64,000 nucleotides of DNA from Ignavibacteriales bacterium (GTDB taxonomy: Bacteria; Bacteroidota; Ignavibacteria; Ignavibacteriales; Melioribacteraceae). Shown here in pieces: positions 1-64,000 of this stretch (position 1 is the first letter of the stretch; every line of letters starts with the position of its first letter). The translations under genes were made by a program, and so were the position numbers. The stretch covers positions 1 through 64,000 of the forward strand of contig JACOUS010000019.1 of assembly GCA_016177735.1 (NCBI GenBank), read 5' to 3'. The notes under the pieces are model-generated. The model was not told the DNA's origin. It did no database searches and saw nothing but the letters and a program-made list of their open reading frames with translations.

Positions 1-15
1 GACATCAACTAGATA

Positions 16-35
16 CCCCGCTGCTTGCGGCGGGG
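16..35. terminator. GC-rich hairpin after the first VOC gene
   Basis: CCCCGC at 16-21 pairs with GCGGGG at 30-35 across an 8-base loop, just past the stop codon of the minus-strand gene that ends at 40. No T-run follows on that strand, so it may be a weak terminator or 3'-end stabiliser. Confidence 0.45.
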
Positions 36-39
36 AGAT

Positions 40-531
40 TTATTGTTCTTTATACGCTTTTTCCAAATTAGCAATGTCAATTTTTTTCATCTGCAGTAAG
101 GCGCTCATTACTTTTTTCGATTTCTCTTTGTCTTTACCGTTGAGAAGTTCTGGTAACATCGCCGGAACAATCTGCCACGATAAACCGAATTTATCTTTCA
201 GCCATCCGCACTGTTGAGCCTTTTTATCGCCGCCCTCAGAAAGTTTTTCCCAGTAATAATTTATTTCTTCTTGCGATTCGCAATTGACAACAAATGAAAC
301 TGCTTCTGTGAATTTGAAATAAGGTCCGCCGTTGATAGCAGCAAACCGCTGCCCTTCGATTTCAAATTCCATTGTCATCACCATTCCTTCCGGTCTGCCG
401 GCAGCTTTCGAAGATTCTTCGTCGTAGCGGACAGCTTTTTTTATTTTGGAATCCTTAAAAACAGATGTATAAAAATTTACCGCCTCTTCGGCGTTGTTAT
501 CGAACCACAAAAACGGGGTTATCTTTTGCAT
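40..531 (-). CDS. VOC-family (PhnB / 3-demethylubiquinone methyltransferase-like) protein
   Basis: A 163-residue single-domain protein. Its opening ITPFLWFDNNAEEAVNFY is the hallmark of the PhnB-like branch of the vicinal-oxygen-chelate fold, once annotated as 3-demethylubiquinone-9 3-methyltransferase although most members have no proven activity. A second conserved block, FGLSWQIVP, lies near residue 116, and a helical tail (DKEKSKKVMSALLQMKK) is typical of this subfamily. The full metal triad of true glyoxalases is not obvious, so the substrate is unknown. It sits in a run of small minus-strand detoxification or stress genes. The family call is firm; the function is open. Confidence 0.85.
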   Translation of the reverse strand: MQKITPFLWFDNNAEEAVNFYTSVFKDSKIKKAVRYDEESSKAAGRPEGMVMTMEFEIEGQRFAAINGGPYFKFTEAVSFVVNCESQEEINYYWEKLSEGGDKKAQQCGWLKDKFGLSWQIVPAMLPELLNGKDKEKSKKVMSALLQMKKIDIANLEKAYKEQ

Positions 532-592
532 ATAATTTCCTTTCGATTTTTTTAAAATGATTATTCTTGATGCAGCTGCTTTTCTGTTTCAG

Positions 593-1102
593 TTATTTAA
601 CGATGGCAGAAAGTTTATCAATCGTTTGCTGCAAACCGGCAAGTGAATAAACATACATTTGTCCGGCAGTCCATTCATGTTCCGTGATTATAATTTCTGT
701 CATATCACATTTGAGTTTTTTAAACAGTGCTATAACGGTAAGTTCTTTCGGAAAATCGGGCGGCATACCTATTACCGAAGGTTCAAGCGGATTGCCCTCT
801 TTATCGGATAAAGATTGTGTGAATTCAAGACGTTCCCACTGAATGATTTTTTTATAAACACCGGAACTATAATGTTCAAATCCTCCCATCTCAGCCGGTG
901 CGCGCATACAAAAAATATATTTGCCTCCTTCGCGTAAATCAATTGTGCACGAAGGCGAAGTAAAACCTTCGGGTCCCCACCATTTGACAACATGATTCGG
1001 ATCCGTCCACGCTTTCCATACAAGATCGACCGGGGCATCGATTATCCGCTTTACAACAAGATCTATTTTCTTTGTGTAAGTAGAATTGTTTCCGTCTTTC
1101 AT
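593..1102 (-). CDS. SRPBCC / AHSA1-domain protein
   Basis: About 169 residues forming one START-like (SRPBCC, Aha1 C-terminal type) domain. It shows the family opening RIIDAPVDLVWKAW and the diagnostic WTDPNHVVKWWGPEGF, then the central GGKYIFCMRAP strand and the closing amphipathic helix. These proteins bind hydrophobic ligands in a deep cavity, and bacterial members are mostly uncharacterised. I place the start at 1102 rather than 1147 because a GAGGG Shine-Dalgarno lies about 9 bases upstream of that ATG and homology begins just after it. The next gene is a second SRPBCC protein. Confidence 0.85.
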   Translation of the reverse strand: MKDGNNSTYTKKIDLVVKRIIDAPVDLVWKAWTDPNHVVKWWGPEGFTSPSCTIDLREGGKYIFCMRAPAEMGGFEHYSSGVYKKIIQWERLEFTQSLSDKEGNPLEPSVIGMPPDFPKELTVIALFKKLKCDMTEIIITEHEWTAGQMYVYSLAGLQQTIDKLSAIVK

Positions 1103-1223
1103 TTCTTGCCCTCTTATTGTTAGATGTAGATTTGTAACGATAAACACGATAGCATGATAATTGAAAACCGTTTCATTTCAGCTCTTCGTTTTTTTTTAAC
1201 TGATAAATGAAATGGTTTGCCGG

Positions 1224-1673
1224 TTATTGTTCGCATAAATTTTTCAATGCACTCAATGCTTTGGGCCATGTTTCCTCAAACATTGATTTGTATTCGTCCG
1301 GAACATGCACATCGATTGTCAGTTCTGTTTTGCCGCCGCTTTCACTAAAAGAATAGTTCTCGAATGCCGGCGTCCATTTTTTTACTTCTTCGCTTGTTGT
1401 GTCGATAACCCCGTTATATATGAAACCGATGTGTTCGATGGAAATAAATTGATGCTTGATGTTCTCTTTTATTTTGCTGAGCATTCCTTTTGCATTACTC
1501 TCGTCGTCCGAGGTCAGGAAACGAATCTCGCTCCCTTTTTCCCAACTCCCTTTATAGCAAGAACCCTCATCAAATGGTTTTGTCCACGCGCGGTATGTTT
1601 TATCGGCGAGCATTGTATCCCATACTTTTTGCTTATCCGCATTTATGATAATTGAAAAACATAATGTGTTCAT
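1224..1673 (-). CDS. SRPBCC-domain protein (second copy)
   Basis: A 149-residue SRPBCC protein of the type often annotated as an ATPase or activator of Hsp90 homologue. The N-terminal FSIIINADKQKVWDTM matches the usual ligand-binding-fold opening, and the C-terminal helix ends FEETWPKALSALKNLCE. It lies about 120 bases upstream of the previous SRPBCC gene on the same strand but is a divergent relative, not a recent duplicate. The ATG at 1673 is supported by a purine-rich AAGGAG just upstream. The physiological ligand cannot be told from sequence. Confidence 0.85.
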   Translation of the reverse strand: MNTLCFSIIINADKQKVWDTMLADKTYRAWTKPFDEGSCYKGSWEKGSEIRFLTSDDESNAKGMLSKIKENIKHQFISIEHIGFIYNGVIDTTSEEVKKWTPAFENYSFSESGGKTELTIDVHVPDEYKSMFEETWPKALSALKNLCEQ

Positions 1674-1800
1674 AATTAACTCCTTGTTAAAGTTGTCTAA
1701 ATTTTAACAGCGCAATTATGTTATGATTTTTTACAATCTCTGGAAAAGTAAAAGTATTTTTTACGGAGAGGGGCATGATATTTTTTTATTCGAAACCATA

Positions 1801-2355
1801 CTACAACAATTCATAAGAAAGAAGAACAACGCCGCTCTTAAATATTTTTGTCTCCGTTAGTTTTAAATCGAGTTTCTGTTTTAAACCGCCGAATAATGTT
1901 GTGCCGCTTCCGATTGCAACCGGATCGATCATAATTTGAAATCCGTCTATCAACCCGGCATCTGCAAATTGTGCCGCAATGCTTCCGCTGCCGAGTATCG
2001 TCATATCTTTTCCGTTTGTTTTCTTCAAACGTTTCATCTCATCAACAATATTTCCGCCGATTACTTTTGTGTTATTCCATTCTGCTTTTTTCATCGTGTT
2101 TGAAAAAACAATCTTCTCGGATTTATTCATTCCCTTCGCAGTTCCCGGAAACATTTCCGCAGCCATCGGAGTGTGCCAGAAACCGTACATCATCTCGTAA
2201 GTTCTTCTGCCAAAGAGAAGAATGTTCCCGGCTTTCAGCGAATCATCCGAATATTTAGATTCTTCGCCTCCGTGTCTGTGCCAGCTTATATCGTGATCTG
2301 GTCCTTCAAAGAAACCGTTAAGTGTTGTGAAATTAAATACGGTCAGCTTTCTCAT
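1801..2355 (-). CDS. Dihydrofolate reductase-like / RibD C-terminal domain protein
   Basis: About 184 residues with the RibD C-terminal (dihydrofolate-reductase-like) fold. It begins RKLTVFNFTTLNGFFEG, includes GNILLFGRRTYEMMYGFW, and has the NADPH-site block GKDMTILGSGSIAAQF, closing with VLLSYEL. Such YyaP/YwjB-type proteins are assumed to be NAD(P)H-dependent reductases, but the substrate is unknown. The upstream extension to 2409 looks spurious: GGGA lies 6 bases before the ATG at 2355, and conservation starts there. Confidence 0.85.
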   Translation of the reverse strand: MRKLTVFNFTTLNGFFEGPDHDISWHRHGGEESKYSDDSLKAGNILLFGRRTYEMMYGFWHTPMAAEMFPGTAKGMNKSEKIVFSNTMKKAEWNNTKVIGGNIVDEMKRLKKTNGKDMTILGSGSIAAQFADAGLIDGFQIMIDPVAIGSGTTLFGGLKQKLDLKLTETKIFKSGVVLLSYELL

Positions 2356-2411
2356 ATTCATTCCCGAAAATCTTTTATTGATTGTTCTTCGGTTAATAGT
2401 GTTTAACAAAA

Positions 2412-2471
2412 CCCTCTGCGATCTTTGCTTGAAATCCGCCGCCGCGGATTAGCAGCTGAGCTCGCAGAGGG
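2412..2471. repeat. Nested inverted repeat between two minus-strand genes
   Basis: An outer 10-bp perfect arm pair, CCCTCTGCGA (2412-2421) and TCGCAGAGGG (2462-2471), encloses an inner 7-bp hairpin, AATCCGC (2433-2439) and GCGGATT (2444-2450). RNA from either strand could fold into a long two-stem structure. There is no clear T-run, so a terminator role is uncertain; a dispersed palindromic element is the other option. Confidence 0.6.
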
Positions 2472-2493
2472 AATAACAGATACTAATTTGTGA

Positions 2494-2919
2494 TTACTTT
2501 TTATGCGTATAACTTATCATCCATTGTACACCAAACTTATCTGCAAACGAACCGAAGTAAGCGCCCCAAAACTGATCTTGCATCGGCATTTCAATTTTTC
2601 CGCCGACAGATAAGGCATTAAAAATTCTATCGGCTTCGTTTTTAGTTTCTGTTTCAAGCGAGATATAATAGTTATTACCAACTGTCAGTTTCTGCCCCAA
2701 TGATTCCAATGCATCTGTTGCCATCAAAGTTATGTTCTTGCCGATTGGAAGTGCGATATGCATAATTTTATTTTGTGCTTCGGGCGGCATTTTATCTCCT
2801 TCGGACATATCTTTAAAACGAAAGATAGTGGTAAACTCGCCGCCGAAAACTGATTTATAAAAATTGAATGCTTCTTCCGTAGTGCCGTTAAAGTTTAAGT
2901 ATGGATTTACCTTCAGCAT
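2494..2919 (-). CDS. VOC-family (PhnB-like) protein
   Basis: About 141 residues, another PhnB-like glyoxalase/bleomycin-resistance fold protein. NPYLNFNGTTEEAFNFYKSV is the family opening, FKDMSEGDKMPPEAQNKIMH the central loop, and WGAYFGSFADKFGVQWMIS the C-terminal motif found in nearly all members. I use the ATG at 2919, two codons inside the longest frame, because GGGAG sits 6 bases before it. It is distinct in sequence from the VOC gene at 40-531, so the cluster holds two separate subfamilies. Substrate unknown. Confidence 0.87.
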   Translation of the reverse strand: MLKVNPYLNFNGTTEEAFNFYKSVFGGEFTTIFRFKDMSEGDKMPPEAQNKIMHIALPIGKNITLMATDALESLGQKLTVGNNYYISLETETKNEADRIFNALSVGGKIEMPMQDQFWGAYFGSFADKFGVQWMISYTHKK

Positions 2920-3010
2920 ATACAACTCCCTATATTTTTATTGATAATTATTTTAAAAAGTTAAATCGTCTTTGCCGGTTTGATTGGTAGTCTTTCTTCT
3001 TCTCCATTTT

Positions 3011-3529
3011 TCACTCCGGCGATTTTTTATCCAGTACAAGGCAAATATCTTTTAATTGATGAACATGTCTTTGTGTGTGCAAAGAAACAAAATGTACTGC
3101 TTCTAATCTTGTCAGAGCGCCAAGTACAGGTAATTCTAAAGCCATTGTTTTTGTCAGATCATATTTCACAATCACTTGTTTCATTCCCTCTTTGATATTT
3201 TCCAACGAGGTTAACAAATAATCCTTTTTATAATCCTTCTTTTCCGGAGTTACAATATCTTGAGCGGTCATTTTCGTACTAAAATCTAATAAGAATGCCC
3301 TGAAATTTTCTACCAAAGCATCGGGCTCCCTTTCTGTTTCTTTGACCGGTCCGTTTAATAATTCAACAAATTTAGAACCGGATATAATCAAGTGCCTCGC
3401 AAGCTGACCGGCAGTCCAGCTTCCTTCAAATGGAACAGTGTTAATTTCATTTTCATTCAAAGATGAAATACGGTCAACCAGTTCGTTAAAGGTGCTCTCA
3501 ATTTCTATTACAAGATCGTTTGTCTTCAT
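3011..3529 (-). CDS. DinB / YfiT-like putative metal-dependent hydrolase
   Basis: A 172-residue four-helix-bundle protein of the DinB-2 family. The first metal-ligand region reads GSWTAGQLARHLIISGS (His46), and the C-terminal helix carries the paired histidines of HTQRHVHQL; together these make the usual three-His site. Related proteins include thiol-S-transferases and damage-induced proteins, but most have no known substrate. The gene is divergent from the GlxA-type regulator at 3661, with about 130 bases between starts, so it could be that regulator's target; this is inference from position. Confidence 0.82.
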   Translation of the reverse strand: MKTNDLVIEIESTFNELVDRISSLNENEINTVPFEGSWTAGQLARHLIISGSKFVELLNGPVKETEREPDALVENFRAFLLDFSTKMTAQDIVTPEKKDYKKDYLLTSLENIKEGMKQVIVKYDLTKTMALELPVLGALTRLEAVHFVSLHTQRHVHQLKDICLVLDKKSPE

Positions 3530-3660
3530 TTTTTTGCCTTAATGTTTATTATAAAATTAAAGCGGCTTTTTGTAATACAGAGTGTGTAATTACGACAATC
3601 TAAGGGGTTGATTGCGACCAGATGCTTTTTTAAGTTAGAATTAAAAAGCAAAGTAGCTTT

Positions 3661-4638
3661 ATGAAAAATATATCAATATTAGTCCCTTTTGGTGTACGTT
3701 TAAACAGTATCGAAATTCCGCGTCATGCTTTTGAAGAAGTGAACAAGATTCTAACCGCACAAAATAAGCCGCCGGTTTTTAATATTCAGTTTGTCGGATT
3801 AGCCGATGAAATAAAACTGAACGACGGTTTATATAAAATATCTCCTAATCAATTAATAAAAGATGTTGAGAAAACAGACCTAATAATTGTACCGGCATTG
3901 CAAGAAGATGTGGGAGAAAATTTGAAACTAAATCTGGAATTTATTCCGTGGATAGTTAAGCAATACAAAAGCGGTGCAGAGGTTGCAAGTTTGTGTGTTG
4001 GTGCTTTTCTGCTTGCGGCAACCGGTCTGTTGAACGGAAAAAATTGTTCAACACATTGGCGGGCTGCAAATAAGTTTAGAAATTTTTTTCCGCAAGTGAA
4101 TCTTGTTGTCGATAAAATTATGACCGATGAAAAAGGAATCTATTCAAGCGGCGGCGCATTTTCTTCGGCAAACCTGGTTTTATACCTCATTGAAAAATAT
4201 GCCGGGCGCGATGCGGCAATTCATTGTTCCAAAATTTTTCAAATAGATATTGAACGCGGCAGTCAATCACCGTTTATTATTTTTAAGGGGCAAAAAGAAC
4301 ACGATGACGAAACCATAAAGAGTGCACAAGAGTTTATAGAAAATAATTTTAAAGAGAAGATTACCGTCGATCACTTATCGGAAAAATTCAGGATCGGTCG
4401 TAGAACATTTGAACGCAGATTTAGAGCCGCCACTTTTAATTCCGTAGTCGAATACATGCAGAGAGTAAAAATTGAAGCCGCCAAAAAACAGCTCGAGCTT
4501 GGCAGAAAAACAATCAACGAAGTTATGTTCGGTGTCGGCTACACGGATACAAAATCATTCCGGGATGTATTCAAAAAAATTACCGGCATGTCTCCCGTAG
4601 ATTACCGTAAAAAATATAACAAGGAAGCTGCACAGTGA
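3661..4638 (+). CDS. GlxA-family AraC-type transcriptional regulator
   Basis: A 325-residue regulator with an N-terminal DJ-1/PfpI-like domain (about 1-190) and a C-terminal AraC double helix-turn-helix (about 215-320). The nucleophile-elbow region reads ASLCVGAFLLAATGLLNG, followed by CSTHW, as in GlxA/FtrA relatives that use this domain for sensing rather than catalysis. The DNA-binding part shows FRIGRRTFERRFRAAT, VGYTDTKSFRDVFKKITGMS and PVDYRK, standard AraC signatures. The inducer is unknown. It stands at the head of its own transcript and faces away from the stress-gene cluster. Confidence 0.88.
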   Translation: MKNISILVPFGVRLNSIEIPRHAFEEVNKILTAQNKPPVFNIQFVGLADEIKLNDGLYKISPNQLIKDVEKTDLIIVPALQEDVGENLKLNLEFIPWIVKQYKSGAEVASLCVGAFLLAATGLLNGKNCSTHWRAANKFRNFFPQVNLVVDKIMTDEKGIYSSGGAFSSANLVLYLIEKYAGRDAAIHCSKIFQIDIERGSQSPFIIFKGQKEHDDETIKSAQEFIENNFKEKITVDHLSEKFRIGRRTFERRFRAATFNSVVEYMQRVKIEAAKKQLELGRKTINEVMFGVGYTDTKSFRDVFKKITGMSPVDYRKKYNKEAAQ

Positions 4639-4679
4639 TTTTAATTTTTCGAGGGACAGATTTTAAGTGATGGAAATAG

Positions 4680-4951
4680 TTAATTTTTTCTAAGACCGGG
4701 TTCTATTATTCTATAAAAAGTTGATATCTGAATATCACTTTTGCCGGCTTCTATTCTCGAAATATAACTTTTCTTTGTCCCGGTTTTTTAGGCAAGTTGT
4801 TCTTGTGTCAGCTTTGCCTTTGTTCTTTCTTCTCTTAGCATTTCATCCAAACGGAATGATATTGAATCTGCTTCGAATTTATCGCGGCGTTTACTTCCCT
4901 TTTTACAGTACTGTTTATCTAAGTGTTCTCAAACGTGGTTATCTTTTTCAT
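4680..4951 (-). pseudogene. Decayed HigA-type (XRE helix-turn-helix) antitoxin
   Basis: Reading the minus strand from the ATG at 4951 gives MKKITTFENT, then a loss of one base near 4920. The next frame continues DKQYCKKGSKRRDKFEAD and runs into the helix-turn-helix LREERTKAKLTQEQLA. There a TAA at 4788-4790 replaces the usual Glu codon, and the same frame resumes KTGTKKSYISRIEAGKSDIQ. The order and motifs match Bacteroidota HigA antitoxins of about 90-100 residues. One frameshift plus one nonsense codon mark it as inactive unless the sequence is wrong. The open frame on the opposite strand (4721-5035) is a shadow. Confidence 0.75.
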
Positions 4952-5031
4952 TTCTTATTTCTTTCCGGCTTTTCTAAAAAATATTCCTTTTTAAATTTTA
5001 GTCCATGCCACAATTTGTTTTTGATAACCAA
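4948..5031 (-). pseudogene. Remnant of a HigB/RelE-type toxin C-terminus
   Basis: Just upstream of the broken antitoxin, and ending at a TGA that overlaps its ATG in the usual ATGA arrangement, a short minus-strand frame reads LVIKNKLWHGLK then KKEYFLEK. This recalls the last strand and tail of HigB-like toxins (LVIATHG, then a lysine-rich helix with EYF). The rest of the toxin is missing. The call rests on position and a few residues. Confidence 0.45.
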
Positions 5032-5112
5032 TTAAAGAGCAATCTCAAAAGTTTTTTTGAAGTACAAACACTTATAACCGAGCTGCATCAAGTTTGTAAC
5101 GATGTGGGGGTA

Positions 5113-5160
5113 CTATCTTAAGAAGATCAAAGTTGATCACTCATATTATCTTAAGATAAT
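5113..5160. repeat. Compound palindrome between the small ORF and the higBA relic
   Basis: A perfect 16-bp palindrome (5145-5160, ATTATCTTAAGATAAT) and a related copy of its core (5113-5122, CTATCTTAAG) flank a second perfect inverted repeat, GATCAA-ag-TTGATC (5125-5138). The block lies at the 3' end of the operon that runs down from 6906. It could act as a terminator or bind a dimeric protein. It contains the stop codon of the 40-codon gene. Confidence 0.6.
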
Positions 5161-5268
5161 ATTTACCCCATCATAGTTATTAATAGAAATACTTATTATT
5201 TCTATGTTGAGCGCCTCTGTTAGCTCCAATAGGAATTTTAATTCCAGTATTAACTCTTCAATTGTCAT
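5146..5268 (-). CDS. Small 40-residue protein translationally coupled to the preceding gene
   Basis: A 40-codon frame whose ATG (5266-5268) overlaps the TGA of the 260-residue gene as ATGA, the usual sign of translational coupling. It reads MTIEELILELKFLLELTEAL and then a beta-like second half ending DGVNIILR. The first half is a leucine-rich amphipathic helix. No family is recognised. Its stop codon lies inside a palindrome. It may be a true small partner of the two genes upstream or the stump of a longer protein. Confidence 0.5.
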   Translation of the reverse strand: MTIEELILELKFLLELTEALNIEIISISINNYDGVNIILR

Positions 5269-6047
5269 ACGGTTTTAAATTTGATTACAACTTCACTAAA
5301 CAAATTGCTGTTTGATGTTGATTGTGAAGGTGTTGCAACTATTCTTACTTTTTGCATCAAAGCAGAAACATCAGCGCTGCCTTTAAGAGAAGCTCTGTCA
5401 ATTATTAGTGTTTTTTGTTTTGAAACCGGGTCAAGAATTTCTTGTATTTTTATTCCCTTTAGTTCTACTTCTTTTACTTGCATGATTTGTTTTGTGGTGA
5501 AACCGGTTTTGCCCGGTGCTGCTCTCTTTTTTGTTGAGCTTTCTTGAGGTAACTCTGCTATATCACTTTGGTATAAACTTGATAGTTCTAATTTTGCCCG
5601 GATTTCCCCGGAATCGACCATTAGCCTAACCATTTCGGATTTGTTAATAAGCTGCCGCAGTTTTTCTTTTTTCTCATCAGCTAAAAGCTCGATTGTTTTT
5701 TGTTCTAAAATTGCCGCGCCGGAATTGGTTAGTTTATTTTTCTCGATCCCTTTTTCAACATCGAAATCTTTTACAACCTCTTTAATTGAAGTCATGAGAT
5801 CACCCGTAATCTGTATTTTGTCTTTAATAGATACCCCGAATATTTTTATTTCCTTTTCGTTGATCTCATCATCACTAATGTATAACTCTTTGAACTGCCG
5901 GCTGGATAAACTAAGTGCTTTTTCAAACTCCGAATATTTTTCCAACTGATAATTTTGAGCACTTAAAACCGCATCAAATGTTTCGTGCAAAAGTTGAGAA
6001 ACAAATTCCGCGAATCCAAGGCTGACTTTATCGAAATTATTATCCAT
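5265..6047 (-). CDS. Unrecognised protein, shorter member of a paralogous pair
   Basis: 260 residues, no signal peptide and no membrane segment. It is clearly paralogous to the gene just upstream. Both start MDN, share a helical N-terminus (here FAEFVSQLLHETFDAVLSA), have a mid-C-terminal strand pair (MVRLMVDSGEIRAKLELSS, about 139-157) and end on a near-identical strand (EVVIKFKT against RVLIRFKT). The middle is charged and helix-rich. The gap to the upstream gene is only 4 bases and a 40-codon gene overlaps its stop, so the three form one translation unit. I do not recognise a function; a cytoplasmic structural or adaptor role is possible. Confidence 0.7.
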   Translation of the reverse strand: MDNNFDKVSLGFAEFVSQLLHETFDAVLSAQNYQLEKYSEFEKALSLSSRQFKELYISDDEINEKEIKIFGVSIKDKIQITGDLMTSIKEVVKDFDVEKGIEKNKLTNSGAAILEQKTIELLADEKKEKLRQLINKSEMVRLMVDSGEIRAKLELSSLYQSDIAELPQESSTKKRAAPGKTGFTTKQIMQVKEVELKGIKIQEILDPVSKQKTLIIDRASLKGSADVSALMQKVRIVATPSQSTSNSNLFSEVVIKFKTV

Positions 6048-6051
6048 GATA

Positions 6052-6906
6052 TTAACCGTTTAAAGGCGCGTAATCTGTTTTGAATCTGATAAGCACTCTG
6101 CCAAAAATATCAACGCGGGTGCCGCTGGAATCTCTTTGATAAGATTTTGCGGTATTTATCGTAACTGTTTTATTCTTTGTTTTGTTTTTACTTTTGAAGA
6201 GACCAATTATACCGGCAGCTTTAACGGCTTTTGATTTATCAATTGTCTTTTGAGAATCCGATGATTCACTGCCGCTGCTTGAGTTATTCCATGTCGAAAA
6301 AGTTATTTTAGTTTCTACTTCTCCTTCCGTTACCACCAAGCGCATCATACCTTGTTTAGCCATATTCTGTAATAGCCCATATTTGTTTGAAGCTATTAGT
6401 GCCGCGATGGATTGTTGAATAGCCTGATATGTTGGAATTTTAGCTTGCACGGTAGAATTAAAATCTTTAACGGCATTTAAATTTGCTTGTAGATTTGAGT
6501 CTTTAACTTTATCCGCTAAACTTGTAACCGCCGGTCCAACTGCATTAATTAAACCGCCCCACCATGTGTCGGAAGTTGCAGATGTACCTACTGTAATCGG
6601 TTTGGCAGTAGTGCTGGGATTCTCCAATGCATTCAAGGCGTTTTTCAAATCGTCGCCGTCCAATTTAGGCAGTTCATACTTCAACAAAAAATCGGAGACA
6701 TCCGAAAAGCTTACGCCGTCCACAGTATTGTTTATATATGTTGATAAGTCTTGTGTGAGAGAATTTACGAATGAAGAATAAGCTTCCATTTGCTCGATGT
6801 GGGCATCCAACAAGGAGTCGAAAACTCCGGTTACGAGTTCCTTTGTAAACTCGGTAAATGGTATATCTCCAAATCTTGCTGCTGTATCAATTGCGTAATT
6901 ATCCAT
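6052..6906 (-). CDS. Unrecognised protein, longer member of a paralogous pair
   Basis: 284 residues, first gene of a three-gene unit, with AGGAG 8 bases before its ATG. The N-terminal 60 residues are helical (FTEFTKELVTGVFDSLLDAH). A linker with WWGGLINAVGPAVTSLADK (about 115-133) follows, then a helical core, and then a beta-rich end with GMMRLVVTEGEVETKITFST (about 186-205), a Ser/Lys-rich loop (about 208-250) and RVLIRFKTDYAPL. There is no signal peptide. Both ends match the 260-residue neighbour, so the pair arose by duplication and diverged in the middle. No family name can be given; no secretion or phage structural genes are nearby. Confidence 0.7.
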   Translation of the reverse strand: MDNYAIDTAARFGDIPFTEFTKELVTGVFDSLLDAHIEQMEAYSSFVNSLTQDLSTYINNTVDGVSFSDVSDFLLKYELPKLDGDDLKNALNALENPSTTAKPITVGTSATSDTWWGGLINAVGPAVTSLADKVKDSNLQANLNAVKDFNSTVQAKIPTYQAIQQSIAALIASNKYGLLQNMAKQGMMRLVVTEGEVETKITFSTWNNSSSGSESSDSQKTIDKSKAVKAAGIIGLFKSKNKTKNKTVTINTAKSYQRDSSGTRVDIFGRVLIRFKTDYAPLNG

Positions 6907-7084
6907 AATGTAAACTCCTTATTTATTTTGTGCCTACTCTATTTAGTTAAGGCTTTTCGGCATCCGCCTTTTTGAAATATTATTGATTACTTGAAATGGA
7001 GTACATTACATTTTTTCACATCTACAACTTTAGGAAAACCAATTCAGTTTAATAAAGAAGAAACGGAGGATGTTGTTTTTAAGC

Positions 7085-7122
7085 GCTGCCCAGAATTTAC
7101 CCGCCGTTTGTTGGCGGGCAGC
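7085..7122. repeat. Intergenic hairpin element (copy 1 of a dispersed repeat)
   Basis: The segment holds two overlapping inverted repeats, GCTGCCC (7085-7091) with GGGCAGC (7116-7122) and CCCGCC (7100-7105) with GGCGGG (7113-7118). The core TTTACCCGCCG (7096-7106) plus TTGGCGGGCA (7111-7120) recurs with small changes at 60555-60579. Beyond this, the 6907-7277 gap holds only AT-rich sequence and the cassette-end repeat at 7265. Confidence 0.6.
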
Positions 7123-7264
7123 AATGCCAATTAATTGCAACACTTTATTATTTATAAAAATGTTTCTTAGAACAATCAGCCTTTAAAGTCAACTTAATTT
7201 TGTAAATACAATTTTATAATCACACAAATGCCGCACTGAAAAACGCTGTTCGGTTGAGCGGCTT

Positions 7265-7274
7265 GTTATAGCGC
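7265..7274. repeat. Right-end copy of a 10-bp inverted repeat flanking the OLD-family gene
   Basis: GTTATAGCGC lies 3 bases beyond the stop codon of the minus-strand gene at 7278; its exact reverse complement is at 9080-9089 on the other side. Read on the minus strand it becomes GCGCTATAACAAGCCGC, which resembles the first half of an integron attC site. The matching second half is not evident. Confidence 0.4.
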
Positions 7275-7277
7275 TAC

Positions 7278-9059
7278 TTACGTATATATTTTAATTATCT
7301 TTTCTTTAAAACCTTCTTTAATAACATAATCATCTGCATCAACTTTCTTCAAAGCAAAGAATGGTTTACTTTTATTTGACTTATCAGTTATTCCAATTTC
7401 TTCTTCTATGTCATTTTCTAATATGATAGTGCTACCATAATTTATATCTATTGCATCTTCTATTCTTTTGGAAGATTTATCAGCACTAGCAATACCCTCT
7501 GGATTTTTATCTGCTTGATGGTCTTTGTCATAAATTACTATATAGGGTAACCGAAATTTATTTAGTAATTCTATATATGGAACAAAAGCGTCTTTGCTTC
7601 CACATTCAATAAGAGTATAATCATATCTAAAAATATTCAGTTGTTTTGCTAAGAAAGGTATAACTGTTTTATCGGTAGGACCTTCAACTAGAACAACCTT
7701 TTTTGAGAAAAATAGTTCACTTCTATCAGGATTAAACCAGTGAACAAGATTAAAATTCTTCTTATCATCGGCATCTGAGAATAAGTCTGTTTTGCACTGA
7801 AATATTGTTGTGCCAGCAACATCATTTTCTTTTTTCACAATACAAATTGACTTATACATATTCATATCAATAAATGAACTTGAATGTGTGCAAAGTAAGA
7901 TTTGATTGTCCGAAGCAGAAAGTAAAACTAAAGATGAAAACAACTCTCTTTGTGCTTGCGGATGCAAGTATAATTCTGGTTCTTCAAATATAAAATACGC
8001 AGAATTAGAAGTTTGCCTAATAGGACGCTCTTCCTCTGGCGTGGTGGTAGCATTCTCTCTTTCTTCTCTGATAATATTTGCCCAAGTTTTAATTAGCGCA
8101 AATATTAATGCCCTTTGTAAGCCGTGCCCCTTTCTTGAAATATCTGTTTTAATGCCATCATTTACCCAAACAGATGTGCCAACCTTGAAAACATCATCGA
8201 AATTAGGTGGAGTTATTTCAACATCTATTTTAGTATTCCAAGATAATAATTCTCGTTCGAGGCGTTGTTCAAATAGATTTAATTCTGGTGGACGAGCTGT
8301 GTTTGCATTTCCATTCTCATCAATCTTATTTAATGAATTTACCATCGTAACGATTTTATTTTTTGCTTCTTTGTAATCTTGATTTGTCTCAGACATTTTC
8401 TGAATTACAGAAGAATACAATTGGTTAAAGAGTGTGCTGCCTTTCAGATTCAATTCTTCTGAAGCCGACTTGACGGATGGTATATAAAACACTGAGCCAA
8501 AAATTCCTTTTGCAACATTTTTTAGACCCAAAAAGTTGGTAGTCTCTAATTCGTAAGAAAACGTAATAGCAGTATGATTTTGTTCAATGTATTGGTTTAT
8601 AGCATTAATAAATATTTCTTTGGTGATTCTTCCATCGGCAGGAATTAAATTATATAAAGGTAGCTGACTTGCCGTCTCTCTTTTTAAATAGTTTGAAACA
8701 TTTTCTTCTTTCAGCCAGTCTTCGTTCGGATTTTGTATGTAACCGTTGTAAGAAAATTGACCAGACTTATTTGCTGTTTTTCTCACCCTAATTTCATTTT
8801 CAGATGTCAGATATTTCTTAAACTGATTCTTATCAAAATCATCCAGATTAGAAAATGTTACTTCAACAAATAATTCATCAGATTTTTGGTTGAAATCAAG
8901 TTCATCATATTTTATTTCTCCAAAGAAAAACAACAAGGCAGAAAGTAGATTTGATTTACCGTGATTATTTTGACCTATGAAAATCATTACCTTTTCGTAA
9001 TCAAGTTCAATCTCTCTTATAGAACGCCAATTTTTAATATGAACATTTTTAATAACCAT
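7278..9059 (-). CDS. OLD-family AAA ATPase with TOPRIM nuclease domain
   Basis: 593 residues with an SMC/ABC-like ATPase N-terminus and a C-terminal TOPRIM nuclease. It begins HIKNWRSIREIELDYEKV, with Walker A GQNNHGKSN (29-37). The signature and Walker B region reads YFIFEEPELYLHPQAQ (around 355), and TOPRIM motifs VVLVEGPTDK (around 456) and IVIYDKDH (around 506) follow. OLD proteins cut DNA and commonly act in phage defence. No UvrD/GajB helicase or reverse transcriptase sits beside it, so it looks like a solo (class 1) OLD. GAGG precedes the ATG. The flanking inverted repeats and isolated setting suggest acquisition by transfer. Confidence 0.9.
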   Translation of the reverse strand: MVIKNVHIKNWRSIREIELDYEKVMIFIGQNNHGKSNLLSALLFFFGEIKYDELDFNQKSDELFVEVTFSNLDDFDKNQFKKYLTSENEIRVRKTANKSGQFSYNGYIQNPNEDWLKEENVSNYLKRETASQLPLYNLIPADGRITKEIFINAINQYIEQNHTAITFSYELETTNFLGLKNVAKGIFGSVFYIPSVKSASEELNLKGSTLFNQLYSSVIQKMSETNQDYKEAKNKIVTMVNSLNKIDENGNANTARPPELNLFEQRLERELLSWNTKIDVEITPPNFDDVFKVGTSVWVNDGIKTDISRKGHGLQRALIFALIKTWANIIREERENATTTPEEERPIRQTSNSAYFIFEEPELYLHPQAQRELFSSLVLLSASDNQILLCTHSSSFIDMNMYKSICIVKKENDVAGTTIFQCKTDLFSDADDKKNFNLVHWFNPDRSELFFSKKVVLVEGPTDKTVIPFLAKQLNIFRYDYTLIECGSKDAFVPYIELLNKFRLPYIVIYDKDHQADKNPEGIASADKSSKRIEDAIDINYGSTIILENDIEEEIGITDKSNKSKPFFALKKVDADDYVIKEGFKEKIIKIYT

Positions 9060-9079
9060 TTATTCCTCAAATTAAATAT

Positions 9080-9089
9080 GCGCTATAAC
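9080..9089. repeat. Left-end copy of the 10-bp inverted repeat flanking the OLD-family gene
   Basis: GCGCTATAAC, exact reverse complement of 7265-7274, lies about 20 bases upstream of the start of the OLD-family gene. The rest of the 9060-9399 gap holds no gene that I can support. It contains two near-identical 12-mers, CATGCACCCATG and CATGCACTCATG, near 9158-9190, and the porin terminator. Confidence 0.4.
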
Positions 9090-9347
9090 TATTATTTAGC
9101 CCGCCCATGGATATAACATCTCAAGTATGTTATTCATTGTTGTTAAATTCAAACTCATGCACCCATGCATATTGTCATGCACTCATGCCGGCGCTGCGTT
9201 TATTTATCTATGAAATTTTTTTGTATGTATGTTCAAGCGGTTTTGCCCTCGCAGAACAAAAACAGTCATCATTCTCGTGTTCAACTTAAAATATTGGGTT
9301 TTATAAATCAACTAATTTGTTTGTGCTAAGTAGAACGCGGAAAAAAG

Positions 9348-9369
9348 AAAGCCGGACTGTGCCGGCTTT
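9348..9369 (-). terminator. Rho-independent terminator of the porin gene
   Basis: AAAGCCGG (9348-9355) and CCGGCTTT (9362-9369) form a perfect 8-bp stem with a 6-base loop. On the minus strand a T-rich run follows. It lies 30 bases beyond the porin stop codon and would end the nrf/porin transcript. Confidence 0.85.
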
Positions 9370-9399
9370 ATCTCGTTACTCAATACTAAAATCTAATTA

Positions 9400-10605
9400 C
9401 TAAAAATTCACTACCGCCATCAAGTAAAACCACGTGGAAGAATCTTTGCCGCGCTTCTCTTTAAAGATATCTCCGGCAGAAAAATATGAAGCGCCGCCTT
9501 CGAACGTAACGTTATCGTTGTACTTGTAGTTAAGTACAAAGTCCAATTCGTTTCCAAAGTTTTTTGATGTGTCTCCGTTCAAAAGAGTGTACTCTTCGTT
9601 CGCTTTGAAGATGTGAAAGTTCAGCATCAAATTCATTTTTGCAATCGGAGAAATTCCGGCTTTGCCGATAATATCCATTACGCCGAGTCCGTAAGTATCG
9701 TTCGGAAAATTTACAAAGTAATCCATGTACCCGAAAAACTTGTGACCGGTTCCGTAAAGAGATGTGTACGCATTGTAATCGTTATCCGCGGCGTTGTCGT
9801 CTCCGCTTACGTAATCAAACTGCGCGCCTACTGTTGGTTTTAATTCGCCTTCAAAATTGTATGCGCTGCCCAAAGAAAATGTGTACGCGCTGATATCCTG
9901 TTTTCTGTTTGATGCAGTAACAGTTCCAAGCTGGTAACCAAAATCAATTTCATGACTGAAACTTCCATGATTCCCTTTTACATACAAACCGAGTGTTGCT
10001 CTGTTCAATAAATCCGTCGGCTGTGTTCTCTGCCAAATTAAGAACGGCTGAATCTTGCAGAATTCCATCAGCATTAACTCGGTAAATAATCCGTAAACAT
10101 TTTGATCGAGCGAATCCTCTTTGTTGAATTTTTCAAACTCGCGCGCGGCAAAAAGATCGGCTTTGAATTTTTCGCCTTTGAAAGTCAGCACACCGCCGTC
10201 AAATGATCTTCCGACGTTCGTCCAATTTCCCGGACCCATAAAACGTTCCGACCCGTAATTCATTTCCATTCTTCCGAGTTTCAAATCAACCGGCAGTTCG
10301 AATAAATCGTTGATTACAAAATATGCTTGATGCAGATCCAAATTTTTTGTGTTGGTTGTTGTGGTTGGTTCTTCGCCAAAGTAACGTGAATCCTGTACTT
10401 GGACAAACCCGCCGATATTTTTTACCGGGTTGAAAGACAAACCAAGCCGCGTACGGAATACCGTAAAAGTATTTGCATCGGTATTGGAATTAAAATCTTT
10501 GTTGTCAATTTCAAAACGCGGACGAATCTGCGCAGAAAATTTTAATCCTTCTTGCCCAAACATCACGCCGCTGATTATCATAAATAGAATAAATATTTTT
10601 TTCAT
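9400..10605 (-). CDS. Outer-membrane porin, alginate-export-like beta barrel
   Basis: 401 residues with a clean signal peptide (KKIFILFMIISGVMFG), then a barrel built from alternating strands. The start of the mature part, FSAQIRPRFEIDNKDF, and the RTRLGLSF and RFMGPGNWTNVGRSFDG blocks are typical of alginate_exp-type porins of Bacteroidota, which are often found beside anion or respiratory genes. The final strand ends in an aromatic residue (VVNF), as expected for BAM-dependent assembly. It follows nrfA on the same strand after 193 bases of repetitive spacer, so nitrite or ammonium passage is a reasonable guess. The substrate is not shown by sequence. Confidence 0.82.
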   Translation of the reverse strand: MKKIFILFMIISGVMFGQEGLKFSAQIRPRFEIDNKDFNSNTDANTFTVFRTRLGLSFNPVKNIGGFVQVQDSRYFGEEPTTTTNTKNLDLHQAYFVINDLFELPVDLKLGRMEMNYGSERFMGPGNWTNVGRSFDGGVLTFKGEKFKADLFAAREFEKFNKEDSLDQNVYGLFTELMLMEFCKIQPFLIWQRTQPTDLLNRATLGLYVKGNHGSFSHEIDFGYQLGTVTASNRKQDISAYTFSLGSAYNFEGELKPTVGAQFDYVSGDDNAADNDYNAYTSLYGTGHKFFGYMDYFVNFPNDTYGLGVMDIIGKAGISPIAKMNLMLNFHIFKANEEYTLLNGDTSKNFGNELDFVLNYKYNDNVTFEGGASYFSAGDIFKEKRGKDSSTWFYLMAVVNF

Positions 10606-10759
10606 GATTTTATTTCTCCCTATTTTTTTTGATACTGGATTTTTGCCCGAAGGACTTTTTCGGAGATACTCGATACTAGTTTCCGGATACCGGATATTTT
10701 TAATTGACTAATCATACTTCATAATTTTGAATTGTAGATCGTAATTCCAAATTCGTAAA

Positions 10760-10801
10760 TCGTATTTCGTACTTACATTCGTACTTCGTATTTCGTACTT
10801 A
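10760..10801. repeat. 16-bp direct repeat in the nrfA-porin spacer
   Basis: TCGTATTTCGTACTTA occurs at 10760-10775 and again at 10786-10801, within a wider run of shorter related units (TTCGTAAATCGTA, TTCGTACTTCGTA). The neighbouring stretch 10630-10700 has its own short-unit pattern built on GATACTNGAT and GGATACCGGAT. The spacer looks like slippage-grown simple sequence. Confidence 0.7.
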
Positions 10802-12286
10802 GTACTTATTCAGCGTCCCTTGTCTCTCTTTTGCTTTTTTATCCCACTCAACAGCGGTAGTTTTCAGAAAATCTGCTTTGTCTGTTTTCATTTCTTGCAA
10901 GTTCAACCCGATAAACTTCTGCGCTTTTTCTTTTGTAGAAATATCGGGCAGAGCAACCGGATATTCAACACCGTGCTTTACAAGCACAAGTGCAATTTCT
11001 TTTCTTGCCGATTCCGCTTTTTGAATTGATGTACCGAGCACACGCATTGCTTCAACCGGCGAATGGAATCCGAGTCCGTTCGCTGCAGCAACCCAATCCC
11101 ATCTCCATTGTGCGTGTCTTATTAATTGCAATGCCGGTTTCATTTCAGCTTCTGTTGCACCTTTATCCCATGCAATCTTTGCTTCGATGTGTACGGCGGC
11201 GAGTGCTTTTTCCGCAAGTCTTCTCAACTCTTCAATTTTATCCTGGTACTCATTAACGTTTGCAATCAGCTTCTCTGTTTTTTCGCGGTGGCAAACCATA
11301 CATGAGTTTTCAATATTGCTCAACGGACTTTGAATGTGGTGATCGGTAAACTTCACGCCGCCTTCAGTTTTGTACGGCATGTGGCAGTCTGCGCACGAAA
11401 CTCCGCGGTCTGCGTGAACACCCGTCATGTACAATTCGTAATCGGGATGCTGCGCTTTCAACATCGGCGTTTTGCTGAGCGCGTGCGTCCAATCCGTAAA
11501 GTCCGCTTCGTCATAATATTTTTCCATGTCGTCAGCACTGAATCCTTTATCCCACGGAAACGTTAAATATTTTTCTTCCTTTCCTTTGAAATAATATTCA
11601 ACATGGCATTGCGCGCAAACAAGCGAACGCATTTCGTTGTGTGTAAAACTTTTTATGTCTTTTCCTTGCCGCTGGAATGCTTCAATAAGTGCGGGACGTG
11701 TAATTCTCAAATCCATTGTTTTCGGATCGTGACAATCCTGGCATCCGATCGGGTTCACAATTTCGTGACCGATATCTTTCCACTTTGATTTGTAATATTG
11801 TGCAACACCCATTTTGTCCATCACGCGCGGAACGTCCGTGCTTTTGCAAGTCCAGCAAGTTCCGGGCTGCGGACTAACTTTATTGCCGCCGGTTCTCAAA
11901 GTGTTTCTGATATCTTTGATTGCATACGCATGTCCGCGTCCTTGATTATAATCTTTGGAGAAAGCATAGCCCGCCCACATAACAATCAGTTCGGGATATT
12001 TTTCGAGGTAATCAACTTTTGCAGAACCGCCGTGTTTGCTTGCGTAAGTTGTATCGAGTGTCTGCAAATATGTTTCGTACTCGCGCGGATAATTTTCTCC
12101 CCACACTTCATTGCGCGGTTCCCATTCGGCAATCGGTTTTACTTGCTGAAGCATAAACGATTCGCCTCTTCTTTCAACTATTGTTGATGCAAACAATCCG
12201 ACCAGAAATACAATTACTATCGTAGCCAAAAACAAGACCCATCCGAACCACGGTTTTTCTTTGATCAATTCTGTAATTGGTTTCAT
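10799..12286 (-). CDS. nrfA: Ammonia-forming cytochrome c nitrite reductase (NrfA)
   Basis: 495 residues; it reduces nitrite to ammonium with six electrons in the periplasm. An N-terminal membrane anchor or uncleaved signal (about 15-34) precedes five haem sites. The active-site haem has the diagnostic CWTCK with lysine as ligand (144-148). The others are CQDCH (182), CAQCH (224), CADCH (298) and CMVCH (329). Catalytic surroundings are present: the Tyr region CHVEYYFKG and the His block TGVHADRGVSCADCHMP. Length fits the family. It lies 35 bases downstream of nrfH and is co-transcribed with nrfH and a polyferredoxin, the NrfHA arrangement of quinol-linked nitrite ammonification. Confidence 0.97.
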   Translation of the reverse strand: MKPITELIKEKPWFGWVLFLATIVIVFLVGLFASTIVERRGESFMLQQVKPIAEWEPRNEVWGENYPREYETYLQTLDTTYASKHGGSAKVDYLEKYPELIVMWAGYAFSKDYNQGRGHAYAIKDIRNTLRTGGNKVSPQPGTCWTCKSTDVPRVMDKMGVAQYYKSKWKDIGHEIVNPIGCQDCHDPKTMDLRITRPALIEAFQRQGKDIKSFTHNEMRSLVCAQCHVEYYFKGKEEKYLTFPWDKGFSADDMEKYYDEADFTDWTHALSKTPMLKAQHPDYELYMTGVHADRGVSCADCHMPYKTEGGVKFTDHHIQSPLSNIENSCMVCHREKTEKLIANVNEYQDKIEELRRLAEKALAAVHIEAKIAWDKGATEAEMKPALQLIRHAQWRWDWVAAANGLGFHSPVEAMRVLGTSIQKAESARKEIALVLVKHGVEYPVALPDISTKEKAQKFIGLNLQEMKTDKADFLKTTAVEWDKKAKERQGTLNKY

Positions 12287-12321
12287 TTTTGTTCCCCTTC
12301 AAAGTGTTAGCGTTTTAAAAT

Positions 12322-12951
12322 TTATTTCTCTTTTTGATTTACCGGTGCGAGAGTTTTTTCAATCCATTCCGGAACAACCGGTTTTAATTGCGGAACATTT
12401 GCATACGGAGTTGAAGATAAACTGTTTACTCTTCCGTGCGGTGTATCGCGGTGGCACTCCCAGCAATATTTTTCCGTTTGATCATGAACATCTTTATTGT
12501 TGATTGAACGAAGCCCTATCGGATGAACCAAATCGTTATGGCATCGGATGCAGTTTTTCTGAACTGCATCTTTGCCTGCTTGTTTGATTTGAATTACTTG
12601 CGGTTCCCATCTCATCGTAAAATATGTTGCGTGTCTCAATCCGTCGTTTGCTTTGAATAAATATTTGCGTACAAAATTATCTTGCGGAACGTGGCAGTCG
12701 TTGCATGTTGCAACTCTCCCGTGGCTTCCGCGCTCCCATGTTGCGTAATAACTGTTCATTACATGGCAGTTAACACATGTCTTCGGATCATCCGATAAAT
12801 ACGAAACCGCATTCGATATATGAAAAACATAAACTCCGAGTCCGGCAAAAATTCCGAGTATAACTATCACTGCAAACCTCCATTGCGCGGGTGGATGCAG
12901 TACGGAGATAAATTTCACAATAAAATTTTTACCTGATTTTTTTGTGCTCAT
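12322..12951 (-). CDS. nrfH: Cytochrome c nitrite reductase small subunit (NrfH)
   Basis: 209 residues of the NapC/NirT/NrfH family. A single N-terminal membrane helix (about 25-45, FAVIVILGIFAGLGVYVF) precedes four haem sites: CVNCH (59), CNDCH (83), CIRCH (134) and CWECH (163). NrfH takes electrons from menaquinol and passes them to NrfA. The conserved MNSYYATWERGSHGRVATC region near haems 1 and 2 is typical. It overlaps the upstream polyferredoxin gene by 23 bases, indicating coupled translation. Somewhat longer than Wolinella NrfH, owing to extra residues after the fourth haem. Confidence 0.95.
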   Translation of the reverse strand: MSTKKSGKNFIVKFISVLHPPAQWRFAVIVILGIFAGLGVYVFHISNAVSYLSDDPKTCVNCHVMNSYYATWERGSHGRVATCNDCHVPQDNFVRKYLFKANDGLRHATYFTMRWEPQVIQIKQAGKDAVQKNCIRCHNDLVHPIGLRSINNKDVHDQTEKYCWECHRDTPHGRVNSLSSTPYANVPQLKPVVPEWIEKTLAPVNQKEK

Positions 12952-14032
12952 TTGATTTTTCCTTTTCCGATGCTTTATTCAGTTCCTGAATATCCGCAGT
13001 ACTTGTTGGATGCCCTATCGATTCCAAATTCTTATGAAGTTCCAAATATGTTTCCTTCGGAACATTGTTCTGCCAGTTGCCGGTTAAAATACCAAATCCC
13101 GTAATCGCAATAAAGATTAAAACCACACCAACAACGATCAACTTTTTATTTATCTTCTTTTTCGTAAAAATATTTTTCACTTCCAAAGTATCCGCAACCG
13201 GGCAAGCATCAACGCAGCTCATACATGATGTGCATTCATCCGAACGAACCGTGAGAACTTTATCAACTTTTATAAATGACGGACAAGCTTTTGTACACAA
13301 ACCGCAGTCAATACAGCTTACCGGATTTCTTTTAATCTTTGCCGGACTTAAAAAACCGATCAATCCGAGCAGTGCACCGTAGGGACACAAAAAGCGGCAC
13401 CAAAAACTTCTGATCAAAATTGATAAGACAAATAGGATGGCAATTACAATCAATGCAAACTTTGAAATCCCGGCGAAGAAATACCACATCTTCACATCTG
13501 CCATAATATTATATGGACCGCTCAAAAAATAGTAGAGGGCAATTTCACTCATCGAAAAAATTGCATACGCAAAAAATAGAAGCAATATGTATTTCAAACT
13601 CCTTAATGGGTAATCCAAAAATTTGGGAAGCTTGACTCTTTTTTTAAAAATTTTTTTCCACATCCGTTCGCCGAAATCTCCGACTAGTTCCGATAGAAAT
13701 CCGACCGGGCAAAGCCAGCTGCAGAAAGCCTTGCCAAATACTAACGAAACTCCTATTATTGCAAGCAGAATGAAGAAACCGGCTGGATGTACTTGGTGTA
13801 TTTCTCCGGTTTGAAAAAAATAGACAGTACTCATCAAGGCTGATATCGGAAGAAAACCTTCTACACCCGGCGGTCGATTATAAAAAGCTGCCGCTTCTCC
13901 TGATTCCAAGTAGGTAACAAATAAATAGAACTCTACTCCTATCCAAATACACAAAAGAGAAAAAAGTGACTGTACGATGAATCTATATTTTTGTACCGGC
14001 TTGTCTGTATTTCTTATAAAACTCTTTTTCAC
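12929..14032 (-). CDS. Membrane polyferredoxin (NapH/CcoG-like 4Fe-4S protein)
   Basis: 367 residues, start codon GTG at 14032. Several membrane helices carry two CxxxCP-type loops (FCSWLCPVG about 103-111 and WCRFLCPYG about 211-219). Two tandem 4Fe-4S motifs follow, CIDCGLCTKACP (240-251) and CTSCMSCVDACP (267-278), and a last helix lies near 297-316. This is the NapH/NosR C-terminal pattern of quinol-linked electron-transfer proteins. As first gene of the operon with nrfH and nrfA it may feed electrons to nitrite reduction or serve as an assembly or redox partner; which of these cannot be told. It is driven by a promoter at 14079-14106 with an operator over its start region. Confidence 0.85.
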   Translation of the reverse strand: MKKSFIRNTDKPVQKYRFIVQSLFSLLCIWIGVEFYLFVTYLESGEAAAFYNRPPGVEGFLPISALMSTVYFFQTGEIHQVHPAGFFILLAIIGVSLVFGKAFCSWLCPVGFLSELVGDFGERMWKKIFKKRVKLPKFLDYPLRSLKYILLLFFAYAIFSMSEIALYYFLSGPYNIMADVKMWYFFAGISKFALIVIAILFVLSILIRSFWCRFLCPYGALLGLIGFLSPAKIKRNPVSCIDCGLCTKACPSFIKVDKVLTVRSDECTSCMSCVDACPVADTLEVKNIFTKKKINKKLIVVGVVLIFIAITGFGILTGNWQNNVPKETYLELHKNLESIGHPTSTADIQELNKASEKEKSNEHKKIR

Positions 14033-14052
14033 TATTAATTACCGCTCTTTAT

Positions 14053-14072
14053 ATCAGACTAATAATTCTGAA
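14053..14072. promoter_or_regulatory. Candidate Rrf2 operator at the nrf promoter
   Basis: ATCAGA (14053-14058), 8 bases, TCTGAA (14067-14072). This is the same palindrome as at 14211, 21143 and 23398. It lies just downstream of the nrf -10 box on the minus strand, where a bound repressor would block transcription. Confidence 0.7.
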
Positions 14073-14078
14073 TATAAA

Positions 14079-14106
14079 ATTATACCTTTCTCTTCCTTTT
14101 GTCAAA
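14079..14106 (-). promoter_or_regulatory. Sigma-70-type promoter of the nrf operon
   Basis: On the minus strand, TTTGAC(A) around 14100-14106 and a perfect TATAAT at 14079-14084 are separated by 15-16 bases. The expected start point falls within the operator at 14053-14072. Confidence 0.6.
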
Positions 14107-14210
14107 TTAATATTTGGTTGTTTTCGGTAGGATGCGTTTATAATCAAATAGGATAATAAAGACCCTATTTTCTTTTCTCTTGTTTACAAAAAAGATAGTG
14201 AGTATGTTTA

Positions 14211-14230
14211 ATCAGAATAAATAATCTGAT
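14211..14230. promoter_or_regulatory. Candidate Rrf2 operator at the nos operon promoter (autoregulatory)
   Basis: ATCAGA (14211-14216), ataaataa, TCTGAT (14225-14230): a perfect 6-bp inverted repeat ending 4 bases before the ATG of the Rrf2 gene. A weak TTGTTT-N17-TATGTT promoter lies directly upstream (14180-14208), so a regulator here would repress its own operon. Confidence 0.72.
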
Positions 14231-14234
14231 ATAA

Positions 14235-14636
14235 ATGTTCAGTCAAAAATTGAAATATGGACTGCAAGCTCTCGTCTATCTTTCATCATTAAAAAATAGT
14301 GAAATAGTTTCTGCGGCAAAGTTTTCTTCGGAACTAAAAATCCCGAAAGAATTTGTTTCGAAAATTTTACAGTCGCTCACTAAAACCGGGTTGGTTGATT
14401 CTAAAAAAGGAAAAGGCGGCGGTTTCTTTTTGGCTGTCGAGCCGGAAAAAATAAAACTCTCTTTAATCATTGATGTTCTCGGCGGGCATCTGAACAACGA
14501 CTGCTTATTCGGACTAAACAAACTTTGCAAAGACGGTAACTGCGAAGTCTGCAAAGAATGGAAAGATTACAACAATAAGTTCAACGATTTAATAAACAGA
14601 TACACACTCGGAGATTTTAATCATGATCACAAATAG
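14235..14636 (+). CDS. Rrf2-family Fe-S transcriptional regulator (NsrR-like)
   Basis: 133 residues. The N-terminal winged helix-turn-helix (MFSQKLKYGLQALVYLS, then KIPKEFVSKILQSLTKTGLV and the KKGKGGGFFLA wing) is classic Rrf2. A C-terminal cysteine cluster (CLFGLNKLCKDGNCEVC, about 95-111) should hold an Fe-S cluster sensing NO, oxygen or redox state. It is first in the nos operon and divergent from nrf, with matching palindromes at both promoters. It is therefore the likely local repressor, lifted by nitrogen oxides. The regulatory model is inference; the family is certain. A second Rrf2 gene at 27497 shares the same N-terminal architecture. Confidence 0.92.
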   Translation: MFSQKLKYGLQALVYLSSLKNSEIVSAAKFSSELKIPKEFVSKILQSLTKTGLVDSKKGKGGGFFLAVEPEKIKLSLIIDVLGGHLNNDCLFGLNKLCKDGNCEVCKEWKDYNNKFNDLINRYTLGDFNHDHK

Positions 14637-14679
14637 AAAAATTCCTTCAACAAAAATAAATCCAACAAGGGGAGGCATA

Positions 14680-15147
14680 ATGAAAAAAACAATATTAGCA
14701 TTGCTCACTTTAACACTACTTGCTTTGGGGTGTGGAGAAAACAAATCCGATTCTCCGGCTGGTACTTCCGGAAAAGAAAAGCTCGCACAAAAATTTGGGC
14801 TCACACTTTTTGAATATGAAAACGGTGTTGGACCTATTAAAGAAAAAATTCAGCTTGGCGAGATTGATCAGATAAAAGCAAAGACCGGAGAAAAACTTTT
14901 TACAGAGAAGTGTACACAATGCCACAAACTGGATGAACTTTACACCGGTCCGGCTTTGAGAGACGTTACTACACGAAGAACGCCCGAATTTATTTTAAAT
15001 CAAATTTTGAATCCCGAAGAAATGACGAAGAAACATCCCGAAGCAAAGAAGTTGCTGGCAGCCTACGCTACTCAAATGACTTTCCAAAACGTAACTGTTG
15101 ATGATGCAAAAGCAATTTTGGAATATCTCCGTTCGGTTAACAAATAA
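14680..15147 (+). CDS. Monohaem cytochrome c lipoprotein of the nos operon
   Basis: 155 residues. A lipoprotein signal peptide (KKTILALLTLTLLALGCGE, lipobox LALGC) anchors it to a membrane. A single haem site CTQCH (about residue 72) is followed by YTGPALRDVTTRRTPEF and a distal Met in AYATQMTFQNVT. It is encoded directly before nosZ, like the nosC-type cytochromes of clade II clusters, so it probably passes electrons to NosZ. I chose the ATG at 14680, not 14623, because of the strong GGGGAGG 5 bases upstream and the signal peptide. It follows the Rrf2 gene with 43 bases between. Confidence 0.9.
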   Translation: MKKTILALLTLTLLALGCGENKSDSPAGTSGKEKLAQKFGLTLFEYENGVGPIKEKIQLGEIDQIKAKTGEKLFTEKCTQCHKLDELYTGPALRDVTTRRTPEFILNQILNPEEMTKKHPEAKKLLAAYATQMTFQNVTVDDAKAILEYLRSVNK

Positions 15148-15162
15148 TAAATGAGGTGTAAA

Positions 15163-17109
15163 ATGAAAAACAAAAAAATTTACTTTTCTCTGTTTGCACT
15201 AATTCTATTTTCGGTTGCCGTCTTTAATTGCACCGGTTCGGGTGATTCGGGAAACTTCAGTGATGCTGCAAGCAAAGTTTATGTAGCGCCGGGTTCGTAC
15301 GATGAATTTTATGCTTTCATGTCCGGTGGTTTCAGCGGACAAGTTGCGGTTTACGGTTTACCTTCGGGAAGATTGTTCAAAGAAATTTCCGTCTTCTCGC
15401 AAGACCCGGAAACCGGTTACGGTTATTCCGAAGAAAGCAAAGCAATGTTAATGACTTCTTACGGTTTTGTTCCGTGGGATGATGCTCACCACCCTTCATT
15501 ATCAATGACAACCGGTGAACAAGACGGCAGATGGCTTTTTATCAACGGCAATAACACTCCCCGTATTGCGCGAATTGATTTAAAATCTTTTGAGACAGCA
15601 GAAATTATCGAAACACCAAACTCTGCCGGCAATCACGCATCGCCGTTCGTAACGGAAAATACAGAGTACGTTGTTGCATCAACACGTTTCAGCATTCCCA
15701 TTTTGAACAAAGATGTACCGATTAGTTCGTACAAAGAAAATTTCAACGGAACAATTTCGTTTATCAGCGTTGATAAAAATAACGGAAAGATGAATCTCGC
15801 ATTTCAAATTTTAGTGCCGGGTTTCAATTATGATCTCGCACGCCCGGGCAAAGGAGTTTCTCACGGGTGGGCTTTCTTCACATCATACAACAGCGAACGC
15901 GCAAATACGATGCTCGAAATTAATGCTTCACAAAATGATAAAGATTTCATCGCCGCCGTCAATTGGAAAAAAGCCGAAGAATATGTTAAGCAAGGCAAAG
16001 GTAAATTAATGGACGCCGATTATTACAGAAATTATTTCGACGAAGAAAAACAAATGGCTGTTTCCGAAGTAAATAAAAAAGTTCTGGTACTAAATCCAAA
16101 AGACTGCCCCGGCATGATCTATTATCTGCCGACACCAAAATCTCCGCACGGTGTTGATGTTGATCCGACCGGAGAATATATAGCCGCCGGCGGAAAACTT
16201 GCGACAGTAATTCCTGTTCATTCTTATTCTAAAATGATAAAAGCAATTGAAGAAAAACAATTTGACGGCGAGATTGACGGCATTCCGATTTTAAAATATG
16301 CAGCTGTAAACGCCGGTGAAGTTCAGGATCCGGGACTCGGACCGCTGCACACAGAATTCGACGGCGAAGGTTACGGCTACACCTCTGCTTTTATTTCTTC
16401 AGAAATTGTTAAGTGGAAAATCGGAACGTGGGAAGTTGTTGATAGAATCCCTACATATTATTCCATCGGTCACTTGATGATTCCGGGCGGCGATACAAAA
16501 AAACCGTGGGGCAAATATGTAATCGCATTGAATAAAATTACAAAAGACCGTTATCTGCCAACCGGTCCCGAAATAACTCAATCGGCACAATTAATTGATA
16601 TCACCGGCGACAAAATGAAACTGCTTCTCGATTTTCCGACAACGGGTGAGCCGCATTACGCACAAGCAATCTCTGCGGATTTGTTAACGAAGAACTCAAA
16701 GAAAATTTATGAGCTCGAGAAAAATAAAAATCCAAATGCCGTTAAAAGTGAAAAAGAAACGCGCGTTGTTAGAAACGGGAATGAAGTAAGAATTTATATG
16801 ACTTCTTCACGTTCACATTTCAAACCGGATAACATCGAAGGAATCAAAGTCGGCGATAAAGTTTATTTCCATGTTACTAATTTGGAACAAGACTGGGATA
16901 TTCCTCACGGCTTTACAGTGAAAGGATTGAACAATTCCGAATTATTGATTATGCCCGGACAAACGAAATCAATTGTGTGGGAACCGAAACAAGTCGGTGT
17001 TTATCCTTTCTACTGCACCGATTTCTGTTCGGCATTGCATCAAGAAATGCAAGGCTACATCAGAGTTTCACCGGCTGGAAGCAATGTTCAAATTTCGTAC
17101 AACAAATAA
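15163..17109 (+). CDS. nosZ: Nitrous-oxide reductase, clade II Sec-dependent type (NosZ)
   Basis: 648 residues; the copper enzyme reducing N2O to N2. The N-terminus is a Sec or lipoprotein signal (LILFSVAVFNC), not a Tat signal, which defines clade II. The propeller domain has DDAHHPSLSMTTGEQDGRWL and SPHGVDVDPTGEY, with histidines of the CuZ site. The cupredoxin end carries CuA ligands in IPHGFTVKGL and the YCTDFCSALHQEMQGYI loop (two Cys, His, Met). The start at 15163 has GAGGTG 5 bases upstream and gives a better signal peptide than 15151. It is followed by a membrane protein and nosLDFY. Confidence 0.97.
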   Translation: MKNKKIYFSLFALILFSVAVFNCTGSGDSGNFSDAASKVYVAPGSYDEFYAFMSGGFSGQVAVYGLPSGRLFKEISVFSQDPETGYGYSEESKAMLMTSYGFVPWDDAHHPSLSMTTGEQDGRWLFINGNNTPRIARIDLKSFETAEIIETPNSAGNHASPFVTENTEYVVASTRFSIPILNKDVPISSYKENFNGTISFISVDKNNGKMNLAFQILVPGFNYDLARPGKGVSHGWAFFTSYNSERANTMLEINASQNDKDFIAAVNWKKAEEYVKQGKGKLMDADYYRNYFDEEKQMAVSEVNKKVLVLNPKDCPGMIYYLPTPKSPHGVDVDPTGEYIAAGGKLATVIPVHSYSKMIKAIEEKQFDGEIDGIPILKYAAVNAGEVQDPGLGPLHTEFDGEGYGYTSAFISSEIVKWKIGTWEVVDRIPTYYSIGHLMIPGGDTKKPWGKYVIALNKITKDRYLPTGPEITQSAQLIDITGDKMKLLLDFPTTGEPHYAQAISADLLTKNSKKIYELEKNKNPNAVKSEKETRVVRNGNEVRIYMTSSRSHFKPDNIEGIKVGDKVYFHVTNLEQDWDIPHGFTVKGLNNSELLIMPGQTKSIVWEPKQVGVYPFYCTDFCSALHQEMQGYIRVSPAGSNVQISYNK

Positions 17110-17115
17110 CATGTA

Positions 17116-17211
17116 ATTCTGAGGAGCGAAGCGGCGAAGAATCTCCTGCTATAGAACGTCAAACAATTTAGTTTGGAATAGTTTTGAAGATTCTTCGCTT
17201 CGCTCAGAATA
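17116..17211. repeat. Long inverted repeat element between nosZ and the next gene
   Basis: Arm one (17116-17143) reads ATTCTGAGGAGCGAAGCGGC and on through GAAGAATC; arm two (17190-17211) reads GATTCTTCGCTTCGCTCAGA then AT. Both fold onto each other. The 22-bp second arm recurs inside a coding sequence at 53705-53726. The element inflates the apparent N-terminus of the following gene. It looks like a dispersed REP- or MITE-type sequence. Confidence 0.75.
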
Positions 17212-17225
17212 ATAGGACAATTGAA

Positions 17226-17813
17226 ATGAGTAGTAGATCAAAATACTTAATGCTTGCCGCATCGTTAATTTTAGTGATTGTTTTTGTTTTCCCGATATGG
17301 AATATTGATCTCGAAGCACCGCAGTATCCCGAAGGCATCGGATTGCGTATTTGGATAAATCAGGTAACCGGTGAAAAAGAATTCGATCTCAGAAATCTCA
17401 ACGGACTTAATCATTATATCGGCATGAAAGAGATTGTACCGGATGCGATTCCCGAATTGAAATTTATGCCTTTCATACTTGCTTTCTTTATCGGAACCGG
17501 TATAATCTTCTCTTTCACAAAAAATAGAAAATTTATCTTTGTTTGGATTGTGCTTCTATTAATTGTTATGTCTGTCGGCTTGTATGATTTTTACATGTGG
17601 GGATATAACTTTGGACACGATTTGAATCCGCACGCACCAATCAAAGTGCCGGGCATGAGTTATCAACCGCCTTTACTCGGCACAAAAAAATTATTAAATA
17701 TTACTGCTACTTCACTTCCCGGAATTGGAAGCATTTTGATTTTTATTTCAGTTACACTTGCTGCTTTATCTTTATTTGTAGATAAGAAAAAGAGGGTCGG
17801 CGCAAATGTTTAA
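17226..17813 (+). CDS. Membrane protein of the nos operon (NosB position)
   Basis: 195 residues from the ATG at 17226. The upstream in-frame extension to 17184 is repeat-derived and not credible. Four or so membrane helices are visible: LMLAASLILVIVFVFPIW, FMPFILAFFIGTGIIFSF, FVWIVLLLIVMSVGLYDF and a last one near 160-180. An external loop between helices 1 and 2 and a His/Pro-rich loop (NFGHDLNPHAPIKVPGM) could bind metal. It lies between nosZ and nosL, where many clade II clusters have nosB or an uncharacterised membrane gene. Function unproven; maturation of, or electron supply to, NosZ is the likely role. Confidence 0.8.
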   Translation: MSSRSKYLMLAASLILVIVFVFPIWNIDLEAPQYPEGIGLRIWINQVTGEKEFDLRNLNGLNHYIGMKEIVPDAIPELKFMPFILAFFIGTGIIFSFTKNRKFIFVWIVLLLIVMSVGLYDFYMWGYNFGHDLNPHAPIKVPGMSYQPPLLGTKKLLNITATSLPGIGSILIFISVTLAALSLFVDKKKRVGANV

Positions 17814-18264
17814 AAACAATTTCATCGTAAAAATATTTTTGATACTAATTGCGTCGTTCGTTGCCGTATCGTGTCAATCAAATCCCGAACCGATTGCTTA
17901 CGGCGAGGACAGCTGCGATAACTGCAGGATGACAATCTCCGATCCAAAATACGGCGCGGAACTTATTTCCGATAAAGGAAAGATTTTCAAATTCGATTCG
18001 ATTGAATGCCTCGCCGCATATTCAATGATTATCGATCAAAAGACAATCGCTTCGATGTGGGCTACAGATTTTTCGAATAAAGAAAATTTTATCAACACAG
18101 ACGATGCTCTTTTTTTGAGGAGCGAAAATTTGAGAAGCCCGATGGGATTAAATCTTAGCGCGTATCAAAACCTAAATAGTTTGTACAAGGTGAAAAATGA
18201 ATTTGGCGGAACAAATTTAAGATGGGAAGAAATATTGAACTATGTTAAATCGGAATGGAAATAA
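17806..18264 (+). CDS. nosL: NosL copper-chaperone lipoprotein
   Basis: 152 residues with a lipoprotein signal (lipobox VAVSC around residue 23). It has the NosL copper-binding stretch CDNCRMTISDPKYGAELIS, followed by KIFKFDSIECLAAY. NosL delivers copper to apo-NosZ in the periplasm. The gene overlaps the preceding membrane-protein gene by 8 bases and is itself overlapped by the nosD frame, so translation is coupled. All key residues of the family are present. Confidence 0.94.
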   Translation: MFKNNFIVKIFLILIASFVAVSCQSNPEPIAYGEDSCDNCRMTISDPKYGAELISDKGKIFKFDSIECLAAYSMIIDQKTIASMWATDFSNKENFINTDDALFLRSENLRSPMGLNLSAYQNLNSLYKVKNEFGGTNLRWEEILNYVKSEWK

Positions 18265-19588
18265 TAGCCCCTTCTATCTCCCCCAAAGGGGGAGTAAAAA
18301 GGACTTTTCAATAATCCTATCCAACTTCTCCGAAAAGGATTCATGTAGAGCGGTTGTTTTCCTCTTTATTTGGTTTTTCAATTTTTATTTTCTTTCCGAA
18401 ACTTTATCCGCAAAAAACATTCATGTTGGTGCGCACCAAAAAATTAGAACAATTCAATCCGCACTAAAAATTATTTCCAACGGCGATTCGGTAATTGTTG
18501 AAGAAGGAACTTACAAAGAGAAATCTCTGCTGATTGATAAATCAATAATTCTTATCGGAAAGAACTCGCCGGTCCTTTCCGGTGAGAACAAATACGAGAT
18601 AATGAAAATCAAAGCAGATAATGTTGTTGTGAAGGGATTTATTTTCAAAGATACCGGGCTAAATTTTATTTTCGACAACGCCGCGATAAAATTGGACAGT
18701 GTTACCAACTGCACTATTGAAAAAAATATTTTCGTCAATAATTTTTTCGGAATTTATTTATCGAGATCGAGCCGCTGTAAAATTATCGGCAACGAACTTT
18801 CGGCATCGCAAACGAAAGAAACATATTCCGGCAACGGAATTCATTTGTGGCAATGCAGAGAGATGATTATTCAGAAAAATAAAATTGAAGGTCACCGCGA
18901 CGGAATTTATTTTGAATTCGTGAAAGCAAGTACAATAGAAGAAAATAAAAGCGAGAACAATTTGCGTTACGGTTTGCATTTTATGTTTTCCGATAGCTGC
19001 AAATATTCCGGCAATTTTTTCAAAAAGAACGGAGCCGGCGTTGCAGTTATGTTCACGCGGAATGTCGATATGCACAACAATCGTTTCGAATACAATTGGG
19101 GCGGCGCGGCTTACGGACTTCTGCTGAAAGATATTTCCGACAGTAGAATTTTTGAAAATGATTTTGTTAAGAATTCTTGCGCTATCTATTATGAAGGATG
19201 CAGCAGAGTAACTACCCATAATAATAATTTAACGGAAAACGGTACTGCAATCCGATTGATGGCAAACTCGATGGATAACAGTTTTTCATACAACAATTTC
19301 ATCGGTAATTCTTTTGATGTCACAACCAACAGCACTCGAAATTATAATTCTTTTGAAAACAATTATTGGTCGGAATACAAGGGATACGATCTCAACAAAG
19401 ACGGCATCGGCGATATTCCGCATCGTCCCGTAAAACTATTTTCAATAATTATCGAACGAAACCGACCATCGCTTATTCTTATTAGAAGTTTATTTGTAGA
19501 ATTATTAAACGCCGCCGAAAACATTTTCCCTTCGCTCACACCGCAGACATTAATCGACAGCAAACCGCAGATGAAAAGGTATTTATGA
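18242..19588 (+). CDS. nosD: NosD periplasmic copper-processing protein
   Basis: 448 residues. The mature part is a right-handed beta-helix of CASH/PbH1 repeats (from AKNIHVGAHQKIRTIQSAL onward, with repeated N-x-I-x-x-N turns), as in NosD, which works with the NosFY transporter in NosZ maturation. The signal-like hydrophobic segment VVFLFIWFFNFYFLSETLSA lies unusually deep, at about 39-58. The first 36 or so residues are encoded over a CTCCCCC-AAA-GGGGGAG hairpin (18278-18294), and no ATG, GTG or TTG occurs in frame between it and the signal. The only ATG (18242) overlaps nosL by 23 bases. Confidence 0.9.
   Translation: MLNRNGNNSPFYLPQRGSKKDFSIILSNFSEKDSCRAVVFLFIWFFNFYFLSETLSAKNIHVGAHQKIRTIQSALKIISNGDSVIVEEGTYKEKSLLIDKSIILIGKNSPVLSGENKYEIMKIKADNVVVKGFIFKDTGLNFIFDNAAIKLDSVTNCTIEKNIFVNNFFGIYLSRSSRCKIIGNELSASQTKETYSGNGIHLWQCREMIIQKNKIEGHRDGIYFEFVKASTIEENKSENNLRYGLHFMFSDSCKYSGNFFKKNGAGVAVMFTRNVDMHNNRFEYNWGGAAYGLLLKDISDSRIFENDFVKNSCAIYYEGCSRVTTHNNNLTENGTAIRLMANSMDNSFSYNNFIGNSFDVTTNSTRNYNSFENNYWSEYKGYDLNKDGIGDIPHRPVKLFSIIIERNRPSLILIRSLFVELLNAAENIFPSLTPQTLIDSKPQMKRYL
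18278..18294. repeat. Perfect short hairpin inside the nosD 5' end
   Basis: CTCCCCC (18278-18284), AAA, GGGGGAG (18288-18294). A 7-bp stem, located just past the nosL stop and within the N-terminal extension of nosD. It resembles an intergenic repeat element caught inside the reading frame, and might also lower translation of nosD. Confidence 0.6.
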
Positions 19589-20307
19589 TAACGATAGAAA
19601 ATCTCTATAAAAAATTCGGCACTATTGAAGCACTTAAAAATATTTCTGCAGAAATATCAAAAGGTTCTATTACTTATTTGGTAGGACCAAATGCTTCCGG
19701 CAAAACAACACTAATAAAATCTATTCTCGGACTTGTAAAACCAACGAGCGGAAATATTCTGATTGACAAGGAAAAACTTAACGGTAATTTCAGCTACAGA
19801 GAAAAAATCGGGTACATGCCGCAGATTGCAAGCTTCCCGGAAAATTTAACCGTGGAAGAAATTTTCAGTATGATCAAAAATCTGCGCGCGAATACAAAAA
19901 TATATGATGAAGAATTGATCGAGAAATTTTATTTGAAAAAAGAATTTAAGAAACGGCTGAAAAATTTATCGGGCGGAACCCGCCAAAAAGTAAATGCATG
20001 CATTGCATTTTTATTCGACCCGGAAATTTTGATTCTCGATGAACCGACTGCCGGATTGGATCCCGTATCGAGCAGCATTTTAAAAGACAAAATCATTCAC
20101 GAAAATACGTGCGGCAAAACAATAATTTTTACTTCACACATTCTGAGCGAACTCGAAGAACTTGCCGAGCAAGTAGTTTTTCTTCTCGAAGGACAAATCC
20201 GGTTCAACGGCACAATTAGTAACCTGATCAGTTCAACCGAAAAACAAAATCTTGAGCGCGCAATTGCTTCTATAATGAACGGAAACAACGATGAGCATTC
20301 TTCTTAA
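19585..20307 (+). CDS. nosF: NosF, ABC transporter ATP-binding protein
   Basis: 240 residues with all ABC motifs: Walker A GPNASGKTT, signature LSGGTRQKV, Walker B ILILDEPTAGLDP and the switch His in TSHILSELEEL. NosF energises NosY for the maturation of the NosZ copper centre, perhaps exporting a sulfur compound. It overlaps nosD by 4 bases (ATGA) and nosY by 17 bases, so nosDFY is translated as a block. Length is slightly shorter than typical NosF (about 300), lacking the extra C-terminal region of proteobacterial forms. Confidence 0.94.
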   Translation: MITIENLYKKFGTIEALKNISAEISKGSITYLVGPNASGKTTLIKSILGLVKPTSGNILIDKEKLNGNFSYREKIGYMPQIASFPENLTVEEIFSMIKNLRANTKIYDEELIEKFYLKKEFKKRLKNLSGGTRQKVNACIAFLFDPEILILDEPTAGLDPVSSSILKDKIIHENTCGKTIIFTSHILSELEELAEQVVFLLEGQIRFNGTISNLISSTEKQNLERAIASIMNGNNDEHSS

Positions 20308-21082
20308 AATAATTCGTTATCAGTTTCATGATATATCACGAAGCAAGTGGATTATAATTTACACTTCCTTCTTCTTTCTTGTTACTTACGGTTTAATCTC
20401 CTTCTCAAACGACACCTCCAAAGTAATAATTAGTCTGCTTAACGTTACACTTATTATAATTCCGCTTGTATCAATTATTTTCGGAACAATCTATTTATAT
20501 AACAACAAAGACTATATTATTCTTATTCTCTCACAGCCGATTAAAAGAAATGTTTTATACCTCGGTTTATATTTCGGGTTAACAATTCCGCTTGCACTCA
20601 GTTTTCTTCTCGGCGTTGGCGTGCCGATACTTTTATTCAGCAGAGATTTAAAAGAAAATTTTGAAGTGCTCGTTTTTCTTTTCACAGCCGGAATTTTTCA
20701 GACATTTATTTTTGTATCAATCTCATTTTTGATTGCGACACTCAACGAAAACAAAATTCTCGGACTCGGTCTTTCAATTTTCTGCTGGCTCTTCTTTTCG
20801 GTTTTGTATGACGGCTTGCTGCTTCTGGTAATAAATTTATGTCAGGATTATCCGCTCGAAAAAATTCTAATCGGTTTTACAATCCTCAATCCGGTTGATC
20901 TCGCACGAATTTTTGTAACATTAAAATTAGATGTAGCGGCGTTGATGGGTTATACCGGCGCGGTCTTTCAAAAATTCTTCAACGGGAATTTGGGAAATTT
21001 TATTTCACTACTCAGTCTCCTCGTTTGGTTGGTTATTCCGCTTTTATTGGGAATCAGAAAGTTTTTCAAAAAAGATTTCTAA
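20291..21082 (+). CDS. nosY: NosY, ABC transporter permease
   Basis: 263 residues with six membrane helices, for example WIIIYTSFFFLVTYGLISF, VIISLLNVTLIIIPLVSIIF and LVWLVIPLLLGIRKFF. ABC-2-type permease features include the IYLYNNKDYIILILSQPI region, found in NosY from many phyla. It is partner to NosF, the membrane half of the NosDFY maturation system. It is last of the tightly packed nos operon; about 96 bases separate it from the ferredoxin gene, which has its own operator. Confidence 0.93.
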   Translation: MSILLKIIRYQFHDISRSKWIIIYTSFFFLVTYGLISFSNDTSKVIISLLNVTLIIIPLVSIIFGTIYLYNNKDYIILILSQPIKRNVLYLGLYFGLTIPLALSFLLGVGVPILLFSRDLKENFEVLVFLFTAGIFQTFIFVSISFLIATLNENKILGLGLSIFCWLFFSVLYDGLLLLVINLCQDYPLEKILIGFTILNPVDLARIFVTLKLDVAALMGYTGAVFQKFFNGNLGNFISLLSLLVWLVIPLLLGIRKFFKKDF

Positions 21083-21142
21083 CATTTTCTCTTTTTAGTA
21101 CCCGCACCTCTTGATTTAAGGAAAACGAATAGGTAAGTTTTA

Positions 21143-21162
21143 ATCGGATTTTTAATTCTGTT
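21143..21162. promoter_or_regulatory. Candidate Rrf2 operator before the ferredoxin-hao genes
   Basis: ATCGGA (21143-21148), tttttaat, TCTGTT (21157-21162). Same spacing as the sites at 14053, 14211 and 23398, with one change in the left half. The right half and its flank, TCTGTTTATAAA, match the site before the RIC gene base for base. Confidence 0.62.
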
Positions 21163-21178
21163 TATAAAATGGGGAATC

Positions 21179-22015
21179 ATGATTAGAAAAATTATTCGTA
21201 TTGATGAAGAAAGATGCGATGGATGCGGAGTATGCGTGCCGGCTTGTGCGGAAGGTGCGCTGCAAATTATTGATGGTAAAGCAAGATTAATCAGCGATTT
21301 ATTTTGTGACGGACTTGGTGCTTGTATCGGCGAGTGTCCGCAAGCTGCAATTACAATTGAAGAGCGCGAAGCAGAACCGTACAACGAAAGAAAAGTTATG
21401 GAATATATTGTACGCGGCGGAAGAAATGTAATCACTGCTCACTTGAAACATTTGAAAGATCACGGTGAGATGGAATATTACAATCAAGCGCTTGCTTATC
21501 TCGATTCTATCGGGCTGGAAATTGAACTTGAAGAAGAATTGATTCAACATTCCCACTGCGGCTGCCCCGGTTCTGCAGAGAGGGAAATAAAAAGAGATTC
21601 AACCGAAAAGAATTCTTCAACAAGAGTTGAATCCGAGCTGCGCCAGTGGCCAATACAACTCCATCTTGTTTCACCGCAAGCCGCATATTATAAAAATGCC
21701 GATCTGCTTCTAACTGCAGATTGTGTTGGATTCGCTAGTGCAAATTTTCATTCTGATTTTTTGAAAGGTAAAAGTATTGCCATCGCATGCCCAAAGCTCG
21801 ATTCCAACAAACAAGTGTATTTAAATAAATTGATCTCGATGATTAACGATGCAAAAATAAATTCGATTACTGTTTTGGTAATGGAAGTTCCGTGCTGCGG
21901 CGGACTTGTTCAACTTGCAATGCAAGCGGTTGAATTTGCCGAACGTGAAATTCCGATTAACGCTGTTGTTATCGGAATTGACGGAACAGTGTTAAGTAAT
22001 CAACACCTCTCATAA
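21179..22015 (+). CDS. 4Fe-4S ferredoxin-type protein with C-terminal cysteine domain
   Basis: 278 residues. A two-cluster ferredoxin module comes first, CDGCGVCVPACAEGAL (about 15-30) and CDGLGACIGECPQ (about 43-55). A cysteine-rich hinge, HSHCGCPGS, follows near 124, then a Rossmann-like C-terminal half with ADCVGFASANFHSDFL and a VPCCGG motif. Proteins of this make-up are common beside hydroxylamine reductase or anaerobic nitrogen genes in many anaerobes. Being 17 bases upstream of the octaheme cytochrome gene, it is likely a cytoplasmic electron carrier of the same stress or respiratory response. Its true partner is unknown. Confidence 0.85.
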   Translation: MIRKIIRIDEERCDGCGVCVPACAEGALQIIDGKARLISDLFCDGLGACIGECPQAAITIEEREAEPYNERKVMEYIVRGGRNVITAHLKHLKDHGEMEYYNQALAYLDSIGLEIELEEELIQHSHCGCPGSAEREIKRDSTEKNSSTRVESELRQWPIQLHLVSPQAAYYKNADLLLTADCVGFASANFHSDFLKGKSIAIACPKLDSNKQVYLNKLISMINDAKINSITVLVMEVPCCGGLVQLAMQAVEFAEREIPINAVVIGIDGTVLSNQHLS

Positions 22016-22032
22016 ATATAATGGAGATCAGT

Positions 22033-23268
22033 ATGTTCAAGAAGATCTTTTTTGTTATTTCTATTTTATCATTTGCGGGTACTATTTATGCGCAGAACTG
22101 TATTGAATGCCACAGCAAAGCTACGCCGCAAATTGTTTCAGACTGGAAGACAAGTAAACACTCACAAAACGATGTTGACTGCACAGTTTGTCACGGAGAC
22201 GATCACAAATCGGAAGCGGATGTTGCAAAAGTTAAACTTCCAACTCCGGAGACTTGCTCTACTTGTCATGAAACGCAAGTAACACAATTCAAAAAAGGAA
22301 AGCACTCTGCAAGCTGGGCGGCAATGAATGCAATGCCCACAACACACGCACTACCGGTAGCACTGACACAAGGAATGAAGGGCTGCGGCGGATGCCACAA
22401 AGTTGGCTTGAAGAGTGAAGAAGAAATTAAAAAATTGAAAGCCGATGGTTCGATGTTCGGTCATGCTTCATGCGATGCGTGCCATACACGCCACACATTC
22501 AGAAAAGTTGAAGCGCAGCAGCCGCAAGCTTGCCAAACTTGTCATCAAGGTTTCGATCACCCGCAGTGGGAAATGTACTCGGGTTCAAAACACGGCGTAC
22601 GTTATATGTTAAAACAAACCGGGGTGCTGCCGGCAAATACTGCCGCACCAACTTGCCAAACTTGTCACATGCCCGAAGGAAATCACGAAGTAAGAACAGC
22701 GTGGGGATTTTTAGCAGTTCGTCTTCCCATGCCTGAAGACAAACAATGGGCTGACGACAGAGTAACTGTTCTGCAAGGATTGGGAGTTCTAGATCCCGAA
22801 GGCAAACCGACAAAACTTGTTGATGTTGTTAAAGCCGCCGATGTTGCAAGATTATCTCAAGAAGATTGGCAGCGTGAAAGAGATAAGATGATAAAAGTAT
22901 GCAGTGACTGTCATTCCGAAAACTATGTTAAAGCAGAATTGCAAAAAGGCGACGACCTGATTAGAGAAGCCGATCATTTAATGGCTGAAGCAATTAAAGT
23001 TGTAGCCGGATTGTACAAAGATAAAATTATTCCGAAGCCGGCAGCATATCCGTTCGACTATCCGCTTCTTCTAACTTTCCACGATGCACCAACAGCCGTT
23101 GAACAAAAATTGTTTGTGATGTTCCTTGAACACAGAATGAGAACATTTCAGGGAGCGTTCCACAACAATCCCGATTATTCTTTGTGGTACGGCTGGAGCG
23201 AAATGAAACGCGATCTTCAGGAAATAAAAGAGAAAGCCGAAGAGATGCGTGCACTCGCATCAAAATAA
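22033..23268 (+). CDS. Octahaem cytochrome c of the hydroxylamine oxidoreductase family
   Basis: About 411 residues with a Sec signal (FFVISILSFAGTIYA) and eight CxxCH sites: CIECH, CTVCH, CSTCH, CGGCH, CDACH, two CQTCH and CSDCH. The haem order and the QPQACQTCHQGFDHPQWE stretch fit HAO-like proteins. Short forms of this size without the cross-linking tyrosine act as reductases (epsilon-HAO, nitrite or hydroxylamine to ammonium). Whether the tyrosine is absent needs an alignment. The start at 22033 is preferred over 22021 because GGAG sits 6 bases before it. A strong terminator follows. Confidence 0.9.
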   Translation: MFKKIFFVISILSFAGTIYAQNCIECHSKATPQIVSDWKTSKHSQNDVDCTVCHGDDHKSEADVAKVKLPTPETCSTCHETQVTQFKKGKHSASWAAMNAMPTTHALPVALTQGMKGCGGCHKVGLKSEEEIKKLKADGSMFGHASCDACHTRHTFRKVEAQQPQACQTCHQGFDHPQWEMYSGSKHGVRYMLKQTGVLPANTAAPTCQTCHMPEGNHEVRTAWGFLAVRLPMPEDKQWADDRVTVLQGLGVLDPEGKPTKLVDVVKAADVARLSQEDWQRERDKMIKVCSDCHSENYVKAELQKGDDLIREADHLMAEAIKVVAGLYKDKIIPKPAAYPFDYPLLLTFHDAPTAVEQKLFVMFLEHRMRTFQGAFHNNPDYSLWYGWSEMKRDLQEIKEKAEEMRALASK

Positions 23269-23290
23269 TTTCTCTATTTACTTTTTTACA

Positions 23291-23321
23291 AAAGCCGGGA
23301 AATCACACCCGGCTTTTTTTT
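23291..23321 (+). terminator. Rho-independent terminator after the octahaem cytochrome gene
   Basis: AAAGCCGGG (23291-23299) pairs with CCCGGCTTT (23308-23316) over an 8-base loop, and the T-run continues to 23321. It separates the ferredoxin-hao unit from the RIC operon. Confidence 0.92.
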
Positions 23322-23365
23322 ATGGCAATTCAATATCCTTAAATCGGACATGCTCATTTTTTTAC

Positions 23366-23394
23366 TTGACAGCAAAGAAGACATAATGTATTTT
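23366..23394 (+). promoter_or_regulatory. Promoter of the RIC operon
   Basis: TTGACA (23366-23371), 17-base spacer, TATTTT (23389-23394). The -10 box abuts the operator at 23398-23417. The transcript would carry a leader of about 170 bases before the RIC start codon. Confidence 0.6.
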
Positions 23395-23397
23395 ATA

Positions 23398-23417
23398 ATC
23401 AGAAATATTTATCTGTT
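23398..23417. promoter_or_regulatory. Candidate Rrf2 operator before the RIC gene
   Basis: ATCAGA (23398-23403), aatattta, TCTGTT (23412-23417). Same 6-8-6 geometry as at nrf, nos and ferredoxin-hao. Placed immediately after the -10 box, as at the other promoters. Confidence 0.7.
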
Positions 23418-23575
23418 TATAAATTTGATGATGATGTTAAAAATATTTTATAAGTGAGAGACCACAAAAAAAATATTTTTTTGGAATTAAATCGGACATT
23501 ACATTCTTTTATAAAATTGTGTGTTTCGTTTTCTTACGAAGTAATATTATTCTATTAAAACAGTGAGGTGATAAC

Positions 23576-24337
23576 ATGAACATAAATACAAACAACCCGC
23601 CCGCAGATAATTTTGAGAAGATGATAATTAAAGATATCGTTCTGCAAAATTTCAAGGCGGCGGAGGTAATGGAAAAATACGGAATTGATTTCTGCTGTAA
23701 AGGCAAACGCCCGCTTAACGAAGCAATTGCTGAAAAAAACATAAACGGCGAAAAATTTTTGAAGGAACTCGAAAAATCATTTCAAAAAAATTCAGGGGAA
23801 GAAGAGCGGTTTGAAACATGGGACTTGCATTTTCTTTCGCAATACATTGTGAACAATCATCACGCTTACATTAAAGAGAAAGTACCGGTAATCATTGCGC
23901 ATCTCGAAAAAATAAATAATGTGCACGGCGCAAAGTATAATTTCCTTCAAAACGTTTTGGCTGAGTTCGAAGCACTTGCCAGCGAACTGCTAAATCACAT
24001 GGCAAAAGAAGAACGGATATTATTTCCGATCATAAAATATTTGGTTGACTCAAAAAAGTTTAACGAGAGACCGCGCACAGAAGGATACGGCGCAATTAAA
24101 CATCCTATTATGAAAATGGAAAGCGAGCACGACACCGCCGGAAGAGCCGCAGAAAAAATCAGAACATTAACAAATAATTACAAACTCCCGGCAGATGCAT
24201 GTACAACTTTCCGGGTAACATATCAGGAGCTCGAAGAGTTTGAAAAAGATCTTCACAAACATGTACATCTTGAAAACAACATACTATTTCCAAAATCCAT
24301 TTTACTCGAAGAAGAATTATTAACAAGGAAAAAATAA
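23576..24337 (+). CDS. ric: Di-iron repair of iron-cluster protein (RIC; YtfE/ScdA)
   Basis: 253 residues. The N-terminal ScdA domain has KAAEVMEKYGIDFCCKGKRP with the family's CC pair. The C-terminal hemerythrin-like half has its di-iron ligands in NNHHAYIKEKVP, HMAKEERILFP, SEHDTAG and HKHVHLENNILFP. RIC proteins repair Fe-S clusters damaged by NO or peroxide. A strong GAGGTGAT ribosome site precedes the ATG. The long leader carries a promoter with the nitrogen-oxide operator. It overlaps the next gene by one base and leads a four-gene repair operon. Confidence 0.96.
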   Translation: MNINTNNPPADNFEKMIIKDIVLQNFKAAEVMEKYGIDFCCKGKRPLNEAIAEKNINGEKFLKELEKSFQKNSGEEERFETWDLHFLSQYIVNNHHAYIKEKVPVIIAHLEKINNVHGAKYNFLQNVLAEFEALASELLNHMAKEERILFPIIKYLVDSKKFNERPRTEGYGAIKHPIMKMESEHDTAGRAAEKIRTLTNNYKLPADACTTFRVTYQELEEFEKDLHKHVHLENNILFPKSILLEEELLTRKK

Positions 24338-25566
24338 TGAGCGAAGTAATCAACAACGGCAGAATAAGAATCGACGAACTAAAAAATCTGATTCTCGATC
24401 TTCACAAGGGAAAAACGATTGACGAAACGAGAGCGAAACTTAAAGACGCACTTGGCACTGTTCCATATGACGACGTGGTGCGTGCGGAAGAAGAATTAAT
24501 TAAAGAAGGGCTCGACCGCGAAGAGGTATTAAAGTTCTGCGATCTTCACACCGAAGCATTGAAAGGAAATATTGATCTCTCCTTTGCAAAAAAGATTCCC
24601 GAAGGACACCCGGTTGATATTTTCATCAAAGAGAACAATGAAATCCGCAGTGTGACCGACAATATCAAGCACATCTTTTATGAAAACAGCGTGCGCGATC
24701 CGCACTTTGATTCGAGCGATCTTCTATTAAAACTTCACGGTGAGTTTAATGCGCTGATGGATATCGAAAAACATTATCTGCGGAAAGAAAATCTTCTCTT
24801 CCCTTTCATGGAAAAACACAACATCACGGGTCCGCCCATGGTAATGTGGGGCAAACATGATGAAACTCGAGCACTGCTCAAATCTGCGTTTCAATTGTTT
24901 GATACAAAAGAAACAACTAATGCGGAAACGGTTGAGGGATTTATCGAATTTATTTTTGCACCATCACTGAAAGCGATAGAAGAGATGATTTACAAAGAAG
25001 AGAAAATACTTTTCCCGATGTGCATGGATACATTAATGGAAGACGAATGGTACCAGATTTACAAACAGAGCGATGAGATCGGCTACTGTTTGTACTCGCC
25101 GGAAAAATCATGGCTGCCGCAGTCGATTCATGACTTCGATAAAACAAATACTGACAACACAATAAAATTTGAGAACGGTTATTTAAAACCGGAAGAGCTC
25201 GAATCGATATTCAACACATTGCCGTTTGATATTACATTTGTTGATAAAGACGACAAAGTAAAATTTTTCTCGCACGGTATTGACCGGATTTTTCACAGAC
25301 CGAAAGCTGTACTCGGCAGACAAGTGCAGTACTGCCATCCGCCGTCAAGTGTGCATGTTGTCAATCAAATTTTAGACGACTTCAAAAGCGGCAGACAAGA
25401 TGCGGCAAAATTTTGGATTAATCTCCACGGCAAATTTGTACACATCTCTTACTTTGCCGTGCGCGATAAAGATAAAAATTATCTCGGCACGCTTGAATTA
25501 ACTCACGACATCAACGAGTACAGAAATCTCGAAGGCGAGAGAAGAATTTTGCAGTACGAGAAATAG
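24337..25566 (+). CDS. DUF438-hemerythrin-PAS protein
   Basis: 409 residues in three parts: an N-terminal DUF438 region (about 5-80), a hemerythrin-like domain (about 88-235, with KHYLRKENLLFPFMEKH and MIYKEEKILFPMC providing iron ligands), and a C-terminal PAS domain (about 275-400, FDITFVDKDDKVKFFSHG). The order is that of the DUF438-containing PAS sensors of many anaerobes. It is probably a cytoplasmic iron-based sensor or enzyme for NO or oxygen. It begins in the stop codon of the RIC gene, so is translated with it. Confidence 0.9.
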   Translation: MSEVINNGRIRIDELKNLILDLHKGKTIDETRAKLKDALGTVPYDDVVRAEEELIKEGLDREEVLKFCDLHTEALKGNIDLSFAKKIPEGHPVDIFIKENNEIRSVTDNIKHIFYENSVRDPHFDSSDLLLKLHGEFNALMDIEKHYLRKENLLFPFMEKHNITGPPMVMWGKHDETRALLKSAFQLFDTKETTNAETVEGFIEFIFAPSLKAIEEMIYKEEKILFPMCMDTLMEDEWYQIYKQSDEIGYCLYSPEKSWLPQSIHDFDKTNTDNTIKFENGYLKPEELESIFNTLPFDITFVDKDDKVKFFSHGIDRIFHRPKAVLGRQVQYCHPPSSVHVVNQILDDFKSGRQDAAKFWINLHGKFVHISYFAVRDKDKNYLGTLELTHDINEYRNLEGERRILQYEK

Positions 25567-25606
25567 TTTTTCGATTTGTTCACAAAATTTTTTAGAAGGA
25601 AACAAC

Positions 25607-26125
25607 ATGAATAAATTTTTGGATATCACTCCGCAGACAATCGTAGGCGAATTATTAAATACTTATCCCGAACTCGAAGATGAGTTGATACGGATTTCGC
25701 CGGTGTTTCAGAAATTAAAAAATCCCGTTATGCGGAAGACTGTTGCGAAGGTGGCAACACTAAAACAAGCGGCGATGATTGCAAACATTTCTACGGCACA
25801 ATTGATAAATGCTTTGCGGAGCGCAGTAAATCTGGACAAGATAAGTATTGAAGAAGATAAAAAAAGCGTTCAGCAAAAACCCGGCTGGATTAATTCCGAA
25901 AAGATTAAATTTGAGTACGACATCAGCATCGATCTCGAAAACGGATTGCATCCGGCGGCAAAAGTTACAAAGGAAGTTTTACAACTTAACAACGATGAAA
26001 TATATTTATTGATATCTCCATTTATCCCGGCACCGCTGATCAAAATACTTGAAGAAAAAGGTTTTGATGTTTACACCGGGGAGCAAAACGAAGGCACCTT
26101 TCATAACTACATAAAAAAGAAATAA
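25607..26125 (+). CDS. DUF1858/DUF2249 fusion protein
   Basis: 172 residues. The N-terminal half matches the DUF1858 (ScdA N-terminal-like) domain: ITPQTIVGELLNTYPELEDE, then the NPVMRKTVAKVATLKQAAMI helix. The C-terminal half is DUF2249-like, with the HPAAKVTKEVLQLNNDEIYL and ILEEKGFDVYTGE blocks of a TusA-type fold. The His of the DUF2249 motif is present, but the family's role is unknown; such proteins cluster with hemerythrin and denitrification genes. AAGGA precedes the start. It overlaps the next gene by one base. Confidence 0.85.
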   Translation: MNKFLDITPQTIVGELLNTYPELEDELIRISPVFQKLKNPVMRKTVAKVATLKQAAMIANISTAQLINALRSAVNLDKISIEEDKKSVQQKPGWINSEKIKFEYDISIDLENGLHPAAKVTKEVLQLNNDEIYLLISPFIPAPLIKILEEKGFDVYTGEQNEGTFHNYIKKK

Positions 26126-26868
26126 TGGATCGAACAAAATTTTACGACGGTGTTTCCGGTTTCTATGATAAAATGATCGACTTCGAAAAGAATTTGAATT
26201 TGCGAATCGATGCGTACAAAACAATATTTCCGGCATACGGAAACATTGTCGATATTGGATGCGGAGTCGGTCTCGATTCGATTGCGCTCGCAAAGAACGG
26301 ACACGCCGTTACAGCTTTTGACATTTCACCCCAAATGATCGGAATGGTAAAAGTAAATTCCGAAAAGTATGATGTAAAAATAAAGACGGGTGTTTTTGCA
26401 TTCAACACGATTCCAAAATCGTATCACGGTAAATTTAACAACGCTGTTTCCGTGGGCAACACAATTGCACATCTCACAAAAAAAGAATTATTGAGCGGAT
26501 TCAAAAAAATTTATGCTCTGTTGAAACCCGGCGGCAAAGTTTTTCTACATATTTTGAATTACACGGCTATTATAAAAATGAAAAAACGGATCAACAATAT
26601 TGCAAACAGAGACGGCTCTGTAATTATCCGTTTTTATGATTTTGAAAACGAGCATGTGCAATTCAACATTCTCTCTTTTCCTTTGAACAACCCGAAAGAG
26701 TTTGATCTGTACACTACAAATCATTATCCACACACAAAAAAAGAAATTGAAACAGCACTGAGATCGGCTGGTTTTTCAAAAGTAAAATCAGCGGGTGATT
26801 TTTATGGAAACAAATTCAGCGTGAGGGATTCCAAAGATTTATTTATTGAAGCACACAGACTGGAATAG
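26125..26868 (+). CDS. Class I SAM-dependent methyltransferase
   Basis: 247 residues. It has motif I VDIGCGVGLDSIALAKNG, motif II VTAFDISPQMI and a later block LLKPGGKVFLHILNYTAI, all typical of class I methyltransferases related to the UbiE/glycine N-methyltransferase group. The substrate cannot be told. Being last in the RIC operon with a 1-base overlap implies a role in the same stress response, or simple co-transcription. The C-terminal part (YTTNHYPHTKKEIETALRSA) is a standard lid helix and strand. Confidence 0.85.
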   Translation: MDRTKFYDGVSGFYDKMIDFEKNLNLRIDAYKTIFPAYGNIVDIGCGVGLDSIALAKNGHAVTAFDISPQMIGMVKVNSEKYDVKIKTGVFAFNTIPKSYHGKFNNAVSVGNTIAHLTKKELLSGFKKIYALLKPGGKVFLHILNYTAIIKMKKRINNIANRDGSVIIRFYDFENEHVQFNILSFPLNNPKEFDLYTTNHYPHTKKEIETALRSAGFSKVKSAGDFYGNKFSVRDSKDLFIEAHRLE

Positions 26869-26871
26869 CAG

Positions 26872-27471
26872 TTACAATTCTCTTCCACAATAGCGGCAAA
26901 CTTTTGCGCGTGCTTTAATTTTTTCGGCACAGTAAGGGCATTCTTTCATCTCTTCTCCAATTTCGCCGTCAACGGCATCCGCAAGTTTATACGCTTGTTT
27001 GTTGAGCTGAGCTTCTTTGTAAATTTCTTGTGCGATGGAAAGTGCTTCTTTCAATTTTTTCGGATTGGAAATGCTTGTATAACTTGTTTCGCCGAGTTCT
27101 GCGGCGGTTTGAATCTGCACATCACCGTAACCAAAAATTCTTCCGAAGATCGATTGATAATACGAGACATTATTTATCTTATCGATCGGACTCTCTTTCG
27201 AGTTAACACTGAAAACACCGCTCTCGTCAATCACACGGTAATTTGTTACAGCCCACAAATCATTTTTCCAGCCGAAGTATCTAAATGCAAAGTAGAAAAT
27301 TGCAAGCACCGGAACAGCAAGATACAAATCATTTGCACCGGCAACTTTGAAATATGTGTAGAGCGGTAAAACGATAAGAGCAATTGTGATCAACGAAGGG
27401 ATAATAAGAAAGAACCAATGTTTGCGTGTTTCAAAAAGAATTTGTTCGTCTTTGCGTAATGATGTTTTCAA
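26872..27471 (-). CDS. Membrane PH-domain (bPH2) protein with zinc-ribbon tail
   Basis: 199 residues. Two membrane helices near the N-terminus (FLIIPSLITIALIVLPLYTY and YLAVPVLAIFYFAFRYFGW) are followed by a bacterial PH-like domain (about 70-140, WAVTNYRVIDESGVFSVNSK and INNVSYYQSIFGRIFGYGDV). A C-terminal zinc ribbon CPYCAEKIKARAKVCRYCG ends the protein. YdbT-like proteins of this sort sit in the inner membrane with unknown function. It lies 25 bases downstream of an Rrf2 gene and is probably co-transcribed with it. Confidence 0.85.
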   Translation of the reverse strand: MKTSLRKDEQILFETRKHWFFLIIPSLITIALIVLPLYTYFKVAGANDLYLAVPVLAIFYFAFRYFGWKNDLWAVTNYRVIDESGVFSVNSKESPIDKINNVSYYQSIFGRIFGYGDVQIQTAAELGETSYTSISNPKKLKEALSIAQEIYKEAQLNKQAYKLADAVDGEIGEEMKECPYCAEKIKARAKVCRYCGREL

Positions 27472-27496
27472 TTTATTCTCATTTAATTGATAGCTT

Positions 27497-27928
27497 CTAC
27501 AAAGAAGTAATTTTTTGAATTGTTTTTTCTTTCAACTGTTCGAGAGTTTCATCACTCAACATTTTGTAAGCTTCATCGCGAAGTACGCCCCATTTATTGT
27601 GCACGGGACACGGTTTTTCAATTGAACATCCCGGAAAGCCGAGCACACACGATTTGAAAACATCGAGTCCGTCGATAGCTTCAACTATATCTATCAACTT
27701 AACTTGGTTTGGATTTTTTGCAAGATAGAATCCGCCGTTCTTTCCTTTTTTTGAACCGACAATACCGCTGACTGTAAGTATCTGTAAAACTTTTGAAACA
27801 AATTCTTTCGGAACTTTTAATTCTTTCGATACTTCTTCGGCATTAAAAATAATTTTTTCTTTTTTTATCGAAAGGAAAAGGACAGCTTGAAGCCCAAGTT
27901 CGCATGCTTTGGAAAAGAAAACTGTCAT
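27497..27928 (-). CDS. Second Rrf2-family Fe-S regulator
   Basis: 143 residues. Its winged helix (MTVFFSKACELGLQAVLFLS, KVPKEFVSKVLQILTVSGIV and KKGKNGGFYLAK) is clearly related to the Rrf2 protein at 14235. The C-terminal Cys cluster CVLGFPGCSIEKPCPVH (about 100-116) is the canonical NsrR/IscR-type arrangement and should bind Fe-S. It shares a 15-bp sequence with the nrf operator in its own upstream region (27960-27974). It may be the paralogue that reads the same operators, or one that controls a separate set. Confidence 0.92.
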   Translation of the reverse strand: MTVFFSKACELGLQAVLFLSIKKEKIIFNAEEVSKELKVPKEFVSKVLQILTVSGIVGSKKGKNGGFYLAKNPNQVKLIDIVEAIDGLDVFKSCVLGFPGCSIEKPCPVHNKWGVLRDEAYKMLSDETLEQLKEKTIQKITSL

Positions 27929-27959
27929 AACTATAGATTCATTTGTGAGTTAAAAGAAT

Positions 27960-27974
27960 TAATAATTCTGAATA
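27960..27974. promoter_or_regulatory. Operator-like sequence upstream of the second Rrf2 gene
   Basis: TAATAATTCTGAATA is identical to 14060-14074 in the nrf operator. The other half-site here is degenerate (AGAATT in place of ATCAGA), so this may be a weak or decayed autoregulatory site about 30 bases before the start codon. Confidence 0.4.
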
Positions 27975-28022
27975 GCAATCTAAAAGAATGGAAGCAAATA
28001 TCAATGAGATGAAAATAAAAAA

Positions 28023-28043
28023 GGCGCCTCTGTTGGAAGCGCC
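28023..28043 (-). terminator. Terminator of the PorT-like barrel gene
   Basis: GGCGC (28023-28027) and GCGCC (28039-28043) form the stem, and on the minus strand TTTTTTATTTT follows. It begins 14 bases beyond the stop codon at 28057. Confidence 0.75.
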
Positions 28044-28056
28044 GATCTAAAAAAAT

Positions 28057-28719
28057 TTAGAGAATGGAAAATTTCAGCCCAACCTGTGCCTGAAAAGTCA
28101 TGAGCTTCCATTCCACATCCTCGATAACATTGGACAGCCCGTAACCAAAAGTCAGTTGCGGTACAATATCAATTTTATCGGCAAGCGGAATTTCGAAACC
28201 GGCACCGGCTTTTAATCCAAAACGTGTTTGCGTATTCTTCAAAGTAGTTTTTGTTTTGTAAGTTGTCTCGTCGTTTTGGTAGGTGTAACCCGGCGTTAGA
28301 ATTGACTGAGTGGTTTCATTTTCTGCTTCAATATTGAAACCCAACTCCGGTCCAAAAACAAAATAAAATCTTGAAGGGAGAGAAAACTTTAAGAGCGTTT
28401 CGATCTGAAAATAAGCAAGGCTGGCGCTTATATCATTATTAAATTGAACGCCGCCTTGATTAAAATCATACGAATAAGAACCGCTTCTGTTATCATAAAA
28501 TGCCAAGCCGGCAATTAACCCTACAGATTGCGAAAAAGATAAATCGGCTTGAGCGCCTACCATAAATCCGAAACCGTTTCCATTTTCTTCCAAATCGGAA
28601 CCATTATGAAGATTGAAATTAATACCTGTAACCGGAGTTACTCCCATTTTAAATTGTGCATTGCCGGTTACGTTTAAGATCAATAAAAGAATCCAGATTA
28701 GTAAAAATGATTTTTTCAT
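28057..28719 (-). CDS. PorT-family outer-membrane beta-barrel protein
   Basis: 220 residues. A signal peptide (KSFLLIWILLLILNVTGNAQ) is followed by an eight-strand-type barrel: FKMGVTPVTGINFNLHNGS, GFGFMVGAQADLSFSQSVGL, RFYFVFGPELGFNIEAE, RFGLKAGAGFEIPLADKIDI and the C-terminal FQAQVGLKFSIL. This is the outer-membrane protein beta-barrel (PorT/OmpA-like) family widespread in Bacteroidota. The role is unknown; some relatives serve type IX secretion, but the sequence does not settle this. Own terminator, so likely monocistronic. Confidence 0.82.
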   Translation of the reverse strand: MKKSFLLIWILLLILNVTGNAQFKMGVTPVTGINFNLHNGSDLEENGNGFGFMVGAQADLSFSQSVGLIAGLAFYDNRSGSYSYDFNQGGVQFNNDISASLAYFQIETLLKFSLPSRFYFVFGPELGFNIEAENETTQSILTPGYTYQNDETTYKTKTTLKNTQTRFGLKAGAGFEIPLADKIDIVPQLTFGYGLSNVIEDVEWKLMTFQAQVGLKFSIL

Positions 28720-28825
28720 TGTACCCTCCTAAAATTAACGTGGAAACAATGTTATTTAATTATGTACTAACCGGAACTGAGTAAAATCTTTTGAAAGGAA
28801 TGAATTTTTTTTTGAGAAAAAGATA

Positions 28826-28845
28826 AAACCCGCCTAAGCGGGTTT
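28826..28845 (-). terminator. Terminator of the rlpA-like gene
   Basis: AAACCCGC (28826-28833), 4-base loop, GCGGGTTT (28838-28845). A perfect 8-bp stem directly after the stop codon at 28849, with a T-rich flank on the minus strand. Confidence 0.85.
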
Positions 28846-28848
28846 AAA

Positions 28849-29331
28849 TTAATTCAGCAGAGAAACGGGATAGATTTGCTCGCTTGTGGAAAGCTCTTCT
28901 ACTTTAACTCTAATAACTCCCCTTTGAATCATTCCAAGAGCAAGCGCTGTGCCTTTGGATAAATCAATATCGCGTCCTTCAATAAAAGGACCCCTATCAT
29001 TAATGCGAACTACAACAGATTTACCATTTCGGATGTTGGTAATTCTAAGAAAGGTACCAAACGGCAGTTCTTTATGTGCGGCGGTTAATGCCATCTGGTT
29101 ATAAATTTCACCGTTAGCTGTTAACTTCCCGTGAAATTTGGGACCATACCAGGATGCAATCATATTCCCAAGATCATTGAAGTCAACAGAAGTTAGACTT
29201 GGCTTTGCATCTTTGCTTACGGTAATTTTATCAGCACCGGAGTTTTCGTTAGCGGAACTTTCGCTAAAGTTTATAAAGCCAGCACTCGCTATCAAAAATG
29301 TCACGGTGAAGATTATTTTTATCGTACGCAA
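28849..29331 (-). CDS. rlpA: RlpA-like septal/peptidoglycan protein
   Basis: 160 residues with a signal peptide (KIIFTVTFLIASAGFINF) and the double-psi beta-barrel of RlpA: IASWYGPKFHGKLTANGEIY, ALTAAHKELPFGTFLRITN, VVVRINDRGPFIEGRDIDLS and the GTALALGMIQRGVIRVKVE end. RlpA proteins are lytic transglycosylases acting on bare glycan at division sites. The catalytic Asp of NDRGPF is present, and the family Glu may be the one in NGEIY. No SPOR domain is fused, unlike E. coli RlpA, so this is the short form. Confidence 0.9.
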   Translation of the reverse strand: MRTIKIIFTVTFLIASAGFINFSESSANENSGADKITVSKDAKPSLTSVDFNDLGNMIASWYGPKFHGKLTANGEIYNQMALTAAHKELPFGTFLRITNIRNGKSVVVRINDRGPFIEGRDIDLSKGTALALGMIQRGVIRVKVEELSTSEQIYPVSLLN

Positions 29332-29405
29332 TATTACCTCGTGTTTTGTTAGACATACCTATTAGTTTGAATAAAGGAAAACTTTAGGCTAAAATGCTTT
29401 AGTAC

Positions 29406-29711
29406 CTAATTCTTTGGATAAGACAAGAACCCTTTATTGGTTCTGTAACGGTTCGGAAGTAGAGCAATACTTTGCTCAGTTGTAAAGATTAATGAAATGT
29501 TGTAATAAATTTCAGGATTTGCCTGAAACTGAAGTGTGTTGTAATCACTTAATACTTCATTTGAACGGAAGTCGGTTTGTGATATTGTTACACAGCCCGG
29601 AACAATTTTATCGGATTTGGCTGTCGAGCCGGCATTTGTAATGTTGCCCGTTAATATTAAAAGAAAGAGCAACCGGGCAAAAACTCGATATGTTTTATTT
29701 ACATTCTTCAT
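29406..29711 (-). CDS. Small secreted protein, family not recognised
   Basis: 101 residues. A signal peptide (VFARLLFLLILTGNITNA) precedes about 75 mature residues containing one Cys and a few short predicted strands (TLQFQANPEIYYNISLIFTT). No known domain is seen. It stands alone between rlpA and the divergent TonB receptor, 74 bases from each side's gene ends. The signal peptide supports a real gene, but no homologue comes to mind. Confidence 0.55.
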   Translation of the reverse strand: MKNVNKTYRVFARLLFLLILTGNITNAGSTAKSDKIVPGCVTISQTDFRSNEVLSDYNTLQFQANPEIYYNISLIFTTEQSIALLPNRYRTNKGFLSYPKN

Positions 29712-29844
29712 TTGCTGGGGTAAAGTTAGGCATTTTTAATTATTTTTGGAAAAACAAAATAAGCTGACGAATTAAATTTAAAATACGGGACTTGAAATTC
29801 GTCCATTTATGCTGTTTTTAAAACTTCGGGGGAAAAATTTTTTT

Positions 29845-31866
29845 ATGAACCGTTGCTTTCAGCTTCTTGCCAGTGCTAAATCTGTTTTGGATTTAAACCG
29901 AATTAACCTTATCAAAATTTTTATGGTTATTCTTTTTTTGAACATTCTCGTTCTGTCAACAAATAGAATCAGTGCACAAGAAAAAGATTCGATCAAAACT
30001 TATCATCTGAAAGATATCACCGTAAAAGGTCTGCTCGAGCTTGAGCCGGAATCATTCATAAAAATTAACACTCCGATAATCGGCAAGTCGGATGCTTCAA
30101 CAGTTATTGATCTCGGCAAAAATATTCCATCCGTAAAAATTCAAACGAACTCGCGCGGTGAAAGCCTTTTCTTTTTTAGAGGAAGCGGAGAGAGACAGCT
30201 AACCCTCTTTTTTGACGGTGTTCCGATCAACATTCCATGGGATAACCGTATTGACTTGAGCTTGATTCCATCTCAAACAATTGAAGAGATAACTGTTTTA
30301 AAAGGAATTCCGCCGGCAATTTTTGGTGCGAATGCTATCGCCGGAGTAATAAATATCTCTTCAAAAAATTTAACGGACGAAACCGGCTCGCTGTCGGTAC
30401 AACTTGGAGAGAATAATCACAAAAATTTTTCCGGTTTGTGGGGAGACGGAAACGATAAACTTTCCTATTTGATTTCCGCTTCTTACAAAAATTCGGACGG
30501 ATTCCGTTTGCCGGAAAATTTTGACGACCCGTCGAATCCCGATACAAAGCGTATTAACAGTTACATTGAAACGAAAAATATTTTTGGAAAATTGAATTAC
30601 AAGTTTTCCGATTCATTCGAGAGCAGATTATCAGTTACATACATTGATTCTAAAAAGGGAGTGCCGCCGGAAATAGGCGCAGCAAATCCGCGCTACTGGA
30701 AATATCCGTTATGGAAAAACCTTATTGTTGCCGCGAACGGAACTTGGAAGATTAATGAATGAAACTCCGCGGTTAATTACAACTTTTCACTGACACGATT
30801 CAACTTGCAGATTGATCAATACAGCGAGCAATCTTTCAAAACAATTAACGAGACAGAAAAGAATTACGATCAAGTTTTTAGAGGCAGAATTGTTTACACA
30901 AATGTTATCGGCGATAACTCCTTGATTAAAATTGCATTTAACGGACAATCATTCCGTCACGAAGAAAAATTTCTATCAAACAATTTCTCTCCTTTAACAT
31001 ATTCCGAAAATATTTTCAGCATCGGAACAGAATATGAGTACGTGAAAGAAAAATATGTTGTTTCTCTCGGCGGAAGTTACGATTGGCTGAACACACCACG
31101 TACCGGCGACAAATCCGGCAAAGATCCGCAAAGCGGCTTCGCTATTAACGGTGCATTTGTTTATCGTTTACAAAATGATCTTTCGGTGAGGTTAAATCTC
31201 GGAAGGAAAACGCGCTTCCCTTCTTTGCGGGAAACATTTTCCGGCGCACTCGGTCGCTTCGTTCCAAATCCAGGATTGAAATCGGAAATTGCTCACTCCG
31301 GCGAGATCGGCTTCAATTATAAAAATCAATTCTTCACGGCGGATGCTTCTTTCTTTTTAACTTATTTGAGCGACGGCATCGTGCGTAAAAGTTTTACGGG
31401 CGGAAAATTTATGCGCGTTAACAAAGATCAAATCAGAACATATGGATTTGAATTTGCATCTTCGTACAAGCCCGATGAAAAAGTAAATATGGTTTTCAAT
31501 TTCACGTATTTAAACGCAAAAGCAAAAAACTCAGCCGGGAAATTTGACGGCACACTCGAATATAAACCTCAGTTATCCTCATCGCTCAATTTTGATTACA
31601 TGTTTACAACAGATTTTTCCGTACTCGCCGAATTTGAGTATCTCGCAAAAGAATACGGCTTGAAAGAAGGGAGCGCTGCTTTTCAAAAACTTCCCGAATA
31701 TTTAATTGTAAATTTCCGCGCGGCATATTTGTTCCTCTTCGATAAAAATAACAAACTGGAATTTTACGTACGCCTCAATAATTTTTTCGACAAACTTTAC
31801 TACACGCAGTTCGGTCTGCCCGAAGCCGGGCGGCAATATTACTTCGGCACTAATTTTTCGCTTTAA
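29845..31866 (+). pseudogene. TonB-dependent receptor interrupted by an in-frame TGA
   Basis: The frame runs without shift from the signal peptide (VILFLNILVLSTNRISAQ) through the plug domain (KSDASTVIDLGKNIPSVKI, FFDGVPINIPWDNRIDLSLI, TVLKGIPPAIFGANAIAGVI) into a 22-strand-type barrel ending in YYFGTNFSL. At 30760-30762 a TGA falls after WKINE, and the next codons continue NSAVNYNFSL in the same frame. A Trp codon TGG would restore it. TGA is a normal stop elsewhere in the window. Either a recent nonsense mutation or a sequencing error. The ligand is unknown; the start could also be 29809 or 29923. Confidence 0.85.
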
Positions 31867-31882
31867 CTTTTTGTCAAAGAAA

Positions 31883-31901
31883 AAGGCGGCAGCGCCGCCT
31901 T
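31883..31901. terminator. Bidirectional hairpin between the receptor and the type IX cargo gene
   Basis: AAGGCGGC (31883-31890) and GCCGCCTT (31894-31901) form an 8-bp stem with a 3-base loop. It lies between two convergent genes. A short TTGATTCTTGAT-type repeat run follows (31903-31935). Confidence 0.8.
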
Positions 31902-31941
31902 CCTTGATTCTTGATTTTAGATTCTTGATACTTGTTTGATA

Positions 31942-32460
31942 CTACTTTAAAAGCAGCATCTTTTTCGTTACTGAACTTGATGATGTTGTTAAATTGTAGA
32001 AGTAAACACCGCTCGGTAGTCTGCTTGCATTGAATTCTATTTCATGTTTGCCGACTTCGAACAATCCGTCTGCAAGCACTGCTACTTCTCTTCCAAGTAT
32101 ATCGTATACTTTTAATCTAACTACATCTTTTGAAGAGAGAGTGAATGTTATTTTTGTTGTTGGGTTAAAGGGATTTGGGTAATTCTGTGCAAGTTCAAAA
32201 TTGGTTGGTAATGCCGGTTCGTCTTTTTCTACACCCACAATTGCATTTAATTGGTAATAACCGAGACTATCCGTGATAACCGAATCAACAACCGAATTGG
32301 TCAGTGAATTATATAAAACAACTGCCGCATGGCTAACATACTGACTATCTGTTAATATTCTTCCGGTTACTTTGTAGGTTTGGCTATTAATACTGTTATG
32401 ATAAAACAAAAAGCAAAATAATATCAGCAATGGGAAAAAGTATTTGTTCATCTTCGCCAT
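31942..32460 (-). CDS. Small secreted protein with type IX sorting domain
   Basis: About 172 residues from the ATG at 32460; the frame upstream to 32598 lacks a credible signal. A signal peptide (YFFPLLILFCFLFYHNSINS) is followed by a short carboxypeptidase-regulatory-like beta-sandwich (GRILTDSQYVSHAAVVLYN to SVITDSLGYYQLNA) and a full type A sorting domain: QNYPNPFNPTTKITF, VVRLKVYDILGREVAVLADG, LPSGVYFYNL and TKKMLLLK. It should be secreted by the type IX system and attached at the surface. Its function beyond that is unknown. Confidence 0.85.
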   Translation of the reverse strand: MAKMNKYFFPLLILFCFLFYHNSINSQTYKVTGRILTDSQYVSHAAVVLYNSLTNSVVDSVITDSLGYYQLNAIVGVEKDEPALPTNFELAQNYPNPFNPTTKITFTLSSKDVVRLKVYDILGREVAVLADGLFEVGKHEIEFNASRLPSGVYFYNLTTSSSSVTKKMLLLK

Positions 32461-32692
32461 CGTAGCTACAGACGGAAATATAAAATATTGATAAAGATTG
32501 GCAAGTATTTTCCTACAAACGATTAGGGAAAAATCCTTGCACTTTCGCGGACATAGTGTGCCATATCTATAAAGTATTTTTTGCACTGCCACTGGCAATA
32601 TCTGCTCGGTATAAATTTTGCATTTTTAGTTTCTGTTTTGCTCTCACACAGCTTTTTCATAATTTCGAAAAGAACAAATCATTTACTTTCTA

Positions 32693-34165
32693 ATGAAAAA
32701 AATTACAGCATTTATTCCTTTTACGGATGAAGAAGCAGCCTCTGCACTCGTCGAACAGCTCATTCAAAATGAATTGATCGGCAAAATTTTTATACTTGCC
32801 CCGTATAAAACAAAACGAATAAATAAAACAGAACAAATCGTTACCGATAATTTTCAAAGCTCATCAACCATTAAAAAAATTGTTGAATGTTCCGGCTCGC
32901 ATTATACTCTTTTGATAAGCAAGCCGGTAAAAATTAATTTCGGTCAGTTTGCAGTTGAACGATTTATTCAAACAGCAGAAAACACCAACGCCGGAATTAT
33001 TTTTTCCGATTACCTCGAAATAAAAGATGGCGTATTTCAGCCGCATCCTTTGATCGATTACCAGTATGGAAGTATCCGCGATGATTTTGATTTTGGTCCG
33101 GTTCTTCTTTTAAATACTTCTGCATTGAAAAAATCAGCCGCACATTCAAAAAAGAATTATACGTTTGCCGGATTGTACAACATGCGGTTAAAATTATCGA
33201 TGAACAATTCAATTCAACGCATACCGGAATTTTTGTACACCGCTGAAGAAACCGATCTTCGCAATTCCGGCGAGAAGCAGTTCGATTATGTTGATCCGAA
33301 AAACCGCGAAGTACAAATAGAAATGGAAAACGCCGCAGCAGAACATTTGAAAAGAATCGGCGCATTTGTAAAGCCGCCGTTTCAAGAAATTAATTTTACC
33401 GGAGTAAAATTTGAGTACGAAGCTTCCATAATAATTCCGGTAAGAAATCGAGAAACAACAATTAAAGATGCGGTCAATTCTGCGTTGAGCCAAAAAACAA
33501 ATTTCAATTACAACGTAATTGTTGTTGATAATCATTCAACCGACAGCACAACGGAAATTCTTTTATCGCTTCTCGAAGAGAATAAAAATTTAATTCACAT
33601 AATTCCGCAAAGGAAAGATTTGTTTATCGGCGGATGCTGGAACGAAGCGGCGCACAACTCAAATTGCGGTAGGTTTGCAGTACAGTTGGACAGCGATGAC
33701 CTCTATAAAGACGAAAATACTCTGCAAAAAATTGTCGATAAATTTTACAGCGCTAAATGTGCAATGGTTATCGGCTCGTACAACCTCACTGATTTTGAGT
33801 TAAATGAAATTCCACCGGGATTAATCGACCACAAAGAATGGACTGACAAAAACGGTCCGAATAACGCATTGCGCATTAACGGGCTTGGAGCGCCGCGCGC
33901 TTTCTACACTCCAATTTTGCGGAAGATAAAAATTCCGAACGTTAGCTACGGCGAAGATTATTTCCTTGGCATAACGATTTCCGGCGAATATAAAATCGGA
34001 AGAATTTACGAACCGGTTTACAACTGCAGAAGATGGGAAGGAAACACAGATGCCGCACTCGATATTCAAAAAGTAAACGCAAATAATTCTTACAAAGATC
34101 GTCTTCGCACTTTTGAAATACTCAGAAGACAAAAATTTATTCGTAAAACATTTGCAAAGAAATAA
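32693..34165 (+). CDS. Family 2 glycosyltransferase paired with DUF4922 protein
   Basis: 490 residues with two tandem GT-A-like halves. The N-terminal part ([20 protein letters not shown]) looks like a degenerate nucleotide-binding half. The C-terminal half is a proper GT2 domain: [37 protein letters not shown] and a DxD-like QLDSDDLY (around 345). [12 protein letters not shown] and [10 protein letters not shown] follow, the latter giving the ED acceptor motif. It sits 24 bases before a DUF4922 gene, a pairing known across Bacteroidota. The acceptor and sugar are unknown. Confidence 0.85.
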
Positions 34166-34189
34166 AATTAAACACGCGGACAAACAATA

Positions 34190-35185
34190 ATGATTTCAAG
34201 CGAGAAACCGGGTAAAAATAATCATAAAGATTGGTGGGCAGATAAAACCAAAAAACTTCTTGAAGACCAAAAAAATTCGTGGGAAGTTTTAAGAGAGAAC
34301 TACAAAAACCTTTCTAAAACTGAAACAAAAATTTTCGGCTTCGGTAATTTTGAGGTAAAAGTTCAGTGCAATCCGGAAAGAATAAAATCAACCGGCGCTG
34401 ATGTAAGCAGAGATGCGCTCAACTCGCGCCCATGTTTTCTCTGCGGGGAAAATCTTCCGGCAGAACAGGACGGGCTTCTTTACAATAAAAAATATTTAAT
34501 CCTCGCAAATCCATACCCGATTTTCGATGAACATTTCACGATAACGAAAACAAAACATTCGCCGCAAACTATCATCGGTAATTTTGAGGATATGCTCGAT
34601 CTATCCGAAGAACTTGGCAGAGATTATTCTTTATTTTACAACGGGCCGAAGTGCGGCGCATCAGCACCCGACCACATGCATTTTCAAGCCGCACAGAAAA
34701 ATATTATTCCCGTAGAATACGAAGCGGATACCGTTAAAGAAAAACTTTCCACACAAACTTTCGGCACACCTAAAATTAAATTATTCTTCATCGAAAACTT
34801 TTTGCGCTGTGTTATGATAATGGAATCATCAAACAAGGGTGAACTTCTTTACGGATTCAAAATTTTGATTAACGCACTAAAAAAAATTTCTCTTCCAAAA
34901 GAAGAACCGATGTTGAACATTATTTCAACGTACAACAACCAACTGCGGCGCGTTTTTATTTTTCCACGTTTGCTGCACAGACCCAAACAGTTTTTTGAAA
35001 ACGGAGAGAAAAAAATATTAGTCAGCCCGGCGGCAGTAGATATGGGCGGATTAATAATTCTTCCGCGCGAAGAAGATTTCAACAAAATTAATCCTAATGA
35101 TATTATTGACATTTACAGACAGGTATCCGTTACAAAAGAATTTTGGGAATATTTGAAGAAGAAAATGGGGGATGTGTATTTGTGA
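34190..35185 (+). CDS. DUF4922 (HIT-like nucleotide phosphorylase) protein
   Basis: 331 residues with a HIT/GalT-like fold. Cys-containing RPCFLCGENLPAEQDGLLYN, NPYPIFDEHFTITKTKHSPQ and GPKCGASAPDHMHFQA give the zinc and His-x-His-x-Gln-like features of the DUF4922 family. The second half is a longer beta-rich extension (LLYGFKILINALKK, MLNIISTYNNQLRRVFIFPR). Its tight link to a GT2 gene suggests that the pair handles a sugar nucleotide, the HIT-like enzyme making or recycling it. This is inference; no activity is assigned. Confidence 0.84.
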   Translation: MISSEKPGKNNHKDWWADKTKKLLEDQKNSWEVLRENYKNLSKTETKIFGFGNFEVKVQCNPERIKSTGADVSRDALNSRPCFLCGENLPAEQDGLLYNKKYLILANPYPIFDEHFTITKTKHSPQTIIGNFEDMLDLSEELGRDYSLFYNGPKCGASAPDHMHFQAAQKNIIPVEYEADTVKEKLSTQTFGTPKIKLFFIENFLRCVMIMESSNKGELLYGFKILINALKKISLPKEEPMLNIISTYNNQLRRVFIFPRLLHRPKQFFENGEKKILVSPAAVDMGGLIILPREEDFNKINPNDIIDIYRQVSVTKEFWEYLKKKMGDVYL

Positions 35186-35208
35186 GAGGACAAAAATATA
35201 TCCGTGTT

Positions 35209-35613
35209 TTATAAAGCGAGAAGTTTTATCTCTTCTATTTCTACAAAATCCTTTTTATTAAAAGTAGCAATCTGCTTGATATCATAGGATAACATAATCG
35301 AAACTATTTCAAAGTCGTATACTCTGTTCCCGATAGGTTTATACTTTTTAATAAGTCTCTCGAATATTTCCAGACTTTGATTTGACGGGAAAAGAATTCC
35401 GATATTCAGTTTCACTTCAGCATAAAATCTATTTATAAGCGTTCTACTGACATTCAACTTAGAAGTGATAGCAAAAATTTCACTAATGTTTTTAGTAGTA
35501 GTAAATAAAGCATTATCGTTGCCCGTCAGTAAATCTGAAGAAATTTTATTAAACATCGAATTCTTATCGAGTGCATAAATAAAAATATTAGTATCAATCA
35601 CCAACTCATTCAT
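35209..35613 (-). CDS. PIN-domain toxin (VapC-like)
   Basis: 134 residues. PIN domain ribonuclease with acidic residues in VIDTNIFIYALD (Asp7), NISEIFAIT (Glu) and the C-terminal NRVYDFEIVSIMLSYDI and IATFNKKDF blocks. VapC toxins cut tRNA or rRNA. It overlaps the small gene upstream by 8 bases in the usual antitoxin-toxin order. All key acids seem present, so it may be active. Its target is unknown. Confidence 0.85.
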   Translation of the reverse strand: MNELVIDTNIFIYALDKNSMFNKISSDLLTGNDNALFTTTKNISEIFAITSKLNVSRTLINRFYAEVKLNIGILFPSNQSLEIFERLIKKYKPIGNRVYDFEIVSIMLSYDIKQIATFNKKDFVEIEEIKLLAL

Positions 35614-35806
35614 GTGCGTACTCTCTCAAATTCAGAGAATCGAGAGCACCTTCAAGATTCAAAGAAGATAAGCTTTTCCATTTCCGTTTACCTTCTTTGT
35701 TCAGTTCTACAATTGTAACGCTTACTTCTTTGCCGTCAAATCTTTTCAGATTTCTATTCTTTAGTGTTTCGCCTTTTACTTTTGCTTTGAATACTACCGC
35801 TGACAT
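35606..35806 (-). CDS. Antitoxin partner of the PIN toxin
   Basis: 66 residues. Located directly upstream of and overlapping the PIN gene. The N-terminus VVFKAKVKGETLKNRNLKRF looks like a small DUF104-type or AbrB-like beta module. The C-terminal LSSLNLEGALDSLNLREYAH is the acidic or leucine-rich tail that would wrap the toxin. Fits the size of VapB-type antitoxins. The call rests mainly on gene order. Confidence 0.7.
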   Translation of the reverse strand: MSAVVFKAKVKGETLKNRNLKRFDGKEVSVTIVELNKEGKRKWKSLSSLNLEGALDSLNLREYAHE

Positions 35807-35869
35807 ACTTCCTCTAACTTTTTATAAAATATACAAAAGATGCTGTAAATATTTTCATCAACAAAATTT

Positions 35870-37012
35870 CTACAACACCTTCACTGCAATAACGCTCACA
35901 TCATCTTCAAGCTCGCCGCCGGTGTAATCGAATATTTCTTTTTTCATCTGTTCGATAGAGTCTTCTTCGGGATTAAGTTTGTTCAAAAAGCCGAGCAGTT
36001 TTTCTTGCCCGTAAAATTCGCCTTCTTTATTTCTTGCTTCGGTAATGCCATCCGTTACAATAAAAATCTCGTCGTTGGAATTTAATTTTATTTCGTGGTC
36101 ATCGTATTCACCGGACTGGCTGAAGCCCAGCAGTAATCCTTTCGATTGTATGTATTCTGCTTCGCTCGATTTGTAAATTATCGGCAGATCACCCGCGCCG
36201 GAATATTTCACAGTCCTATTTTTTTTATCGAGAATAATAATTGAAAGCGTAATGAAAACTTCCGAGATTCTTTCGTCTTTGTAAACCGATTCGTTCACTT
36301 TGTGCAAGATGTCGCTTGGTTTAAATTCCTTTGCGGCTTCAAGCACAAAACGAGTTGCGCTTCTAACGTAACCGGCGTATGCAACAGCAAAATACCACGC
36401 GCCCCATCGTTTGCCCATCACGTCTCCAAGCACAATTACAAGGTTATCTTCGTTGATGCGGAAGTAATCTATAAAATCTCCGCCGGGAACATTTTTAAAA
36501 GGCACATGCCAGTGTTTAACTTTAAATCCATCGAAGAGCGGTGCTTCATCGGGTACTACTTTTGCGCCCATTGTATCAGCCGCCTTCTGCACCTCATCAA
36601 CTACTTTCACTCTTTCTTTTTCAAGGCTTTTAAGAATTGCAGAAACTTTTGCAATAACAATTTTCGGGCTCGATGTTTTGATAATATAATCTTCTACTTC
36701 TAGATCAAATCCTTGCAGAACATCGTCTTCGGAACCTTTTGCAGTTAGAAAAACAAAAGGAATTGATTTCAACTCATCATATTCAAGAAGCCGTTTGCGG
36801 AATTCGAAGCCGTCCATTTCGGGCATCATTACATCGCTGATTATCAAATCGGGTTTAATTTTGTGTGCAAATTCAAGTCCTTCTATACCGTTGTTAGCAT
36901 GTTCGCACGCAAAGCCGGCTTTGGAAAGATTGAACATGAAAAGTTTAGCAATGTTAACTTCGTCCTCAACAAGAAGAATTGTAGCTGATGATTTACTTCC
37001 GTTTGTATTCAC
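35870..37012 (-). CDS. Response regulator with PP2C (SpoIIE/RsbU-like) phosphatase domain
   Basis: 380 residues. The N-terminal receiver domain (ILLVEDEVNIAKLFMFN, phosphate Asp in LIISDVMMPEMDGFEF, Lys in VFLTAKGSED) covers about 1-130. The PP2C-type phosphatase domain (about 165-378) has PGGDFIDYFRI, VIVLGDVMGKRWGAWY, YSGAGDLPIIY and IFIVTDGITEARN, with metal-binding Asp residues. This is the RsbU/RssB-like pattern that dephosphorylates a STAS antagonist. The STAS gene lies 16 bases upstream, so a partner-switch module is likely. Confidence 0.92.
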   Translation of the reverse strand: MNTNGSKSSATILLVEDEVNIAKLFMFNLSKAGFACEHANNGIEGLEFAHKIKPDLIISDVMMPEMDGFEFRKRLLEYDELKSIPFVFLTAKGSEDDVLQGFDLEVEDYIIKTSSPKIVIAKVSAILKSLEKERVKVVDEVQKAADTMGAKVVPDEAPLFDGFKVKHWHVPFKNVPGGDFIDYFRINEDNLVIVLGDVMGKRWGAWYFAVAYAGYVRSATRFVLEAAKEFKPSDILHKVNESVYKDERISEVFITLSIIILDKKNRTVKYSGAGDLPIIYKSSEAEYIQSKGLLLGFSQSGEYDDHEIKLNSNDEIFIVTDGITEARNKEGEFYGQEKLLGFLNKLNPEEDSIEQMKKEIFDYTGGELEDDVSVIAVKVL

Positions 37013-37028
37013 AATAAAACCTTATTAC

Positions 37029-37373
37029 TTATTTTTTAGCAAAACTTTTAATTGCATCCTGTAAATCGCCGTAGGATTCAAATACGCGGAAAAGCCTTGT
37101 AAGTTCAAACATGGAACGCACACTCGATTTGAATCCGACTAATTTTAAATCGCCGTTAAGCGCTGCAACTTTTTTAAGTGTATTTACTATTACTCCCAAA
37201 AATGTCGAGTCGATAAAATCCACCGAGGAAAGATCAATTATAACTTTGCGGTAACCGCCGTCAATTTTTTCGTTTATAGAATTTTTCAGTTTGTCTGCTT
37301 CTTTAAGAGTAGCTCTCTCCATGTTAATAATTTCAACAACGATATCATCTATCACTTCTTCTATAATTGCCAT
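37029..37373 (-). CDS. STAS-domain anti-sigma-factor antagonist
   Basis: 114 residues. STAS fold with the phosphorylatable Ser in VDFIDSTFLGVIVNTLKKV, preceded by YRKVIIDLSS. SpoIIAA/RsbV-type proteins bind an anti-sigma factor when unphosphorylated. Placed between the NtrC-type regulator and the REC-PP2C phosphatase in one operon. A paralogue with the same YIDSTFLGAMVSLLKKV core lies at 52090. The partner kinase is not within the window. Confidence 0.9.
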   Translation of the reverse strand: MAIIEEVIDDIVVEIINMERATLKEADKLKNSINEKIDGGYRKVIIDLSSVDFIDSTFLGVIVNTLKKVAALNGDLKLVGFKSSVRSMFELTRLFRVFESYGDLQDAIKSFAKK

Positions 37374-37384
37374 TATTATTTCCT

Positions 37385-38770
37385 CTATAAATTTTTATCA
37401 TGATCAATTTTGTATTTATCCATCAACCGGTATAAAGTTGCTCTGCCGATGCGGAGTTTTCTTGCGGCTTCAACAATATTTCCTCCGGTTGATTTGAGCG
37501 CGTGTTTAATCGCTTCTTCTTTTAATTTTTCGAACGGAATGATCGGCGATTCGCTTCCGAATAATTGTCCGTTTACCGCCGAAGCCGCCGGTGCAAACTT
37601 CGAAGCAATATTCAGCGGTAGTACATCAACGTCAATTTGATCTCCGTCGGAAAGAATTAAACATCTTTCAAGAGTATTTTCCAGTTCGCGCACATTGCCG
37701 GGCCAATCGTAATCATAAAGAATTTTCATAGTCGCTTTTGAAACGCCTTTAATGTTCTTCCCGAGCTTGTTGTTAAATTGTTTCATAAAATGATCGATCA
37801 GTACAACAATATCGCTTCTTCTTTCGCGGAGCGGCGGGATGTGAATGGGAAACGAGCTTAATCTATAATACAAATCTTCGCGGAAGAGTTTATTCTCTAC
37901 CGCATTTTTCAAATCTCTGTTTGTTGCCGAAATGATTCTCACATCGCTTTTGATAACTTCGTTTCCGCCTATCCGTTCAAATTCTTTTAATTGGATAACT
38001 CTCAAAATTTTTGCTTGGAGGGACATTTCCATTTCGCCAATTTCATCAAGAAAGATTGAACCTCCTTTTGCAAGTTCAAACTTGCCGATCTTTCTTTGAT
38101 GCGCGCCGGTGAACGAACCCTTTTCATGTCCGAACAATTCACTTTCCAAAAGGTCTCTTGGAATTGATGCGCAGTTAACAATAATAAACGGTGCGGCTTT
38201 TCTTTTTCCGGCAAAGTGAATTGCGCGCGCAATTAATTCTTTACCGGTACCGCTCTCGCCTTCAATTAACACGGTGATATCGTTATCGAGAACTTTCGAA
38301 ACCATCCGGAAAGCTTCTTGCATTTTTTTATCTGCGGAAATGATATTATCGAAACTGTATTCTCTTTGAAGATTTTCTTTCAGGTTAACAACTTCTCTTT
38401 CGAGGTCGTAATTTTTTATTGCGTTTCTGATTGCCGGTTCAAGTCTATTTTTATCAATCGGTTTCGGGAAATAATCGAACGCACCGAGCCGTATAGATTC
38501 GAGAGCAACTTCAACGCTCCCTTGTGCAGACAGCATGATTACCGGCAATTGAGTATCTTTTAATTTTATCGAGCGCAGAACATCATTCCCGTTAATATCC
38601 GGCAGCATTATATCGAGCAGAATCAAATCCGGATTTTCCGACATTGCGTTAAGCGCATCATTCCCGTTTACAAATGTTTTCACATTGTAATTCCATTGGT
38701 TGCGGCACCAATGTGTAAGCATTTTAAGAATTGATTCTTCGTCATCAACAATAAAAATCAATTTGTCCAA
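37385..38770 (-). CDS. NtrC-type sigma-54-dependent response regulator
   Basis: 461 residues: receiver (1-120, FIVDDEESILKML, Asp in LILLDIMLPDINGNDV), AAA+ domain (about 145-380, Walker [21 protein letters not shown] as the sigma-54 contact loop, Walker B GGSIFLDEIGEM, arginine region RVISATNRD-like) and Fis-type HTH at the end (AARKLRIGRATLYRLMDKY). The loop has GSFTGA, a Ser in place of the usual Ala. It directly follows the histidine kinase gene with a 1-base gap, so they form a two-component pair. Confidence 0.94.
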   Translation of the reverse strand: MDKLIFIVDDEESILKMLTHWCRNQWNYNVKTFVNGNDALNAMSENPDLILLDIMLPDINGNDVLRSIKLKDTQLPVIMLSAQGSVEVALESIRLGAFDYFPKPIDKNRLEPAIRNAIKNYDLEREVVNLKENLQREYSFDNIISADKKMQEAFRMVSKVLDNDITVLIEGESGTGKELIARAIHFAGKRKAAPFIIVNCASIPRDLLESELFGHEKGSFTGAHQRKIGKFELAKGGSIFLDEIGEMEMSLQAKILRVIQLKEFERIGGNEVIKSDVRIISATNRDLKNAVENKLFREDLYYRLSSFPIHIPPLRERRSDIVVLIDHFMKQFNNKLGKNIKGVSKATMKILYDYDWPGNVRELENTLERCLILSDGDQIDVDVLPLNIASKFAPAASAVNGQLFGSESPIIPFEKLKEEAIKHALKSTGGNIVEAARKLRIGRATLYRLMDKYKIDHDKNL

Positions 38771-38771
38771 A

Positions 38772-41060
38772 TTAACCTCTCGTATGTTGAAGTTTCGGCA
38801 GACGGATAATAAAAGTAGAACCTTGATCTACTTCGCTTTTTACCCGGATAACACCTTTGTGCAGTTCAATAATTTGTTTTGCTTTAGCCAGACCAAAACC
38901 GGCTCCGGTTACCGGTGCACCGGCTTGATAAATCTTGCTGAATTTTTGAAACAGCTTCGGAATATCTTTTTCGGGAATTCCAATTCCGGTATCGCTGATT
39001 GCGATTTCAATTTCTTTCCCGAAGTCGTGAACCATTACGGAAATTCGTCCGCCTTTGTGCGTAAACTTGACAGCATTCGAAATTATATTATTGAATACTT
39101 GCGCAAGCCGTTCTTTATCGCCGTTAATCAATATTTCATTTTCCGGATACTCTTTAGAAAGAGACAGCTCTTTATCCTTCATCTGTATTTCAAACAACGA
39201 AGAGCATTCGTCAAGAAGTTTCAATAGTTCCAAATTTTCTTTATGAAGTTCTTCCTCGCCGGCTTCCAATCTCGAAAATTCGAGTATATCATTAATCAAT
39301 TTTGTAAGCCGTTTGCCTTCGCTCAAAATTATATCGCCGAATTCTTTAATTGTGTCTTTAGGTAAATCGGGGTCCGAAGAAATTGTTTCTGCAAAACCGA
39401 CAATAGATGCAAGCGGCGTGCGAAGCTCGTGTGAAATATTCGAGATGAATTCGTTTTTAAGTTTATTCAATTCCTCGAGCATAGTTATTTTGTGCCGCGC
39501 TCTTTCTCGTTCAATCGAAATGATTCTGTTGGCTTCAACAAGTTTTGCGTTCAGTTCGCGTATCTTTTGCTCTGTCAACTTCCTATCTGTAATATTTCTG
39601 CCGATACTTATCATGCCCAAAACTTCGCCGTCTGTAATAAACGGTTTTGCATGAACTTCGAACGTTATCGCTTTATCGAAGCAGTCTAAAAACTGTGCTT
39701 CAAAAGTTGTTACTTCCGTGGAGCTTAATATTTTGGTAAATGCTTCGGCAATTTTTGATTCGTCTTCTTTATCGATGAACTCCAAAAAATGTTTGCCGAT
39801 CATTTCATCTGGAATGTAGCCGAGAGTTTTTGCGCCGTTTTTATTAACCAGACTGAAATAGCCGAAGCCGTTCAAAATAAAAATCAGATCGTCGGCAGTA
39901 TCAATCAACATTCTAAATTTCTCTTCGGAGTTCTGCAGTTTGAGCTGAATTATTTTTTCATCGGTTGTCTCGTTAATCATCCCAACGACACGAACAACGA
40001 CATTATTTTTCATGATCGGTATTCCGAGATGCCGCACCCAGTGTTCTTTGCCAAAACGGTCGCGCATTTTGTAATCAACAGAAGAAAGTTCGCCGTTCCT
40101 TAATTTTTCCGCAAATCCTCTGAAGCGGTGGAAATCATCTTCGTTGATTGCCCGTAGTATTAAAAACTTGTTGTTGTAAATTTCTTCGGGCGAGTAACCA
40201 AACAAATTTCTTACAGCATCAGTAATAAAATAATATTCCGAACCGTCTGCACTTGTTGAAAACAAAACGGATGGAATACTGCTAACCGTTTCGCGGAAAG
40301 CCTGTTCGAGCGCCGCAATTTCCGAGATATCAACAAAGAAACTGATTACCTTCTCTTCCACACTTAATAAAAACGAATTAACGTTAAAAACTTTTTCATA
40401 ATTATCGTGATGATACTTAAGCTGAAAATTTACAACGTTGGTTTTATTCTTTGCGGCGCGTATAAAAGGAAGCTTTTCAAAAGCGAGCAGATTATTATCT
40501 TTATCAAAAAATTTTGCTTCCCGAAAAAATTGATACGTAATTTCTTTCGGCTCGGCTTTGAAAAGTTCTGCGAGCAAACTGCCGGCTTCAATAAAATCGA
40601 GAGAGGAATTAGTAATTAGATATGGTGCTTCAATATCAACTAAAGAAATTTTCGCTTCGCTTTTTCCCGGCGCCGAAATATCCGGTCGAACTTTTTTCTC
40701 CGGTTTCAGCAAAGAAGCAATCTGGCTGTGAAGTGTTTTAGCATCCGGCAGCTTATCTTTGGAAAACAAAACTATACTGTAATTCTTTCTTTCTTCGTCT
40801 TCAAATTTTTCTTTATAGAACGAGCTGAAGCCGTTCTCTTTTTTTATCGCATTATACGATTTTGATTTTTTGATTTCTGTTAACGTTTCGCCGCTTACAA
40901 CAAGCCTGTTAAACGAATTCAGATCCTTTTCCTCTGCTTTAACTACCCCGAAAGCGCCGACGAGATGAATACTTCTGCCGACTTTATTTAGAATGTATGC
41001 CGCATCGCATTTTGTTGAAGAGCAGATTTTTTGCAGCAATTTATCTGTGCCGTTGTTCAT
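38772..41060 (-). CDS. Multi-PAS sensor histidine kinase
   Basis: 762 residues, no membrane helix evident, so cytoplasmic. There is a GAF or PAS-like start, then at least two clear PAS domains (AVRNLFGYSPEEIYNNKFL around 285 and GAKTLGYIPDEMIGKHFLEF around 405). The HisKA helix follows (FISNISHELRTPLASIVGF around 545, phosphorylated His in SHELRTP). The HATPase end has NAVKFTHKGG, ISDTGIGIPEKD and a G-rich GAGFGLAKA. First gene of a four-gene operon with the NtrC regulator, STAS protein and REC-PP2C phosphatase. Signal unknown. Confidence 0.93.
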   Translation of the reverse strand: MNNGTDKLLQKICSSTKCDAAYILNKVGRSIHLVGAFGVVKAEEKDLNSFNRLVVSGETLTEIKKSKSYNAIKKENGFSSFYKEKFEDEERKNYSIVLFSKDKLPDAKTLHSQIASLLKPEKKVRPDISAPGKSEAKISLVDIEAPYLITNSSLDFIEAGSLLAELFKAEPKEITYQFFREAKFFDKDNNLLAFEKLPFIRAAKNKTNVVNFQLKYHHDNYEKVFNVNSFLLSVEEKVISFFVDISEIAALEQAFRETVSSIPSVLFSTSADGSEYYFITDAVRNLFGYSPEEIYNNKFLILRAINEDDFHRFRGFAEKLRNGELSSVDYKMRDRFGKEHWVRHLGIPIMKNNVVVRVVGMINETTDEKIIQLKLQNSEEKFRMLIDTADDLIFILNGFGYFSLVNKNGAKTLGYIPDEMIGKHFLEFIDKEDESKIAEAFTKILSSTEVTTFEAQFLDCFDKAITFEVHAKPFITDGEVLGMISIGRNITDRKLTEQKIRELNAKLVEANRIISIERERARHKITMLEELNKLKNEFISNISHELRTPLASIVGFAETISSDPDLPKDTIKEFGDIILSEGKRLTKLINDILEFSRLEAGEEELHKENLELLKLLDECSSLFEIQMKDKELSLSKEYPENEILINGDKERLAQVFNNIISNAVKFTHKGGRISVMVHDFGKEIEIAISDTGIGIPEKDIPKLFQKFSKIYQAGAPVTGAGFGLAKAKQIIELHKGVIRVKSEVDQGSTFIIRLPKLQHTRG

Positions 41061-41125
41061 AAGGGATTAATTTATTAGAAGAATTCTATACTTAAAATAG
41101 TAAATTCATTCGAGTAAATATATAA

Positions 41126-42256
41126 CTACTTAACTGCCAATTTCTTTTTATAGCTCACAAAAATCAAGAGGAACGTGAAGCAGAGAGCCGAAGCAAAAAA
41201 CCAATAACCGTACTGTTTATCTATATCCACCAGCGATGAACCCGCAATCGGTCCAGCCATCGTTCCGATGCCGTACACCATTATATAATACCCATTTGCC
41301 TGAACTGCATATTTCTTCTCAACCATCCGTACTGTGTAATTCAAGCCAATTGTGTAAAACGACGGAATTATTCCGCCGGCTATAAAAAATACTACGAGTA
41401 GAAAGACAAAATTTGTCGTAAGCGCCGGAGTTATCAAAACGGCGCCGAGCAGAAAAGAATTAATAAGCAAAAGATTGTACTGATCGTACTCATCGGAAAG
41501 CATTCCAAAAATATACAACAGCACTATTCCACCGATAACAAACGATGCAAGCAAGAATGAAACTTCATTTGCGTTGAAACCGTTCCGCAAACCGTACATT
41601 GGCAGCGCAACAATAATTGACGACTCAAATAATCCGTACACGATTGAAGAAAGAATACTAACCAGCGGCATTTTTGCAAACGGCATCTTCTCACGCTCTT
41701 CGTGTTTGGAATGAACTTCAAAATCATCAAACATGATCAATTGGAAAACAAAAACTGCAAACATGATCACTGAACCGATAACAAACGGAAGCCAATCTGC
41801 AATTTGTATCGTCCATATCAAAAGTGTACCGGCTGCAGTTCCAATCGATAAAAGCACAACATACAAACTGATATTTTTTCCCCGGTTCGTTTCATCGCTG
41901 TAATGATTAATAACAACTTCCGTTGCAACGAAGATAAAAGTTCCGCCGATGTTCATTATAAATTTTATAGCGTAAAGGAGCGGATAGATGTACCAGAAAA
42001 TATGCGCGAGTGCGCCGAACGCCCAAATGAAAAGTCCGAGGGTTAAAATCTTTTTTACGTTAAAACGATCAATCAATTTTCCGGCAATGCTGGAAAAAAT
42101 TATGATGCTGATGTAGCCAATCATCGTTACGGAACCGGTAACAAAACTATCGGCATGATTTTGTTCGAGAAGTACAACGGTAACCGGCGTTATAAGTCCG
42201 AAGCCGATACCGCCGATGCAGATGCCGATTAACGGAAGAAGTATTTTGCGGCGCAT
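41126..42256 (-). CDS. Major facilitator superfamily transporter
   Basis: 376 residues with about 12 membrane helices. Motif A-like SIAGKLIDRFNVKKILTLGL lies between helices 2 and 3, and an equivalent FGMLSDEYDQYN lies in the second half. The substrate cannot be told; the short loops and sequence recall the YfcJ/arabinose-efflux type drug or sugar exporters. It is convergent with nothing and divergent from the GT4 gene at 42362 with about 100 bases between, so a shared promoter region is possible. Confidence 0.85.
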   Translation of the reverse strand: MRRKILLPLIGICIGGIGFGLITPVTVVLLEQNHADSFVTGSVTMIGYISIIIFSSIAGKLIDRFNVKKILTLGLFIWAFGALAHIFWYIYPLLYAIKFIMNIGGTFIFVATEVVINHYSDETNRGKNISLYVVLLSIGTAAGTLLIWTIQIADWLPFVIGSVIMFAVFVFQLIMFDDFEVHSKHEEREKMPFAKMPLVSILSSIVYGLFESSIIVALPMYGLRNGFNANEVSFLLASFVIGGIVLLYIFGMLSDEYDQYNLLLINSFLLGAVLITPALTTNFVFLLVVFFIAGGIIPSFYTIGLNYTVRMVEKKYAVQANGYYIMVYGIGTMAGPIAGSSLVDIDKQYGYWFFASALCFTFLLIFVSYKKKLAVK

Positions 42257-42361
42257 AATTTCCTAAAAAGAACTATGCAAAATAGTTCTGCTCAAGATAA
42301 TTACACAACTTTTATTATTATTGTATGCATTGCACAAAAATTTTATGGCAGAATTAATCCA

Positions 42362-43486
42362 ATGAAAATTGCACTTGTTCACGATTGGCTTACAAGCATG
42401 CGTGGCGGCGAAAAAGTTTTGGAAGTGTTATGCGAACTTTATCCCGGCGCAGCACTTTTTACTCTTCTTCATAACAAGGGAAATTTATCTCCAACAATCG
42501 AGCGGATGAAAATAGAAACTTCTTTTATCGATAAACTGCCGATGAAAGAGAATCATTACAGAAATTATCTTCCCCTTTTCCCGGGCGCAATTGAAAGTCT
42601 GGATTTTTCCGGTTACGATCTAATAATATCTTCGAGCCATTGCGTTGCAAAAGGTGCAAAGCCGCAGAAAGATGCTCTTCACATCTGCTACTGCCACACA
42701 CCAATGCGCTACGTTTGGGAAATGTACGACGAATATTTCGGGAAAGGAAAAGCCGGAATTTTAACACGTACTGCGATGAGTATTGCTGCGCCGTATCTGC
42801 GCAATTGGGATGTTAAATCAAGCAGCCGTGTAAATTATTTTATTGCCAATTCACACAACGTTGCGCGAAGAATCAACGAATATTACTCGCGCACGTCGGA
42901 TGTTATTCATCCGCCGGTTGATATGGATTCTTTTCAACTCTACGAAAAAGATGACGGCTACTATTTAATTGTAAGCGCACTTGTGCCGTACAAAAGAGTC
43001 GATCTCGCAATCGAACTTTTTAACCGGAGCGGGAAAAAACTTATTATCGTTGGAAGCGGTCCCGAAAACGAAAAATTAAGATCGCTTGCCTCTTCCAACA
43101 TTAAATTTTTGGGATGGGCTGATAATAAAGAATTGCAATCACTTTACGGCGGATGCAAAGCATTAATATTTCCCGGCATAGAAGATTTTGGGATTGTTCC
43201 GCTGGAAGCAATGGCTTGCGGCAAACCGGTTATCGCGTACGGGAAAGGAGGCGCACTCGAAACCGTGGTTGAAGGATTAACCGGAACATTTTTTTACGAA
43301 CAGAATATCGAAAGTCTTTCGGAAGCTGTTAAGAAATTTGAAACAGCAAAATTTGACGGGGCTGCGATTCGCGAACATGCAAAGAAATTCGACCGCGCTG
43401 TTTTTAAGGAATCAATGAGAAAATATATCGAAGTAAAAATCGGGGATCATTTTTCGTCCGGCAGCCGCGGTCCATACAGTGGCTGA
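42362..43486 (+). CDS. Family 4 glycosyltransferase
   Basis: 374 residues. The GT-B fold is shown by KIALVHDWLTSMRGGEKVLE at the start and the C-terminal donor site: YYLIVSALVPYKRVDLAIEL, IIVGSGPENEKLR, KFLGWADNKELQSLY and the EX7E stretch PGIEDFGIVPLEAMACGKPV. Members of this branch (WbaZ/mannosyltransferase-like) act in polysaccharide synthesis. The ATG at 42362 is chosen over 42275 as the GT-B fold begins there. It faces the flippase and GT2 genes convergently. Confidence 0.9.
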   Translation: MKIALVHDWLTSMRGGEKVLEVLCELYPGAALFTLLHNKGNLSPTIERMKIETSFIDKLPMKENHYRNYLPLFPGAIESLDFSGYDLIISSSHCVAKGAKPQKDALHICYCHTPMRYVWEMYDEYFGKGKAGILTRTAMSIAAPYLRNWDVKSSSRVNYFIANSHNVARRINEYYSRTSDVIHPPVDMDSFQLYEKDDGYYLIVSALVPYKRVDLAIELFNRSGKKLIIVGSGPENEKLRSLASSNIKFLGWADNKELQSLYGGCKALIFPGIEDFGIVPLEAMACGKPVIAYGKGGALETVVEGLTGTFFYEQNIESLSEAVKKFETAKFDGAAIREHAKKFDRAVFKESMRKYIEVKIGDHFSSGSRGPYSG

Positions 43487-43488
43487 AT

Positions 43489-45030
43489 TTATCTACTATT
43501 CTCCGTCTTGCGCAATTTTTTAATCGAAGAAAAAATGTTTTTAATTCTTTTGAAGAATAGTGCAGATACGAACGACGAAAATATTATTGTTAGCGTTCCG
43601 GCTTTTAGCACAAACGAAAGAAGAACTTCCGGCAATGCAGTGTCAATGTTTTGTTCACCGCTGAAAACATTTTCCGTAAAAATTATTAATAGAAGTGTTA
43701 ACAAAAGCACACCGGCAATTCTATAAACATCCTCTTTTTCAAAAAGGATTTTCCTTTTTACAAAGAGATAAACAAACTGCGTAATTGTATTCAGCCAGGT
43801 TACGGTTACCCACGAAAAAGTTAACGCTTCGATGCCAGAATAATTTTTGGCAAAAAATGTGAGAGTAAAAAATTGCAGTACCACGAAAAACAAATTTATT
43901 AGTATCAGAACTTTTATTCGTTTAAACGAATAAAAAATATTTGCCGTAACCGGCGTAATAAGGAACGGGATCATGCCCAAAGAAATAATTTGCAAAGCAT
44001 AAGAAGTTTCAACTCTATCGTGCGCATGAAAACTTCCATGTTCGTAAATAATCCGTACTATCTCGCCCGACAATGCAAAAAATATCAGCGCAAACAAACA
44101 CGAAGTAAGTATCGAGATAATGATGCCGTTGTTTGTTACTCTAAAAAATTCTTTCATATTTTTTTCTGCTGCTAGTTTTGTTTGAAACGGAAGGAGAGAA
44201 AAGCTGATCGCGTAACTCAAAATTGTTAAAGGAAGCATCATAATTTTTTGTGAATAAAGGTAGTGAGAAAACGTACCTTCGGTAAATGAATATGCAAAAT
44301 ATCTTTCCACTAAACCGGAAACACTCGGCATCAACAAGTTTCCAAATATTAAAAGAATCGAAACAAGCCACGGAAGCATTGAATAGCCAGCCGCTTCAAT
44401 CTGTTCGGTTTTATTTTCATTCGTCAATTTCTTTATCAAAAATATTTGATAAATGAAAAAGAGGAGACCGCCGGCAAGCAGTCCGGCTGGAATAGAAAGT
44501 ATTCCGAAGACTCCGCCGAAAGCAAGCAGTGATGCAACTGAAAAAACATTGAGAAAAATTATTAATCTGCCGGGATTGGTAACATTTCCGTTCGCTTGCA
44601 GAAGTGCCGAAAAAATTCCGCTCACAATTAGAAATACAGAGAGAAATAAAAACAGCTGCAGTGAGTAAACAATAATTGATTGCACTTCGCCGCTCCGCTC
44701 AAAAATTAGCGGAATACTAAAATTGAAAGCCGGGAATAAAATTAGTGAGGCAGCAAAAAAGATTCCGAAAATTTTCAGTCCACTTTTATATAAACGATGC
44801 AGATTCGAGCCGTGCAAATTTCCGCCGAGATGCGAAAGCGTTCCGGCAATAACGGAAGTGTTTGCTGCAACTGCAATATCAAAAATTATCAGAGAAGTTA
44901 AATAAGCATCCGTGGTTTCGGTTGCGCCGAACTTTGCCGCCATCAAAATTTCGCGCACAAAACCGAGCAAACGCCCGGTCATCGCAAACAAACTCAATCC
45001 AATTAACGACGGCAGCCATTTTTTAAGCAT
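43489..45030 (-). CDS. MurJ/MviN-like lipid-linked oligosaccharide flippase
   Basis: 513 residues with about 14 membrane helices, MVF family: GRLLGFVREILMAAKFGATE at the N-terminus is the MurJ family signature, with the Arg of GFVRE. SILLIFGNLLMPSVSGLVER and ALIFFALSGEIVRIIYEHG are further family blocks. It overlaps the upstream GT2 gene by 8 bases in a polysaccharide region. It could be the cell's lipid II flippase or a specialised oligosaccharide flippase; the linkage to glycosyltransferases favours the latter. This choice is inference. Confidence 0.87.
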   Translation of the reverse strand: MLKKWLPSLIGLSLFAMTGRLLGFVREILMAAKFGATETTDAYLTSLIIFDIAVAANTSVIAGTLSHLGGNLHGSNLHRLYKSGLKIFGIFFAASLILFPAFNFSIPLIFERSGEVQSIIVYSLQLFLFLSVFLIVSGIFSALLQANGNVTNPGRLIIFLNVFSVASLLAFGGVFGILSIPAGLLAGGLLFFIYQIFLIKKLTNENKTEQIEAAGYSMLPWLVSILLIFGNLLMPSVSGLVERYFAYSFTEGTFSHYLYSQKIMMLPLTILSYAISFSLLPFQTKLAAEKNMKEFFRVTNNGIIISILTSCLFALIFFALSGEIVRIIYEHGSFHAHDRVETSYALQIISLGMIPFLITPVTANIFYSFKRIKVLILINLFFVVLQFFTLTFFAKNYSGIEALTFSWVTVTWLNTITQFVYLFVKRKILFEKEDVYRIAGVLLLTLLLIIFTENVFSGEQNIDTALPEVLLSFVLKAGTLTIIFSSFVSALFFKRIKNIFSSIKKLRKTENSR

Positions 45031-45853
45031 GTGGTTTTTCCACCGGATATTTTTTAGACAACTTCAAATATAATTTCAGCAGCAATTGTTCTAAACCACC
45101 TTTATGTTTTTGATAGTAATATAACTGACTCAATCTGTATTGTCGTTTAATAAACGACTCAATGTTTTTTGATGAGCTGGCGCCGCGCAGATGAATTATC
45201 TTTATATCAGGATAATACACAATTTTTTTGCCGGCTTCTTTTATCCGCAGACAAAAATCGGAATCTTCAAAGTACATGAAAAAATTCTCATCGAACCCGT
45301 TTATTTGCTCGTAAAGATTTTTTCGTATGAACAGCGCTGCGGCAGTAATAAAATCAACATATCTCTGCCGTTGATATTTTCGCCCGGCATTTTTCTTTAC
45401 GAAGTTATTGTTTTTGTAGAAAAGATCTGATTCGATTTTAGTAATGAATTCATTGACGAATGAAGGCAATTTCGACCACGATAATTGCAGTGTACCGTCA
45501 TGATTTAAAAGCTGCGGACCAATTGCGCCGAGTTTGTCATCCGCAGAAAATATCAAAGAAATTTTTTCAACAAAATCGGAAGTAACGATAGTATCATTAT
45601 TTAGCAGTAAAAGAATATCGCCGTTCGCAATCTTGCTTCCCAAATTATTTGCCTTGCCGAAACCTTCATTTTTTTCATTAACGATTAATTTCACTTCGGG
45701 AAATTCCGACTTGATTTTTTCCGGGTTCGAATTCGACGAGCCGTTATCAACAAGAATTATTTCATATTCGCCCGAACAATGTTCCTTTATCGAACGGATG
45801 CATTGCTCGGTTAGGAATTGATTGTTGTATTGAACAATAATAATTGAGAGCAT
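45023..45853 (-). CDS. Family 2 glycosyltransferase (rhamnosyltransferase-like)
   Basis: 276 residues of the WbbL/GT2 type. It has SIIIVQYNNQFLTEQCIRSI, EIILVDNGSSNSNPEKI, ERNEGFGKANNLGS-like NEKNEGFGKANNLGSKIANG, the LLLLNNDT donor motif and the acceptor motif FDENFFMYFEDSDFCLRIKE. Such enzymes add rhamnose or a related sugar to lipid-linked glycans. Operon with the MurJ-like flippase (8-base overlap). Divergent from the GT9 gene across a 347-base gap that holds a possible mini-element. Confidence 0.9.
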   Translation of the reverse strand: MLSIIIVQYNNQFLTEQCIRSIKEHCSGEYEIILVDNGSSNSNPEKIKSEFPEVKLIVNEKNEGFGKANNLGSKIANGDILLLLNNDTIVTSDFVEKISLIFSADDKLGAIGPQLLNHDGTLQLSWSKLPSFVNEFITKIESDLFYKNNNFVKKNAGRKYQRQRYVDFITAAALFIRKNLYEQINGFDENFFMYFEDSDFCLRIKEAGKKIVYYPDIKIIHLRGASSSKNIESFIKRQYRLSQLYYYQKHKGGLEQLLLKLYLKLSKKYPVEKPHA

Positions 45854-45985
45854 TAAGTTCCGGCAACTTTTGTTATCAATAAAAAATTAATTTATTTGTC
45901 AGAGCAAATCTAAATATGATTTGATAGAAATAACAATCGAAAATCTTCGTTTGTCTCCGGTGTAATTTACGGCTTGTGCAGCACT

Positions 45986-46138
45986 GTCCCAAACTTTATT
46001 AACATACATAAAAAACTAGTAAAGCATATTTTCTTCAGATTTTTTATTCTATCGGAAAAATTATATCCCTAAAAATTTTTTCTGTTGCAAGTAAATGTTT
46101 TTAAACTACTTATTAGAATGCCGGGCAAAGTTTGGGAC
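45986..46138. repeat. Inverted-repeat-bounded segment in the GT2-GT9 gap (possible MITE)
   Basis: GTCCCAAACTTT (45986-45997) and AAAGTTTGGGAC (46127-46138) are perfect 12-bp inverted repeats about 130 bases apart. The inside is AT-rich with no ORF. Size and structure fit a non-autonomous mini-transposon. The rest of the 45854-46200 gap holds nothing I can name. Confidence 0.45.
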
Positions 46139-46200
46139 GGACATTGCTTGTTGGCTGAATGGAGTAAATAATTTATTTTTAGGCGGACTAAAAGAACCTA

Positions 46201-47262
46201 ATGCCGGCAAGAATGCAGAAGAACGAATCTGTGAAAAAAACTAAAATCCTTATTCTAAAACTCGGTGCAATCGGCGATGTTGTGATGGCACTCAGTTTAA
46301 TTACCGCTATTGAACAAAAATATCCCGGCGCAGAAATAACATGGGTCTGCGGCAAAATTGTTGAACCGGTTTTATCGGCACTAAAAAAAATAAATACACT
46401 CATAACTGTTGACGAACATAAATTTTACAAGAATGGATTGCGCGGAAAAATTTCTGCTATATCTGATGTGTGGCGCGCATTAAAAGGGAAACGTTTTGAT
46501 ATCGCAATCAATTGTTATCGCAGTAAAATGTATAAGTTACTTCTCCTTCCGGTACGTTCGAACGTTTATCTCGATTTCAGCGGCAGAGACAGAACAAACT
46601 CCTTTATTCCCGGCAGATATCATGCAGACGAATACGCGCGCATAATTTTAGGAACCGACGATTGGCAGTTAAAAAACATGAAGTTTCCCAAAATAAATTT
46701 GGACGGCAATTCTGAAATCAAACAATTAATAAAAGATATTCCCTCGCCCAAAATTATTTTGGCGCCCGGCGGCACAAAAAATATTTTGCGCAGTGATGAT
46801 TTGAGAAGATGGCACGTAGAAAATTACAAAGAACTTGCACGAAAATTATTAGAGCAAAACCCCTCCGTAATTTTAGTTGGTGCTGAAAGTGACGGCTGGG
46901 TTACAAAAGAATTTATCGGAATTAACGTTGTTAATTTAATCGGCAAAACCAGTTTGCTCGATATGATTCGTCTGTTTACTAATGCAGACGTTTTGGTTAC
47001 ACACGATACCGGCACGCTTCATCTTGCAAAACTTTCGGACATAAACATTATTGCTCTCTTCGGTCCGGTCAATCCGAAAGAAAGAATCGGTGTAAATGAA
47101 AACGCGGAAATCTTTTGGGGCGGCAAAAAACTTCCTTGCTCGCCTTGTTACGACGGCAGAAATTTTGCCGACTGCAATAACAATATCTGCATGAAAAATA
47201 TCTCCGTTGAAGAAGTATTCGAAAGAATTGTTAATAAATTGAAGACCGAAAAAAGGAAATAA
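46201..47262 (+). CDS. Family 9 glycosyltransferase (heptosyltransferase-like)
   Basis: 353 residues. Heptosyltransferase fold: KILILKLGAIGDVVMALSLI at the start (the LGxIGD motif), the PKIILAPGGTKNILRSDD donor block, then GKTSLLDMIRLFTNADVLVT with the HDTGTLHLAKLSDINIIALF motif typical of WaaF/WaaC relatives. A final CSPCYDGRNFADCNNNICM cysteine cluster is common in this branch. It probably adds heptose or another sugar to a lipid A core or surface glycan. 9 bases from the next gene. Confidence 0.9.
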   Translation: MPARMQKNESVKKTKILILKLGAIGDVVMALSLITAIEQKYPGAEITWVCGKIVEPVLSALKKINTLITVDEHKFYKNGLRGKISAISDVWRALKGKRFDIAINCYRSKMYKLLLLPVRSNVYLDFSGRDRTNSFIPGRYHADEYARIILGTDDWQLKNMKFPKINLDGNSEIKQLIKDIPSPKIILAPGGTKNILRSDDLRRWHVENYKELARKLLEQNPSVILVGAESDGWVTKEFIGINVVNLIGKTSLLDMIRLFTNADVLVTHDTGTLHLAKLSDINIIALFGPVNPKERIGVNENAEIFWGGKKLPCSPCYDGRNFADCNNNICMKNISVEEVFERIVNKLKTEKRK

Positions 47263-47271
47263 TTCTTAAAA

Positions 47272-48672
47272 ATGATCGCTAATCAAAAATCACGTTACTC
47301 AATCAAACTTTTGCCGGATATGCTTCTGCTCAATATTTCATTCCTGATCTCGGCGATGCTTGCGCAATCGTGGCAAACATTGATGCAGAGACCGTACATG
47401 TTCTTCCTACTTTTTGCTTTGAATGTTTTGTGGTATTTCGTAACAAAGAGAGCGCTCTTTTACGACAGCATAGGCTTTCATAAAATTTATAAACAGATAA
47501 TCGACGTTGCAAAAAGTTCTATCGTGTTGATGCTTGCGTCAATCATTTTCATCTTTGTTGCAAAAGAAGATTTGTTCACACGCTACTTCATTGTTTACAA
47601 CACAATCTTACTGAACTTTGCCGTAAGTCTCCGCATAATTATTTACGGAAGCGTTGAAAGAAAAATCCGAATTGGTGAAAAATATTTAAGGAAGTTAATT
47701 ATCATCGGCAGCGGGCAAACCGCAATTGACTTCTCAAAATTGATTGAGCTGAATCCAAACTTTGGCTACAACTTCATCGGCTTTATCGATAATATCAACG
47801 ACAACAATAAACCGGAAAAATATCTCGGCGGATTTAACAATCTCGAACAATTAATAATCTCACTCGGCATTGAAGAAGTTGTAATTGCAGTTCCGTCTTC
47901 TGAGTACGGAAATTTGAACGGCATCATTTCCGTTTGCGAAAGAAATGCAATACGAACACATATCATTCCTGATTTTTCGCAATTCCTTTCCAAAAAATTT
48001 CTATTAAACATGGTTGAAGATTTCCCGGTAATAACAATGCGGAACGAACCTCTGCTCGAATTTCAATCGCGTTTTATCAAAAGAAGCTTTGACATTACGT
48101 TTTCGCTGCTCGCTTCAGTGTTAATACTTTCGTGGCTTACACCATTGCTTGCGTTATTAATCAAAATGTCTTCGCCCGGTCCGATATTTTTTCTGCAGAA
48201 GCGGATCGGCTTGAAGAACAAAGAGTTCAACTGCTATAAATTCCGTTCAATGTATTTTGCAAATCAAAAAGAAAAATTTGATCCGGCTAAGGAGAACGAT
48301 TCGCGGATAACACGAATCGGAAATTTACTGCGCAAAACTAATCTCGATGAACTTCCGCAAATTTGGAATGTGTTGAAAGGTGATATGTCAATTGTTGGTC
48401 CGCGCCCGCATCCGATTAAATTTCATGAGGTATATATTAAGTACTTTGAAGCCATTAAACTTCGTCATCTTGTAAAACCGGGTTTAACCGGCTGGGCACA
48501 AGTGCACGGCTTGCGCGGTGATGTTACCGATCCCGAAGAAAATAAAAAGAGAACGGTAAAAAGAATCAAACACGATTTGTGGTACATCGAAAACTGGAGC
48601 TTCGGACTCGACATACAGATTGTACTGCTAACTATCTGGCATATGAGCCGCGGAAAAAATACCGGCATTTAA
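47272..48672 (+). CDS. Undecaprenyl-phosphate sugar phosphotransferase (initiating glycosyltransferase)
   Basis: 466 residues of the WbaP/WcaJ/ExoY polyprenyl-phosphate hexose-1-phosphate transferase type. N-terminal membrane helices (about 10-110) and a CoA-binding-like domain ([20 protein letters not shown]) come first. The catalytic C-terminus follows: [90 protein letters not shown]. It starts a lipid-linked glycan. Convergent with the O-antigen ligase-like gene; ends overlap by 4 bases. Confidence 0.93.
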
Positions 48673-50741
48673 TCTTTTTGTACATTATAATTTTTCTGTG
48701 CTTTCGTAATTGCGATACTTAACGCGAGTGTAAACCAAACCATTGTAATTATTTCGTGATCACCGAAATTCCACTCCGTCAACCCGGACACAATAAAAGC
48801 AGCAAAACCTCCAAATGCACCCAGTACATACGATGAAGCAAAAGGAATTTCCCTCACCCTCGTATAATTCTTGTAATGAATGATGAAAATTTTTATCAGC
48901 AAGAAAATAAATGCGATGAAGCCAACCGCACCTAGCGTAACAAGAATATGCACAAAATTGTTGTGCATGTGTCCCTGAATTTCTTTATCGAAGGTTCTCT
49001 TGTATTGTATGTAAAGTTTAGCAAGATCGATATCGCCGGCACCAAAGAGCGGGTGATCAAAAAATATTTTTAAGCCGGCACGCCAAAATGCAAGTCTCGC
49101 AAAGTTGGACGGGTGATAGGGGTCGAGAGCGCTTGCAAGTCTGCTTCTTTTAACATTGCTCATGTAAATGTTATTTGAGTCTGCTGTTATTGAACGCGGC
49201 ACAAAGCTTAGTTCGCCGTGCATCTCAACTTTAACTTCACTTCCGGCAAAAGAAATTTGGTAGAGATCACCTTTCGTACTCAGCAAAAATGTTTTTCCGC
49301 CGGCACTCTCGGCAGAAAAAATATCCGGCATCTTTGCAGTATAGCTCAACTCTGTCAATTCGTTTTGCGATAAAGAAAATATTCTCAAGCCATTCTTTTC
49401 TGCGATTATTAATTTCTTCTCCGCGTACAAAACCGGTTTGCCGAAATTCTGTGCTTCGGCTTGAAATATCAGCGAATCCGGTACAAAATTTTTCAAAGAA
49501 TAAATACTCGTTCCGTTTTGAGGAGAGAACAAAACTACAAAATTGGAGTCGGCAAATATTTTTTCAATATTCGAAAATTCATTACCTGCTCTGCGTACAA
49601 TAATTCTTAGCTCTGTTGGATTTTCAAAAATTGTTAAGCCGCTGTCTTTATCAACAGCATAAATTCGGTTGTTGAAAATTTCCCAATCAGTGGTGAGACC
49701 GGCTGTCATAAATTCTTTGTTGGTGATCTCAAATTCCCCGTTCTTCTTTTTCATCAATACAAAGCGTGTATCAACCAAATTTGCAACGTAAATACTGTCG
49801 TTCCATTTTTTTATTTCCGTTACCGGAGCATTAAAATTATACCGGTTGATTACTTTTTCATTTTTAAACTCTAGCAGACCGTTTTCATAATCACTCACGT
49901 ACAGTTTTCCGTCTTCGGCAAAAAGATTATATGCCCTCCCTTTCGTATTTATTTCTGTCTGCTGTGTCAAAGAATTTCCATTGTTTTGGTACGCGATTAC
50001 ACGGCTGATATTTTTTTCGACGACAATCATTCCGATAAAAAGAATTACAACCGGTGCAATCAAATACCATTTTCTTTTAAGAATGATAATTAGAAACATG
50101 CCGGCTGCCGCCCCCATTAAGCCGGTGCGTTTGTAGGTTGCAAGCAGTGCGAGAAGATTTATCAAAAACAGAAAAAACAAAAAAGATTTTTTGGCGAATG
50201 TCGTTTTCTCATTAATCAAAAACGCAAATAAGATTACCAGCGAAAAAGACATCAGCTCGCTCGAAGTGATGGCATATTGAAATATTGCCGGTCCCGACTC
50301 CTTTAACTGGTAAAGATTGTTGATAAAATAATCGTAAGAAACTACAAGATAAAAACACATCATGAGCAGTGAAGCGGCAAGATAGATGAAAACAAATTTT
50401 TTGAGCTGTTTATTATCACCCGCAACTGCAGAAAAAGTATAAACGATTGGAATCAGCAAAACCCTTTTGAGCAGGTTATGAAACGAATGAGCCGGCTCGT
50501 TGGAAAATATTGTGGAGAGTATTTCCGCCGCGATAAATAACACGAACGGAATTTCTAATCCCGTTTTTGTAAACGGATTTTTTCTCGCAACAAAATATTT
50601 CGCAATAAGTGCAAGCAGCGCGCCGTAATATCCAAGCTGGTTCAGAAAAATTGAGTTGGTAAGTGTTACAAGAAATAATATCACGCAACCAAGAATGATA
50701 TTATCGATTATTTTTTTTGTTGTAGTGTTTGAATTCTGCAT
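48669..50741 (-). CDS. O-antigen ligase/polymerase family protein with a large inserted propeller-like domain
   Basis: 690 residues, far longer than the usual 400-450. Residues 1-245 hold about nine membrane helices. At 531-600 the standard periplasmic motif returns: RSRLASALDPYHPSNFARLA, FWRAGLKIFFDHPLFGAGD, then the HMHNNFVHILVTLG catalytic-loop block and three more helices. Between them, about 262-530 (DNA 49152-49958) is a soluble domain made of repeats of the type NRIYAVDKDSGLTIFENP and KLIIAEKNGLRIFSLSQ, about five or six blades of a beta-propeller. It would sit in the periplasm beside the ligase active site. Substrate unknown. Confidence 0.9.
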   Translation of the reverse strand: MQNSNTTTKKIIDNIILGCVILFLVTLTNSIFLNQLGYYGALLALIAKYFVARKNPFTKTGLEIPFVLFIAAEILSTIFSNEPAHSFHNLLKRVLLIPIVYTFSAVAGDNKQLKKFVFIYLAASLLMMCFYLVVSYDYFINNLYQLKESGPAIFQYAITSSELMSFSLVILFAFLINEKTTFAKKSFLFFLFLINLLALLATYKRTGLMGAAAGMFLIIILKRKWYLIAPVVILFIGMIVVEKNISRVIAYQNNGNSLTQQTEINTKGRAYNLFAEDGKLYVSDYENGLLEFKNEKVINRYNFNAPVTEIKKWNDSIYVANLVDTRFVLMKKKNGEFEITNKEFMTAGLTTDWEIFNNRIYAVDKDSGLTIFENPTELRIIVRRAGNEFSNIEKIFADSNFVVLFSPQNGTSIYSLKNFVPDSLIFQAEAQNFGKPVLYAEKKLIIAEKNGLRIFSLSQNELTELSYTAKMPDIFSAESAGGKTFLLSTKGDLYQISFAGSEVKVEMHGELSFVPRSITADSNNIYMSNVKRSRLASALDPYHPSNFARLAFWRAGLKIFFDHPLFGAGDIDLAKLYIQYKRTFDKEIQGHMHNNFVHILVTLGAVGFIAFIFLLIKIFIIHYKNYTRVREIPFASSYVLGAFGGFAAFIVSGLTEWNFGDHEIITMVWFTLALSIAITKAQKNYNVQKD

Positions 50742-50857
50742 AAGAAAAATTCTTTTCGTTAAGATTAGTTGACGTTTTTATTAATTCTCATTCAATAAAA
50801 CCGGGTGAGAATATTAACGACAAATTTTATTATACTAACAGATGCAAAATACATGAT

Positions 50858-52084
50858 TTGACAGAAAAATTTATGAATCATAAAACAAAACCCGAATTAC
50901 TTGCACCAGCCGGCGATTGGAGTATGCTCAACACAGCAATTAATTCCGGTGCGGATGCGGTTTACTTCGGCGTTGATAAATTAAACATGCGTGCCGCAGC
51001 AGATAATTTCACATTGGCTGAACTACCCGAAATTGTTGATCATTGTAAACTAAATGACGTTAAAGCTCATCTTGCCGTTAACAGCATTGTTTACGAAAAC
51101 GAACTTGAATACCTCGACGAATTAATCCGCACCGCAAAAAGTGCCGGTGTTGATATGATCATCTGCTGGGACCTTGCTGTAATACAAAAATGCAGCGAAT
51201 ACAACATGCCGTTTTGCATAAGTACGCAAGCATCAATTTCAAATTCTGAATCGGCAAAATTTTATGAAAGACTCGGTGCAAAGCGAATCGTACTTGCACG
51301 TGAATGCACACTCGATAAGATCAAAGAAATTATCGGCAAAGTAAATATTGAAGTGGAAACATTCGTGCACGGTGCAATGTGTGTTGCAATCAGCGGAAGA
51401 TGTTTTATGAGTCACGAAGTATTCGGCAAAAGCGCCAACCGCGGCGAATGCATTCAACCGTGCAGAAGAGAATATGAAATTATTGATAAGGACGACAAAC
51501 ATTCCTTTATACTCGGCGAAGATTATGTTCTATCTCCAAAAGATTTGTGCGCAATTGAATTCATCGACAAACTGATCGAAGCAGGAATTTCTTCGTTCAA
51601 AATAGAAGGCAGAAAAAGAAGTCCTGAATATATTGCAAAAGTTGTTTCTATTTACAGAAAGGCTATCGATCTATACTACGAACAAAGATTAACCGAAGAG
51701 ACGAAACAAAACTTTGTCTTTGAGCTGAAGAAAGTTTATAACCGCGAGTTCTCTCCGGGATTTTATTTCGGCACCCCGGGTTCGGAAAGCTTTGTTCATT
51801 CACACGGAAGTGTTGCCACAACGAGGAAAGTTTATATCGGCAAAATTCTGAACTACTACAAGAAGAGCAAAGTTGCTTTCATCAAATTGGAAACCGGAAA
51901 CTTAAAACCCGGCGAATCAATTTATATTATTGGAAACAACACCGGCACGGTAGAATTAAAAATAAATAAAATTATTCTTGACGATAACGAAATTGCCGAA
52001 GCAATAAAAGGGATGAGTGTAACGATTGAATGCGATGATAGAGTACGCGAGCATGATAAAGTTTACAAAATTACCGCGGTGTAA
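50858..52084 (+). CDS. U32-family RNA hydroxylation protein (TrhP/YegQ-like)
   Basis: 408 residues (or 403 from the ATG at 50873). Peptidase-U32-family protein; E. coli relatives are now known to make 5-hydroxyuridine in tRNA. Key blocks are ELLAPAGDWSMLNTAINSGA, DAVYFGVDKLNMRAAADNF, VHGAMCVAISGRCFMSH, NRGECIQPCRREYEI (Cys ligands of an Fe-S cluster) and FKIEGRKRSPEYIAKVV. A C-terminal beta domain follows. It stands alone, convergent with the STAS gene. The name TrhP is inferred from family size and motif order; other U32 branches (RlhA, UbiU) are possible. Confidence 0.85.
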   Translation: MTEKFMNHKTKPELLAPAGDWSMLNTAINSGADAVYFGVDKLNMRAAADNFTLAELPEIVDHCKLNDVKAHLAVNSIVYENELEYLDELIRTAKSAGVDMIICWDLAVIQKCSEYNMPFCISTQASISNSESAKFYERLGAKRIVLARECTLDKIKEIIGKVNIEVETFVHGAMCVAISGRCFMSHEVFGKSANRGECIQPCRREYEIIDKDDKHSFILGEDYVLSPKDLCAIEFIDKLIEAGISSFKIEGRKRSPEYIAKVVSIYRKAIDLYYEQRLTEETKQNFVFELKKVYNREFSPGFYFGTPGSESFVHSHGSVATTRKVYIGKILNYYKKSKVAFIKLETGNLKPGESIYIIGNNTGTVELKINKIILDDNEIAEAIKGMSVTIECDDRVREHDKVYKITAV

Positions 52085-52089
52085 TCAGG

Positions 52090-52461
52090 CTATTTCCACT
52101 GAATGGAGGGCTTGTTTCCGGAAATATTAAAGCTCTCGAGAGCTTCTTCAAGTTTGTTGAAAATCTTGAATACTTTATCCATTCGTGTAACAACAAACAT
52201 CAAAGAAGGAACTTCTTTATTATAAACGAGTCTCAAATCGCCGTTCAATGAATTAACTTTTTTCAAAAGAGAAACCATCGCACCGAGAAATGTTGAATCA
52301 ATATACTCGCACAAGCTGAGATCAACAATAAATTTGCTTGTGCCGGCATTTATAATCTCCGTAACAAAATCCTTAAATTTTACTGCCCTTGCTAAAGTTG
52401 CTCTGTTTAAAAAAACATGTACTACTGCAACATCTTCGTATTTTTCCGATTTGAATTCCAT
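52090..52461 (-). CDS. STAS-domain anti-sigma-factor antagonist (second copy)
   Basis: 123 residues. Same architecture as the protein at 37029: SKFIVDLSLCEYIDSTFLGA with the conserved Ser, then MVSLLKKVNSLNGDLRLVY. The two are paralogues, but this copy has no kinase or phosphatase beside it. It probably feeds the same partner-switching network. The upstream gap (52462-52854) carries a terminator for the operon upstream. Confidence 0.88.
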   Translation of the reverse strand: MEFKSEKYEDVAVVHVFLNRATLARAVKFKDFVTEIINAGTSKFIVDLSLCEYIDSTFLGAMVSLLKKVNSLNGDLRLVYNKEVPSLMFVVTRMDKVFKIFNKLEEALESFNISGNKPSIQWK

Positions 52462-52627
52462 TAACGCTCGTAAATTGCATTTAGGTATTTTTTCAACGGC
52501 ACAATATATAAATTATCAATCTAATTAAAAATCGATTGAAGGCTTGAGGCACTTATTTACTGCTTGCGGCTGTGTTAACCTAAGCGAACCAGAAGGTGTG
52601 TAAAATATACTCGTTTAAAATAAAGAA

Positions 52628-52660
52628 GGCGAAGGAACTGCTAAACTTTTCCCCTTCGCC
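52628..52660 (-). terminator. Hairpin terminator in the 52462-52854 gap
   Basis: GGCGAAGG (52628-52635) pairs with CCTTCGCC (52653-52660); on the minus strand TTCTTTATTTT follows. It lies about 195 bases past the stop of the DUF5683 gene. The remaining gap includes a TG run near 52680-52692 and is otherwise featureless to me. Confidence 0.6.
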
Positions 52661-52854
52661 AACCTTAAGGACGGAGCCTGTCTGTGTGTGTGCATAATTA
52701 TGGGCAATCATCATGCCAGTTTATCAACCCAAATCTTTTTTTTAAATATCTATCATTTTCCCGGCGAAATGTAATTTCGGTTTGTGTGCATTATTGCCAT
52801 TCAGGGAATTCTTATGCGAATTTTTTTCGTTGGAGATGAATTTAATTCGTTCTG

Positions 52855-53673
52855 TTAGAATGAAATTTTATAGCCGAGCCAGATTTTATTCTGTGAGTGA
52901 TCAATGATGAAATTGTTTGCAACAGAAGAGCTCTCCTCAATTGAATTTGAACGTGAGGAGAGAAGCAGATCGATCTGGCTGTAAATCCAGAGAGCGGCGT
53001 AACTAAAAATCAGGATGTTTCTCGTTTTATAAGATTGATTATAGTCGTCGTACTTTTGTTGTATTAACGTTTTGCCGGTCTCGTTTAAATAATCATTTTC
53101 TTTTTTGTTGGTGTTGATAATAAAATAAATCATACCAACCAAGTTTGCTGTGGAAGCCGCGCTTAGAATAAAACCTTTTGCGTTAGTTTCTTTATACAGC
53201 TGTCCCCAGCCGGGCAAAGCAATATTTCTCAATATTGACTGACGCATTTGTTCGTTTAGAAATTCGGGTGAATCCAAAATTTGTTTGAGTGAATCACTTT
53301 CTACTTTCGGCGGCTCAATACTTTTCATGTATTCTGTTTTTACTTCGTTGAATATTGAAATCAGCTTGGGAGAAATCTCTGCCGGATTTGGCGGATAATT
53401 TTTATTAATCTTCAAAATTTCCGTGAAGCTTACACGAGCAGATATTTCATCTCCTACCGAATAGAATGATACCGCGCGCATCAAATAAACATCCGTGAGA
53501 ACTGAATCTGCTATGCCGTCTTGTTTTACAAAATTGTCGGAAAGTTGTATTACGTTTTCATACCCGAATGATTCGTACTCTTTTTTTATTTTTTCATATT
53601 CACCTTCTTGCGCAAAGACGGTTGAAAAAACAAAAAAGAATCCGGACGCTAAGAAAAATAATTTCTTCGTCAT
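52855..53673 (-). CDS. DUF5683-type membrane-associated protein
   Basis: 272 residues. A signal peptide (KLFFLASGFFFVFSTVFA) is followed by a TPR-like helical half (about 25-115) and then the DUF5683 pattern: RNIALPGWGQLYKETNAKGF, a membrane helix (AASTANLVGMIYFIINTN), and a second (ILIFSYAALWIYSQIDLLL). Members are widespread in Bacteroidota beside envelope genes with no known role. It overlaps the kelch gene upstream by 4 bases (ATGA) and ends the operon that starts at 59581. Confidence 0.8.
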   Translation of the reverse strand: MTKKLFFLASGFFFVFSTVFAQEGEYEKIKKEYESFGYENVIQLSDNFVKQDGIADSVLTDVYLMRAVSFYSVGDEISARVSFTEILKINKNYPPNPAEISPKLISIFNEVKTEYMKSIEPPKVESDSLKQILDSPEFLNEQMRQSILRNIALPGWGQLYKETNAKGFILSAASTANLVGMIYFIINTNKKENDYLNETGKTLIQQKYDDYNQSYKTRNILIFSYAALWIYSQIDLLLSSRSNSIEESSSVANNFIIDHSQNKIWLGYKISF

Positions 53674-54998
53674 TTGAGAAGAACCATTTTCTTAGTTTCG
53701 TAAAATTCTGAGCGAAGCGAAGAATCTGCAACTCTTAACGTGTAGAAATAAACACCGCTCGGCAAATTGCGGCGCCGATTTGAAATCTGCGCTACATCAA
53801 AATTGACTTTGTATGTGCCCGGCAGTTGATGTTCATTCACAAGCGTTGCAATTTCTCTGCCGAGCATATCGTAAATTTTCAATGAGACATGAAGCTGTGA
53901 TGCGTTTGAGCGCCTTTGTACACTTGTAATTGCGTATTCAATTGTTGTTGACGGATTGAAAGGATTCGGATAATTATCGTATAATTTAAACCCTTGCGGA
54001 AGCTGCAAATCTTCTACCCCGGTTGTTGTATCTATATAAATTTCTACGTCGGGAACTACTTTTTTATTCTGATCTCTGCCGCCGAAAACAACTATAGATC
54101 TTCCAACAGCAACAACAATCGGACTTCTTCTTGCATTCAGCATCGATGAAGTGCTGCTGATATTCACTATTTTCTTTTTTGAATTATCGTAAATAATTTC
54201 TTCAACAGTATTGAGTGCTTCGTTTGTTTCGTTGTATCCGCCGAGCACGAAGGCTTTATTTAGTATTCCGTTATAAACAGATGCACCGCCGGCTCTTCTT
54301 TCTAAAAGTTTCTCTGGCAATGTCCCGTAAGTTTTATCGGTAATGTTGAACTTCCTAATGATGCTTCGTATGCCGTTATAAACCCCGCCGAAAATATAAA
54401 TATCGTCGCCAACAATTGAAGTCATATGATACTGGGGTGCTTCATCGGACTGTAAAGAGTAGGTGATTTGCTGTGTGTTCAAATCATATTCATCAATGAA
54501 CGGCAAACTGTGAGACGGGTCTATCGGGCTGCCGCCGATGATATAAAATTTATCTCCTTTAATATGACCGGTAGCCAGCGATCTACCGAAATTATCTTTG
54601 GTATCAAAAGTGAAAGTTGTGTCATTCCCGATATTCCAGAATTCCAAATTATTTCTATCACCCGAAGTGATATCTACACCGCCAAAATAGAGGAGAAAAT
54701 TTTTCCATACGTCTGCAATTAAAAGGTTACGCGGCTGATTCATAGAACCGACCATCTTCCATTGATTGGTAATTACATTGGGATCAAATTCCTGAATCCA
54801 ATCAACTGCGCTTTGCAGATCATCAGAATAACCGCCGATGATATATATTTTTGCATCGGCTTCCAACCCGGTGGGACTGTGAACAACCGCTACAGCGCCG
54901 GAAACCGGGTAAGGCATTGTGCCTATCTTTTTCCAGAAACCCTGTGCAAATAATTCGGGGCTTATAAAAATTAAAAGTACTAAAAGTAGTTTTTTCAT
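53670..54998 (-). CDS. Kelch-repeat surface protein with type IX sorting domain
   Basis: 442 residues. Signal peptide (LLLVLLIFISPELFAQ), then five or six kelch-type blades (AKIYIIGGYSDDLQSAVDWI, KFYIIGGSPIDPSHSLPFI, IYIFGGVYNGIRSIIRKF, KAFVLGGYNETNEAL, IVVFGGRDQNKKVVPDVE) forming a propeller. The type A sorting domain follows: DNYPNPFNPSTTIEYAI, LKIYDMLGREIATLVNE and TKKMVLLK. Near the end ADSSLRSEFYE is encoded by the dispersed repeat GATTCTTCGCTTCGCTCAGA, lengthening the last strand. It should be secreted and surface attached; ligand unknown. Confidence 0.88.
   Translation of the reverse strand: MKKLLLVLLIFISPELFAQGFWKKIGTMPYPVSGAVAVVHSPTGLEADAKIYIIGGYSDDLQSAVDWIQEFDPNVITNQWKMVGSMNQPRNLLIADVWKNFLLYFGGVDITSGDRNNLEFWNIGNDTTFTFDTKDNFGRSLATGHIKGDKFYIIGGSPIDPSHSLPFIDEYDLNTQQITYSLQSDEAPQYHMTSIVGDDIYIFGGVYNGIRSIIRKFNITDKTYGTLPEKLLERRAGGASVYNGILNKAFVLGGYNETNEALNTVEEIIYDNSKKKIVNISSTSSMLNARRSPIVVAVGRSIVVFGGRDQNKKVVPDVEIYIDTTTGVEDLQLPQGFKLYDNYPNPFNPSTTIEYAITSVQRRSNASQLHVSLKIYDMLGREIATLVNEHQLPGTYKVNFDVAQISNRRRNLPSGVYFYTLRVADSSLRSEFYETKKMVLLK
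53705..53726. repeat. Dispersed repeat arm inside the kelch gene
   Basis: These 22 bases are the exact reverse complement of 17190-17211, the second arm of the inverted repeat after nosZ. Here they encode part of the sorting domain (DSSLRSEF) in frame. Confidence 0.8.
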
Positions 54999-55046
54999 TC
55001 TGTTATTAAACTTTCATTATAAAGAGACAATTTTCATACCACATAA

Positions 55047-56633
55047 TTATTTTTTAAAAGTAAATCTCAGATTTAGTGTATCACCTTTTGCAGCATTTAA
55101 AAGTGTATCTATTGTCTTAAAGTTCGGATTCTTTATTGTCAGTTTTATAAAACCGGGGACAACTTTTACTAATCCTCTAAGCGGCGTTTGCCCTTTATAA
55201 TCTTCGTTTATATAAACATCGCCCCAAGGAAATACTCTGCAATTAATGTACGCCATGAGTGAATCGAGCAGCACTCTAATTCTTGATATATCGCCTTGTT
55301 TGATGTTAACAACTTTTGTGTAAAGAGGATAATCTTGATTTACCAATTTAATTGTATGCTCGCCTTCGGTTAGTGTGAGCGGTTTGGTCATCGGGGTAGT
55401 TTCAACTTTTTCGCCGTCGATATAAATTTCAGCCCATGGAAAACATTCTACAAACAAGCCGCCGTATTTTACAGCTGCCGGTGTTTGCGCATGATTATTT
55501 TCAACATCATCTTTTCCATCGCCCAACTGCAACTGTTGATTTGCATCGTTTACATTTTCTTGCCGTACCGGTTCGTCGTTTTTATTTTCCGTCGCTGATG
55601 TATTACCGGCATCGTTTCCTTTGTCGGTTTGCTGATTGATATTTTTTTCTGCCGGAACGTTAGCAATATTTTGTCCTTTATTTTTTTCAGCATTTCCGTT
55701 CATGAAAATTAAAGTAAGAGCTGTAACAATTACCAAAACGGCGGAAGCCGCAAACAGAATTTTTTTCTTGTTCGATCCGTTGTTATGAATATTGTTCAAA
55801 CTAACTGTCGGTTGATCTTCCGGCACATTTAAATCTTTCAAAACTTCTTTTGCAGAAGGATAGCGGTTAGATACGTTTTTTCTTAAAAGACGATGAAGCA
55901 CATCCTTCACATCCGGTTGAAGCGGCTCAAGTTTTTCACTCAACGCGGATTCATTGTAACTCATTATTTCGTTAAGTGTTAGATTTACATTCTCTTTCAA
56001 AAACGGATTCACACCGGTGAATAATTCGAACAGAACAACTCCGGCTGAAAACAAATCGCTTTGCGGAGTTAATTTTACACCGCGTACTTGTTCGGGAGAC
56101 ATGTAGCTCGGCGTTCCAACTATTGAATACGGATTTGTAACAAAATTATCTTCGGATGATAATGCCAATCCAAAATCACCGAGTTTGAGACCGAGATTTA
56201 AATTGATAAAAATATTTTCCGGCTTAATATCTCTATGAATGATGTTATTGTTGTGTGCAAAATCCAAAGCCTTCAGCAACTGGACCATCATATTTTCTTT
56301 TTGTTCGTGCGTAAGCTGTTTGGTTTTCAGCAAATTGCGCAGACTCATTCCTTCAATGTATTCGAAAGAGATGTAAAAGAATTCTTTGTGAGTGCCGAAG
56401 TCGAGTACTTTAATAATATTCGGATGATCCAGCTTTGCGAGAAGTTTGGCTTCGCGCTTGAAGCGTTCTACAAGCGATTGATCTGAAATTTTTTGCGTGT
56501 TGAGAACTTTTAGAATTATCCTCTTCGAGAGATAAATGTGATTGGCAAGAAACACCGCCGCGTGCTCATCTTTCTTGAGCACTTCAAGCACTTCAAATTT
56601 CTCAAATAATATTTCTGTTGAAAGTCCCAGCAC
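55047..56633 (-). CDS. Ser/Thr protein kinase with PEGA repeats
   Basis: 528 residues. Kinase domain (1-275): YLSKRIILKVLNTQ (Lys of subdomain II), IIHRDIKPENIFIN (catalytic loop), LKLGDFGLALS (DFG) and GTPSYMSPEQVRG. One membrane helix (KILFAASAVLVIVTALTLIF, about 292-311), a low-complexity Asn/Gln/Asp-rich linker, then two PEGA domains (about 393-460 and 463-528: FVECFPWAEIYIDGEKVETT and NCRVFPWGDVYINEDYKGQT). PEGA domains sit outside and bind surface material. Between a sigma-54 activator (3 bases upstream) and the kelch gene, it probably signals envelope state. Confidence 0.93.
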   Translation of the reverse strand: MLGLSTEILFEKFEVLEVLKKDEHAAVFLANHIYLSKRIILKVLNTQKISDQSLVERFKREAKLLAKLDHPNIIKVLDFGTHKEFFYISFEYIEGMSLRNLLKTKQLTHEQKENMMVQLLKALDFAHNNNIIHRDIKPENIFINLNLGLKLGDFGLALSSEDNFVTNPYSIVGTPSYMSPEQVRGVKLTPQSDLFSAGVVLFELFTGVNPFLKENVNLTLNEIMSYNESALSEKLEPLQPDVKDVLHRLLRKNVSNRYPSAKEVLKDLNVPEDQPTVSLNNIHNNGSNKKKILFAASAVLVIVTALTLIFMNGNAEKNKGQNIANVPAEKNINQQTDKGNDAGNTSATENKNDEPVRQENVNDANQQLQLGDGKDDVENNHAQTPAAVKYGGLFVECFPWAEIYIDGEKVETTPMTKPLTLTEGEHTIKLVNQDYPLYTKVVNIKQGDISRIRVLLDSLMAYINCRVFPWGDVYINEDYKGQTPLRGLVKVVPGFIKLTIKNPNFKTIDTLLNAAKGDTLNLRFTFKK

Positions 56634-56636
56634 TTT

Positions 56637-58127
56637 TTACTGTTCGCCCAATTCTTTTAGTTTTAGTTGAATCCATCTCACGGAAACATCGAGAGATTTT
56701 GCCGTAAGAGTTCTGTTGCCGTTAAATTCTTCCAACCGCTTTTTCAAAAGAAGCATTTCAAATTCCTGAAGAGTGCCTTGGAAATCCGTAAGGTCTTTCG
56801 AGTCTTCAAGAATTATATGCTCGGTTTGGATTTTATTTGTATCGCAAAGTATCAAAGCTCGCTGAATTACGTTTATTAGCTGACGTATGTTGCCGGGCCA
56901 ATAATAATTTTCAAGCTTTTTAATTACCGCCGGTTCGATGAAAATATCTGCGCGCCCGAGTTTTTTTGCAAAGTGTTTTGCAAGCAAAGGAATATCTTCC
57001 CTTCTTTCTCGCAGAGGCGGCATCTTAATCGGAAAAACATTCAGCCTGTAAAACAGGTCTTCTCTAAAACGACCATCTTTCGTTAACACATTTAGATCTT
57101 TATTTGTAGCTGCAAGAATACGCACATCAACTTTTTTAACCTTGGTGTCTCCAAGACGAATGATCTCTCGATTTTCAAGAACACGAAGAAGTTTTGCCTG
57201 AAGCGCGCTTGAAATATCTGCGATCTCATCAAGAAAAAATGTTCCGCCGTCTGCCGCTTCAATCAATCCTTGCTTATCATTGTTAGCGCCGGTGAACGCG
57301 CCTTTTTTGTATCCGAAAAGTTCGCTCTCCAAAAGGCTGTCGGGGATTGAACCGCAGAACTGTGCAAGAAACGGGGCGGACTTTCTTTTGCTCAATTGAT
57401 GAATTGCTTTTGCGGTAATTTCTTTTCCGGTTCCGCTTTCTCCGTAAATTAAAACCGTTGCGTCTGTCTGCGCTACTTTATAAATAAGCTGTGCAAGGTT
57501 CCGCATCGTGATACTGCCGCCGATCATTTCAGGAATTTCTTCGGTTGCCTGAAGTTTATTTATGAGAATGCGATTCTCCCTTTGTAGTTCTTCGAGCTTT
57601 ATTATCCGCTCCAGTGCAAGCGAAACAAGATTCGAAAAGAAATTCAGGAAGATCAAATTTTCATCTGTGAATTCTCTTCGGTCGAGAGTGCTGTCCGCAA
57701 TAATCACTCCCCAAATTTTTCCGTCGCGGATGATTGGAACACCGATCACGGATTTTATTTTATGAATCTGCACACTGTGGAATTGCGACAAATTCGGATC
57801 GCCCATTACATCGTGATAAAGAAGCGGCTTCTTTTCTTTGATTACCTTCTGCAAAATGCCGGATGAAAATTGATTCAGATCGGTGATGTTCTCGTTAGAA
57901 ATTTTTCTCGCCGTGATAATCGAGAAGTTATCATTAACCTCATCATAACGGACAAACAAACCGCGCTCTGCGTTGATAACTTTTATCACGATGTCCATCG
58001 CATTTTCAATTAACGATTCTTGCTTATCGGCAGTATTGAGTATCTCCGTAAATTCATAGAGCGCTTCGAATTCGTTCCTCGAAAGATTTTTAATATGATT
58101 GATATTCTCTGCAAAAAAACTGTTCAT
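56637..58127 (-). CDS. GAF-domain sigma-54-dependent activator
   Basis: 496 residues: GAF sensory domain (about 20-180, [38 protein letters not shown]), AAA+ core (Walker [27 protein letters not shown] as sigma-54 loop, [12 protein letters not shown] as Walker B) and a short Fis-type HTH at the end ([19 protein letters not shown]). No receiver domain. The two flanking genes of the operon are a PEGA kinase and a lipoprotein, so it may be regulated by phosphorylation or by a small ligand. Function is inferred from domains. Confidence 0.93.
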
Positions 58128-58135
58128 GATTACCT

Positions 58136-59581
58136 TCAGTTTACTACGAAAGAAGCTTCTTTAGAACGTGTTTGATTACCGTATTCATCTGTGCACCAGA
58201 TTACCCAAAAGTATTCGCCGGCAGGCAATGTAACTTCCGGTGTAATTTGTATTTCACTTTCTGAAATATTATCACGCGACCAATATAATTCAGCCGGTGT
58301 TTCATCAGTCCAAATTTCTACTCTGTATTTGAAACTGAACCCGGGAACAAATCTTTTCCAATAGAGCGTTGGAGTTGAATTAACAACAACACCTTTGGGG
58401 CTTTCTATTTCTATCTCTTTATCAATCACACGGGTTATTCTCGTTTTGCCGATATCATATTTTTTGCCGTTGACTTTAGCAGTTACGTTGAAGTCTTTTC
58501 CGAGAGCGGCGCTTAAATTAATTGTTCCGTAATTCTGTTCAACTTCATAATATTTTGTCGTTGTATTATATGTCAACGATTTATTGAAATTAATTGCAGA
58601 ACAATTTACAAAGACCGTATCGATCGGATCATCTTTATCCGTAACAGATGCCTGCACAAAAATTTTGAAAAGAATTTGACCCGTCAGTCTGTAAGTAACT
58701 GCTGTAGTAATATTTATATTTTCCAAAACCGGTCTGATATTTAACCGCACTTCGCTTGCTTGTTGAACACCGCCGCTTCCAAACTTCACATCAATAGAGT
58801 CGTTTGCATAACCTTCTTTTTCGAAATAGAGTTTGCCGTCATTATATGCAACATCATTAAAAGAATATTCTCCACTCGCATTTGTCAGCACAATCTTATT
58901 CTCGTTCTTCCAAAAAACTTTTACGTTGGGAATACCTGTGCTTGGCAGTGCCGCTGTTTTTACGGAACCGCGGAGTTCACCTTTTTTGAAAAACAAATTC
59001 TTTTCCGCAACTCTAATTGAATCTTGTCCGTTCCATTTTACTTCAGCAGAATCTTTTTTCAATCCATCTTTTTCAAAATAAAGTTTGCCGTCATTTGTTT
59101 TAAGATTTTTCAGTTTGTAATAACCCGAAGAATTTGTTGTTGTTAAAATATTTTGATTACTCCAAAGCACTTTAACATCAGCTTCTCTGCCGTTCGGTGT
59201 AGAAACATAACCGTCAATTACTCCAATTGCATATTCCAAATATTTGTTTGCCAATCTTTTACTTTTTTGATTCTGCCAATCAACTTGAAGGGAATCTATT
59301 GCGAAACCGTCCTTTTCAAAATAGATTGTTCCGTTCGTGCGCGGAATATCTTCAATCTTATAATATCCGTTTGCATCGGTGTACGTTAAAACATTTTGAT
59401 TCTTCCATATTACTTTCACACTTTTGAGCACATTTAAAGATTTGTTATAAACGAAACCGTCGAGTTGGCCGAACTTATAATCGGGATTTTCCGGATCGAG
59501 CGGATTAATATGCGGCGCATCGCAAGACTGCACGGCAATAAGCAAAACCAGAATTAAAATAGTCTTGTGCAAATTTTTCAT
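58136..59581 (-). CDS. Lipoprotein with three carboxypeptidase-regulatory-like repeats
   Basis: 481 residues. Lipobox LIAVQSC around residue 20. Three tandem beta-sandwich repeats of about 80 residues follow, each with VKVIWKNQNVLTYTDANGYY-type cores and an FEKDGFAIDS or FEKEGYANDS end. A C-terminal Ig-like part (about 290-480) ends YFWVIWCTDEYGNQTRSKEA. The repeats share the KWNGQ/WQNQ middle and are clearly duplications of one unit. It is anchored in the outer or inner membrane and starts the operon with the activator, kinase and kelch protein, so could be the sensor or cargo of that pathway. Not a known named protein. Confidence 0.82.
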   Translation of the reverse strand: MKNLHKTILILVLLIAVQSCDAPHINPLDPENPDYKFGQLDGFVYNKSLNVLKSVKVIWKNQNVLTYTDANGYYKIEDIPRTNGTIYFEKDGFAIDSLQVDWQNQKSKRLANKYLEYAIGVIDGYVSTPNGREADVKVLWSNQNILTTTNSSGYYKLKNLKTNDGKLYFEKDGLKKDSAEVKWNGQDSIRVAEKNLFFKKGELRGSVKTAALPSTGIPNVKVFWKNENKIVLTNASGEYSFNDVAYNDGKLYFEKEGYANDSIDVKFGSGGVQQASEVRLNIRPVLENINITTAVTYRLTGQILFKIFVQASVTDKDDPIDTVFVNCSAINFNKSLTYNTTTKYYEVEQNYGTINLSAALGKDFNVTAKVNGKKYDIGKTRITRVIDKEIEIESPKGVVVNSTPTLYWKRFVPGFSFKYRVEIWTDETPAELYWSRDNISESEIQITPEVTLPAGEYFWVIWCTDEYGNQTRSKEASFVVN

Positions 59582-59679
59582 CTAAGATTTCTAAAATTCA
59601 GCTATAAAATAAGATATTGGTGCAAATTTTTCGCACTGCGCAAATTTTGTCTGCTTTAATATGCAGATAAATTTTTGAA

Positions 59680-60468
59680 TTAAAAATCCAAATTTATACT
59701 GCCTGTGAGATAGAGCGCAGCTTTCCCGGAAATTTTTACCCTCTCTCCGAGATTTTCACAGATTAGTTCACCAAGCCGTTTCGAGACTTGCAGCGCGGTC
59801 AGCTTGTTTTTGCCGAGTTTTTCCGACCAGTACGGCGTTAAAACCGTGTGAGCTGAACCGGTTACCGGGTCTTCATCGATGCCGACATTCGGCGCAAACA
59901 TTCTCGAAACAAAATCTGCTTTACTGCTTTTAGCGGTAATGATAACTGCGTGATGATGGATTTTTTTTATGTTCTCAAAATTCGGCACGTAATTTTTTAT
60001 ATAGTCTTCAGAATCGAAAACTACAAATAGATATTCGCCGCCTTCAAGTATTTCAATTGGAGATTGATCGAAACATTTATCAATCCCTTCCGGAATTTTT
60101 AGCGGCTCCGGTTTATTTGTCGGAAAGTTTAACGTAAGCATGTCACCGTCTCTTTCAACAAAAAGATCGCCGCTGCGTGATGCAAATTTAATTTTGCTCG
60201 AATCCTTTTCGATAAAATTAAAGATCACATGTGCCGATGCGAGCGTTGCATGCCCGCACAAATTAACCTCCGCTGCCGGAGTCATCCACCGGATATGGTA
60301 ATGATCTCCTTCTTTTACAAAGTACGCTGTTTCGGAAAGATTATTTTCTGCGGCAATGTTTTGAAGTGTTTCATCATCGAGCCATTTTTCAAGCGGAATA
60401 ACCGCCGCCGGATTTCCGCCAAACTGTTTTGATGTGAACGCATCTACTTGATAAATTGGTAATGCCAT
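59680..60468 (-). CDS. PhzF-family isomerase/epimerase-like protein
   Basis: 262 residues. PhzF fold: LPIYQVDAFTSKQFGGNPAA with the GNPA motif, AAENNLSETAYFVKEG (the catalytic Glu), LCGHATLASAHVIF and GIDEDPVTGSAHTVL near the C-terminus. Members isomerise phenazine-type or unknown substrates. No phenazine genes nearby, so it is a housekeeping type of unknown substrate. Full length. Confidence 0.92.
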   Translation of the reverse strand: MALPIYQVDAFTSKQFGGNPAAVIPLEKWLDDETLQNIAAENNLSETAYFVKEGDHYHIRWMTPAAEVNLCGHATLASAHVIFNFIEKDSSKIKFASRSGDLFVERDGDMLTLNFPTNKPEPLKIPEGIDKCFDQSPIEILEGGEYLFVVFDSEDYIKNYVPNFENIKKIHHHAVIITAKSSKADFVSRMFAPNVGIDEDPVTGSAHTVLTPYWSEKLGKNKLTALQVSKRLGELICENLGERVKISGKAALYLTGSINLDF

Positions 60469-60554
60469 TTGTTCTCTCCTGAATTACACTTGTATAAATT
60501 CTTGCTCTTCTTCTGTTTTCTATCATTGATCAAGACTAAAATCACAAGCAAGAG

Positions 60555-60579
60555 TTTACCCGCCGATTCTTGGCAGGCA
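60555..60579. repeat. Intergenic hairpin element (copy 2 of a dispersed repeat)
   Basis: TTTACCCGCCG (60555-60565) and TTGGCAGGCA (60570-60579) differ from the copy at 7096-7120 by a few bases. The inverted pair here is imperfect (CCGCC with GGCAGG). It lies between the PhzF gene and the ITPase gene. Confidence 0.55.
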
Positions 60580-60582
60580 ATA

Positions 60583-61152
60583 TTATTTTTTATCAAAGAA
60601 TAAATTTTTATGAAGGAACGGAACAACTGCAACCTTTAGCCCTTCGATGTAAAGTTCTTTTCTGTTCATTACACCGTTTGTAAAAAATCCGATTGCGCCG
60701 TTTTTCTGTTTTGTGTTTTGTTCGTTTGTAATTTCATCCATCACATCGCCCAGCTCAATTCCGCGAAGCAATTTTTCCACAACAAAACCGGGCAATTCAT
60801 AATGCGGCGAGGTTCCAAATCCTTCGTAACCGTTTTTATCAACAACGCACATACACCCGAAAGCAAACCATTTATTGTATTGCTTAACGATTCCGCCCTC
60901 GATGCCGACAAAAAATTCGGCACTCAAATTTTGTTCATCGTTAATCTTTCTCAGATTTTGCGCGCGGTTGCGCGCACCTTCAAATGTTTCGTTGTTAACC
61001 GGCTGAACGGAAACACCGCTTTCTGTTTCGATGCCGATTGCTTCAACATTCTCAAAATATTTTGAGAATGCTTCTTTAACGGAATCTATCTTAACCGGAT
61101 TTCTTGAACCGACAAGAACCCTCAACAACCCTCCATAAAAAATATTTGTCAC
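60583..61152 (-). CDS. yjjX: Inosine/xanthosine triphosphatase (YjjX family)
   Basis: 189 residues. It hydrolyses non-canonical ITP/XTP. VLVGSRNPVKIDSVKEAFSK at the N-terminus, GVSVQPVNNETFEGARNRAQ, FFVGIEGGIVKQYNKWFAFG and GAIGFFTNGVMNRKELY match the family. Start: the ATG at 61152 gives nine extra residues; a TTG at 61125 lies 4 bases after GGAGG and would begin the protein exactly at the conserved RVLVGS. I keep the ATG but note the doubt. Confidence 0.9.
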   Translation of the reverse strand: MTNIFYGGLLRVLVGSRNPVKIDSVKEAFSKYFENVEAIGIETESGVSVQPVNNETFEGARNRAQNLRKINDEQNLSAEFFVGIEGGIVKQYNKWFAFGCMCVVDKNGYEGFGTSPHYELPGFVVEKLLRGIELGDVMDEITNEQNTKQKNGAIGFFTNGVMNRKELYIEGLKVAVVPFLHKNLFFDKK

Positions 61153-61197
61153 ATAGACCCAAAGTCACAGGATTTTATTAGACCCTTTCAAAAAAAT

Positions 61198-62337
61198 TCA
61201 TTTTGCAAAAAATATTTTTAACGGACGCCAGAATCTTTCTGCCCACGCAGCTTCGTTGTGTTCTGCGATTTTATCGATGTAAACAAAAAAATCTTTTCCA
61301 TCTTCGTAGCCTTTTTGTTTGAGTGCGTCAATCATTTCATCAACACCCGGCTGAAGCTGTGCTTCCAAACCAACTCCGCCGTTATCGATGTAAAGTTTTA
61401 TCTCCTTTATGCTGCCGTTGTCGTTTGTTACTTCCCGCACGTAATCAACATTCCGAATTTTGAAAGCCGGCGAAAAGCAGGCAGCTTTTGAAAACAGATC
61501 CGGATATTCCCATGCAATCATAAATGAAATCAATCCGCCCATTGAAGAACCGGCAACGACAGTGTTGTTTCTATCGGGCAATGTTCTGTAATGTGAATCG
61601 ATGAATGGTTTGATTTTTTCTGCGATCAATTTCATGTAAAGCTTTCCGAGCGGTGAGTTGCTATATTCTTCAAAACGGTCTGATGTGTTGTTCATTCCCA
61701 CAATTATGATTGATTCAATTTCTCCGGAACGGATTAAACTGTCTGCGGTTTCATCAGCTTCCCAATCAATAAACAAAGTGGAAGTACGGGGATCAAAAAT
61801 ATTTTGTGCATCGTGCATGTAAAGCACCGGGTAACGTTTGTTTGTCTCGGAATTATAATCGGGCGGAAGCCAAACAATAATATCGCGCGGTTTCAATCCG
61901 TCAATTACAAAATTTCTGTGATACTCAACAGTTCCGGTAACTTGTCCCGGTATCTTGAAATCAAAATTGTCTCTCCAATTAGAAATTGTTGATGAAACAG
62001 TCGTATCGTTATTTGCAATGAGAATTGAGTTACGCGGAATCGTTGCGTCGCTGCCGAGTGCTTCGGTAGTCCAGCTTCCTTTTGTAAATTTGTATTCGAG
62101 TCTAAAACCTTTCGGAAATTGAAATGTTCTGCCCCAATTTTCTTTCCCGATTTTTTCAAGTGCAGCTAAGTTCGGCTGCCAGTTTCCAAATTCGGCAGCA
62201 TTGCCAACGATATAAACTTTCGATGTGTCGTCGATTCCCGGCGTGTTAACATTAAACGTTACGTTAATCAATTCTTGCGAGAATAAATTTAGTGATGATA
62301 AAAAAAGAAGGGTGAGAACCCCAAATAGTTTTTGCAT
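61198..62337 (-). CDS. Secreted esterase with N-terminal starch-binding-like domain
   Basis: 379 residues. A signal peptide (LFGVLTLLFLSSLNLFSQ) is followed by a CBM20-like beta-sandwich (about 22-115; VTFNVNTPGIDDTSKVYIVG, FGNWQP, RLEYKFTKGSWTTE) and an esterase-D-type alpha/beta hydrolase (about 130-379). The nucleophile is in VVAGSSMGGLISF and the catalytic His is likely in IAEHNEAAWAERF. Oxyanion-side block YPVLYMHDAQNIFDP. Known relatives are feruloyl- or acetyl-esterase-like; the substrate is not settled. Confidence 0.88.
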   Translation of the reverse strand: MQKLFGVLTLLFLSSLNLFSQELINVTFNVNTPGIDDTSKVYIVGNAAEFGNWQPNLAALEKIGKENWGRTFQFPKGFRLEYKFTKGSWTTEALGSDATIPRNSILIANNDTTVSSTISNWRDNFDFKIPGQVTGTVEYHRNFVIDGLKPRDIIVWLPPDYNSETNKRYPVLYMHDAQNIFDPRTSTLFIDWEADETADSLIRSGEIESIIIVGMNNTSDRFEEYSNSPLGKLYMKLIAEKIKPFIDSHYRTLPDRNNTVVAGSSMGGLISFMIAWEYPDLFSKAACFSPAFKIRNVDYVREVTNDNGSIKEIKLYIDNGGVGLEAQLQPGVDEMIDALKQKGYEDGKDFFVYIDKIAEHNEAAWAERFWRPLKIFFAK

Positions 62338-62421
62338 GATCTGCCTTCACTGAATGTTCATGCAAAAATAATATAAAAGAATTTCATTTATACGACGAGC
62401 TGTGTACCAAACTATATTGCA

Positions 62422-62455
62422 CTCAAACTATTGCAAGCATTCTTTCAATCGGCAA
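62422..62455. repeat. Duplicate copy of the nadA 3' end (direct repeat, left)
   Basis: A 34-bp sequence identical to 63270-63303, which contains the last ten or so codons and stop of nadA. This copy is not attached to a nadA frame. The two copies bracket the HEPN-MNT module, giving a repeat unit of 848 bp. Confidence 0.85.
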
Positions 62456-62507
62456 ATTCTTTTTTTTGTTTTGTTACGAACATCATTCAATAATGTTTTT
62501 GTGCTGC

Positions 62508-62912
62508 TCACAGAAGTCGTCTTTGTTTTTCCAAGTCCAGTTTTTGGCGTACAAACTTTCTTATAATCTTCATTGCTTTTATTGATTGCAGCGCCTCTTC
62601 GCTTGTAACAATATCTCCGGGATAACGAAATTGGACAGCATAAGGATCGAGATATTCTAAATGAGGCAGAAGCATGCTAAACTCTCTATCAATTTTTAAG
62701 CATCGGGGAAGTAAATCTTTTGTTAGATCATGAGTTTTGGGAAAAGTAATATTATTTTCAACGAGAAATGCCTTCAAATATTTTTCGGCACATTGTTGTG
62801 CAGCGAAGCATGTTAGATGAGCAATTTTCTTATTGCGTTTTTTTGCTAATGTTGACGCTCCTAAATAATCACCTTCAGCTTTTAATATCCAGGCATTTGT
62901 GTCAGCGTGCAT
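62508..62912 (-). CDS. HEPN-domain protein of a HEPN-MNT module
   Basis: 134 residues of the HEPN family: DTNAWILKAEGDYLGASTL at the start, HLTCFAAQQCAEKYLKAFLV and ITFPKTHDLTKDLL (the FPKTHDL block typical of this class). The C-terminal helix is REFSMLLPHLEYLDPYAVQF. HEPN toxins are usually RNases with an R-x4-6-H site; I do not see it clearly here, so this may be the class where the partner adds AMP to the toxin. It overlaps the MNT gene upstream by 11 bases. Confidence 0.87.
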   Translation of the reverse strand: MHADTNAWILKAEGDYLGASTLAKKRNKKIAHLTCFAAQQCAEKYLKAFLVENNITFPKTHDLTKDLLPRCLKIDREFSMLLPHLEYLDPYAVQFRYPGDIVTSEEALQSIKAMKIIRKFVRQKLDLEKQRRLL

Positions 62913-63222
62913 ACAATACTACACCTTTTTCAAATATCTCCTTAACAAACCAATCTCTCCCCTCTAAAGCACGTGCAACTTCTTCGGGGTTTCTTACAAT
63001 AACATCAACAGATGCTTGTTCATTGATAGCGCGTCTGACAACGCGTATCCTTTCGGCTGGCAATCCTGGAATTTTTGCAACTACAAACAAATCTATGTCG
63101 CTGTCTTTGTTTGGTTTTCCATATGCGTGAGAACCGAAAAGAATTATTTTTTCAGGCGAGCATTGTTCTACAATCGATGAGACTATTCGTAGTATTTTAT
63201 TTTTTTGGGGTATCCGTTTCAT
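62902..63222 (-). CDS. MNT-type nucleotidyltransferase antitoxin
   Basis: 106 residues. Minimal nucleotidyltransferase: ILFGSHAYGKPNKDSDIDLF carries the GS-x-D-x-D catalytic motif, and the second acid lies in SVDVIVRNPEEVARAL. These proteins act as antitoxins to HEPN partners by blocking or AMPylating them. It precedes and overlaps the HEPN gene, the canonical order. Both genes lie within the duplicated nadA-end repeat. Confidence 0.9.
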   Translation of the reverse strand: MKRIPQKNKILRIVSSIVEQCSPEKIILFGSHAYGKPNKDSDIDLFVVAKIPGLPAERIRVVRRAINEQASVDVIVRNPEEVARALEGRDWFVKEIFEKGVVLYAR

Positions 63223-63269
63223 AATGTGAAAATAATACAGCCTCTGCCAAAAATCAATTCTTGCATCAT

Positions 63270-63303
63270 CTCAAACTATTGCAAGCATTCTTTCAATCGG
63301 CAA
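63270..63303. repeat. nadA 3' end (direct repeat, right, native copy)
   Basis: 34 bp identical to 62422-62455. It encodes the LPIERMLAIV end of NadA and its stop codon. This copy is in frame with nadA and is taken as the original. Confidence 0.85.
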
Positions 63304-64000
63304 GCGGGCACGTGCAGCAATTTCTTCCGGCACTTTCACTTCGTATTGTTCATAGAGAAGCGATTCATACAAATTTTCGAGCGTAATTTTTTTCATGTAT
63401 TCGCAGACTGCATTTTCACTGAGCGGATAAAATTTTGCTTCCGGTTTCATCTTTTTGAGCCGGTGAAGAATTCCGGTTTCTGTTGCAATTACAAATTCTT
63501 CCGCTTTCGATTCTTTTACGTGCCGTATCATTCCTTCAGTAGAAAATATGTGAATATCTTTGCAGTCGAAATAGACTTGCGATTTCAACATGCACGAACT
63601 TGAACAGCCGCATTCGGGATGAATCAAAAAATCTGCACCGGGATGTTCTTTATGTGCATCATCAAAATTCACATCGCCGATTTTTTCATGAACATGACAA
63701 GCGCCGCTCCAAATTTCCATTTCACGTCCGGTCATTGCGCTTACGTACTGTCCCAAAAACCTGTCCGGCAGAAACAAAATTTTTTTATCGGGTGGAATCG
63801 CTTCAACAACTTTGACTGCATTCGATGAAGTTACACAATAATCACTTTCTGCTTTCACTTCCGCGGTTGTATTCACATACGAAACAACAACCGAATTTGG
63901 AAATTTTTCTTTCCACTCGCGCAATTGATCTGCATTAATTGTAGCGGCAAGCGAGCATCCGGCTTCGAGATCGGGAAGCAAAACTTTTTTATTCGGTGAA
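63271..64000 (-). CDS. nadA: Quinolinate synthase (NadA), cut by the window edge
   Basis: Only the C-terminal 240 or so residues are in the window. The frame stays open to base 64000, where VLLPDLEAGCSLAATIN is preceded by more coding sequence, so the start lies outside. NadA makes quinolinate from iminoaspartate and dihydroxyacetone phosphate using a 4Fe-4S cluster. The three expected Cys regions are present: AGCSLA, IWSGACHVHEKI and HPECGCSSSCM. MTGREMEIWSG and ILFLPDRFLGQYVSAMTG are family blocks. The 3' end is duplicated 848 bp downstream. Confidence 0.95.
   Translation of the reverse strand, partial: SPNKKVLLPDLEAGCSLAATINADQLREWKEKFPNSVVVSYVNTTAEVKAESDYCVTSSNAVKVVEAIPPDKKILFLPDRFLGQYVSAMTGREMEIWSGACHVHEKIGDVNFDDAHKEHPGADFLIHPECGCSSSCMLKSQVYFDCKDIHIFSTEGMIRHVKESKAEEFVIATETGILHRLKKMKPEAKFYPLSENAVCEYMKKITLENLYESLLYEQYEVKVPEEIAARARLPIERMLAIV

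Follow-up and report, generated by a model that had tools for sequence, protein, structure and literature searches.

A probable WaaL-type O-antigen ligase of Ignavibacteriales with a seven-bladed beta-propeller inserted before its catalytic segment

The closest described counterparts of the protein considered here are the WaaL O-antigen ligases, represented by the solved enzyme of Cupriavidus metallidurans (7tpg and 7tpj) and by that of Escherichia coli, in which R215, R288 and H338 are required residues (cited in PMC3643930). How WaaL enzymes choose their donor and acceptor glycans is poorly understood. Three further described systems bear on the comparison: WadA of Brucella, a bifunctional glycosyltransferase and O-antigen ligase (PMC9938171); PorZ, in which seven-bladed beta-propellers form part of a protein shown to bind LPS glycan (PMC8545088); and the Wzy polymerases, with their two RX15G periplasmic loops, PL3 and PL5 (PMC12004945). 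Searches of the open-access literature returned no description of an O-antigen ligase with an internal propeller. Here we describe such a protein from an Ignavibacteriales bacterium of the Melioribacteraceae (assembly GCA_016177735.1, contig JACOUS010000019.1), encoded in a window of 64,000 nucleotides, the whole stretch of DNA that was analyzed. It appears to be the same known enzyme with a new domain, seen in one lineage of environmental bacteria (Ignavibacteria), in an architecture that appears to be undescribed.

The enzyme and its genomic setting

The gene lies on the reverse strand of the window (48669..50741), where ORF calling recovers a single intact open frame of 690 residues. The Wzy_C domain (PF04932) was found in all 47 homologues scanned, and in the 690-residue protein itself its match is split in two by the insert (E 2.6e-16; 60.2 bits against a cut-off of 31.7). 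An AlphaFold2 model, computed from an alignment with 47 homologues, has a mean pLDDT of 90.9 and a pTM of 0.84. Model helices and alignments delimit an N-terminal membrane half (residues 1-244; 50010..50741, reverse strand), which includes R205 (50127-50129); beyond the insert follows a C-terminal half (residues 532-690; 48669..49148, reverse strand). The latter is made up of a periplasmic helix with the signature DPYHPSNFxR549 (R549 codon at 49095-49097), the motif GHxH593NNxxxxxxxxGxxG (H593 codon at 48963-48965) and three membrane helices.

Several lines of evidence place this enzyme with WaaL. The fold matches of the full-length model are filled by the propeller, and the WaaL match therefore rests on an insert-less homologue that was modelled separately (pLDDT 87.3). 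This model superposes on WaaL (7tpg_B) with a Z-score of 30.0 over 372 aligned residues at an rmsd of 4.0 (Foldseek E 5e-8); 7tpg is its sole strong solved match, the next being FtsW/RodA at Z 12-16 (second best 15.6). At the sequence level, a profile of the insert-less set matches 7tpg along nearly its whole length (E 7e-16), and one of the propeller-bearing set matches its C-terminal half (E 3.2e-6). R205, R549 and H593 were placed by alignment to R191, R265 and H313 of 7tpg, in the case of R205 via the insert-less set, and the roles of the C. metallidurans residues were taken from the alignment together with the E. coli residues named in PMC3643930. So placed, the equivalents of the WaaL functional residues are retained in 44 of 47 homologues (R205) or in all 47 (R549 and H593); H591 is likewise invariant (47/47), as are the H, the N and both G residues of the H-N-x9-G-x-x-G motif, which is also present.

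In the window, the ligase gene converges with a forward-strand gene for an undecaprenyl-phosphate glucose phosphotransferase-like protein (WcaJ/EPS_sugtrans; 47272..48672; TIGR03023 E 1.2e-120, with TIGR03025 also above cut-off), next to which lies a family 9 glycosyltransferase resembling LPS heptosyltransferases (46201..47262, forward strand; PF01075 E 2.1e-21; TIGR02195 E 2.3e-27, below cut-off). The WcaJ-like class initiates O-unit/EPS synthesis, and its convergent pairing with the ligase is also seen in several relatives. The commonest site in relatives reads msbA, ligase, often a family 2 glycosyltransferase, then NAD kinase. The msbA-ligase order is common to insert-bearing and insert-less ligases, an MsbA-like gene being present, mostly directly upstream, at 38 of 50 loci of the former and 15 of 19 of the latter. 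The msbA locus of the window genome (L160) has no ligase; with its ligase away from msbA, the LPS linkage of this copy therefore rests on homology and on the sugar-transferase neighbor. The genome encodes LpxC, KdtA and MsbA, and hence an LPS acceptor is expected.

We also record some observations on the neighborhoods themselves. Many loci with a propeller ligase or a short ligase have, immediately before msbA on its upstream side, a member of a lipoprotein-like family, F6 (at 4738-5976 of L160, i.e., G000:C3:86000-100000); the F6 sequence of L031 reads like a TolB-type propeller. Elsewhere in the window, a TonB-dependent receptor-like sequence (29809-31866) is split into two consecutive ORFs (317 and 353 aa) with ~40 bases between them, which may reflect a frameshift or a pseudogene. 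A secreted Kelch-like propeller protein (53670-54998), whose C-terminal end reads as a type IX secretion sorting signal, shows no link that we could see to the ligase propeller.

The Wzy_C domain is known from polymerases too, and the polysaccharide genes and WcaJ-like transferase around the window copy would suit an O-antigen/exopolysaccharide polymerase of the Wzy type, with the propeller guiding the growing chain. We regard this as quite improbable: the closest fold is that of WaaL; the commonest site is the msbA-ligase-glycosyltransferase-NAD kinase array; and the only other Wzy_C protein of the genome (G000:C20; L175 5501-6856), which lies within a polysaccharide cluster, is the likelier polymerase and is itself likely to make O-antigen or EPS. 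A protein O-oligosaccharyltransferase of the PglL type, with the propeller recognizing an acceptor protein, is a very improbable account. PglL does have Wzy_C and the same Arg/His set (PMC3643930), and there is a weak match to TIGR03097 (putative O-glycosylation ligase; E 1.8e-9, far below cut-off); however, PglL_A (PF15864) is matched neither by the window protein (at E<=1) nor by any of the 47 members (at E<=0.01), and no pilin-like neighbor was seen at the ligase loci, where the neighbors are MsbA, the family 2 glycosyltransferase, NAD kinase and the sugar transferase. Moreover, PglL genes lie outside LPS loci (PMC3643930), whereas the ligase of the relatives sits in an msbA/LPS-type locus, at whose msbA slot it is exchanged one for one with a short ligase (see below). 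The acceptor protein that an earlier, sequence-only reading of this DNA had offered as a possible ligand is thus unsupported.

The inserted propeller

The insert spans residues 245-531 (~287 residues; 49149..50009, reverse strand) and lies where the large periplasmic loop begins, directly before the catalytic segment with DPYHPSN..., R549 and HNNF, just where the sequence-only reading had put it. Its identification draws on DSSP of the AlphaFold2 model, Foldseek and VIA comparisons and LVIVD matches in homologues. DSSP assigns it 28 strands, which form seven four-stranded A-B-C-D blades in a closed ring; the blade-like repeats noted earlier from the letters are thus resolved by strand order into seven blades. 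The velcro closure of blade 7 combines the N-terminal strands 245-253 and 258-265 with the C-terminal strands 517-521 and 524-531. Since two strands of blade 7 come from them, residues 245-265 belong to the propeller; hence the limits first given (49152-49958, residues ~262-530) located the insert correctly but omitted its first 17 residues, the true start being residue 245 (base 50009). The further proposal, that of a periplasmic propeller lying next to the active site in a protein of the O-antigen ligase type, is likewise supported.

Propellers in the PDB superpose on ~260-270 residues of the model with Z-scores of 21-23.5 (Foldseek and VIA), and E. coli YncE (3vgz) gives a Z-score of 21.8 against its propeller. 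Among the homologous inserts, 11 of 46 match LVIVD (PF08309; best E 1.6e-14). The window's own insert has no such match, and a Pfam scan of the window protein by itself returned no significant propeller domain (NHL E 0.08), so that the evidence for the fold comes from the homologue matches and the structure. On these grounds we read the insert as an LVIVD/YncE-like seven-bladed propeller; the model and the fold matches rule out a chance beta-rich loop. A match to DUF956 (E 2.6e-4, below cut-off, in one member only) was taken as probably spurious. As for the provenance of the domain, no donor gene was identified: the genome itself offers only weak matches (a 617-aa frame, E 6e-5), and a match in G089 is a lipoprotein-like sequence with other domains, not a stand-alone donor.

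The insert is less conserved on average than the membrane parts (0.35 vs 0.51-0.58), and its conservation is concentrated in residues 266-385 (49587..49946, reverse strand), which carry the motifs T-GRA, DYxxG, TPxPV, LxDTRF, EFxSPGxT and DxDSGLT, many of them in loops of the insertion-point face. The best-conserved positions (T266, G268, D284, G288, P306, D324, R326, G348, D364, D366 and G368) fall mostly within the B-C and D-A loops of blades 7, 1, 2 and 3; part of the conserved Asp and Gly constitutes the generic LVIVD blade motif, and the clustering on half of the ring was noted post hoc. Blades 4-6 are poorly conserved and vary on both faces; taken across the entire ring, top and bottom loops therefore do not differ significantly in conservation (p 0.09). 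According to the strand order of the model, the broken B-C loop of blade 7 is where the chain passes into and out of the propeller. This would make the B-C/D-A face the side joined to the membrane domain, near R549 and H593, and we infer that this conserved loop face would look toward the membrane and the active site.

Distribution and exchange with a short ligase

Full or partial copies of the propeller ligase are present in 71 of the 146 genomes of the genus, family and order, and the class has a second family with the insert, f59, in which six genomes carry it. Homologue searches recovered full-length copies (677-742 residues) at ~60 distinct loci, with a nearly constant insert of 292-309 residues between fixed points; beyond the phylum, the search was a single pattern-based scan able to find close relatives only. 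Because the architecture and length recur at ~60 independent loci, including those of single-contig genomes, the assembly or gene-fusion artefact about which the sequence-only reading had cautioned can be ruled out. That reading was also right in holding that usual family members have no such domain: homologues from the remaining families of this class have no insert, although over query residues ~530-680 they are 32-49% identical in their C-terminal parts, and in 19 insert-less homologues the membrane helix runs straight into the segment preceding the catalytic Arg, with <=14 extra residues.

On a quick tree built from the membrane part only, one change accounts for the insert-bearing rows and one for the insert-less rows, and no insert-free descendant is nested within the insert-bearing clade. 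The branch joining all 60 insert-bearing rows has a support of only 60, with one row being long-branched; on this tree the propeller appears to have been gained once, in an ancestor of the Ignavibacteriales-type ligases. The f59 rows nest, with weak support, among the ligases of the order, a placement that would fit a possible horizontal transfer between orders. The f59 inserts (L065-L069) keep clear LVIVD repeats. Further, in the complete genome G115 the propeller-ligase gene (C1:3539446-3541490) seems to be broken, with several stops and overlapping fragments, which suggests that this species lost its ligase recently.

The second kind of ligase at these loci is a short Wzy_C protein of 377-416 aa, encoded by 38 of the 146 genomes. 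In nine of the ten short-ligase loci read (L161-L169 and L176) it occupies the msbA-adjacent slot; in G065 it lies beside the sugar transferase (L176), where sister genomes carry the propeller ligase (L092). No genome has both (Fisher p 2e-14, uncorrected for shared ancestry). Mutual exclusion and occupation of the same slot therefore provide good evidence that the propeller and short ligases do the same basic job. In the quick tree a long branch leads to a separate clade that holds the short ligases; these hence look like replacements, and their derivation by loss of the propeller is unsupported. Given that the sister species use a ligase lacking it, the propeller is not needed for ligation as such. 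Its bearer, having the catalytic residues and scaffold of WaaL and being swapped one for one with an ordinary short ligase, gives no support to the new kind of ligase that had been envisaged.

The presence of propeller-free ligases in the same slot, along with the poor conservation of blades 4-6 and the lower conservation of the insert relative to the membrane parts, might be taken to mean that the insertion is passive and structural and that the propeller plays no part toward the substrate. We hold this to be unlikely, since each of the ~60 copies keeps a near-constant length, insert-free descendants are absent from within the group, and charged residues (e.g., D284, D324, R326, D364 and D366) persist in one half of the ring.

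Proposed role and comparison with described systems

Taking these observations together, we consider it reasonably probable that this is the lineage's WaaL-type O-antigen ligase, in which the inserted propeller likely acts as a lid or clamp. Briefly, the membrane scaffold would transfer undecaprenyl-diphosphate-linked glycan to lipid A-core on the periplasmic side, with H593, R205 and R549 serving in the reaction as the alignments predict. Blades 7 and 1-3 most likely pack their conserved loops on the catalytic loop or touch the invariant part of the substrate with them, the variable blades 4-6 being free to meet the variable O-antigen or a partner protein. The propeller would then set the lipid A-core and/or the incoming polysaccharide above the catalytic histidine. 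The earlier suggestion that the domain chooses or holds the glycan is carried forward by this proposal, on inference from the model and conservation; PorZ offers a precedent for LPS glycan binding by a propeller protein (PMC8545088).

A ring that is half conserved and half variable would fit a lid, but it would equally fit a platform by which the same WaaL-type ligase is tethered to a partner, such as MsbA, Wzy/Wzz or the Lpt proteins, in place of binding glycan. Propellers often serve in protein interactions, and the Foldseek list is full of such cases, including BamB of the BAM complex; the msbA adjacency and the conserved face with its variable remainder likewise suit a docking surface. Nevertheless, no co-conserved partner gene emerged that was confined to genomes with the propeller. 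Insert-less loci likewise have MsbA and the family 2 glycosyltransferase, and the F6 lipoprotein, while commoner at insert-bearing than at insert-less loci (24 vs 1), is found beside short ligases too. Docking strikes us as somewhat unlikely. More tentatively than the lid or clamp, one may picture the propeller as a possible substrate-reading gate, which would bind the lipid A-core or O-antigen above the active site and license ligation of the right glycan only. Were this to hold, the protein would be an O-antigen ligase that regulates itself and, in this lineage, an alternative to the short ligase found in the same slot of sister species.

These loci amount to a natural experiment: at one locus the homologous ligases either have or lack a periplasmic domain at their active-site loop, and sister species use a short ligase that never occurs together with the propeller form. 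Such a comparison would reveal directly the effect of an added periplasmic domain on specificity, and glycan binding can be measured on the propeller as a soluble module.

Among described systems, the LVIVD-repeat/YncE-type propellers share the fold and the blade motif (D-x-x-G-L...) with the insert, which differs from them in its 2+2 strand closure, in sitting inside a membrane enzyme and, for the window's own copy, in giving no match to the Pfam model. PorZ of the Bacteroidetes likewise has seven-bladed propellers and binds LPS glycan; however, it is a cell-surface protein with two propellers and no ligase. WadA is likewise an O-antigen ligase with an added domain, but there the addition is cytoplasmic, N-terminal and catalytic, whereas the propeller is periplasmic, inserted and apparently non-catalytic. 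Finally, with WaaL of C. metallidurans and E. coli the protein has in common the scaffold, the two Arg and the His, the H-N-x9-G-x-x-G motif and, in its relatives, the LPS/msbA context; it is set apart by the additional propeller, a 287-residue insert placed where the large periplasmic loop begins, which brings it to 690 aa as against ~400.
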